Origin: Polyangium sp. 15x6
GTDB taxonomy: Bacteria > Myxococcota_A > Polyangia > Polyangiales > Polyangiaceae
NCBI RefSeq assembly: GCF_029960785.1
Contig: NZ_JASBQE010000111.1
Coordinates: 1-36,567, forward strand
Direction: 5' to 3'
Length of the DNA stretch: 36,567 nt
Shown here: positions 1 to 36,567 of the stretch, piece after piece
How positions within the stretch are numbered: position 1 is the stretch's first letter
How the letters are laid out: every line of letters begins with the position of its first letter
Program-made: the position numbers and the translations under genes
Notes under the pieces: model-generated
Seen by the model: only the letters and a program-made list of their open reading frames with translations
The model's database searches: none
What the model was told of the DNA's origin: nothing

Positions 1-177
1 TCGGACAAGCCGAGCTACGCCCCAAACATCATTCGACGATGGGGCTACGCTCGGACAAGCCGAGCTACGCCCCAAACATCATTCGACGATGGGGCTACGC
101 TCGGACAAGCCGAGCTACGCCCCAAACATCATTCGACGATGGGGCTACGCTCGGACAAGCCGAGCTACGCCCCAAAC
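1..177. repeat. 50-bp direct tandem repeat, 3.5 copies
   Basis: Three identical 50-bp units occupy 1-50, 51-100 and 101-150. A fourth matches for its first 27 bases (151-177) and then diverges. The array runs off the left edge, so its true length is unknown. There are no spacers, so it is not a CRISPR. Across each unit junction, GGGGC and CTCGG (41-45, 50-54) can pair with CCGAG and GCCCC (60-64, 69-73) around a 5-nt loop and a symmetric 4-nt internal mismatch. It ends 54 bp before the glutathione reductase start, so it forms part of that gene's upstream region. The period is not a multiple of three, which argues against coding. Confidence 0.95.
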
Positions 178-231
178 CCCATCGCACACCGGCCCTTTCT
201 CCCGCATACTTCCCGCCGAGGAGGCCCCGCG

Positions 232-1608
232 ATGACCACGTTCGACTTCGATCTCTTCACCCTCGGCGCAGGCTCGGGCGGCGTGGCGGGCAGCCGCCGG
301 TCGGCTTCGTACGGCGCGCGTGTCGCGATCTGCGAGGCGCGCCGCGTGGGCGGCACCTGCGTCCTGCGCGGCTGCGTGCCGAAGAAGCTGCTCGTGCACG
401 GCGCGCACGTGGCCGAGGAGCTCGAAGACGCGGCTGGCTTCGGCTGGACGTTCGGCGAAGCCAAGCTCGACTGGGCGAAGCTCATCGAGGCGAAAGATCG
501 CGAGCTCGATCGGCTGCACGGCATCTACGTGCGCATGCTGCGGGACGCGGGCGTCACGACGATCGAGGGGTTCGCGCGGATCGTGGATCCGCACACGGTC
601 GACGTCGGCGGCAAGCGATACACGGCGCGGCACCTGCTCATCGCGACGGGCAGCCGGCCCGTGCGGCCCGACATTCCGGGCAAGGAGCTCGGCATTTCCT
701 CGGACGAGGCGCTCGATCTGCCGTACGTGCCGCGGCGCGCGCTCGTCGTGGGCGGCGGCTACATCGGCGTCGAGTTCGCGGGGATCTGGCGCGCCGCGGG
801 CGCGGAGGTGACGCTCGCGCTGCGCGGCGACAACGTGCTGCGCGGGTTCGATCAGGACGTGCGCGAGTCCGTGGCCGAGGGCATGCAGAAGCGCGGCATC
901 AAGATCCTGCGCGAGACGCTTCTCCGCAGCGTGGCGAAGGAAGCCGACGGTTTGTCCGTGCGCCTGGCGGGCGGCGAGATCCTGGAGACGGACGTCGTGC
1001 TGTTCGCCACGGGTCGCGCGCCGAACACGGCGGGGCTCGGGCTCGAGGAGGTGGGCGTGGCCCTCGACGAGGTGCGCGCGGTCAAGGTCGACTCGTATTC
1101 ACGGACGAGCGTGTCGAGCATCTTCGCGGTCGGGGACGTGACCGATCGGATCAACCTGACGCCGGTGGCCATCGCGGAGGCGCGGGCCGTGGCGGAGACG
1201 CTCTTCCGCGACCGCCCGACCGAGATGGACCACGAGAACGTGCCGAGCGCGGTGTTCTCGCAGCCGCCGGTGGGCGCGGTGGGCCTGCCGGAGCACGAGG
1301 CGCGGCGGCGGTACGGCAAGGTCGACGTCTACCGCGCGCGCTTCCGCCCGATGAAGCACACGCTCTCGGGGCGGGACGAGCGAACGATGATGAAGCTCGT
1401 CGTGGATCGGGCGACGCAGAAGGTGGTCGGCGCGCACATGGTCGGCGCGGACGCGCCGGAGATCATCCAGGGCGTGGCCATTGCGATCAAATGCGGCGCG
1501 ACGAAGGCGCAATTCGACGCGACGGTCGGCATTCACCCGACGGCCGCGGAGGAGTTCGTCACGATGCGCGACCCGATCCCGGATCCGGGGCCGATGTCGG
1601 GCGATTGA
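232..1608 (+). CDS. gor: Glutathione reductase, NADPH-dependent (plant/cyanobacterial type)
   Basis: A 458-residue cytoplasmic flavoenzyme that reduces glutathione disulfide with NADPH. The FAD-binding GAGSGG is at residues 12-17. The redox-active pair lies in CVLRGCVPKK (C43, C48); this form is closer to the CVIRGCVPKK of plant and cyanobacterial enzymes than to the CVNVGC of E. coli. The NADPH-binding GGGYIGVEFAG is followed by two arginines (LRGDNVLR) placed like those that select NADPH over NADH. The FAD motif FAVGDV and the C-terminal HPTAAEEF (catalytic H435, E440) are present, and the length matches the family. The ATG at 232 is chosen because a GAGGAGG Shine-Dalgarno lies just upstream; an in-frame ATG at 139 falls inside the tandem repeat. 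It is convergent with the kinase at 1616 after 7 bp. A related disulfide reductase is possible but less likely given these motifs. Confidence 0.93.
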   Translation: MTTFDFDLFTLGAGSGGVAGSRRSASYGARVAICEARRVGGTCVLRGCVPKKLLVHGAHVAEELEDAAGFGWTFGEAKLDWAKLIEAKDRELDRLHGIYVRMLRDAGVTTIEGFARIVDPHTVDVGGKRYTARHLLIATGSRPVRPDIPGKELGISSDEALDLPYVPRRALVVGGGYIGVEFAGIWRAAGAEVTLALRGDNVLRGFDQDVRESVAEGMQKRGIKILRETLLRSVAKEADGLSVRLAGGEILETDVVLFATGRAPNTAGLGLEEVGVALDEVRAVKVDSYSRTSVSSIFAVGDVTDRINLTPVAIAEARAVAETLFRDRPTEMDHENVPSAVFSQPPVGAVGLPEHEARRRYGKVDVYRARFRPMKHTLSGRDERTMMKLVVDRATQKVVGAHMVGADAPEIIQGVAIAIKCGATKAQFDATVGIHPTAAEEFVTMRDPIPDPGPMSGD

Positions 1609-1615
1609 GAGGTTT

Positions 1616-2896
1616 TCAGCGCGACGCGAAGAACGCCGCGGCGAGTACGGCCACGATCGCCACGACGGCGAGCGCGTAATTGATCGGGCTCGGCTTTCTC
1701 TCTCGCGCGCGCCGCGCGGAGAGGGCGGGTTCGTCACCGCGCGCCTTTTTCTTTTTCTTGCGCGCCTCCGCGCTCGGCGGAGCCTTTTCCGGCTCCTTCT
1801 CCGCGACCGCCTTCTCGCTCGGTTTTTCCGGGGGGCGCACCGAGACCGAGGGCGGCGGCGGCGTCATCTTTTTCGAACGAACGGCCGCTTCCTCGACGAC
1901 CTCGCTCGAAATCGACAGCGCGTCGAGCGCCTCGATCGCCGCGGCCGCGTTCGGGAATCGCTCGTAGGGGTCCTTTTCGAGCAGCTTGCCCACGAGCGGC
2001 TCGAGCTCGGCGGGGATCTTCACGTCCGGCGCGCGCACCGAAAAACGCGGCGGCGGGGTCGTGCGGTGATGGTTGAACATCTCGACCGGATCGGTCGAGT
2101 CGAACGGGTGTTTGCCCGTCAGCATCTCGTACATCATCACGCCGAGCGCGTAGAGGTCGGCACGCTCGTCGACCGCGTCCATGCCGTGCGCCGCCTCGGG
2201 CGCGAGGTAGTTGATCGTCCCGAAGATCACGCCGACGCCCGTGAGGCGCGAGGGCGGCCGGCCCTCCTTGGGCACCGTGAGCGGGAGCTTGCCGACCGAG
2301 ACCTTCGCGAAGCCGAAGTCGATGAGCTTCGCCACGAAGCCCGCTTCGAGCATCACGTTCCGCGGCTTCAAATCCCGATGCACGATGCCGAGCTCGTGCG
2401 CGGCTTGCAGCCCGAGCAGGATCTGCCGCGCGACGTGCACGACGAGGCGCGGCTTCATCGGGCCTTCGCGGATCACCTCGGCGAGGTTTTTCCCTTCGAC
2501 GTACTCGAGGATCAGGAAGTACGAGCCGTCGTCGAGCTTCCCGAAGTCGGTCGCGTGGGCGATGTTCGGGTTGTCGATGTGCGCGCCGACGAGGGCCTCG
2601 CGCTCGAAGCGCGCCACGATCTCGGGGTTGTCGTCGCTCTCGGGGTGCAGGATCTTCACGGCGACGCGCTTGTGCATGAGCACGTGCTCGCCGAGGTAGA
2701 CCGCGCCCATGCCGCCCATCGCGACGAGGTCGAGGATGCGGTAGCGCTCCGAGATCGTCTGGCCGATGAGATCCCGCGCGCGTTCGAGCGCTTTTTGATG
2801 GGCCTCGGCGTTCGCCTGGTCGACGTCGACCGGCTGTTCGGCCGCGGGCTCGTTGTCGATCTCGATGGACTGCGCGCTCTCTTCGGTAGGCGACAT
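1616..2896 (-). CDS. Ser/Thr protein kinase with C-terminal membrane anchor
   Basis: A 426-residue eukaryotic-like (Hanks-type) kinase. An acidic N-terminal tail of about 50 residues precedes the catalytic domain (about 52-315). The glycine loop reads AMGGMGAV, so its first Gly is replaced by Ala. The ATP lysine is in VAVKIL, the catalytic loop is HRDLKPRNV, the metal site is DFGFAK and the APE region reads LAPEA. A linker rich in Pro, Lys and Glu leads to a final hydrophobic segment (roughly the last 20 residues, LAVVAIVAVLAAAFF) ending in a short basic tail, so the catalytic domain should face the cytoplasm. It lies 6 bp downstream of another kinase gene and is probably cotranscribed with it. 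No extracellular sensor domain is present, so the input signal is unknown. Confidence 0.9.
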   Translation of the reverse strand: MSPTEESAQSIEIDNEPAAEQPVDVDQANAEAHQKALERARDLIGQTISERYRILDLVAMGGMGAVYLGEHVLMHKRVAVKILHPESDDNPEIVARFEREALVGAHIDNPNIAHATDFGKLDDGSYFLILEYVEGKNLAEVIREGPMKPRLVVHVARQILLGLQAAHELGIVHRDLKPRNVMLEAGFVAKLIDFGFAKVSVGKLPLTVPKEGRPPSRLTGVGVIFGTINYLAPEAAHGMDAVDERADLYALGVMMYEMLTGKHPFDSTDPVEMFNHHRTTPPPRFSVRAPDVKIPAELEPLVGKLLEKDPYERFPNAAAAIEALDALSISSEVVEEAAVRSKKMTPPPPSVSVRPPEKPSEKAVAEKEPEKAPPSAEARKKKKKARGDEPALSARRARERKPSPINYALAVVAIVAVLAAAFFASR

Positions 2897-2902
2897 GCAG
2901 GG

Positions 2903-3796
2903 CTAGCCGGGTAGGCGGAAGGTTTGTCGCACCCGATCGGCGCTCGGGCCTTTGCCGTTCATCATCACGCGGATGAGGTCGTTCCACAACGTGGGGATGT
3001 ACGGATGACGCTGGTTCGGATCGGCCGCGAGCGCGCGGGCCGCCCACGCGTCGATCTCGGGGGCGAGGTCAGGCCGGATCGAGGCGAGCTCGGGGCGCGG
3101 CGCGGTCGTCACGGCGAGGGAGAGATCCGCGAGGGAGTCGCCCTGGAACGGCGCTCGGCCGGCGAGCGCGCGGAAGACGACGGCGCCGAAGGAGTAGACG
3201 TCGGCGCGATGATCGAGCGGCTCGCCGCGCCACGCCTCGGGCGCGACGTACCTCGGCGAGCCATCCCGCTTGTTCTCGGCCGTGAGCGCCTCGAAGCCGA
3301 GGACCTCCGCGAGGCCGAAGTCGAGGAGCCGCACGCCGCCGCCGCGCTCGGGCGAGAGGAGGAAGAGGTTTGCGGGTTTGACGTCGCGATGGACGATGCC
3401 GAGCGCATGCGCGGTGTGGAGAGCGCGCGCGATCGGATCGAGGAGCGTGAGCAGATTGTACGAGCTCAAACGATCGCCGAAGCACTCCAGATCCTGGAGG
3501 TGCGCCTCGAAGCTCTCGCCTTCGAGCAGCTCCATGACCACGTACAAGGCGCCTTCGGGGTCGGTCTCGAGCGCGTGGACGCGCGTGACGCTCGTGCCCC
3601 AGAGCGACGCGAGGGACTGGGCTTCGCGGAGGAGCCGCGCGGGCAGCTGCGGGTCGCCTTGGCCCTGCGTGCGCAGGCGCTTCAGGGCGACCTCGGCGCC
3701 GGTTTGCAGGTCCTCGGCCCTGTACACGACGCCATGACTCCCGCGGCCGAGCTCCTCCCCGAGCTTGTAGCGGCCGTCGAGCGTCTCGCCTTCCAT
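2903..3796 (-). CDS. Soluble Ser/Thr protein kinase
   Basis: A 297-residue Hanks-type kinase consisting almost only of the catalytic domain. The glycine loop is GRGSHGVV (about 17-24), the ATP lysine is in VALKRL, the catalytic loop is HRDVKPANL, the metal site is DFGLAE and the APE motif is VAPEA. A C-terminal tail of about 30 residues is polar, and no membrane segment or sensor domain is seen. The ATG at 3796 opens directly into the kinase fold; the longer open frame upstream runs back through the divergent xerC gene and is not coding. It is the first gene of a two-kinase operon with the gene at 1616-2896. A TAGATT box lies 16 nt before the start. Its divergent partner is xerC, 150 bp away, across a region holding a perfect 12-bp palindrome. 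Confidence 0.88.
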   Translation of the reverse strand: MEGETLDGRYKLGEELGRGSHGVVYRAEDLQTGAEVALKRLRTQGQGDPQLPARLLREAQSLASLWGTSVTRVHALETDPEGALYVVMELLEGESFEAHLQDLECFGDRLSSYNLLTLLDPIARALHTAHALGIVHRDVKPANLFLLSPERGGGVRLLDFGLAEVLGFEALTAENKRDGSPRYVAPEAWRGEPLDHRADVYSFGAVVFRALAGRAPFQGDSLADLSLAVTTAPRPELASIRPDLAPEIDAWAARALAADPNQRHPYIPTLWNDLIRVMMNGKGPSADRVRQTFRLPG

Positions 3797-3849
3797 AGGT
3801 TCCCCGAGGAGCAATCTACCCGTTCCCTCCCACGGAAGGCATCTTTTCG

Positions 3850-3861
3850 CGGAACGTTCCG
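3850..3861. promoter_or_regulatory. Perfect 12-bp palindrome in divergent kinase/xerC region
   Basis: CGGAACGTTCCG is a perfect inverted repeat in the 150 bp between the kinase start (3796) and the xerC start (3947). It is roughly 50 bp from one gene and 90 bp from the other. Position and symmetry fit an operator for a dimeric regulator, but no regulator is identified. The call as an operator is inference. Confidence 0.4.
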
Positions 3862-3946
3862 GTTCGGGCCGGTCGATCGATACGAGAGGCGCAGGCCGCC
3901 GTCGTCTCTTTGCCCGGGGGCGGGGGGCGATGCTACGGGAAGGGCC

Positions 3947-4927
3947 GTGAAGAGCGCGGTCCCGGAGAACGCCGCGAAGGGCGCGGGCCTCGAGGAGGCT
4001 GTGGCGCGGTTCGTGCGCCACCTCGGCGAGGAGCGTCGAGCGTCGCCGCATACCGTGGCTGCGTACCGTCGAGACCTTGCCCAGCTCGTCGCCCACGTGC
4101 AGGAGCGGCGCGGGCGCGTGCGCGGTCCCGGAGATCTCGACGTATTCGTGCTGCGAGGTTTCCTCGGGCAGCTCGCCCGGACGCACGCGCCGCCCTCGAT
4201 CGGGAGGAAGATCGCCGCGGTACGGGCTTTCCTGCGCTGGCTCGAACGGCGCGGGGAGATCGAGAAGAACCCCGCGGCCGAGCTCGAGCTGCCCAAGGTG
4301 CGGCGGCCGCTGCCGACGTTCGTGAACGCGGACGCCGCCGCGGAGGTCGTCGAGGCGCCGGACGAGGCGACGGCGGAAGGGCAGCGGGATCGGGCGATCC
4401 TGGAGGTGCTCTACGGCTCGGGGCTCCGCGTGTCGGAGCTCGTGGGGCTCGACGTCGGCGACGTGGAGATCGAGACGGACGGAGGAAGGGCGCGCGTGCT
4501 CGGCAAGGGGCAGAAGGAGCGGATCGTGCCGTTCGGCTCGCACGCGCGCGCCGCGCTCGTGCGATGGCTCGGGCGGCGCGAGGAGCTCAGGCACCCGAAG
4601 ACGGGCGCGCTCGACGAGCGGGCGCTCTTCGTGTCGAGGCTCGGCCGGCGCATCAGCGTGCGCCAAGTGCAGCACCTCGTGCATCGGTACGGTGCGCTCG
4701 GCGCGGGCCGCGCAGACCTGCACCCGCACGCGCTAAGGCACACGTTCGCCACGCACCTGCTCGACGGCGGCGCGGATCTGCGGGCGATCCAGAAGATGCT
4801 CGGGCACACGAGCCTGTCGACGACGCAGAGGTACGCGCATGTCTCGATCGATCACCTGACCCGGGTGTACGACGCGGCGCACCCGCTCGCGAAGAGAGGC
4901 GCGTCGCGCGCTCGAAACAAGGGATGA
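3947..4927 (+). CDS. xerC: Tyrosine recombinase, XerC type
   Basis: A 326-residue site-specific recombinase of the kind that resolves chromosome dimers at dif with a XerD partner. An N-terminal SAM-like core-binding domain (about 12-105) precedes the catalytic domain. All catalytic residues are visible: R161 in GSGLRVSEL, K187 in GKGQKER, H261 and R264 in HALRH, H287 in LGHTSLS, and the nucleophile Y296 in TTQRYAHVS. The GTG at 3947 is chosen because GGGAAGGG precedes it and because it begins just before the conserved N-terminal domain; the upstream open frame is antisense to a kinase. Its stop overlaps the next gene's start (ATGA), so the two are probably translationally coupled. XerC rather than XerD rests on overall pattern only, and a phage-type integrase is unlikely since no mobile genes adjoin. 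Confidence 0.88.
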   Translation: MKSAVPENAAKGAGLEEAVARFVRHLGEERRASPHTVAAYRRDLAQLVAHVQERRGRVRGPGDLDVFVLRGFLGQLARTHAPPSIGRKIAAVRAFLRWLERRGEIEKNPAAELELPKVRRPLPTFVNADAAAEVVEAPDEATAEGQRDRAILEVLYGSGLRVSELVGLDVGDVEIETDGGRARVLGKGQKERIVPFGSHARAALVRWLGRREELRHPKTGALDERALFVSRLGRRISVRQVQHLVHRYGALGAGRADLHPHALRHTFATHLLDGGADLRAIQKMLGHTSLSTTQRYAHVSIDHLTRVYDAAHPLAKRGASRARNKG

Positions 4928-7206
4928 AGACGGCGCTGTACGTTCGAGCCTGGGCGAGCCGGATCGCCCGCGGGGCGATGGGCGCGTCGGTCGCGGGCCT
5001 CGCCGCCGCCGCGCTCGACGCCGCCTACGCGCGCGGCGGCGAGGAGGAGCGCATCGACGCCGGCAAGGCGGTCGCGATCTTCGTGGCCGACGCAGGCCTC
5101 GTCGCGCCGGTCGCGCTCATCGTGGGGCTCGTCGTGGCGACGTCGCTCGTGTTCCTCTTCCCCGAGGCGGCGCCGACACCCGCGTCGGCCGTCGCGTCGC
5201 TGCGCGCGCGCGCCAAGGGCCGGCCCGCGGACGTGGCCGCGTTCGTGCCGCTCGCGATCGTGGCCGCGTTCCTGTGGATGACGCTCTCCGCGCAGCTCGC
5301 GCGGGCGCTGCTCGCGCTCGACGTCGCCGCGCCGCTCGCGGGGTTCTCCATCGCGACGGGCACGCTGCTCGTGGGCCTCCTCGCGACGCTGTTCTCGCTC
5401 GCGCTCACGCCGGCGCTCCGGCAAGCCCTGGCCACGGCGAGCGAGGGCCGACCCGCGTTCGTGGATCCCGCGAAGACGGCCTTCGCCGCGATCGTGGTCG
5501 TGGGCCTGCTCCTCGGCCTCGGCGTCGCGACGGGCGGGCCGAGCGGCGAGGGCGGGCTGTTCGGGATTTATGGCGTGCTCAAGCGCCCCGAGCTCGATCT
5601 GCGCGCGGTCGGGATGCTCTCGCTCGTCGCGCTCGCCGCGGTCCTCTCGTCCGCGCTCGCCTCGCCGCGCAGGTCGTTCGTCGCGGCGCTCGTCGCGCTC
5701 GCGCCGGTCCTGCTCGCGCCGCGGACGGCCGTCTCGCTCGGGGGCGAGGGCGCGCCGGTGGCGCAGGCGATCGAGCGGGATGCGCCGCTCGGCAAGCTCT
5801 CGCTCGCGGCGATGCGCAAGCTCGCCGATCGGGATCACGACGGCGCGAGCGCGCTCTTCGGCGGCGGCGATTGCCGCGAGGGCGACGCGTCGGTCGGGCC
5901 GCTCGGCGTGGAGATCCCCGACAACGGCATCGACGAGGATTGCTCGGGCTCGGACCTCCGCGCCGAGGTCCTCGCCGCGCTCGCGCCCTCGCCCGCAGCA
6001 CAGGCGCCCGCGCCGAAGAGCGCCGACGTCCCCGCCGATCTGAACGTCGTGCTCATCACGGTGGACACGCTGCGCGCGGACCTCGGCTACGCCGGTTATC
6101 CGCAGCCCGTCTCGCCGAACCTCGACAAGCTCGCCGCCGAGAGCGCGGTGTTCCTCCGGGCCTACTCGCTCGCCTCGTACACGGGCAAGAGCGTCGGCCC
6201 GATGCTGATCGGCAAGTACGGCAGCGAGACGCAGCGCAACTGGGGGCACTTCAACAAGTTCGAGGACACCGAGACCTTCCTCGCCGAGCGCCTCTCGCGC
6301 GCGGGCGTCCGCACGATGGGCGTCCACGCGCACCGCTACTTCGGCAAGTTCGGCGGCCTCGACTCCGGCTTCGACGTGGTCGATCTCTCGGCCGCGCCGC
6401 CCGAGAACGCGCCCTGGGACGTGGCGGACATGAAGTCGAGCCACACGCTCACGGACGCGGCGCTCGCGCAGCTCGCGAAGCCGGAGAACACGCAGGGACG
6501 CTTCTTCCTCTGGGTGCACTACCTCGACCCGCATGCCGACTACCTGCGCCACGACGACGTGCCGAGCTTCGGCGCGGGCCAGCGCGCGCTCTACGACGGC
6601 GAGGTCGCGTTCACGGACAAACACATCGGCCGGCTCATCGATGGCATCCGCGCGGCGCCCTGGGGCAAACGCACGGCGATCGTCGTGACGAGCGATCACG
6701 GCGAGGCCTTCGGCGAGCACAAGATGTTCCGCCACGGCTTCGAGCTCTGGGAGCCGCTCGTGCGCGTGCCGCTCCTCGTGCACGTCCCGGGCGCCAAGCC
6801 CGCGCGCATCGAGTCGCGCCGGAGCCTCATCGACCTCACGCCCACGATCCTCGACCTCTTCCACATCGAGCCGCCAAACCCCGCGGCCGAGGGCCCGGAC
6901 TTCCTCTCGGGCACCTCGCTCCTCGCCGACGTGCTCTTGCCCGAGGGGCAGAAGCCGGCCGATCGTGACGTCGTCATCGACATGCCGGCCGGCCCCTACA
7001 ACGACGCGCGCCGCGCGCTCATCCACGGCGACCTCAAGCTGATCGTCTCGAACAACGCCGGCTACGAGCTCTACGACCTCGGCCAGGATCCCGAGGAACG
7101 GAAGGACCTCTGGCGTTCGCCCGACACGCGTCGGGGCATGGAGGAGCGATACGCGGCCGTACGCGCGCGCCTCCGGGAGATCCGCGTGACCGGCCCGCGG
7201 AAGTAA
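4924..7206 (+). CDS. Membrane sulfatase/phosphatase-fold protein with MopE-like metal-binding motif
   Basis: A 760-residue protein of the alkaline phosphatase/sulfatase superfamily. The first 290 residues hold about five or six hydrophobic segments. Next comes a motif of the MopE/EF-hand-like metal-binding type (about 302-345: DRDHDG, a GGGDC step, then DNGIDEDCSG). The sulfatase fold starts near 373 with VLITVDTLRADLGYAG. The usual nucleophile signature C/S-x-P-x-R is absent; the equivalent stretch reads SYTGKSVGP (T420, K422, S423). The C-terminal metal ligands are intact in SDHGEAFGEH (about 590-599). The layout resembles membrane transferases such as LtaS or phosphoethanolamine transferases, where Thr is the nucleophile, so transfer or hydrolysis of phospho- or sulfo-groups in the periplasm is possible. 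Substrate unknown. It overlaps xerC by four bases. Confidence 0.82.
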   Translation: MKTALYVRAWASRIARGAMGASVAGLAAAALDAAYARGGEEERIDAGKAVAIFVADAGLVAPVALIVGLVVATSLVFLFPEAAPTPASAVASLRARAKGRPADVAAFVPLAIVAAFLWMTLSAQLARALLALDVAAPLAGFSIATGTLLVGLLATLFSLALTPALRQALATASEGRPAFVDPAKTAFAAIVVVGLLLGLGVATGGPSGEGGLFGIYGVLKRPELDLRAVGMLSLVALAAVLSSALASPRRSFVAALVALAPVLLAPRTAVSLGGEGAPVAQAIERDAPLGKLSLAAMRKLADRDHDGASALFGGGDCREGDASVGPLGVEIPDNGIDEDCSGSDLRAEVLAALAPSPAAQAPAPKSADVPADLNVVLITVDTLRADLGYAGYPQPVSPNLDKLAAESAVFLRAYSLASYTGKSVGPMLIGKYGSETQRNWGHFNKFEDTETFLAERLSRAGVRTMGVHAHRYFGKFGGLDSGFDVVDLSAAPPENAPWDVADMKSSHTLTDAALAQLAKPENTQGRFFLWVHYLDPHADYLRHDDVPSFGAGQRALYDGEVAFTDKHIGRLIDGIRAAPWGKRTAIVVTSDHGEAFGEHKMFRHGFELWEPLVRVPLLVHVPGAKPARIESRRSLIDLTPTILDLFHIEPPNPAAEGPDFLSGTSLLADVLLPEGQKPADRDVVIDMPAGPYNDARRALIHGDLKLIVSNNAGYELYDLGQDPEERKDLWRSPDTRRGMEERYAAVRARLREIRVTGPRK

Positions 7207-7244
7207 AACCCTCCTGCCCCTTCCAGACCCGGCCGGCGATCGCC

Positions 7245-7250
7245 TAGGAT
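7245..7250 (+). promoter_or_regulatory. -10-like box TAGGAT ahead of gph (leaderless candidate)
   Basis: TAGGAT fits the TAnnnT pattern and ends 7 nt before the GTG at 7258. A transcript starting the usual distance downstream would begin at or next to that codon. The alternative ATG at 7249 overlaps the box itself. No clear TTGACA-like -35 is seen. Confidence 0.45.
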
Positions 7251-7257
7251 GAGCCCC

Positions 7258-7950
7258 GTGCTTCCCCCCACAGCGGTCGTGTTCGATCTCGACGGGACGC
7301 TGCTCGACAGCCGCGGCGATATCGTGGCCGCGCTCAACCACGCGCTCCTCACGACGGGGCGCAGCCCGCAGCCGGCGCAGGTGATCGTGCGCCTCGTCGG
7401 CGACGGCTCGCGCGCGCTCTGCGCGAGGGCGGCGAAGATCCCGGAGGACGCGCCGGAGGTCGACGAGCTCGTCCGCCTCTTCCTCGACTACTACAAGCAG
7501 CACCCGCTCGATTTCACGCGCTGGGCGAAGGGCGCGCTGGAGGCGATCGAGGCGCTCGCGTCGATGGAGAACATGGCCCTCGGCATCTGCACGAACAAGC
7601 ATCGCTCGGCGACCGACGTGGTGCTGCGGGCGCTCGGGATCGAGGATCGGTTCGGGGCGATCGTGGCGGGCGGCGACACGAAGGAGCGCAAGCCCGACGC
7701 GGCGCCGCTCTTGCTCGCGGCCAAGCAGCTCGGCGCGATGCCGGCGGCGGTGGTGATGGTCGGCGACGGCCCGCAGGACATCCTTTGTGCACGAAACGCC
7801 GGGACTTGGGCCGTGGGCGTCGAGTCCGGCTTCTCCACGGTCGAGACGCTCGTGCAGGCGGGGCCGGACGTGACCGTGCGCGATCTGTCGATGCTGCCCG
7901 GCATCGTGCAGCGCTGGCGCGAGCCGACGACGAAGATCAAGCTGCGTTAG
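7258..7950 (+). CDS. gph: HAD-family phosphoglycolate phosphatase
   Basis: A cytoplasmic HAD hydrolase of about 230 residues that most resembles phosphoglycolate phosphatase, which removes phosphate from 2-phosphoglycolate arising from DNA repair or oxygenase side reactions. Motif I is FDLDGTLLDS with the nucleophile Asp, motif II is ICTNK, motif III is the Lys in KERKPDAAPL, and motif IV is MVGDGPQD. A helical cap follows motif I. The GTG at 7258 is preferred because a TAnnnT box ends 7 nt upstream and the in-frame ATG at 7249 lies within that box; neither start has a Shine-Dalgarno. The next gene begins 5 nt after the stop. HAD substrates are hard to read from sequence, so a related sugar-phosphate phosphatase is possible. 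Confidence 0.85.
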   Translation: MLPPTAVVFDLDGTLLDSRGDIVAALNHALLTTGRSPQPAQVIVRLVGDGSRALCARAAKIPEDAPEVDELVRLFLDYYKQHPLDFTRWAKGALEAIEALASMENMALGICTNKHRSATDVVLRALGIEDRFGAIVAGGDTKERKPDAAPLLLAAKQLGAMPAAVVMVGDGPQDILCARNAGTWAVGVESGFSTVETLVQAGPDVTVRDLSMLPGIVQRWREPTTKIKLR

Positions 7951-7955
7951 GCGCG

Positions 7956-8603
7956 TTGCTCTCGATCCTCCACCACGACGAACGATTCGTCGTCGTCGAC
8001 AAACCTTCCGGCCTCGCGGTCCACCCCGGCTGGTCCGACGACGAGCGGACCGCGATGCACGAGGTCCGCGATTCGATCGGCCAGAAGGTGTTTCCGGTGC
8101 ACCGCCTCGACCGCGCCACGAGCGGCGTGCTCGTCTTCGCGCTCGATTCCGAGAGCGCCCGCGCCTTTTGCGAGATGTTCGAGGCGGGCCGGGTCGAAAA
8201 GCATTACCTCGCGCTCGTCCGCGGCGTCACGCCCGAGGCCGGCACGATCGACCACCCGATCCCCCGCCGCGAGGGCGGCCCGCGCGTGCCCGCCTCGACG
8301 TCGTTCCGTCGCGTTTGGCGGGGCGAACACCTCTCGCTCGTCGACGCGGAGCCGCATTCCGGCCGGCTCCATCAGATCCGCCGGCACATGAAGCACATCA
8401 GCCATCCGCTGATCGGCGACGCGAATTATGGCAAGGGCGCGCTGAACCGCGATTATCGGGATCGCTTCGGCCTCGCGCGGCTCGCGCTGCACGCGCGCTC
8501 GCTCGGCTTCGTGCATCCGTGGGAGGGGCAGCCGATCACGTTCGAGGCGGCGCTGCCGGAGGACCTCCGGGCGCCGTTCGAGCGGATCGGCGTGGTCATT
8601 TGA
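7956..8603 (+). CDS. truC: RluA-family pseudouridine synthase, TruC-like
   Basis: A 215-residue enzyme isomerising uridine to pseudouridine in RNA. The catalytic Asp is in HRLDRATSG. The C-terminal half, with GRLHQIRRHMKHISHPLIGD and YGKGALNRDYRDRFG, resembles TruC, which modifies U65 of tRNA, more than RluA or RluD. There is no S4 domain. The open frame extends upstream inside gph without a plausible start. The TTG at 7956, 5 nt after the gph stop, gives a protein beginning LSILHHDERFVVVDKPSG, as expected for the family, so translation is probably coupled to gph. Its last 8 bases overlap the convergent lipoprotein gene. The exact target RNA is inferred. Confidence 0.82.
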   Translation: MLSILHHDERFVVVDKPSGLAVHPGWSDDERTAMHEVRDSIGQKVFPVHRLDRATSGVLVFALDSESARAFCEMFEAGRVEKHYLALVRGVTPEAGTIDHPIPRREGGPRVPASTSFRRVWRGEHLSLVDAEPHSGRLHQIRRHMKHISHPLIGDANYGKGALNRDYRDRFGLARLALHARSLGFVHPWEGQPITFEAALPEDLRAPFERIGVVI

Positions 8604-9891
8604 TGATCGACTGACAGCCGAAGAAGACCTCGATCTTCCCCGTCTTGTCCTCGCCGACCAGGGCCTGGGCCTGGTCGCACGAGGTCTCGCAGAGGATGAC
8701 CTTCTTCGGCGCCGCGGGGTCGTCGTAATACCAGCCGCCGCCGCCGCTGCAGGCCGCCGCGCCGGCCACGCGCGGCAGGTACGTCGGCGCGCCGCCGTTC
8801 GAGAGGGCCACGTTCACGAGCTCCGGATCGAGGTCCTCGCCCGAGGGCGGCTTCGGGATCGCGAGCTCGCACGAGAGCTTCGCCGTCTGGTCCACCGCCT
8901 GCGCGACCGCGTCGAAGAACGGCTGCCACGCGGCGCTGCCGTCGCAGAGCTTCGCCCGGACGCCGCCCGTCTTGTTCACGAGCGTCGTGTACGTCGGGCC
9001 CGAGCTCGGCGGCTCGGTGCCGTCCGCGTACTGGCAGACCGTGTTGGGGTTCGAGAGCGAATCCCAGCCGTAGATGCCGCTGAACACGTAATCGGTGAAG
9101 AGCCCGTTCCACGTCGGGTTCAGGATCCCCGGCGGCAAGGTCAGCGTGTTCGCCGGGTTCTTCCCGCCCTGGAAATTCTCGAAATTGTTCGCCGAGAGCC
9201 GGGAGTTGTCGTCCGACACGATGACGATCGTCTTCGTCGCCTGGGGCCGGAGCTCCTGCTTCCACGGCTCGCCGCCCCTCTCGTCGCCGAGCTTGTAGCC
9301 GTCCGTTTGTCCGAGCGTACCGAGGAACTGCTCGAGCGGCTGGACGCTGCGGATGTCCACGCTCGAATGGAAGAACCGCGCGCCATTGCCGCAATTGTCG
9401 TCGCCCGCGAGCGGCGCCGGAATGCAGATCGGATACCGCGTGCTGCCGCTGACCTGCACCGGGCTCGTCTTGTTCCGGAGCGAGAGCATGATGACCTTGT
9501 AATCCAGGTTCTTCGCCGCGATCAGCGCGGCGAACGCATTCAGGCCCTTTTTGATCTCGGTGATCGCGGGCTGCATGCTCGACGAATTGTCGACGACCCA
9601 GATGATGTCGACGGGGAGTTTTTCGACCGTCGCCTCGGACGCCGTCGAGGCGCACGCGGCGTCGTCCGAGAGGGGCGGAGCGTCCGTGCCCGTCCCCCCA
9701 TCGTCCTGGAAAAGTCCGCCGCCGACGCCCCCCGAGCCGCCCGCGCCCGCTCCCTCACCGGCTCCCCCGGTCGCCCCGGCTCCGCCATCTCCCGAAGGAT
9801 CCGGGGCGCCGCCTCCGTTCGAGGTGGCACACGCAATGAACACAGTGGCGAGGGTCGAGGCGAAGAGCGAAAGCAAGACGCAAGGGCGCAT
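8596..9891 (-). CDS. von Willebrand A-like lipoprotein
   Basis: A 431-residue exported protein. A lipoprotein signal ends at ATVFIAC with C21 as the likely lipidated Cys. A low-complexity Gly/Ala-rich linker (about 22-70) is typical of myxobacterial surface proteins. The globular domain starts at VDIIWVVDNSSSM, where DxSxS fits the metal-ion-dependent adhesion site of a vWA fold; further Cys residues suggest disulfides. It probably sits in the envelope and binds a protein or ligand through the metal site; the partner is unknown. The ATG at 9891 is preceded 6 nt upstream by TAAGGT. Its 3' end overlaps truC by 8 bases tail to tail. The ECF sigma gene lies 109 bp upstream on the same strand. Confidence 0.85.
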   Translation of the reverse strand: MRPCVLLSLFASTLATVFIACATSNGGGAPDPSGDGGAGATGGAGEGAGAGGSGGVGGGLFQDDGGTGTDAPPLSDDAACASTASEATVEKLPVDIIWVVDNSSSMQPAITEIKKGLNAFAALIAAKNLDYKVIMLSLRNKTSPVQVSGSTRYPICIPAPLAGDDNCGNGARFFHSSVDIRSVQPLEQFLGTLGQTDGYKLGDERGGEPWKQELRPQATKTIVIVSDDNSRLSANNFENFQGGKNPANTLTLPPGILNPTWNGLFTDYVFSGIYGWDSLSNPNTVCQYADGTEPPSSGPTYTTLVNKTGGVRAKLCDGSAAWQPFFDAVAQAVDQTAKLSCELAIPKPPSGEDLDPELVNVALSNGGAPTYLPRVAGAAACSGGGGWYYDDPAAPKKVILCETSCDQAQALVGEDKTGKIEVFFGCQSIIK

Positions 9892-9897
9892 GGTCGG

Positions 9898-9903
9898 ACC
9901 TTA
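9898..9903 (-). promoter_or_regulatory. -10-like box TAAGGT ahead of vWA lipoprotein gene (leaderless candidate)
   Basis: On the minus strand TAAGGT ends 6 nt before the ATG at 9891. It is preceded by TGG, so it also fits an extended -10 (TGn). No Shine-Dalgarno fits in the 6-nt gap. Confidence 0.5.
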
Positions 9904-10000
9904 CCACCGTTTTCCACGCCGAACAGGGTCCGTCGATGGCAAATCGGTGTCACCCTGGCGTTGCGTACGGGAGGCCGCACGGGGTTGGGTGGGTAGAGCG

Positions 10001-10684
10001 TCACCCAGCCGTCGGCCCCCGGCGCTCGACCGGGCCGAATCCCGCTTGCAGCTCGCGGCCATAAGGTGTCGCGTTCAGAATGGCGCGCAGGCGCAGGCGC
10101 GCGCGGTGCAGCCGCGAACGGACGGCGCTCTCGCTCACCATGAGCTTCTGGGCGATTTCCTGGAGCCCGAGGTCCTCGTGGTAATGCGCCATCACCACGT
10201 CCCGATAGTCGTTCGGCAGCTCGCCCAGGGCGAGCCGGACGAACCGCTCGCGCTCGGCCACGCTCGCCGCGTCGTCTTCGAGCGCCGGGGCGCGCATCGT
10301 GGGCAGAACGCTGAGGTCCTCGAGGTCGAGGCCGCCGACGAACCGCGCCCGCTGACGCCTCTGGGAGCGCATCAGCATCAGAGCTTCGTTCGCCGTGACC
10401 CGGAAGAGCCACGTGGTGAAGCTCGAATCGCCGCGGAAAGAGCGAATTCGTCGGATGACCTGGAGGAGCGTCGATTGAACGAGGTCGAGCCTGTCTTCGT
10501 CAGAGACGGGATACCGGGCGAGCTGCCGCTCCACATGCGGCCGGATGGCACGCGTGAGCGCGTCGAGCGCCACGGTGTCGCCATTCTTGACGCGCTCGAT
10601 GAGCTCGCTGAGCCGGGCCTCGGCCCCGGCAGGCGCGGGCGGTGCCGCGGAGGTACGCGTCGTCGTGACGGCCTGGACGGCCAT
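10001..10684 (-). CDS. RNA polymerase sigma factor, ECF (sigma-70) family
   Basis: A 227-residue ECF sigma factor that would redirect RNA polymerase to a small regulon. Region 2 (about 30-105) includes DRLDLVQSTLLQVIRRI and the promoter-melting stretch SSFTTWLFRVTANEAL. After a variable linker, region 4 (about 150-205) has LGELPNDYRDVV and the helix-turn-helix LGLQEIAQKLMVSESAVRSRLHRAR. The ATG at 10684 is chosen over the in-frame ATG at 10696 because GGAGG lies 5 nt before it, inside what would be the second codon of the longer form. The frame continues far upstream but is antisense to hisZ. No anti-sigma factor gene is adjacent. Its upstream region holds direct and inverted repeats. Confidence 0.9.
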   Translation of the reverse strand: MAVQAVTTTRTSAAPPAPAGAEARLSELIERVKNGDTVALDALTRAIRPHVERQLARYPVSDEDRLDLVQSTLLQVIRRIRSFRGDSSFTTWLFRVTANEALMLMRSQRRQRARFVGGLDLEDLSVLPTMRAPALEDDAASVAERERFVRLALGELPNDYRDVVMAHYHEDLGLQEIAQKLMVSESAVRSRLHRARLRLRAILNATPYGRELQAGFGPVERRGPTAG

Positions 10685-10689
10685 GAGAG

Positions 10690-10694
10690 CCTCC
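10690..10694 (-). promoter_or_regulatory. Shine-Dalgarno GGAGG deciding the sigma factor start
   Basis: GGAGG on the minus strand lies 5 nt before the ATG at 10684. The alternative ATG at 10696 has no such sequence upstream. Confidence 0.7.
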
Positions 10695-10730
10695 ATCGCC
10701 AGCGCATTCCCGGCACTTCGTGGGCGCGCC

Positions 10731-10780
10731 TGGCAGGTGGTCGGGGTTAGCAAGTCATTTGCCAGGCATGGCAGGTCGGG
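10731..10780. promoter_or_regulatory. Direct and inverted repeats upstream of the ECF sigma gene
   Basis: TGGCAGGTGGTCGGGG (10731-10746) and TGGCAGGTCGGG (10769-10780) form a direct repeat differing by a short insertion. TGCCA (10760-10764) and TGGCA (10769-10773) form an inverted repeat overlapping the second copy. They sit between the divergent sigma factor and hisZ genes, 47-96 bp before the sigma start, where an operator would be expected. Function is inference. Confidence 0.35.
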
Positions 10781-10904
10781 ATCCGCGCGAATGGCTGGCG
10801 CCGCTGGCACGTCGGGGCGTGAGGGATGTGCCTCCGCGCCTCGCGGATCGTGTGGGCCATCGCAGCGAGGGCACAAACGATGCGCACGGATTGCCCAGCC
10901 GCGG

Positions 10905-10910
10905 TATAAG
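10905..10910 (+). promoter_or_regulatory. TATAAG box ahead of hisZ
   Basis: TATAAG ends 6 nt before the GTG at 10917 and no Shine-Dalgarno intervenes. It departs from TAnnnT at the last base, so this is the weakest member of the leaderless set. Confidence 0.3.
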
Positions 10911-10916
10911 CCCCGC

Positions 10917-12254
10917 GTGGACCGTGCTGGCTCTCCGCCCAAGGCGCTGTCGCATCCGTTGCCCGCCGGGATGCGTGATCTCTTACCGGAGGAGACGAGA
11001 AGAAGGCGCGCGCTCGCCCGAGCAATCCTCGACCATTTCGCTCTGCACGGATACGACCTGGTCACGCCGCCGGCGTTCGAGCTGGCCGAGGTGCTGGAAA
11101 AGGGCCTCGGCGCCCTCGACCCCGGCGACGTTCTGCGCTTCGTGGAGCCGGAGTCGGGGGAGGTGTGCGCGCTCCGTCCGGACATGACGCCGCAGATCGC
11201 GCGGATGGTGGCCACGCGCCTCGCCGCCGAGCCCGTGCCGATCCGGCTCTGCTACGAGGGGACGATCGTCCGTCGCCGCCAAGGTCGCGCCAAGAAGCAC
11301 CGGCAAATCCCGCAGGCCGGCGTGGAGCTCTACGGCGCGCCGTCGCCGGAGGGGGACCTCGAAGCGCTGCGGCTCCTCGCCTCGGTGACGCGCGTGGTGG
11401 GCCTCGAATCGTTCGTGATCGACCTCGGCCACGCGCTCATCGCGCGCGCCCTGGTCGACGCGGTGCCGTCGCCGCTCGACGTGGAGGTGACGGACGCGCT
11501 GGCGCAGAAGGACGCCGCGCGGCTCCGGGCGCTCTTCGCGGGCCGGGAGGCTTCAGGGGTGCCGGCGCGCGTGGCGGATGCGCTCGTGGCGCTGCCAGAG
11601 CTCGCGGGCGGGGCAGAAGATCGGCCGGGCGAGGAGATCCTCTCCCGCGCCGAAAAACTGTTCGCGGGGACCGGGGCGGAAGGGCCGCTCGGCGAGCTTC
11701 GCGCGCTCTGGGAGACGGCGCGCGGGACGGGGGAGGGCGGGCTCGGAGACGTCTTGCGGCTCGATCTCGGCGAGGTGCGAGGCTTCGCGTACTACACGGG
11801 GCCGATCTTCCACGTGCTCGCGCCGGGGCCGGGCGAGCCCGTGGGCGCGGGGGGTCGATACGACGATTTGCTCGGGCGTTTTGGTTTGCCCCTGCAGGCC
11901 GTGGGGTTTGGCCTTCACCTCGACGCGATCGCGCGGGCGCGGGAGGCCGCGGGCGTGCGGGAGGAGCGGCCGATCCGGGTGCTCGTGTCCGCGGATCCGC
12001 CGGGAGAGGCGCTGGCATCGTCGCTGCGGGCGCGGGGCGTCGCGACGGCGTTTCGCGCGCCGGGGGCGGATGCCTTGCGATATGCGGCGGCGCACCGGTT
12101 CTCGCACGTCGTGACCGGGGGGAACAACGGCTCCGTACGAATCATCCGGACGGACAAACCCGAGGCCGCGGTGGAGATCGCGGCGGGCGCGGGGGTCGAC
12201 GTGATCGTGCGGGCCCTAGGCGAACAGACGCCACTCGTCGACGAGCAGCCCTAG
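10917..12254 (+). CDS. hisZ: ATP phosphoribosyltransferase regulatory subunit HisZ
   Basis: A 445-residue HisRS paralogue that forms a complex with short-form HisG in the first step of histidine synthesis. The class II synthetase-like core starts with LPAGMRDLLPEET; motif 2 is degenerate (YEGTIVRRRQGRAKKHRQIPQ), and RGFAYYTGPIF (about 288) and GGRYDDLLGRFG (about 312) match HisZ. The GTG at 10917 keeps the conserved G-x-RD near the N-terminus; the ATG at 10971 would cut into it. Most HisZ proteins end after the core at about 390 residues. Here about 95 more (350-445) resemble a reduced HisRS anticodon-binding domain. No hisG is in the window. Its last 39 bases overlap the convergent gene. A divergent HisRS is the alternative. 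Confidence 0.8.
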   Translation: MDRAGSPPKALSHPLPAGMRDLLPEETRRRRALARAILDHFALHGYDLVTPPAFELAEVLEKGLGALDPGDVLRFVEPESGEVCALRPDMTPQIARMVATRLAAEPVPIRLCYEGTIVRRRQGRAKKHRQIPQAGVELYGAPSPEGDLEALRLLASVTRVVGLESFVIDLGHALIARALVDAVPSPLDVEVTDALAQKDAARLRALFAGREASGVPARVADALVALPELAGGAEDRPGEEILSRAEKLFAGTGAEGPLGELRALWETARGTGEGGLGDVLRLDLGEVRGFAYYTGPIFHVLAPGPGEPVGAGGRYDDLLGRFGLPLQAVGFGLHLDAIARAREAAGVREERPIRVLVSADPPGEALASSLRARGVATAFRAPGADALRYAAAHRFSHVVTGGNNGSVRIIRTDKPEAAVEIAAGAGVDVIVRALGEQTPLVDEQP

Positions 12255-13160
12255 CGCCTCGTCGAGGCTGCCTGCGAGGTCCGGCGCCAGCCATTCCGAC
12301 GACGTGGCGCCCTTCGCGACCGACTCGAACGACGGCACCGGCACCTTGCCCGCGAGCTTCTCCAGCCGTTTTCCCGTCCGCGCGAGGCGCGAGACCCAGT
12401 CCGTGCTGCGGTAGGCGTATTCGGCCTCGTGCAGGAGCGCGCTGCCCACGCGCGCGAGGCGCTCGCGCACCACCACGGCGGGCTCGGCGCCCGAGCGGAT
12501 CGCCTTGCGGCTTGCTTCGAGCTCCAGGAGAACGAGCCCCGCGGGCGAACCGGGCGTGAACGATGGGCTGATCGGCTGGAACGAGAGCTCCGTGAGCGCG
12601 AGGAAGTACCACGAGTGCGGCGCGGCCACGCGGTAGAGCCAGTCGGCGCCCGAGGCCTCGGCCGCGGCGATCGCCACGCCCCAGGCCTCCTCCTCGTCGA
12701 CGTCGTCCCGCTCCGTGGGCAGCCGCTCGATCGCACGCACCGAGGCCGCGCGCAGGAGCGGATCGGCCCAGGCCATGGTCAGCGAGGACGTCGTGGGCGC
12801 GTAGCTGCAGAGCGCGCGGGCGCGGGCCTCGGCCGAGACGCGTCCGCGCGGGTCGAGCCACACGAAACGTCCGTCCTTCAGGTCCACGCGATACTCGTGG
12901 TCCTCGGCGCCGTGCGCGGCGAGCTCGCGGAGCAGCGCGGCCCCGCGCTCGGCCCACTTCTTGACGAGCGACGCGTCCGCGGCAGGCGGAGGCTCGGTGC
13001 GTGCGGACCGGACCTCGGGCACCTCGGGCACGTTCGGCGCGAGGGCGGGCTTGTCCCCGGGCCTTTTCGCGGCGGCCTTCGAGGTCGTCTTCCGTCCGAC
13101 CTTCGTGGCCTTTGCGGCGGCCTTTTTCGTGGGCTTCGATCCTGCGCGCGCCTTGCTCAT
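12216..13160 (-). CDS. DUF6882-like protein with basic N-terminal tail
   Basis: A 314-residue protein without signal peptide or membrane segment. The first 40 residues are Lys/Ala-rich (repeats like KKAAAKATK), recalling the tails of histone H1-like bacterial proteins. The central part (about 85-200) has the sequence style of DUF6882: a short beta-rich stretch (EYRVDLKDGRFVWLD), then LTMAWADP and an alpha-helical part ending near APHSWYFLALTEL. The C-terminal third is helical and unrecognised. A GAGG lies 5 nt before the ATG. Its tail overlaps hisZ by 39 bases on the opposite strand. Function is unknown; the tail might bind nucleic acid, which is inference, and the family assignment is from memory of the pattern. 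Confidence 0.7.
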   Translation of the reverse strand: MSKARAGSKPTKKAAAKATKVGRKTTSKAAAKRPGDKPALAPNVPEVPEVRSARTEPPPAADASLVKKWAERGAALLRELAAHGAEDHEYRVDLKDGRFVWLDPRGRVSAEARARALCSYAPTTSSLTMAWADPLLRAASVRAIERLPTERDDVDEEEAWGVAIAAAEASGADWLYRVAAPHSWYFLALTELSFQPISPSFTPGSPAGLVLLELEASRKAIRSGAEPAVVVRERLARVGSALLHEAEYAYRSTDWVSRLARTGKRLEKLAGKVPVPSFESVAKGATSSEWLAPDLAGSLDEALGLLVDEWRLFA

Positions 13161-13389
13161 CGTGCCTCGAAGGCAGCGCGGATCTTGCCGCGCTCTGCCA
13201 CCATTTTCAACGAATCCCCCCGTTTGTCACGCTCTTGTTTTTTGCTCTCCCGGCGGACGCCCCGGTCGAGGTGGCCCAGCACGCTCTCGACGTGTCACGC
13301 CCCCGGCGGAAACCTGCTCGATCCCGCATCGGCCGTGGTCTTCCGGGATCCCAGTTGCGTTGCGCACGTCCCTTGCGCGATCCTGCGAA

Positions 13390-13395
13390 TACGAT
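13390..13395 (+). promoter_or_regulatory. -10-like box TACGAT ahead of PAS-STAS gene (leaderless candidate)
   Basis: TACGAT ends 6 nt before the ATG at 13402, with AGGCCC between and no room for a normally spaced Shine-Dalgarno. No consensus -35 was found at 16-18 bp. Confidence 0.5.
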
Positions 13396-13401
13396 AGGCC
13401 C

Positions 13402-15030
13402 ATGGTCACCTCTACAATCGCCCCCGCCCCACCGCTGCCGTTCGATGCGCCTACTTTTTTCGCGCAGTCGAAGGATGTCTGCGTGGTCTACGACGCGGCG
13501 CGGCGGTTCGTCTATGCGAACCCGGCGGCGACCGCGCTCTTCGCGTTCGAGCCGGAGGCGCTCGCGGGCAAGTCGCCGCGGGATCTTTATGGGGACCGGG
13601 CTTCGAGCATCGAGCAGTGCGTGGAGCGCGCGTTTTCGAGCGGCGAGGTCGTGCAGCTGGTGCACAAGATTCGCGGCGGATCGGGGCAGGTCGTCTACCT
13701 CGACACGAGCTACACGCCGATGCGCGGCGCGGACGGCGGCGTTTCGTTCGTCGTGTCGATCGGCCGCGACATGACCGACACCTCGGCGCGCTGGCGCGAG
13801 CTCGAGGACACCGTGGCCCGAAGGACGCGGGATCTCACGGCCATGGAGTCGCGCTTCGACGTGCTGCTCCGGAACCTCCAGATCGGCCTCGTCATCCGCG
13901 GGCCGCGGGGGGAGATGCGCTTCGTGAACCGCCGCGCGCTCGAGCTGCTCGGCCTGACCGAGGCGCAGATGCTCGGCCGCGCCCCGAACGATCCGGGCTG
14001 GGCGATGCTCGACGAGGACGGCAAACCCCTGCCCCCCGACCAGGCCCCCATGGCGCGCGCCCTCGGGAAGGGCGAGTCGCTCGCGGCCATGACCATCGGC
14101 GTGGATCGGCCGAAGACCGGTGATCGCGTGTGGATCCTGGTCAACGTGATGGTGCAGCGGGGCGGGGACGGCGCGATCGAGCAGTACGTGGCGACGCTCA
14201 GCGACGTCACCGAGGCCCAGAATGCCACGCGCGCGCTCGCCGAGCGCGAGGAGACGTTCCGCCTCCTCGCCGAGACGATCACCGACGTCTTCTGGATGAC
14301 GAACGTGGACGGACACGCGCTCGTATACGTGAGCCCTGCGTACGAGACCGTGTGGGGCCGGCCGCGGTCGGAGGTGTACGAGCAGCGCGTCCATTTCCTC
14401 GAAGCGGTTCACCCCGACGATCGTCCGAGCGTTTTCGAGGCGCTGTCGCTGCAGGAGCGGGGCGAATACGATATCGAATATCGGATCGAGCGGCCGGACG
14501 GGACGATCCGCTGGGTGCGCGATCGGGCATTTCCGGTGAAGGATGCGTCGGGGAAGGTCGTGCGGCTCGTGGGGCTCGCGACGGACATCACCGAGCAGCG
14601 GGCGACGTCGGAGCTCATCCGGCGGCAGGCGGACGCGCTGCGGGAGCTGTCGACGCCGCTCGTGCCGATCGGACACGGCGTGCTCGCGATGCCGATCGTA
14701 GGCGTGCTCGATTCGGCGCGGGCGCGGCAGGTGCTCGAGACGCTCCTCGAAGGGATCGTTTCGCACGCGGCGGAGGTCGTGATCCTCGACGTGACGGGCG
14801 TGGGCGTCGTGGACGCGCAGGTGGCGAGCGCGCTCGTCTCGGCGACGCAGGCGGCGCGGCTGCTCGGCGCGGAGGTGCTGCTCACGGGCCTGCGGCCGGA
14901 CGTCGCGCACACGATCGTCGGGCTCGGGCTCGATCTCGGTACGATCGTGACGCGCTCGACGCTGGAGATGGGCATCCGCTGGGCGCTCTCCGAGCGAAAG
15001 CGCGGGAAAAACGCTCCTCGCAGGAAATGA
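13402..15030 (+). CDS. PAS-PAS-PAS-STAS regulator (RsbR-like)
   Basis: A 542-residue soluble regulator. Three PAS domains follow one another: about 12-130, 148-275 and 283-405, the last two ending in the typical SDVTEAQ and TDITEQR. A short coiled stretch (about 130-147) separates the first two. A C-terminal STAS domain (about 418-530) resembles the stressosome protein RsbR: PIVGVLDSARARQVLE, ILDVTGVGVVDAQVA, EVLLTGLRPDVAHTIVGLG and IVTRSTLEMGI. In RsbR two threonines of this domain are phosphorylated by RsbT. The second seems conserved (T504), but the first aligns with A472 by my reading. Likely role: sensing a small-molecule or redox cue and signalling through STAS assemblies. No rsbS or rsbT is in the window. 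Confidence 0.87.
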   Translation: MVTSTIAPAPPLPFDAPTFFAQSKDVCVVYDAARRFVYANPAATALFAFEPEALAGKSPRDLYGDRASSIEQCVERAFSSGEVVQLVHKIRGGSGQVVYLDTSYTPMRGADGGVSFVVSIGRDMTDTSARWRELEDTVARRTRDLTAMESRFDVLLRNLQIGLVIRGPRGEMRFVNRRALELLGLTEAQMLGRAPNDPGWAMLDEDGKPLPPDQAPMARALGKGESLAAMTIGVDRPKTGDRVWILVNVMVQRGGDGAIEQYVATLSDVTEAQNATRALAEREETFRLLAETITDVFWMTNVDGHALVYVSPAYETVWGRPRSEVYEQRVHFLEAVHPDDRPSVFEALSLQERGEYDIEYRIERPDGTIRWVRDRAFPVKDASGKVVRLVGLATDITEQRATSELIRRQADALRELSTPLVPIGHGVLAMPIVGVLDSARARQVLETLLEGIVSHAAEVVILDVTGVGVVDAQVASALVSATQAARLLGAEVLLTGLRPDVAHTIVGLGLDLGTIVTRSTLEMGIRWALSERKRGKNAPRRK

Positions 15031-15058
15031 AGAGGCGGCCGGGGCTCGCGTGTTGCAT

Positions 15059-15064
15059 TAGAAT
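15059..15064 (+). promoter_or_regulatory. -10-like box TAGAAT ahead of hydrolase gene (leaderless candidate)
   Basis: TAGAAT ends 9 nt before the ATG at 15074. The gap GCTTCCTCG has no Shine-Dalgarno. It lies 28 bp after the stop of the PAS-STAS gene. Confidence 0.45.
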
Positions 15065-15073
15065 GCTTCCTCG

Positions 15074-15955
15074 ATGAAGGACCAAGGGCCCCTGTCCGTT
15101 CGGCTCGCGACCTGGAACTGCTTCGGCGCGCCGCAGAGCCTCGAAGATTTCCTGGAGGGCCGGCCTTTTTGGCCCGAGCGCCTCGGCGCGCCGGCGGTGA
15201 CCGAGGCGCTTTCGCGCTTCGACATCGTGTGCATCCAGGAGAACTTCGTGGGCGGGGTGCACGAGCGGCTCGATGCGCTGCGGGCGGCGGGAGGTTTTTC
15301 CGAGCTCTGGCACGATCCGCCGGGGCCCTGCGCGGTGACGAAGACGCTCGTCGGTGCGGGGCTCGTGATCCTGTCGCGATTCCCCGTGAAGGCGCGTTTT
15401 TTGCGATTGCCGCGCGGCGTGGGGGCGGACGGATTCGCGCGGAAGGGCGCCGCGCTCGCGGAGGTGCGTTTGCCCGGCGGGCGCGAGCTTTTCCTGGTGA
15501 ACACGCATTTGCAGGCGGACGACGGGCGCGTGTCGCCGGAGGAATGTCTCGCGGTGCGAAAGGCGCAGGTCGAGGCGCTCTGCGACGCGCTGCGGGAGCC
15601 GCTCTCGAGCGGCGTGCCCACGGTGCTTTGCGGGGATCTGAACGTGCCTTGTGGAACCCGCGAATACGAGAGTTTGTCGCTTCGGCTCGGCGAGAGCTTG
15701 ACGGATCACACGGCGCGCGCGGGCCTCTTGACGTACGATACGGAGCAGAACGACGTGGCGCGGGCGTTTCACGAGGGCGGCCCGGAGCGGGCGCTCATCG
15801 ATTACGTGTGGACGTCGCCGCGGGCCGCGCCGGCGCAGATCGCAATGGAGCTCGTCGCGCCGCTCGGTGAGCTCTCGGGTTGTCCTCCGCGGTACGAGGG
15901 CCGGGCGTTCGCCTCGGACCATTTCGGCGTGGGTGTGACGATCAAGCTCGATTGA
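15074..15955 (+). CDS. Endonuclease/exonuclease/phosphatase-family hydrolase
   Basis: A 293-residue protein of the EEP fold (DNase I-like; includes neutral sphingomyelinases, nucleases and inositol-phosphate phosphatases). Metal and catalytic residues appear in order: Asn in ATWNCFG, Glu in CIQENF, His in LVNTHLQ, the pair in GDLN, Asp in IDYVW and the terminal SDHFG. No signal peptide or membrane segment is visible, so it probably acts in the cytoplasm, unless it is exported by another route. The pattern is nearer to the sphingomyelinase and phospholipid-phosphatase branches than to ExoIII or APE1. The substrate cannot be read from sequence. Its last 14 bases overlap the convergent Smr gene. 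Confidence 0.82.
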   Translation: MKDQGPLSVRLATWNCFGAPQSLEDFLEGRPFWPERLGAPAVTEALSRFDIVCIQENFVGGVHERLDALRAAGGFSELWHDPPGPCAVTKTLVGAGLVILSRFPVKARFLRLPRGVGADGFARKGAALAEVRLPGGRELFLVNTHLQADDGRVSPEECLAVRKAQVEALCDALREPLSSGVPTVLCGDLNVPCGTREYESLSLRLGESLTDHTARAGLLTYDTEQNDVARAFHEGGPERALIDYVWTSPRAAPAQIAMELVAPLGELSGCPPRYEGRAFASDHFGVGVTIKLD

Positions 15956-16346
15956 TTTTCAGCCGCGCGATCGTCGCGCCCCAGCCGCCGCGCGTGGCCG
16001 GGGCGTCGCGAAACGATTCGACGAGCGGGTGACGCGCCAGGAGCGATTGCACGACACGCCGCTGGACGCCCTTGCCGCGGCCGTGAATGAGCCGCACCTC
16101 GGGAAAACCTCGCGCGTGGGCCTCGAGGAGGTATTCCTCCACGACGGAGGGGATGTCGCGGGGCGCAAAGCCGTGCAGGTCGATCGCGTCCTCGATCGGG
16201 AGCACGGCGATTGCGTCGGGGTCGGGCAATGGCTCGTCGTCCTCGGGCTCCTCGGGCGAGGGCGGCTCTTTCGGTTTCGCAGGGGACAAGAGGCGCGCGA
16301 GGTGGTCGAGGAGGGCGCGGAGCATGGCCAGGGGAGAGGGTATCAC
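15942..16346 (-). CDS. Smr-domain protein
   Basis: A 134-residue protein with a C-terminal Smr domain (about 45-130), the nicking-endonuclease module found in MutS2 and as stand-alone proteins. The signatures IDLHGF and LIHGRGKG are present. The N-terminal 45 residues are Pro/Glu/Asp-rich and probably disordered. Two starts are possible: GTG at 16346 or ATG at 16325. A TACCCT box ends 11 nt before the latter. The gene is divergent from the large kinase (44 bp between GTG and ATG). Smr proteins cut DNA or RNA; which one here is not shown by the sequence. Confidence 0.85.
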   Translation of the reverse strand: MIPSPLAMLRALLDHLARLLSPAKPKEPPSPEEPEDDEPLPDPDAIAVLPIEDAIDLHGFAPRDIPSVVEEYLLEAHARGFPEVRLIHGRGKGVQRRVVQSLLARHPLVESFRDAPATRGGWGATIARLKINRA

Positions 16347-16376
16347 GTGGGCCTGTCGTGGCCGCCTTCGCGCGTG

Positions 16377-16382
16377 TATCTT
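16377..16382 (+). promoter_or_regulatory. -10-like box TATCTT ahead of large kinase gene (leaderless candidate)
   Basis: TATCTT ends 8 nt before the ATG at 16391, with CCCGGGGC between. Confidence 0.45.
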
Positions 16383-16390
16383 CCCGGGGC

Positions 16391-19300
16391 ATGTCGGCGG
16401 AGGACGGAGGACAGGCGGAGATCGGGCACGCGTCGACGGTGCCGCTCGTCCTGCCGGGGCCGCCGGCCGAGCGGCGGGGCGTGCCGCCGTCGCTCTCGGA
16501 GCGATACCAGGACATCACGTTCGTCGGCGAAGGCGGGATGGGCACGGTCTACCGCGCCATGGATCCACGCCTCGGCCGGGCCGTGGCGCTGAAGCTCTTG
16601 AAGGGCGACGATCCGGAGCTCTGGCGACGATTTTTGGGCGAGGCGCGGGCGCAGGCGCGCATTCAGCACGAGCACGTCTGCCGCGTGTACGAGGCCGGGC
16701 AGGCGGACGGCGAGCCGTACATCGCGATGCAATTCATCGACGGCGAGCCGCTGTCGCGCTGGAAGGATCGGCTGACCTTGGAGCAGCGGGTCAAGCTGAT
16801 GTGCGAGATCGCGACGGCGGTGCACGAGGCGCACCGGCTCGGGATCATTCACCGGGACATCAAGCCGGGGAACATCCTGGTGGAGAAGCGCGAGGACGGC
16901 TCGCTCAAGCCGTACATCATGGATTTCGGATTGGCGCGGGAGGTCTCGGACCGCGGACAAACCCGCACGGGCGCGGTGGTCGGCACGCCGGCGTACATGC
17001 CGCCGGAGCAGGCGAAAGGGGACGTGCGGGCGATGGATCGTCGCTCGGACGTGTTTTCGCTGGGGGCGACGCTCTACGACATGATCGTGGGGCATCCGCC
17101 GTTCGTCGCGGAGCACCCGTGGAAGCTCTTGATGATGGTAGCGTACGAGGACGCGCCGACGATCGGGAGGGTGCAGAAGGGGGTGCCTTCGGAGCTCGCG
17201 ACGATCGTGATGAAATGCCTCGAGCGGGATCCGGCGCGGCGATACGATTCGGCGCGGGCGCTCGCGGAGGATTTGCAGCGGTTCCTCGACGGCGAGCCGA
17301 TCCAGGCGAAGCGGGCCTCGATCGGATACTTGTTCTGGAAGAGGGCGCGCAAGCACAAGCTGGTCGCGTCGCTGTTGACGCTCGGCGTCGCGTCGTCGCT
17401 GGGGTTCGGCGGCGTGTGGGTGCGGGCCCAGCGAGAAGCGGCGGAGCAGGCGGAGCTCGCGCGGGAGCTCGGCGAGGGCGTGAAGGAAATGGAGCTGTTC
17501 CTGCGGGCGGCGTACGCGTATCCGCTGCACGACGTGGAGCGGGAAAGGGACGTGGTGCGCGCGCGGCTGGCGGAGATCGAGCAGCGAATGGCGGCCGCGG
17601 GGAAGGTGGGGGAGGGGCCGGGGCATTACGCGATCGGGCGCGGGTATCTCGCGCTCGGGGATCCGGAGGGGGCGCGGGAGCATCTGGAGAAGGCGATCGC
17701 GGCGGGGTATTCGTCGCCGGATTTGCGATATGCGCTCGGGCGGGCGATTGGCGAGCTGTATCAGCAGGCGCTCGCCGAGACGCGGCGGATCACGAACGAG
17801 GAGGAGCGGCAGAAGAAGGTCGCGGAGCTTTCGAGGGATCTCCGGGATCCGGCGCTCGGTCATTTGCGGGCGGCGATGGGGGCGCGGATCGAGGTGCCGG
17901 CGTACGCGGAGGGGCTCATCGCGCTGTACGAGGGGAAAAACGAGGAGGCCGCGGCGAAGGCGCGGGAGGCATTCGAGAAGGCGCCCTGGATGCACGAGGC
18001 GAAGAAGCTCGAAGGGGACGCGCTCTTCGCGGAGGGGAGCAAGTACCGGCACGACGCGGCGTTCGATTACGAGAAGATGAAATCGTATTTCGAGCCGGCG
18101 GCGCGGGCGTATGCGGCCGCGTCGAACATGGGGCGGAGCGATCCGGAGGTGCACCGGGCGGAGTGTGAGCTGTGGGGGAAGATGGGGTATGCGGAGCTCG
18201 TGCGGAGCGCGCCTGCTTCGGAGGCGCTCGGAATCGCCGAAGAGGCTTGCCATCGCGCCGTGCAGGCGAGCTCCAGGGATGGGAAGGCGCTCGTGCAACG
18301 GGGGCTCGTCCTTTCCGCGCGCAGCAATGCGCTCGTCGCGAGTGGTGCGCGGGAGGGAACGCTCGACGTGATCCAATCAGCCATTCACGCCGCCGAAGAG
18401 GCCGCGCTCGTGCGTCCCGCGGACGTGATGGCCCAGTATGCCGTGGCCACGGCCTTGCACGAGCAAGCGAAGTTTCTCGTGGCAGGCGGCAAGGAGGCCG
18501 CGATCGAGGAGCTCGTCGAGGCGTACGAGCGCGTCCTCTCGCTCGATCCGCTCTTCACCTGGGCATACAACGAGCTCGGACAGGTCTACGCCCTCGCGTC
18601 GGACATGGCGCGGCAGCGCGGGCAAGTCGCGAGAGACGCATTGGAGAACGCGCGGCGGCAGTTCGAGCACGCGCTCTCGCTGGACCCAGCATTCTCGATT
18701 CCCGCATTCTGGATGGTCGAGGTGCTCGTGCTCTTGCTGGAGCACGACCTGGAGCACGGGACGATCGCGGACGAGCCCGTGAAGGCTCTGCAGGAAGCCC
18801 TGGCCCGTCTCGAAGGACGGAGGAACACCGATCCGTGGCGCACGGTCTACTGGCAGGCGCGCGCGAATCGAATGCTCGCGACATACGAGGCCGCGCTGGG
18901 GCGTGATCCGCAGGTATATGCGGCGGCCGCCGTGTCGGCAATCCATACGTTTGCCGGCGCGTCGCCCCGGGATCCGTTTCTCCTCGTGGAAATCGCGCGT
19001 TGTCGCCTCCTCGACGCGAGGCAGGCCCTGCGCCGGGGGACGGACCCCGAGGCGCTGCTCGACGCCTCGCGGCAGGCCGTGCGCGAGGCGGACTCGATTC
19101 GTGGCCGCAGCACCCTCGCGAGTCGTATTCTCGCCGGGCGCATCGAGTACACGGCCCTCCGCGCGGCGTTGCAATTCGGAAGGGCGAAGTCATCGTCCTT
19201 CGACGATGCCTTCGGGCTCATGGAGCCGGTGCTCCGAACATCGCAGGACCATGCGGCCGTCTACGAGATCATGGCCGAGCTTCATGCATTGCGTGCGGCC

Positions 19301-19576
19301 TTCCTGGCCGAAGCCGGCCGCGATGTCGAGGTCGACGTCGCGGCGGGGCTCCAGATGGCGGAGAAGGTGCTCGTAAAGAACCCGCATCTCGGGACGGCGC
19401 ATGCGTCGATGGGCCAGCTCTACCTCGTGCGGGCGCGCGCGGCGACCGTGAGAAACAGGCGCGTCGAGGCGGCCCGCCGGGCGAAGGACGCCTTCGAGGC
19501 CGCGGTCCGCGAGAACGCCCTGCTCGAACGGAAGCACGAGGACGAAATGCGGGAGGCCGACGCGCTTCTGCAGTGA
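16391..19576 (+). CDS. Ser/Thr protein kinase, transmembrane, with long TPR-like C-terminus
   Basis: A 1061-residue Hanks-type kinase. After about 38 N-terminal residues the catalytic domain (39-300) shows GEGGMGTV, VALKLL, HRDIKPGNI, DFGLAR and a PPE in place of APE. A juxtamembrane basic stretch (KRARKHK) leads to one membrane segment (about 325-345, LVASLLTLGVASSLGFGGVWV). The remaining 700 residues are helical, with TPR-like units such as HYAIGRGYLALGDPEGAREHLEKAI and WAYNELGQVYALASD, so a large periplasmic or scaffold region for protein binding is likely. The ATG at 16391 opens 8 nt after a TAnnnT box; the longer frame upstream is antisense to the Smr gene. Codon use in the last 1.3 kb looks slightly less GC-biased by eye. 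Confidence 0.9.
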   Translation: MSAEDGGQAEIGHASTVPLVLPGPPAERRGVPPSLSERYQDITFVGEGGMGTVYRAMDPRLGRAVALKLLKGDDPELWRRFLGEARAQARIQHEHVCRVYEAGQADGEPYIAMQFIDGEPLSRWKDRLTLEQRVKLMCEIATAVHEAHRLGIIHRDIKPGNILVEKREDGSLKPYIMDFGLAREVSDRGQTRTGAVVGTPAYMPPEQAKGDVRAMDRRSDVFSLGATLYDMIVGHPPFVAEHPWKLLMMVAYEDAPTIGRVQKGVPSELATIVMKCLERDPARRYDSARALAEDLQRFLDGEPIQAKRASIGYLFWKRARKHKLVASLLTLGVASSLGFGGVWVRAQREAAEQAELARELGEGVKEMELFLRAAYAYPLHDVERERDVVRARLAEIEQRMAAAGKVGEGPGHYAIGRGYLALGDPEGAREHLEKAIAAGYSSPDLRYALGRAIGELYQQALAETRRITNEEERQKKVAELSRDLRDPALGHLRAAMGARIEVPAYAEGLIALYEGKNEEAAAKAREAFEKAPWMHEAKKLEGDALFAEGSKYRHDAAFDYEKMKSYFEPAARAYAAASNMGRSDPEVHRAECELWGKMGYAELVRSAPASEALGIAEEACHRAVQASSRDGKALVQRGLVLSARSNALVASGAREGTLDVIQSAIHAAEEAALVRPADVMAQYAVATALHEQAKFLVAGGKEAAIEELVEAYERVLSLDPLFTWAYNELGQVYALASDMARQRGQVARDALENARRQFEHALSLDPAFSIPAFWMVEVLVLLLEHDLEHGTIADEPVKALQEALARLEGRRNTDPWRTVYWQARANRMLATYEAALGRDPQVYAAAAVSAIHTFAGASPRDPFLLVEIARCRLLDARQALRRGTDPEALLDASRQAVREADSIRGRSTLASRILAGRIEYTALRAALQFGRAKSSSFDDAFGLMEPVLRTSQDHAAVYEIMAELHALRAAFLAEAGRDVEVDVAAGLQMAEKVLVKNPHLGTAHASMGQLYLVRARAATVRNRRVEAARRAKDAFEAAVRENALLERKHEDEMREADALLQ

Positions 19577-19685
19577 ACGTCCGCTGAGCTGCTACACATC
19601 GAAGACACCCCGCCCCAGCCCGCGCTGCAGGCTCCGGCCATCACCAGCTGCAGGGGCCCTCCCGCAGGCGTTGCCGTCGGGAGCC

Positions 19686-19722
19686 CCGAGGCCCCACGAA
19701 ACACCGAGGAAATGAGCCTCGG
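19686..19722. promoter_or_regulatory. Inverted repeat upstream of sigma54-like promoter
   Basis: CCGAGGC (19686-19692) and GCCTCGG (19716-19722) are perfect 7-bp arms separated by 23 nt, just upstream of the -24/-12 element at 19728. It could be an activator site or a weak terminator for the upstream kinase gene. Neither is proven. Confidence 0.3.
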
Positions 19723-19727
19723 CCGCG

Positions 19728-19743
19728 TGGCACGGGGTGTGCA
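19728..19743 (+). promoter_or_regulatory. Sigma54 (-24/-12) promoter ahead of lipoprotein cluster
   Basis: TGGCACGGGGTGTGCA matches the sigma54 consensus TGGCACG-N4-TTGCW at 11 of the 12 defined positions; only the first T of TTGC is G. The invariant GG and GC doublets have the required 10-bp separation. Transcription would start near 19753, leaving a leader of about 23 nt that contains the GAGGA Shine-Dalgarno of the gene at 19776. It is the only good -24/-12 match I noticed in the intergenic regions. Two sigma54 activators are encoded in the window. Confidence 0.65.
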
Positions 19744-19775
19744 ATCCCATGGCTCATACACCGTCGAGGACTCCC

Positions 19776-20633
19776 ATGCTGAAGTCGCGTTTCCTTTCCT
19801 TGTTCGTGGTTGCCGCAAGCGTCGTCGCCTCGGGTTGTGGCGCGCCCGAGATGGAGAACCCGTTCGGAGCCGACCATTTCGACGTCTCCCTGGAGACGCA
19901 AGACGACGGCGATCCGGAGGACAGGCCGCCGGGCAGCAGCAACCTGTTCAACCCCGGTTGCTTCTGGAATCCCGACATCCAGGCGGCGTACAGGCTCCTC
20001 GCGCAGAAGCCGCTTTACGTGGATTCGGAGGGCCATATCTCCGATACCATCTCGTACCTGGACCAGGTCACGACCACGTGCAGGAATCAGGCCCTCAAGT
20101 ATCTCGCTCGGTGCGCACTGCCCGAGGGCTCCTCGATGACGGATCCGGATACGAACGTCACGTACAACGGCTGGCTCGGCCTCGCGGATCAGTGGAAGAC
20201 GCAGGTGCTGAGCAGCGACAACCAATGGTGGGTCACCTCTTGCCTGCTCGAGCACCTCAATGGGTACGGGATCGAGGTCCCCCTTCTGCTCCAGGGTGCC
20301 CGCTCCGAGCTCAAGCCGACCTCGGCGCAGATCGCGGAGTTCCAGGTGCCCGAGTCGCGCACGTGGGGGAACCTGTTCGCGCCGAATTTCGTCGCCAACG
20401 TATGTTATTTCACGAATATGGGGACTTCTTGTCTCGTGAACCAACTTTTCGACGAGCGTATCTGCGACACGAGCCCGCATTGCAATCTCAACATCGTGGG
20501 GAACTGCAACACGGCGTGCTTCTACAACCCGATCGGCGGCTTCCTGCAATGCGGTTCGTCGGGGAACAAGCACATCAGCGCGCGCGTGAAAGATTATGAC
20601 TGGTACGGCTACGATTGCGTAATCCCGGAGTGA
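19776..20633 (+). CDS. Cys-rich lipoprotein, first of two paralogues
   Basis: A 285-residue exported lipoprotein of no family I recognise. The signal peptide ends in VVASGC. The mature N-terminus is a flexible linker (ENPFGADHF, then Asp/Pro/Gly-rich to about residue 60). The globular part has 12 Cys besides the lipidated one, enough for six disulfides, and conserved Trp/Asn-rich blocks such as NQWWVTSCLL, WGNLFAPNF and ANVCYF. It ends DYDWYGYDCVIPE. The ATG at 19776 has GAGGA 5 nt upstream; an in-frame ATG at 19737 lies before the signal peptide and overlaps the promoter. Base composition is noticeably lower in G+C than neighbours in places (around 20400-20460). A sigma54 promoter precedes it. 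Role unknown, presumably at the cell surface. Confidence 0.85.
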   Translation: MLKSRFLSLFVVAASVVASGCGAPEMENPFGADHFDVSLETQDDGDPEDRPPGSSNLFNPGCFWNPDIQAAYRLLAQKPLYVDSEGHISDTISYLDQVTTTCRNQALKYLARCALPEGSSMTDPDTNVTYNGWLGLADQWKTQVLSSDNQWWVTSCLLEHLNGYGIEVPLLLQGARSELKPTSAQIAEFQVPESRTWGNLFAPNFVANVCYFTNMGTSCLVNQLFDERICDTSPHCNLNIVGNCNTACFYNPIGGFLQCGSSGNKHISARVKDYDWYGYDCVIPE

Positions 20634-20651
20634 GCCATGAGGAGGTCTCCC

Positions 20652-21491
20652 ATGTTTGCATTTGCAGAACGTTCCTTGACCGGTCTTGCCATCTTGACGT
20701 TCGTCGGTGCCTCCGGCTGTGCCGGAGCCGAGGCCGAGAACCCGTTCGGCGCCGACGATTTCGCCGTTTACCTGGAGACGCAGGAACCCGGCGACCCCGA
20801 CCCCAGGCCGCCGGGCAGCAACAACGGCTTCAGCGTCGATTGTTTCTGGCACCCCAGCGTCCAGTCGGCGTACAGGGACCTCTCGCAGCAGGCGCTCCAC
20901 AATGACGCGGAGGGCAACCTCCCCGAAGACGGCGTCGCGGATCTGTCCGCGGTCTCGAGCGCGTGCAGGGGCCAGGCCCTCAAATACCTCGCGGTGTGCG
21001 CATTGCCCGAGGGCACCTCGATGACGGATCCCGATACGGGCATCACGTACGCTGGTTGGCTCGGGCTCGCGAACCAGTGGCGGACGAGCTCTCTCAGCAG
21101 CAACAATCAATGGTGGGTCACGTCTTGCCTGCTGGCTCACCTCAATGGATACGGCATCGTGATGCCCATCCTCCTTCAGGGAGACCGCGCGGAGCTCCAG
21201 CCGACCTCGGCGCAGATCGAGGCGTTCCCGGTGTCGGAGTCGCGCGCATGGGGGAACCTGTTCGCGCCGAATTTCGTCGCCAACGTCTGTTACTTCTCGG
21301 ACGTGGCGGACACTTGCGATGCGGAGCAATTGCTCGACGAGCGCATCTGCGGCACGAACCCCTCTTGCAATCTCAACGTCGTGGGGAACTGCGACTCCGC
21401 GTGCTCCCACGACCCCCTGGGCGGCGTCTTGCAATGTGGTTCGTCGGGGAGCAAGCACATCACCAGGCGCGAGGAGGGGTACGACTTGTAG
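20652..21491 (+). CDS. Cys-rich lipoprotein, second paralogue, truncated by a nonsense codon
   Basis: A 279-residue paralogue of the gene ending 18 bp upstream, collinear throughout. It has a lipobox (VGASGC), the same AENPFGAD linker, the same Cys positions and the blocks NQWWVTSCLL, WGNLFAPNF and ANVCYF. The ATG at 20652 follows AGGAGG by 7 nt. It stops at TAG 21489-21491 where the first copy reads Tyr. Beyond the stop the frame continues for eight codons (GSDCESPE) to a TGA at 21516-21518, just like the end of its neighbour. The truncation removes the twelfth mature Cys, leaving eleven. It may still be functional, so I do not call it a pseudogene. It is cotranscribed with the first copy by position. 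Confidence 0.83.
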   Translation: MFAFAERSLTGLAILTFVGASGCAGAEAENPFGADDFAVYLETQEPGDPDPRPPGSNNGFSVDCFWHPSVQSAYRDLSQQALHNDAEGNLPEDGVADLSAVSSACRGQALKYLAVCALPEGTSMTDPDTGITYAGWLGLANQWRTSSLSSNNQWWVTSCLLAHLNGYGIVMPILLQGDRAELQPTSAQIEAFPVSESRAWGNLFAPNFVANVCYFSDVADTCDAEQLLDERICGTNPSCNLNVVGNCDSACSHDPLGGVLQCGSSGSKHITRREEGYDL

Positions 21492-21561
21492 GGCTCCGAT
21501 TGCGAAAGTCCGGAGTGAGCCGCGCCGCGACACATCCACTTCCTTGAAAAGAGGCATTCCC

Positions 21562-22749
21562 ATGTCCAGGATTCGTCACGCCATCACGTTCGCCCCCATC
21601 GCCCTGCTCCTCGCCGCCTGCGTCGGTCCGATCGACGCGCCGTCCGAGGGGCTGACCGCCGAGACCTCGCAGGCCATCACCATCGTCCAGAAGATCGAGG
21701 TCGGCTACTCGCACGTGTTCACCATCGCCGACGGCGGAGACCTCCATGCCTGGGGCTATAATGCCAATTACGAGCTCGGCCTCGGGGACACGACGACCCG
21801 CGCGGCCCCCGAGCTGAACCCGAGCCTCGGCGACGTCGCGGACGTCGACGGGTACGGCCTCCACGCCTGCGCGGCGACGGAAGGCGGCTCGGTGTATTGC
21901 TGGGGTCACAATGGCTACAACAAGGCGGGTGCCGGCTCGTGGTACAGCCCGAAGACCACGCCCACGGCCATCTCCGGGATCACGGACGCAGTCGCGGTCG
22001 CCACGGGGTACGAGCATTCGTGTGCCCTCCTCTCCTCGGGCGAGGTGGAGTGCTGGGGGCAAAACTACTACGGGCAGCTCGGCCATGGCTCGACGGGCTC
22101 GTATGAGGCATCGCCCGTGACGGTCTCGGGCCTCTCCGACGCCATTGCGATCGACGCCGGCGCGTATTCGACGTGCGCGCTCCGCGCCACGGGCAAGGTG
22201 GTTTGCTGGGGCGACGACTGGCTCGGCCAGCTCGGCAACGGGAGCCCGAGCGCGAATCAGGACGAGCCCGTCGAGGTCTCGGGGATCGACGACGCCGTGA
22301 AGATGGTGCGCGGGCAAAACCACGGCTGCGCGCTGCTCTCGAGCGGCGATGTGAAATGCTGGGGCGCGAACAACTACGGGCAGCTCGGCCTCGGCTCGGG
22401 CTCGGCGAGCTTCGTGTATTCGGCCGAGCTCGTCTCGAGTATCTCGGACATCGTGGACATCGGCGCGGGGGGCAACCACACCTGCGCCATTCGTAGCGAC
22501 AACGCCGTGTTCTGCTGGGGATTGAACGATTCGCGGCAGCTCGGCGACGGCACGACCACGAACCGCAGCGCGCCCACCGAGATCACGGACGCCGCGGGCG
22601 CGATCAAGATCGACGGCGGCCAGGTCTCCACGTGCGCGCTCTTCGAGGAGGGCGTGAAATGCTGGGGCAGCGATACCCTCGGGCAGCTCGGCAATGGAGC
22701 GCCCGCGTCGGGGAGCAGCTCCACGCCGGTGGACGTCGTGTTCCCCTGA
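21562..22749 (+). CDS. RCC1-repeat beta-propeller lipoprotein
   Basis: A 395-residue exported lipoprotein (signal ending LLLAAC) built from seven RCC1-type repeats, which should close into a seven-bladed propeller. Repeat cores read HACAATEGGSVYCWG, HSCALLSSGEVECWG, STCALRATGKVVCWG, HGCALLSSGDVKCWG and similar, followed by GQLG. Blades 2-7 each carry a Cys pair (xCA...CWG), probably a disulfide, as in other bacterial extracellular RCC1 proteins; blade 1 (HVFTIADGGDLHAWG) lacks it. The ATG at 21562 has an AGAGG Shine-Dalgarno. It lies 70 bp past the second Cys-rich lipoprotein and may share its transcript. Such propellers usually bind proteins or other macromolecules; the ligand is unknown. 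Confidence 0.9.
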   Translation: MSRIRHAITFAPIALLLAACVGPIDAPSEGLTAETSQAITIVQKIEVGYSHVFTIADGGDLHAWGYNANYELGLGDTTTRAAPELNPSLGDVADVDGYGLHACAATEGGSVYCWGHNGYNKAGAGSWYSPKTTPTAISGITDAVAVATGYEHSCALLSSGEVECWGQNYYGQLGHGSTGSYEASPVTVSGLSDAIAIDAGAYSTCALRATGKVVCWGDDWLGQLGNGSPSANQDEPVEVSGIDDAVKMVRGQNHGCALLSSGDVKCWGANNYGQLGLGSGSASFVYSAELVSSISDIVDIGAGGNHTCAIRSDNAVFCWGLNDSRQLGDGTTTNRSAPTEITDAAGAIKIDGGQVSTCALFEEGVKCWGSDTLGQLGNGAPASGSSSTPVDVVFP

Positions 22750-22774
22750 GGGTTCAGGGCAAGGCTGGCTGCTT

Positions 22775-23875
22775 CTAGCGGCCGAACAGGAAAAAGGCCG
22801 CGATGGCGAGGATTACGATCGCCATCGCGGCCGCCATCCACGCCCGCCCCGCCGCGTCCGCCCGCGCGGTCTTCACCGTCTCCGCCGTCCGCTCCGTCTT
22901 CGCCCGCGGGAGATCCGCCGGGTATGTCGCGACAACCTTCTGCTCGTCCTCGGTCACGCCGATGAGCGCGTCCTGCCGCAAGGAAAAACCCTCGGGCAGG
23001 AGCGTGCGGAGCGCGTCGCGCATCGCCTCGACGGTCGGAAAACGGTCCTCGCGGGCGTGCGCCGTCGCCTTTTCGACGAACCGCGCGATCTCGGCCGGCA
23101 CCCACGGCGCGGCCTCCGCGAGCGGCGGCTGCGGCTGCGTCGTGATCGCATAAAGCAGCTCCACGAGCGATTTGAGGTGCGCGTGCGGCGGCGCCCCCGC
23201 GAGCATCGCGTAGAGCGTCACGCCCATCGAATACACGTCGCAACGCGCGTCGACTTTCTTCGGATTCTCGATCTGCTCGGGCGCCATGTAGAGCGGCGTG
23301 CCGATGACCTGCCCGCTCTGCGTCATCGATATCGCGGGCGCCGTGAGCGCAGAGCCTTCGCCCACGGTCTCGGGCGTGCGTCGGATCTTGGCGACCCCGA
23401 AATCGAGGAGTTTTACCGTCACGTCGCCGCCCTCATCCCGCGCGAGGAAGAGGTTTTCGGGCTTGATGTCGCGGTGGATGACGTTCACCGCGTGCGCCGC
23501 CGCGAGCCCCTCGCAAGCCTGCGCGAGGATTCGCAGCGCGACGTCGGGGCGGAGCGGGCCCACGCGCCCGAGGAGCGCGCGCACGTCCTCGCCGTCGAGC
23601 AGCTCCATCACCTGGAACGGCACGCCGGTCTCGGGATCGTGATCCACCGCCACGGCCGAGACGACGTGCGGCGAGGCGAGCGATCCGGCGATACGCGCCT
23701 CCTGCTCGAAGCGGAGCAGGTCCGGGTCGTCGGGGGCGAACGGGCGCGCGTGCAGCCATTTGATCGCCACGGGAAGGCCGGTCTTCGTGCTCCTCGCCTC
23801 GTAGACGGTCCCCATGCCGCCTTGACCCAGCACGCGGACGATCTCGTAGTCGGTGAGGAGTTGCCGACCAATCAT
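22775..23875 (-). CDS. Ser/Thr protein kinase with C-terminal membrane anchor
   Basis: A 366-residue Hanks-type kinase. The catalytic domain runs from about 10 to 275, with GQGGMGTV (17-24), VAIKWL, HRDIKPENL, DFGVAK and MAPEQ. A linker (about 275-343) leads to a C-terminal hydrophobic segment (345-366, MAAAMAIVILAIAAFFLF), giving a cytoplasmic kinase tethered at its tail. The ATG at 23875 is chosen because the fold starts nine residues later and a TACCAT box ends 8 nt upstream. It is divergent from an FHA-containing sigma54 activator across 84 bp, which makes that protein a likely target or partner. Its 3' end is 25 bp from the convergent RCC1 gene. Confidence 0.9.
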   Translation of the reverse strand: MIGRQLLTDYEIVRVLGQGGMGTVYEARSTKTGLPVAIKWLHARPFAPDDPDLLRFEQEARIAGSLASPHVVSAVAVDHDPETGVPFQVMELLDGEDVRALLGRVGPLRPDVALRILAQACEGLAAAHAVNVIHRDIKPENLFLARDEGGDVTVKLLDFGVAKIRRTPETVGEGSALTAPAISMTQSGQVIGTPLYMAPEQIENPKKVDARCDVYSMGVTLYAMLAGAPPHAHLKSLVELLYAITTQPQPPLAEAAPWVPAEIARFVEKATAHAREDRFPTVEAMRDALRTLLPEGFSLRQDALIGVTEDEQKVVATYPADLPRAKTERTAETVKTARADAAGRAWMAAAMAIVILAIAAFFLFGR

Positions 23876-23883
23876 CCGGGGGG

Positions 23884-23889
23884 ATGGTA
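23884..23889 (-). promoter_or_regulatory. -10-like box TACCAT ahead of kinase gene (leaderless candidate)
   Basis: On the minus strand TACCAT ends 8 nt before the ATG at 23875; the gap is C/G only and carries no Shine-Dalgarno. Confidence 0.45.
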
Positions 23890-23944
23890 CCGAGCGCCCG
23901 ATGAAGAGCAACTGCTTCGGGCGAGCAAGCATGGGAGTTCGTGA

Positions 23945-23950
23945 TACCGT
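23945..23950 (+). promoter_or_regulatory. -10-like box TACCGT ahead of FHA activator gene (leaderless candidate)
   Basis: TACCGT ends 9 nt before the ATG at 23960 and is preceded by TGA, fitting an extended -10 (TGn). No Shine-Dalgarno is present. It lies back to back with the kinase box at 23884. Confidence 0.5.
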
Positions 23951-23959
23951 GCCCGCACC

Positions 23960-25327
23960 ATGAGCAAGGAACCGCACGCGAAGGAGACGGTGGCCCTCGT
24001 CGTTCGCCCGCGCGAGTGCGCCATCGGCCGCTTTCGCCTCCAGGTCACGGCGGGGCCCGATCGAGGCGTCGAGCGCGTCTCGGACGGCGCCGAGCTTTCC
24101 GTGGGCACGGCCGCCGGCAACCACCTCGTCCTGACCGACGGCGCCGTCTCGCGTCACCATTGCGTCATCACCGTCACCGACCGCGGGTTTCTCGTGCGCG
24201 ACCTCGGCAGCCGCAACGGCACGCGGCTCTCCGGCTTTCGCGTGGAAGGCGCCTACCTCGGCCCCGGCGCGGTGCTCGGCGTGGGCAAATCGACGCTGCG
24301 CTTCGATCCGCTGCCCGACGAGATCGTCGAGCCGCTCGCCGACGAGGAGCGTTATGGCCGGATCCTCGGCCAGAGCATGGCGATGCGCAGGCTCTTCGCG
24401 GCCCTGCCGCGGATCGCCGCCTCGGATTCGACGGTGCTCATCGAAGGCGAGACCGGCACGGGCAAAGGCCTGCTCGCCGAGGTGATTCATCAGAAGAGCC
24501 CGCGCGCGGAGGGGCCGTTCGTGGTGATCGATTGCAGCTCGATCCCGCCGACGTTGATCGAGGCCGAGCTCTTCGGCTACATGCGCGGCGCCTTCACGAC
24601 GGCGCTGCAATCGCGGGCGGGCGCGTTCGAAGCGGCGGCGGGCGGGACCGTGTTTCTGGACGAGCTCGGGGAGCTACCGCTCGACATGCAGCCGAAGCTG
24701 CTCCGGGCCCTGGAAGAGCGTGTGGTGCGGAGGCTCGGGAGCCTCGATCCGGTCAAGCTCGACGTGCGGGTGATCGCCGCGACGAACCGTGACCTCCGGC
24801 AGGAGGTGAACCGCGGGACGTTCCGCTCGGATCTTTATTATCGGCTGAACATCGTGCGGATTCGATTGCCGCCGCTGCGGGAGCGGCGCGAGGACATTCC
24901 GCCGCTCGTCGCGCATTTCTACGAGCAATTCGCGCGGTCGGGCGAGCCGCTGCCGCCGGCGGAGCTCGTGGCGGCGTTCACGAAGCAGGATTGGCCGGGG
25001 AACGTGCGAGAATTGCGGGCGGCGGTGGAGCGGGCGATCCTGATGGAGGACCAGGAGCTCTGGTTCGAGGCGACGCTCGGGGCGCCGCCCGGCTCGTCGC
25101 CGAAGGCGGCGGCGCCGCCCTCGGTCGATTACGAGGACGATCTCTCGCTCGGATCGTTCCGCGCGGCGAAGGAGCGGGCCGTGGCTCGGTGGGAGCGAGG
25201 GTACATCGAGACGCTGGTGCGGCAGAGCGGAGGAAATCTGTCCCGCGCGGCGCGCTCGGCGCACATGGATCGAAATCACCTGCGGGAGCTCTTGCGGCGG
25301 CACGGGATTTCGGCCACCGAGGAGTGA
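23960..25327 (+). CDS. FHA-domain sigma54-dependent transcriptional activator
   Basis: A 455-residue enhancer-binding protein. An N-terminal FHA domain (about 22-112; SRHH and GSRNGT are the phosphothreonine-binding signatures) replaces the usual receiver domain. The AAA+ domain (about 133-370) has Walker A GETGTGKG, Walker B GGTVFLDELGELP and an arginine-finger region FRSDLYYRLN. The sigma54-contacting loop reads GAFTTA (210-215) instead of GAFTGA. A Fis-type helix-turn-helix closes the protein (about 415-450, NLSRAARSAHMDRNHLRELL). It probably responds to a phosphorylated protein, most simply the divergent kinase 84 bp away, and activates sigma54 promoters. The lipoprotein promoter at 19728 is a candidate target (inference). 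Confidence 0.9.
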   Translation: MSKEPHAKETVALVVRPRECAIGRFRLQVTAGPDRGVERVSDGAELSVGTAAGNHLVLTDGAVSRHHCVITVTDRGFLVRDLGSRNGTRLSGFRVEGAYLGPGAVLGVGKSTLRFDPLPDEIVEPLADEERYGRILGQSMAMRRLFAALPRIAASDSTVLIEGETGTGKGLLAEVIHQKSPRAEGPFVVIDCSSIPPTLIEAELFGYMRGAFTTALQSRAGAFEAAAGGTVFLDELGELPLDMQPKLLRALEERVVRRLGSLDPVKLDVRVIAATNRDLRQEVNRGTFRSDLYYRLNIVRIRLPPLRERREDIPPLVAHFYEQFARSGEPLPPAELVAAFTKQDWPGNVRELRAAVERAILMEDQELWFEATLGAPPGSSPKAAAPPSVDYEDDLSLGSFRAAKERAVARWERGYIETLVRQSGGNLSRAARSAHMDRNHLRELLRRHGISATEE

Positions 25328-25336
25328 CGGCGTTCG

Positions 25337-26710
<1,374 letters not shown>

Positions 26711-26718
26711 GGTACATC

Positions 26719-27924
26719 CTAGACCCCGTTCGGGCCGTCCTCGGGCAGGGCGATTTCGACGCGCTCCATCGAGACGCCGAGCGATTCGGCCTTTTTCGCC
26801 TCGCTCTTGCGCTTCGCCTCGAAGAGCCGGAGGCCTTTCTCCGTCACCAGGCCTACGGGCGGCGCGTCCGGCGGGTGCATTTCCTCAGGGGACGCGCGTG
26901 GTTTGTCCTGGCCCGAGCGCGCGGCGGCGAGGCGCTCCTCGAAATCCTTTTTCCACGCGGGCAAGGTGCGTAGCGGATAACTCGGGTCGCTCGGGTCCGT
27001 GATGATCGTCTCGACGACCGCGTCCATGGAGACGAAGACGGGATAGAGCTCCTCGGGGTCGTACGCCGCGCCGCGGTCGAAGAGGCCGCCGCAGATCGGG
27101 CGGAGCGTGCAATGGTTGCAGGCGGGCGCGTAGATGTGCTCCCAGTCGGTCTGGCGGACGGTCTGCTTGTTGTCGAGGAAATGCACGATGCGCTCCTCGC
27201 CCTTCACGATCTTGCGCGTCTCGGTGCTCGCCCAGGCGAACTCGGTCATGTAGCAGAGCGGGACCTTTTCCACGCGGAACGAGCGGCCCGATGCGTGGAG
27301 CTTGCGCATCGCGCGCTGGAGCGAGACCTCGAAATCGGAGAGGCGCGGCGTGAACTGCGCCTGGTTCACCTCGGCGCGGCCCATCGAAGGGTCGAGGTTG
27401 TTCCACACGAAATGGCGCACGTACGGGTGGTGCGTGATCCAGTGGTCGATGTTTTCGTCGAGGTGATCGGCGTTCAGCTTGTTGATCACGCAGTTGATGT
27501 TGACCTCGATCCCATTCTCGTGGGCATTGCGCACGGCGGCGAACGCCTTTTCGAGCGTGCCGTCCGTGCCGCGGAGGCTCGCCTCGACGTCGGGGCGCAC
27601 CGAATACACGGACACGTGCACGAGTCGCACGCCCGCCTCGGCCAGGCTGCGCGCGAATTCAGGATCCGCGAGGCGCGAGCCGTTCGTGATCATGCGCACG
27701 TGGAGGCCTTGCGCGGAGGCATACGCCGCGATGCGCGGCAGCTCCGGGTGCAGCGTGGGCTCGCCGCCGGTGAGGATGACCCCGAAATACCCGCGCTTGA
27801 CCAGATCGTCGACGAGCACCTTCATCGTGTCGAAGGTGTGGACGTAGGGCGTCGTGGGGTTCGAGCAGAACCCGCAAAAATGGTTGCAATGCCGGACGAC
27901 CTGGATGTAGCCGATGTTCGCCAA
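26719..27924 (-). CDS. Radical SAM protein with SPASM-like C-terminal cysteines
   Basis: A 401-residue radical SAM enzyme. The 4Fe-4S cluster binding motif is C13-x3-C17-x2-C20 (CNHFCGFC), followed by the SAM-binding TGGEP and a TIM-barrel pattern. Near the C-terminus four more Cys (C224, C269, C272, C278; the last three in CNHCTLRPIC) could hold an auxiliary cluster, as in SPASM or twitch enzymes. The TTG at 27924 is chosen because GGGAG lies 7 nt upstream and the motif begins 12 residues later; no ATG or GTG is better placed. No candidate precursor peptide was seen next to it, so a peptide-modifying role is only one option. It is upstream of a kinase in the same operon. Substrate unknown. 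Confidence 0.82.
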   Translation of the reverse strand: MANIGYIQVVRHCNHFCGFCSNPTTPYVHTFDTMKVLVDDLVKRGYFGVILTGGEPTLHPELPRIAAYASAQGLHVRMITNGSRLADPEFARSLAEAGVRLVHVSVYSVRPDVEASLRGTDGTLEKAFAAVRNAHENGIEVNINCVINKLNADHLDENIDHWITHHPYVRHFVWNNLDPSMGRAEVNQAQFTPRLSDFEVSLQRAMRKLHASGRSFRVEKVPLCYMTEFAWASTETRKIVKGEERIVHFLDNKQTVRQTDWEHIYAPACNHCTLRPICGGLFDRGAAYDPEELYPVFVSMDAVVETIITDPSDPSYPLRTLPAWKKDFEERLAAARSGQDKPRASPEEMHPPDAPPVGLVTEKGLRLFEAKRKSEAKKAESLGVSMERVEIALPEDGPNGV

Positions 27925-28058
27925 GCGAGATCTCCCGGATGTCGGGATGCGTGAGCAAGCAGGTGCCCGGGCGCCGCGAGGACGAGGGGCGCTCCGCATC
28001 GTACGGGAGGCGCCCGAAGGCGGCAACGGAGGGGAGAAGCGACGAGCCTCCGGTCTGC

Positions 28059-28064
28059 TACGTT
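28059..28064 (+). promoter_or_regulatory. -10-like box TACGTT ahead of DUF4175 gene (leaderless candidate)
   Basis: TACGTT ends 7 nt before the GTG at 28072 and is preceded by TGC, fitting an extended -10 (TGn). No Shine-Dalgarno is present. Confidence 0.5.
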
Positions 28065-28071
28065 CTCCGCC

Positions 28072-30963
28072 GTGGAGCACGACGTCCCGGTTGCCTTGCT
28101 CGCCCAGCTTCGTTCCACCTGGGAAGCCGAGATCCGTCCCTCCGCGCGCCGCGCGCTGACCGCGCTCGCCGCCGCCCTGGTGATCGGCCTGGCCCACCTC
28201 GCCCGCCGAGGGACGCCTGCCGTGCGAGCGACCGTGGCCGCGCTGCTCGCCGCGTTCTGCGTGTTCCTCGTGGCACGCGCGATCGTGCTGCATCGGCGCC
28301 GGCAAGATCCGAGGCGCACGATCCTGGAGACGATCGGCCCGACGGACCCGGAGCTCGCCGCCGCGACGGTGCGAGGCCTCGGGCTCGTGGAGCAAACGAC
28401 GAAGGACGCGACGCGCGGATCGCCGTCGCTCGCACGTCTGCACCTCGCGCGTTTGCTGAGCCGCGCGTCGATCGAGCGTATCGCGGAGCGCGCTTCCGTC
28501 GCGGCGCGGCGGTGGTCCGTGGCGGGCCTCGTGTTCGCGCTCGTGGCGGTGTTCGGCGCGGCGATCGAGCAACGCGTGATCGAGGGGCTCGACGTGCTCG
28601 TGGCGCGGGGCGGCGAGGCGCCGCTGCCGCTCTCGTATCTCGAGGACGTGAACATCGTCGCGAAGCCGCCCGAGTACCTGCACCAGCACGGGCGGGTGAT
28701 CGATACATTCGAGGCGACGTCGCTACCGCGCGGGACGACGATCACGGTGCACGGGCGCCCGACGTACCCGAGCCGCACGCTCGTACTGACGGACGGCAAG
28801 GTGGAGGTGCCGTTCGCGTTCGACGGTGTGGGCGGCGTGGTGGCGCGGTGGGAGCTCGGGGAGACGGCGACGCTCCGGATCGCGGCGCGCTTCGGCGAGG
28901 TGCGGATTCCGCAGGCCGACGAGCAAGAGGTGACGTCGATCCCGGACCTCGCGCCGAAGGTCCTGGTCGAGGACGCGCCGCGCACGGTGCGGATGCTCGA
29001 CGAGCCGGAGATCGTCGTGTCGTACGAGGCGACCGACGATCACGGCCTGCGCGAGGTGGATCTCGTCTACCGCTCGGGCGGGCGCGAGGCGCGGCGCGTG
29101 CTGTCGCGGCCGCAGGGCGATCCCAGGTCGGATCGAGGATCGCACCGGATCGTCTTCAGCGGCGACGCGTTCTTCAAGCGCAACTTCCTGCCCGTCGAGA
29201 TCACGGTGGAGGCGCGCGACAACGATCCGATCGTCGGGCCGAAGTGGGGCAAGAGCGCGGCGATCGTGGTGATCCCGCCGCAGGTCGGCGAGCCGGAGGC
29301 GCTCCGGTACGAGGCGCTCGTGCGGGCGCGCGACGCGCTGACGGACCTCGTGGCGATGCGGCTCGTGGAGGATGCGCCGAAGGGGACGCAGAACGCCGAT
29401 CACGTGAAGAAGGAGCGCGAGGCGCAGGAGAAGGCGCTCGGCGTGGTGGAGGAGGCGCTCGCCGGGACGTACGGCGGTTTGCGGTTCCCGCGGCGCGCGC
29501 TCGCGCTCGCGCGCGGGCAGCTTCGCAGGCTCGAGGTCGCACTCGCGGAGGAGCAGAAGCAACCGTCGGCCGCGACGCACCAGAAGCTCGTCGAGGAGAG
29601 CGAAGAGGTGCTGCTCGCGATCGACGCGGCCGCGCGCTCGCTCGGGACGTCGGACACGCGCCGCGTGGCGAAGCGTCTCGCGGCAGTCGCGGACGAGGCC
29701 GCCGAGGCGACGGCCGTCGCCGCAGGGCAACGCGGGAGCGATACGGCGAACGGCGTGGCGCGGCTCGACGCGGCGGTGACCGTGCTCGACGGGGGAGGGA
29801 AGCAGCTCCTCAGGCTCGGGACGCTCGGGCTGGATCTCGGGGAGATCGTGGCGAATGGGCTCCGGCGGATCGATCGGGCGCGGAAGGCGAACGATCTGTT
29901 TCACGCGGAGCTCGCGGCGCGAGACCTGGCGGCGCGCCTGCGAAATCCGGATCCGTCGTTCGCGGGCGGAGGCGGCAGCGGGAGCGGGACGGAGTCGGCC
30001 GCGGGCGGGAGCGGGACGGGCGACGGCGATCCTTCGAGCGCGGACGATGCGGCGGAGGCGGGCGAGCAGGAGCTCGAGGACCTCATCCGCGAGCACGCGA
30101 ACGAGCTCGAAGACGTGGAGCAGGCGCTCGAACGCGCGTTCTCGCAGGACGAGCTCGACGAGCTGAAGGACGAGGCGAAGAAGCACGCCGAGGCGATCCG
30201 CGAGGCGATCAAGGATCTTCCGAGGCGCGCGGGCGAGCCGGGCTCGGCGACGGCCGCGGGCAAACAGGCGCGGGACCTCGCCGAGTCGATGGCCGACGCG
30301 CTGGAGCAAGGTCGGCCACGCGACGCGGTGCAGAGCGGCAAGGAGGCGATGCGCGCGCTCGAAGACGCAAAGAAGCGCGGGCAATCGGCCCAGGAGTGGA
30401 ACCTCGGCGAGCAGAGCGCGGGTCGCGAGGCGGAGCGAGCGCGGCCAGGCCTCGGCGAGGAGCTCGCGTGGGCGGAGCAGGCGCTCGAAAAGCTGCGGAA
30501 ATCGGCCGCGGAGCGCGCGAAGGGCGACCTCGAGAAGAGCGGCAAGCGCGAGGCACAGATGGCCGAGCGCGCGCGCAAGCTCGGGGAGAAGGGCGCGTCG
30601 GGTGATGGCAGCCTGCCCGAGGAGACGCTCGATCTGCTCGACCGCGCGGAGAAGAGCATGCGTGACGCGGAGCGCGCGCTCGCCGAGGGCGACGGCGATG
30701 CAGGGCTCGAACATCAGCAGAACGCGCAGCGGCTCTTGGAGATGGCGCGCGGCGAGCGGAACAACGAGGAGAACGAGAGCAATCAGGAGCGGCCCGAGTC
30801 GAGTGATGGACGCTCGATGGCGAAGAAGGCCGACATCCCCGGCAAAGACGGGCACAAGGGGCCCGACGCGTTCCGCAAGCGCGTGCTCGAAGGGCTCGGC
30901 GGTTCGTCGGATCCGCTGTTGAAGGAAGCCGTGAAGCGCTACGCGGAGGGGCTCCTGCGATGA
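28072..30963 (+). CDS. DUF4175-like membrane protein with long charged helical region
   Basis: A 963-residue envelope protein. Two hydrophobic segments near the start (about 28-45 and 51-73) and a third at about 147-168 anchor it. A beta-rich region with an Ig-like feel follows (about 185-400), containing YEATDDHGLREVDLVY, a stretch typical of DUF4175 proteins. The C-terminal 500 residues are dominated by Glu, Ala, Arg and Lys in long helices, interrupted by a Gly/Ser-rich linker (about 625-650), and are likely coiled coil in the periplasm. The start is GTG at 28072. Its stop overlaps the start of the metalloprotease gene (ATGA), so the two are translationally coupled and probably act together. 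Function of the family is not established. Confidence 0.8.
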   Translation: MEHDVPVALLAQLRSTWEAEIRPSARRALTALAAALVIGLAHLARRGTPAVRATVAALLAAFCVFLVARAIVLHRRRQDPRRTILETIGPTDPELAAATVRGLGLVEQTTKDATRGSPSLARLHLARLLSRASIERIAERASVAARRWSVAGLVFALVAVFGAAIEQRVIEGLDVLVARGGEAPLPLSYLEDVNIVAKPPEYLHQHGRVIDTFEATSLPRGTTITVHGRPTYPSRTLVLTDGKVEVPFAFDGVGGVVARWELGETATLRIAARFGEVRIPQADEQEVTSIPDLAPKVLVEDAPRTVRMLDEPEIVVSYEATDDHGLREVDLVYRSGGREARRVLSRPQGDPRSDRGSHRIVFSGDAFFKRNFLPVEITVEARDNDPIVGPKWGKSAAIVVIPPQVGEPEALRYEALVRARDALTDLVAMRLVEDAPKGTQNADHVKKEREAQEKALGVVEEALAGTYGGLRFPRRALALARGQLRRLEVALAEEQKQPSAATHQKLVEESEEVLLAIDAAARSLGTSDTRRVAKRLAAVADEAAEATAVAAGQRGSDTANGVARLDAAVTVLDGGGKQLLRLGTLGLDLGEIVANGLRRIDRARKANDLFHAELAARDLAARLRNPDPSFAGGGGSGSGTESAAGGSGTGDGDPSSADDAAEAGEQELEDLIREHANELEDVEQALERAFSQDELDELKDEAKKHAEAIREAIKDLPRRAGEPGSATAAGKQARDLAESMADALEQGRPRDAVQSGKEAMRALEDAKKRGQSAQEWNLGEQSAGREAERARPGLGEELAWAEQALEKLRKSAAERAKGDLEKSGKREAQMAERARKLGEKGASGDGSLPEETLDLLDRAEKSMRDAERALAEGDGDAGLEHQQNAQRLLEMARGERNNEENESNQERPESSDGRSMAKKADIPGKDGHKGPDAFRKRVLEGLGGSSDPLLKEAVKRYAEGLLR

Positions 30964-32489
30964 GGTCTCTGGCGATGCGGAAGGTTCTTCTGGGCGCGCT
31001 CGCGGTCGCGACGTCGATGAGCGTCGCGGCGGCGAGCGCGGCGTACGTGCCGCTGCTCGGTGATCTCGATCGGGCGCGGCGCGCGCGGGAAGCGACGCTG
31101 GAGCTCGACGTGGCGGCGGCGCGCAAGATTCTCGACGGCGCGGATACGTCGGACACGGCGCTCGCGCTCGAAACGGCGCGCCTCCTGCTCTACGAGGGCG
31201 ACTGCGACGGGGCCGTGGCCGTGCTGTCGCGGCCGGACCTGACGAACCGGCCGGAGGCGATGGACCTCGGCGACGTGTCGCGCGGATGCGCGCGCGCGAC
31301 GGCCGGGACGCTGACGGTGCGCGACGAGCGCGTCATCGTGCGGCTGCAAGACGACGAAGATCAGGCGCTCGTGCCGCTCATCGTGGACGTGGCGCTCAAG
31401 GCCCGCGAGAACCTCGCGAAGGATCTCGGCGTGGAGCTGCCCCTGCCGATGCGGATCGATCTCGTGCGTGATCAGTTCACGCTCGCGGCGATGACGGGTT
31501 TGCCCGAGGAGGCGGCGCAGACGACGGGCACGGTGGCCGTGGCGAAGTGGGGGCGCGTGACGATGATCTCGCCGCGCGCCACGATGAACGGATACGCGTG
31601 GCTCGACACGCTGGCGCACGAGCTGACGCACCTCGCGCTCACGCGCGGCACGCGCGACAAGGCGCCTTTGTGGCTGCAGGAAGGCGTGGCGAAGCGGCAA
31701 GAGGTGCGGTGGCGCGAGAAGGAGCCGCTCGACGATTTTCCGGCAGCCGACGTGGTCGCGCGCGTGGGCCTCGACAAGGGGCTCGGCGTGGAGCTCGACA
31801 AGATCGGGCCGTCCATCGCGATGCTGCCGTCGGCGGAGCAGGCGCAGGTGGCGTTCGCCGAGGTGGCGAGCTTCGTGCGGTACTGGGCGCGCGAGGCCGG
31901 GGAAGAGGCGCTGCCGCAGCTCGTGGTGCGGCTCAAGGCGGCCGAGAGCTCGAAGGATTTCGAGCAGGCGATCGCCGAGGTGAGCGCGGCGGACTTCCAG
32001 ACGTGGGTGAAGCGCTGGCGCGGGCACATCACGAGCCTGCCGAAGGACCTGCCGCCGGAGCTCGAGCCAGGCGCGATGCCGGCGAACGTGAAGGAGATCG
32101 CGCGGCGGATCCGGCTCGGGGAGCTCTTGCAAGGCAGAGGGCACGCGCGGGCGGCGTCGATCGAGCGGGCGCGCGCGCATGCGCTCATCCCGCACGAGGC
32201 GTCGGTGCGGTGCCACCTCGCGGAGTCGCTCCTCGCGATGGGCGATACGCAGAACGCCGCGCCGCTCGTCGAGCGCATCGACGACGTGTACAACCGCTTC
32301 GGGCGGTGGCACTCGCTGAACGGGCTCTTGCACCCGGACCCGAGCGACCTCGATCGTCCGTTCCGCTTCGGCATCGCGCTCGACCCGCTCGAACCCGCGG
32401 TGGCGTGCGAGGAGAAGGCCGCGCCGGAGCTGCCGAAAGACGCGATACGCGCGGCGATCTGCGAAGCCGCGCGCCGCATGCCTCGCTAG
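30960..32489 (+). CDS. Secreted zinc metalloprotease, peptidase MA-like
   Basis: A 509-residue exported protein with a signal peptide (about 1-28, KVLLGALAVATSMSVAAASA). The zinc site is H220-E221-x2-H224 in HELTH, followed 17 residues later by WLQEG (E241), the third-ligand layout of the gluzincin peptidase MA family. A helical region with repeat character (about 25-110) precedes the protease domain and another (about 375-445), TPR-like, follows it. Five mature Cys residues are scattered along the chain. It probably acts in the periplasm or outside the cell on a protein substrate. The ATG overlaps the DUF4175 stop by four bases; a second ATG five codons on is equally compatible with the signal peptide. 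It is convergent with the GAF activator after 9 bp. Confidence 0.83.
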   Translation: MRSLAMRKVLLGALAVATSMSVAAASAAYVPLLGDLDRARRAREATLELDVAAARKILDGADTSDTALALETARLLLYEGDCDGAVAVLSRPDLTNRPEAMDLGDVSRGCARATAGTLTVRDERVIVRLQDDEDQALVPLIVDVALKARENLAKDLGVELPLPMRIDLVRDQFTLAAMTGLPEEAAQTTGTVAVAKWGRVTMISPRATMNGYAWLDTLAHELTHLALTRGTRDKAPLWLQEGVAKRQEVRWREKEPLDDFPAADVVARVGLDKGLGVELDKIGPSIAMLPSAEQAQVAFAEVASFVRYWAREAGEEALPQLVVRLKAAESSKDFEQAIAEVSAADFQTWVKRWRGHITSLPKDLPPELEPGAMPANVKEIARRIRLGELLQGRGHARAASIERARAHALIPHEASVRCHLAESLLAMGDTQNAAPLVERIDDVYNRFGRWHSLNGLLHPDPSDLDRPFRFGIALDPLEPAVACEEKAAPELPKDAIRAAICEAARRMPR

Positions 32490-32498
32490 GAAGTAGCG

Positions 32499-34136
32499 TC
32501 AGTCATCGTCGCCGCGGCTGTGTGAGCCGCCGAGGAGCGAGTCCGGTCCGCGCGAGGTCGGGCCTCCGCCGTGGCGGCGCGAGAGGGCGCGCGCGATCGT
32601 GTTTCGACCGACGCCGAGCCTTCGGGCGGCCTCGGTCTTGTTGCCGTCGCACGCGGCCACCACCGCGCCGACGTAGCGCTCGATCGCATCGTCGAGCGAG
32701 AGGTGGAGTGGCAAGCGGACTTCCTCCTCGCTGCTCGATCGCCCGTCGGAGATCGTCGTCGGGCGCCTGCGTTGGGGCAGGTGCGCAAGCGTGATGCGGC
32801 CGTCGGGCGCGAGCGCGATGGCGCTCTCGATCCAGTGCTCGAGCTCGCGCACGTTGCCCGGCCAGGTGTGGCTGCCGATGGCGGAGAGCGCGGCCGGATC
32901 GAACGTGGGGGTGGGCCTTCCGTAGCGCTGCGCGTAGAGGTCGGCGAAGTGCCGCGTGAGCGCCTCGATCTCCTCGCGGCCGCGGGCCCTGAGCGGCGGG
33001 AGCTCGATCTCCACGACACGCACGCGGTAGTAGAGGTCCTCGCGGAAGCGGCCCTCGGCGACGGCCCTCTCGAGGTCGCGGTGCGTCGCGCACACGACAC
33101 GCACGTCGCCGCGCATCGTGTTGCGTCCGCCGACCCGCTCGAATGTACGATCCTGAAGGAATCGCAGGAGCTTGCCCTGGATGTCGAGTGGCAGATCGCC
33201 GAGCTCGTCGAGGAACAAGGTGCCGCCCTCGGCGAGCTCGACCTTGCCCGGGACGCGACGATCCGCGCCGGTGAACGCGCCACGCTCGTGGCCGAAGAGC
33301 TCGCTCTCGACGAGCTGGGCGGGCAGGGTCGTGCAGTCGACCGTGACGAACGGGCGCGCTTGGCGCCGGGAGTTCACGTGAATCGCGCGGGCGAACAGGC
33401 CCTTGCCCGTGCCGGTCTCGCCTCGCAGGAGCACCGTCGCGTCGGTCTGCGCGGCGAGCTGGATCTTCTCGTAGACGGCCGTGATCGGGGCGCTGCGGCC
33501 GACGATGCGATTGAACGGCCCTTGCAGCACGAGGCCGGGGTTGCCCCCGTCGGCCGCGCGCAGCGTGGTCATCGTGAGCGCGCGGGCGAGCTGGCTCGCG
33601 AGCGCGACGAGGTAGCGCTCGTCCTCTTCGTCGAAGCTGCCGCCGCCCTGCTTGTTGAGGAGCTGCACCACGCCGCGCACCGGCGCGCGCGCCTCCTCGC
33701 GGATCGGCGCCACCAGCATCGAGCGCGTCGTGTAGCCCGTGGCCCGGTCCGCCGTCGGATCGAAGCGCGGGTCGGTCGAGGCGTCGTCGACGCGCACGAC
33801 CTCGCCCGTGCGGGCGACGTATCCCGCGATGCCGCGGCCGAGCGGGAGGCGCAGCGCGGGCAGCTCGGGCAGGAGCGCGACGCGCGTCACGAGGTCGCCT
33901 TGCTCGGCGTCGACGAGCCAGATCGTCGCGCGGTCGGCGAACATCGCCTGCGCGAGGCGCTCGCACGCGGTGCCGAGGAGCGCGTCGAGGTCGACCTCGC
34001 GCGCGAGGAGCGATGCGAGATCGACGAGGAGGGAGAGGCGCGACATGGAGCCTGGGGCGAGCTCGAGCATAAGGTGCCACGCCGCCGACGTCACCATCGT
34101 CGGCTCGTCCCGGACGCGGAGCGCGGGCAGGCCCAT
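32499..34136 (-). CDS. GAF-domain sigma54-dependent transcriptional activator
   Basis: A 545-residue enhancer-binding protein. An N-terminal GAF domain (about 33-180, with a hydrophobic core and GRGIAGYVARTGE) is the likely sensor. The AAA+ domain (about 205-440) is complete: GETGTGKG, GAFTGA in the sigma54 contact loop, GGTLFLDELGDLP, and FREDLYYRVRV with the arginine finger region. A Fis-type helix-turn-helix (about 500-520, NKTEAARRLGVGRNTIARAL) binds DNA, followed by a polar tail. The ATG at 34136 shares a base with the stop of the MBL hydrolase gene (TGATG), so both are coupled. Its ligand is unknown; GAF domains often bind cyclic nucleotides or haem. Confidence 0.92.
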   Translation of the reverse strand: MGLPALRVRDEPTMVTSAAWHLMLELAPGSMSRLSLLVDLASLLAREVDLDALLGTACERLAQAMFADRATIWLVDAEQGDLVTRVALLPELPALRLPLGRGIAGYVARTGEVVRVDDASTDPRFDPTADRATGYTTRSMLVAPIREEARAPVRGVVQLLNKQGGGSFDEEDERYLVALASQLARALTMTTLRAADGGNPGLVLQGPFNRIVGRSAPITAVYEKIQLAAQTDATVLLRGETGTGKGLFARAIHVNSRRQARPFVTVDCTTLPAQLVESELFGHERGAFTGADRRVPGKVELAEGGTLFLDELGDLPLDIQGKLLRFLQDRTFERVGGRNTMRGDVRVVCATHRDLERAVAEGRFREDLYYRVRVVEIELPPLRARGREEIEALTRHFADLYAQRYGRPTPTFDPAALSAIGSHTWPGNVRELEHWIESAIALAPDGRITLAHLPQRRRPTTISDGRSSSEEEVRLPLHLSLDDAIERYVGAVVAACDGNKTEAARRLGVGRNTIARALSRRHGGGPTSRGPDSLLGGSHSRGDDD

Positions 34137-34981
34137 CAGGCCGCCCTGGCGATGGAGTCGAGGCCGATGACCATGCCCTCGCGCGCGGCGACGGCGTTCG
34201 GGAAGAGCTCGCGCGTCCTCTGCTCGAGGTCGAGGACCCCCGCGTCCGAGCGGCGCGGGTCGTGGTGGAACAGCACGTACTGCCCGACGCCCGCCGCCTT
34301 CGCGAGCTCGACGCCGGCCACGTACGTCGAGTGACCCCAGCCGACCTTGGAGTTGCCGGGCGCGGTGCCGCGGTACTCGTCGGGCGTGTACTGCGAGTCG
34401 TAGATCAGGACGTCGGCGCCTTGCGAGAGCGCGTAGAGCTCGGGGTCGATACACGCGAAGTGCTCGGTGTCGGTCGCGTACACGACGCTCCGGCCGTTCC
34501 AGTCGAGGCGATACGCGAACGAGCCGCCCGGGTGGTTCTGGCGGGCCACGCGCACGACGACGTCGTTGATCTGGAAGCGCTCGCCGCTCCGGACCTCGCG
34601 CCAGTCGATCTTCGCGCCGAGCTGGTCGAGCCGCACCGGGAAGACCGGCGCCGTCATCTGGTAGGCGAGCGCGTCGCGCAGCGACATCACGCCGTTCGCG
34701 CTGCCGATCACCTGGATGTTCGAGCTCGGCACGTACGCCGGGACGAAGAAGGGGATGCCCTGGATGTGGTCCCAGTGGACGTGCGAGAGGAGCAGCGTCG
34801 CCTCGACCGACCCCTCGCGCATGAGCTTGTCGCCGAGCGCGCGGATGCCCGTGCCCGCGTCGAGGATGAACTTCGTCGAGCCGCACCGGATCTCGACGCA
34901 GCTCGTGTTGCCGCCGACGCCGATCGTGTCCGGACCCGGAGAAGCAATGCTGCCGCGAACGCCCCAGAACGTGATCTCCAT
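34136..34981 (-). CDS. MBL-fold metal-dependent hydrolase
   Basis: A 281-residue metallo-beta-lactamase-fold protein. It begins MEITFWGVRGSIASPGPDT, then GGNTSCVEIR and ILDAGTGIRALG; the metal motif is HVHWDHIQG, with further ligands in NHPGG, YATDTEH and the C-terminal FHHDP. This is the RNase Z/phosphodiesterase-like branch often annotated as cyclic-nucleotide phosphodiesterase, not an antibiotic-resistance enzyme. The ATG at 34981 is chosen because GAGGAGG lies 6 nt before it; an in-frame GTG at 35086 would add 35 unrelated residues. It is coupled to the GAF activator downstream (TGATG), which suggests that its substrate or product may be linked to that regulator's signal (inference). Confidence 0.85.
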   Translation of the reverse strand: MEITFWGVRGSIASPGPDTIGVGGNTSCVEIRCGSTKFILDAGTGIRALGDKLMREGSVEATLLLSHVHWDHIQGIPFFVPAYVPSSNIQVIGSANGVMSLRDALAYQMTAPVFPVRLDQLGAKIDWREVRSGERFQINDVVVRVARQNHPGGSFAYRLDWNGRSVVYATDTEHFACIDPELYALSQGADVLIYDSQYTPDEYRGTAPGNSKVGWGHSTYVAGVELAKAAGVGQYVLFHHDPRRSDAGVLDLEQRTRELFPNAVAAREGMVIGLDSIARAA

Positions 34982-35371
34982 GTGATGCCTCCTCGTCGTT
35001 GCCTTCGACGTCTCTCCTTTGCGAAGGTCGTGCCGTCGCGAAATCCCGCCTTTTTCCCGCAGATCGCGAGGAAGCCTCGCCGGCACTGCACCAAGACCGA
35101 GCGGCGCCGCGCCGAAACGGATCGCTCCGTGCGCGAGCGCTCAAAGGCGGGCGCCCGTCCACGTTGACGAGGTGGTGCCAGGCCGTCATGTTGGTCCGAA
35201 CACACGCGCGCCTCACGACCCAACCGCCCAGGCGTACCCAGCCGTGCGTCGGGCAGCAGGGTCGTACGAGTGAAACCCCGTGAAAACCGGTCCCGCGATC
35301 GCGCTCCGCCGTTGACCCTAATCCCGCCCGGTGCCTAAGCTCCGCCAGGCCGACTTTTTCCGATCTCGACG
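34982..35371. other. 390-bp divergent intergenic region
   Basis: No convincing gene is seen between the divergent MBL hydrolase and psd genes; short open frames here have no matching start signals. It holds the GAGGAGG Shine-Dalgarno of the MBL gene, a candidate sigma-A promoter for psd (35312-35341) and an imperfect 10-bp tandem repeat, GTGAAACCCC then GTGAAAACCG (35270-35289), about 22 bp upstream of that promoter's -35. Confidence 0.6.
35312..35341 (+). promoter_or_regulatory. Candidate sigma-A promoter for psd
   Basis: TTGACC (35312-35317) and TAAGCT (35336-35341) are separated by 18 bp and lie 30 bp before the ATG at 35372. The -35 is five of six to consensus; the -10 fits only TAnnnT. 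Confidence 0.45.
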
Positions 35372-36211
35372 ATGATCGCTACGTACGCTGCCGCCCAGAT
35401 CCTGCGTGCGCTCCCGCGCGAGCGCATTACCCGAGCCGTAGGCCGGCTCTGCGACCTCCCGTTACCCCAAGCGGTCACGTCCGCGGTGGTCGGGATCTAC
35501 GCCCGCGCCTACCGCGTCGACATGGCCGAAGCCGTGTGCCCCGAAGGGGGCTTCTCGTGCTTCGACGCCTTCTTCACGCGCCCCTTGCGAGACGGCGCGC
35601 GACCTCTCTGCCCCGACGAGGGCGCCCTCGTGAGCCCCGCCGACGGGCGCATCGACTCGTTCGGGATCATCGAGCGAGACGGCGTCTTCCGGGTGAAGGG
35701 CAAGGACTACTCCGCCATCGACCTGGTCGGCGACGTCGAGGACGCGCGTCGCTACGAGGGCGGACAGTTCGCGATCGTCTACCTGAGCCCGCGCGACTAC
35801 CACCGCGTGCACGCCCCCGCCGGCGGCACCATCTCGCTCGTGCGCTCGTTCCCCGGCGAGTACTTCCCCGTGAACTCGATCGGCGAGATGCACGTGCCGA
35901 AGCTCTTCTCGGTGAACCGCCGCGTCGCGATCTGCATCGACACGGAGGCGCACGGGCGCGTCACCGTGGTGATGGTGGCCGCGATGATCGTCGGTCGTAT
36001 CACGGTGAGCGGGATCGACGCGCGCGACGTGCCGTACGGCGAGCACACGATCGAGCCGGGGTACGTCATCAAGCGCGGGGACGAGATCGGCATGTTCCAT
36101 CTCGGCTCGACCGCCGTCATCTTCGTCGAGCCGGGCAAGGCCCGTCCCTGGGGGATCCAGGGCGGCCCGATCCGGATGGGCGAGTCTCTGCACGGAGCCG
36201 ACAGCCGATGA
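35372..36211 (+). CDS. psd: Phosphatidylserine decarboxylase proenzyme
   Basis: A 279-residue membrane-associated enzyme that converts phosphatidylserine to phosphatidylethanolamine. The proenzyme cleaves itself at LGST, turning S246 into the pyruvoyl prosthetic group and leaving a short alpha chain. Other family signatures are the Asp in SPADGRID, the His residues in DYHRVHAP, PGEYFPVN and the basic-hydrophobic segment TVVMVAAMIVGRI. It is somewhat shorter than the E. coli enzyme but complete. The ATG at 35372 fits the family N-terminus. Its stop overlaps the next start (ATGA). No phosphatidylserine synthase gene is in view. Confidence 0.93.
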   Translation: MIATYAAAQILRALPRERITRAVGRLCDLPLPQAVTSAVVGIYARAYRVDMAEAVCPEGGFSCFDAFFTRPLRDGARPLCPDEGALVSPADGRIDSFGIIERDGVFRVKGKDYSAIDLVGDVEDARRYEGGQFAIVYLSPRDYHRVHAPAGGTISLVRSFPGEYFPVNSIGEMHVPKLFSVNRRVAICIDTEAHGRVTVVMVAAMIVGRITVSGIDARDVPYGEHTIEPGYVIKRGDEIGMFHLGSTAVIFVEPGKARPWGIQGGPIRMGESLHGADSR

Positions 36212-36567
36212 ACGAGACACCTCCCCGCGGGATTGAAGATTCCACGGCGACGCAAACCTCGAACGGGATCGACGGGCCCCCTCCCGGCGTCTCGGGCGTC
36301 GCCGGTGCCGTGGGGAGCGTGGACGGGGCGCCGCCTCGTCCCCTTCCGCCCCGCCCGGGAGGCAGCGTCCCGGCGCCGCCGCGCCCCTCGCGCGTGCCCG
36401 CGAGCGCCTCGTCCCCGCCGCCGCGCCCGAACACCAACGTCCCGCCGCCCCGCGCGTCGAACCCGCCCGTCGCGGCCCCCGTGCCCGAGGTGCCGCCCGC
36501 GCCCCCGGTGCCTCAGATCGAGGCGCCCACGGAGACGCCGGCCGCTGCCGCCGCGGAGCCGGAGCGC
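36208..36567 (+). CDS. Proline-rich protein, N-terminal fragment cut by window end
   Basis: An open frame of 120 codons runs from the ATG at 36208 to the window edge without a stop. It overlaps the psd stop by four bases, so it is probably coupled to psd. The visible part is about one quarter Pro with many Ala, Ser and Arg (PPRPLPPRPGG, PPPRPNTNVPPP) and has no signal peptide or membrane segment. It is likely a disordered N-terminal region ahead of a domain that lies outside the window. No function can be given. Confidence 0.7.
   Translation, partial: MNETPPRGIEDSTATQTSNGIDGPPPGVSGVAGAVGSVDGAPPRPLPPRPGGSVPAPPRPSRVPASASSPPPRPNTNVPPPRASNPPVAAPVPEVPPAPPVPQIEAPTETPAAAAAEPER

Follow-up and report, generated by a model that had tools for sequence, protein, structure and literature searches.

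The locus examined here raises the question of what switches on a group of unusual lipoprotein genes in Polyangium sp. 15x6. The window, by which we mean the whole stretch of DNA analysed, is a single contig (C13) of 36,567 nucleotides from the 13.38-Mb genome of this bacterium. The original prediction for it was that a near-consensus sigma54 promoter drives a signal-controlled cluster of surface proteins; our analysis supports the promoter reading and adds that each of the 12 lipoprotein promoters compared also carries a paired enhancer, which that prediction had overlooked.

The -24/-12 element and the lipoprotein genes

The features on which the argument depends are as follows.

16229-19576, + strand: large Ser/Thr kinase with a kinase domain, a TM segment (378-396) and a TPR-like C-terminal part
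19625-19644, + strand: dyad 1, CTGCAGGCTCCGGCCATCAC, matching 13 of 16 positions of CTGCAGGC-N4-GCCTGCAG, starting 103 nt 5' of the -24 T
19648-19667, + strand: dyad 2, CTGCAGGGGCCCTCCCGCAG, likewise matching 13 of 16 positions, starting 80 nt 5' of the -24 T
19728-19743, + strand: sigma54 -24/-12 promoter element, TGGCACGGGGTGTGCA, matching 11 of 12 positions and kept ahead of orthologous lipoprotein genes
19766-19769, + strand: Shine-Dalgarno sequence GAGG, read from the sequence, 6 nt before the ATG at 19776
19776-20633, + strand: LP1, a Cys-rich lipoprotein of 285 aa with a signal peptide, the lipobox ASGC and 13 Cys
20652-21491, + strand: LP2, a paralogue of LP1
21562-22749, + strand: RCC1-repeat lipoprotein of 395 aa, with an orthologue after LP1 in genomes G085 and G086
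22778-23875, - strand: tail-anchored Ser/Thr kinase (TM segment at the C terminus), its start inferred from the sequence
23960-25327, + strand: FHA-domain sigma54 activator (enhancer-binding protein, EBP; PF00498, E 1.9e-12; PF00158, E 1.1e-65)
25337-26710, - strand: further conserved Ser/Thr kinase adjoining the activator
32499-35216, - strand: GAF-type sigma54 activator

Scored against TGGCAC/TTGC with GG-N10-GC spacing (12 specified positions), the element was confirmed as near-consensus, and the short leader and Shine-Dalgarno sequence claimed for LP1 are in place. The window does encode two sigma54 activators, and the one expected about 2.4 kb past the last Cys-rich lipoprotein gene proved to be the FHA type, at that distance from LP2. 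By the usual geometry of sigma54 promoters, the LP1 transcript would start near 19754, 12 nt past the GC. The sequence TGGCACGGGGTGTGCA occurs once in the whole genome, which contains one match to rpoN (PF04552, contig C253, E 1.2e-64). No sigma70-like site was found in 19480-20000, where shuffled sequence gave none expected either.

The number of bare consensus matches was rejected as evidence, since such matches occur at a level that chance explains: 56 at three or fewer mismatches in the window vs 52 expected, and 164 at one or none in the genome vs 190 for the reversed control. Across all loci examined, true sites included, 0.38% of 81-nt windows hold a GG-N10-GC site of at least 10/12. 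The significance of TGGCACGGGGTGTGCA therefore lies in its position and conservation rather than in the bare match. The sole other site in the window with at most one mismatch, TGGCAAATGACTTGCT (10749-10764, - strand), lies ahead of a gene for an ECF sigma factor (10001-10696, - strand), at a distance of 68 nt, and the 11/12 match TGGCAGATGACTTGCT was found again in loci L044, L048 and L051; these sites suggest a sigma54-to-ECF cascade.

LP1 itself had no match in Pfam at E <= 5 or in NCBIfam at E <= 0.1, and its best match in a PDB profile search reached E 0.13; a stray YPEH2ZP match (E 0.0064) was seen in one of ten homologues. An AF2 model with a mean pLDDT of 39 was set aside, and no fold search was made from it. 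Homologues of LP1 occur in at least 20 of 108 genomes of the family, its own included. The start of LP2 is probably 20652 rather than 20637, judging from a Shine-Dalgarno sequence and the alignment with genome G087. Compared with its homologues, whose end corresponds to 21518, LP2 is nine residues shorter owing to an in-frame TAG (21489-21518), possibly a truncation or a site of read-through. The G087 copy of LP2 is preceded by dyads and a promoter of its own, whereas in the window a stretch of about 165 nt that would hold them is missing, a few nucleotides part LP2 from LP1, and a scan at >=10/12 found no -24/-12 element of its own. Because of this close spacing and the lack of a promoter of its own, LP2 probably depends on the LP1 promoter, and the RCC1 lipoprotein gene is probably transcribed from it by read-through. 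The products of all three genes would be exposed at the cell surface.

Conservation of the element and its paired dyads

A scan of orthologous loci had been proposed as the check on the promoter, and in each of six Polyangium genomes it found at least one lipoprotein gene with the element in the cluster that goes with the FHA activator. When nine cluster regions and the window were scanned for GG-N10-GC sites of at least 10/12, 35 were found, 15 of them 40-58 nt ahead of a lipoprotein start codon; the remaining 20 had other positions, many of them without an ORF start close by. In 12 of the 15 promoters (six genomes, with three of the promoters in G085) the upstream DNA aligns too, and these form the set compared below. 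The three left out are those of L047 and L052, which have the element and lack dyads of the window type, and that of L050, whose dyads lie at -140/-117.

All 12 promoters contain two 20-bp dyads of approximately CTGCAGGC-N4-GCCTGCAG, which start at -102 to -105 (counterparts of dyad 1) and at -79 to -82 (counterparts of dyad 2) relative to the -24 T. The TGG and TGC of the element do not vary in any of them. Averaged over all pairs, identity reaches 0.73-0.86 in the dyad halves, 0.71 in the 16-nt element (0.83-1.0 at seven core positions) and 0.42 in the spacer; as the sequences are related, counts over the 12 promoters are not independent. Models built with one genome left out recovered all 12 promoters as the best matches of the loci examined. 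A model made without the window's sequence scored the window site at 47.1 bits (E 4e-13), with the next match at 12.9 bits in 236 kb of its own genome; with the full 12-promoter model the corresponding values were 69.8 and 19.6 bits among the 150 of 24,508 candidates in that genome that were scored. The full model also found two lipoprotein promoters on which it had not been trained, L066 of G087 (33.8 bits) and L060 of G085 (20.7 bits), with three dyads each and an element of 11/12 or 10/12.

The dyad alone was rejected as a marker of a regulon: at two or fewer mismatches the genome has 14 matches per strand vs 12 for the reversed control, and nine two-mismatch dyads outside contigs C207 and C213 have no element of at least 10/12 within about 300-400 nt. 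Among 18 loci matched by the models beyond the 12 promoters, ten (eight distinct places) combine a dyad score of at least 12 with an element score of at least 10, including two lipoprotein genes (L161, L165) and a site ahead of an FHA-EBP gene (L171); the other eight lack the dyad, the element or both. The sites on C207, C213, G088:C95, G087:C50 and G085:C160, two of them before lipoprotein genes, are candidate targets only; the 16-17 kb surrounding each showed neither an EBP nor a kinase. On C207, an overlapping cluster of dyads with three perfect CTGCAGGCTCGGGCCTGCAG copies and then TGGTCCGCATGTTGCT (L187, 8011-8096; G000:C207:74010-74095) precedes a gene whose product has a signal peptide, with no EBP or kinase detected in 17 kb. 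The dyad GTGCAGGCCCGAGCCTGCAG and a 10/12 -24/-12 site occur before related genes of about 350 aa at L188 (position 8109, G000:C213) and L191 (7944, G085:C160).

Linkage to an FHA-type activator and kinases

An orthologue of the FHA-EBP, 91-100% identical, lies in or near the cluster in all six Polyangium genomes, beside Ser/Thr kinases. The recurrent order, with variations, is the large TM-TPR kinase, one or more lipoprotein genes with or without the RCC1 lipoprotein gene, the tail-anchored kinase, divergent from the FHA-EBP, then the FHA-EBP itself and another kinase. In G086 the FHA-EBP is about 18 kb beyond the last lipoprotein gene and the dyads are still present. At that locus (L208, G086:C1:507000-526500), the tail-anchored kinase and the FHA-EBP are about 16.7 kb apart, whereas the gap is at most about 0.1 kb in each of the five remaining genomes. 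We surveyed the window, the nine regions, all 37 regions of the genus and 40 of 83 other regions of the family, obtaining at least 107 lipoprotein matches, 98 with a callable lipoprotein start. The element precedes 13 of 20 lipoprotein genes with an EBP within 5.5 kb vs 11 of 78 others (Fisher 1.4e-5), which, the loci being related, is an association and not an independent test; of those 11, five come from the same cluster, where the EBP is farther away. The seven EBP-linked genes without an element of at least 10/12 are LP2, those of L049, L090, L093 and L114, and one each at L047 and L052. Lipoprotein genes of L047, L052, L054, L056 and L057 have -24/-12 elements beside a non-FHA EBP, and no clear common enhancer was found among these five. 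An FHA-EBP gene at L050 (G087:C49) has a 10/12 -24/-12 site 28 nt ahead of it (1653-1668), possibly for autoregulation.

The FHA-EBP at 23960-25327 consists of an FHA domain, an AAA+ domain and a putative C-terminal HTH. The putative HTH had no Pfam HTH match at E <= 0.001, and its recognition helix was read by eye; the alignments to the NorR and NtrC models extend to residues 446-451 and cover the HTH ends of those models. Of the six window-type proteins, five have GAFTTA and one (G089) GAFTSA in place of GAFTGA, whereas the other EBPs aligned have GAFTGA or GSFTGA and never either of these. FHA domains bind phosphothreonine through GR, SxxH and NG motifs, the arginine binding the phosphate. 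The arginine position is T or S in all 21 FHA-EBP domains aligned, and the domain in the window retains SRHH and NGT. The replaced arginine and the altered GAFTGA loop complicate a plain line from kinase to FHA domain to activator. The true start of the large kinase is probably downstream of 16229; besides its predicted TM segment it has a weaker hydrophobic stretch at 819-837.

A second module (L084, L197-L201), comprising a large kinase, the lipoprotein LP84 and an FHA-EBP, is present in all six genomes. At four loci BLAST aligned LP84 with LP1, at 26-30% identity; the FHA-EBP shows 54-56% identity. Here the dyads, between the EBP and lipoprotein genes, have the half-site CTGGAGGC: five in G085, G087 and G088 and three in G086, in steps of 22-23 bp, four in G000 with one step of 45 bp, and two, 34 bp apart, in G089. 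The promoter, TGGCAC(G/A)G(A/G)ACGTG(G/A)A, stands at -48/-51 in all six, with GG (five) or GA (one) at -12, unlike the GC of the window type. A de novo finder of tandem dyads recovered these arrays at five of six loci and none at loci of the window type, since it misses dyads as degenerate as theirs; its background was a few unrelated pairs, with one pair in 977 kb of shuffled sequence. The recognition helices read MDRNHLREL in the window type and MDRSHLRTL in the second module, so that half-site and helix change together, which would support binding of the dyads by the EBPs, though not cleanly. Third-clade FHA-EBPs (L202, L207) carry the same MDRSHLRTL, and their loci have no CTGGAGGC pairs above background; at L202-L207, L209 and L210 no tandem dyads were found above the level of unselected loci. 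Outside Polyangium, two genomes of another genus (g47) have paired dyads with a 10/12 element ahead of another lipoprotein gene, about 2 kb from the FHA-EBP. The element, the dyads at fixed spacing, the linkage and the paralogous module with a different half-site are thus conserved.

Proposed control, alternatives and known systems

We consider it likely that 19625-19743 is an enhancer-dependent sigma54 promoter, activated by the FHA-EBP and gated by kinases, that serves LP1 and probably LP2 and the RCC1 lipoprotein gene. Its 20-bp dyads form a tandem pair with about 23 bp from one to the next, and a spacer of some 60 nt leads to the -24/-12 element; the promoter would drive LP1, and LP2 and the RCC1 gene probably by read-through. 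The FHA-EBP is the best candidate activator because it is the nearer of the two and is conserved in or near the module in all six genomes. Its C-terminal HTH would sit on the dyads, its AAA+ ring would open the sigma54 holoenzyme, and the neighbouring membrane Ser/Thr kinases would probably gate its activity on or through the FHA domain. Use of sigma54 in vivo, binding of the dyads by the EBP and input from the kinases are each predicted by this scheme.

It is very improbable that the -24/-12 match arose by chance, with the upstream block binding another regulator and LP1 transcribed from an unrecognised non-sigma54 promoter. The control counts given above and the related lipoprotein genes without an element would fit such an explanation, but TGG and TGC are fixed in all 12 promoters while the spacer varies, and the distances to the dyads and to the start codon are kept. 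An unlikely, if less far-fetched, possibility is that the promoter is real and another EBP, either elsewhere in the genome or the GAF-type activator, binds the dyads while the FHA-EBP has other targets. At E <= 1e-30 the genome yields 68 EBP matches, the dyads of G086 persist at a distance from the FHA-EBP, and dyads or dyad-like sites stand without an EBP both on C207 and C213 (with -24/-12 elements; none detected nearby) and at the lipoprotein promoters of L060 and L066 (none within the loci examined). Yet FHA-EBP and dyads occur together in six of six genomes, the paralogous module has its own dyad variant between its FHA-EBP and lipoprotein gene, and the same pairing recurs in the other genus; nothing was found tying the GAF-type activator to the lipoprotein promoter.

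Two further ideas concern the modules. We entertain tentatively that the modules are duplicated, self-contained switches of kinase, FHA activator and lipoprotein, in which the CTGCAGGC and CTGGAGGC half-sites are orthogonal and each activator would act mainly on its own locus. The window activator would then be rewired (GAFTTA, FHA without the arginine), and kinase signalling might act by lifting repression and not by turning on an activator that is otherwise silent. The identity of the third-clade and second-module helices lowers the weight we give to this. Somewhat more doubtful is a closed loop, in which the lipoprotein would be a sensed part or ligand of the TM-TPR kinase and the sigma54 output would act back on the kinase of its own module. 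Of the 107 lipoprotein matches, 66 have a kinase within 2 kb (49/65 in the genus, 17/42 outside), and within 5 kb the figures are 64/65 and 36/42, respectively, also where no EBP was detected; kinases are, however, abundant (at least 150 matches, with 150 of 339 candidates scored), and lipoprotein and kinase genes may share a duplication history alone.

To our knowledge, few myxobacterial kinases or sigma54 activators have known target genes. With promoter, enhancer, activator and kinases together in six genomes, one line from kinase to gene becomes directly testable, and the two paralogous modules make a ready comparison for studying how the recognition helix of an EBP sets its choice of half-site. 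Among the literature matches listed, in a search largely outside the subscription literature, no title or abstract opening described the Polyangium module.

Jelsbak, Givskov and Kaiser (2005) reportedly treated the sigma54 regulon of Myxococcus xanthus together with enhancer-binding proteins that have an FHA domain. As there, FHA-AAA+ activators and a sigma54 regulon are found in a myxobacterium rich in Ser/Thr kinases; what would set Polyangium apart is its family of Cys-rich lipoproteins, the fixed spacing of the paired dyads, the GAFTTA loop and the presence of a paralogous module whose half-site differs. For M. xanthus, 99 Ser/Thr kinases and 53 sigma54 activators are predicted, according to the accessible part of PMC4320627. 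The promoters of NtrC and NorR likewise combine a -24/-12 element with upstream activator sites, three enhancer sites in the case of NorR (PMC2941729, in part). The Polyangium activators differ in having an FHA input rather than a receiver or GAF domain, in their half-sites, and in the change to T or S of the second glycine of GAFTGA, a motif described as highly conserved in the available portion of a survey (PMC3162934). Several substitutions at that glycine, serine included, render NorR active without its signal, threonine being absent from those named in the available text (PMC2941729). Lipoproteins are among the sigma54-associated genes, and Borrelia Rrp2 is named, in the same portion of PMC3162934; the Polyangium genes resemble these in their association with sigma54 and differ in that the family has no known relative and that the input would be kinase/FHA rather than two-component. 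FHA-type EBPs and a sigma54 regulon are reportedly already known from M. xanthus.
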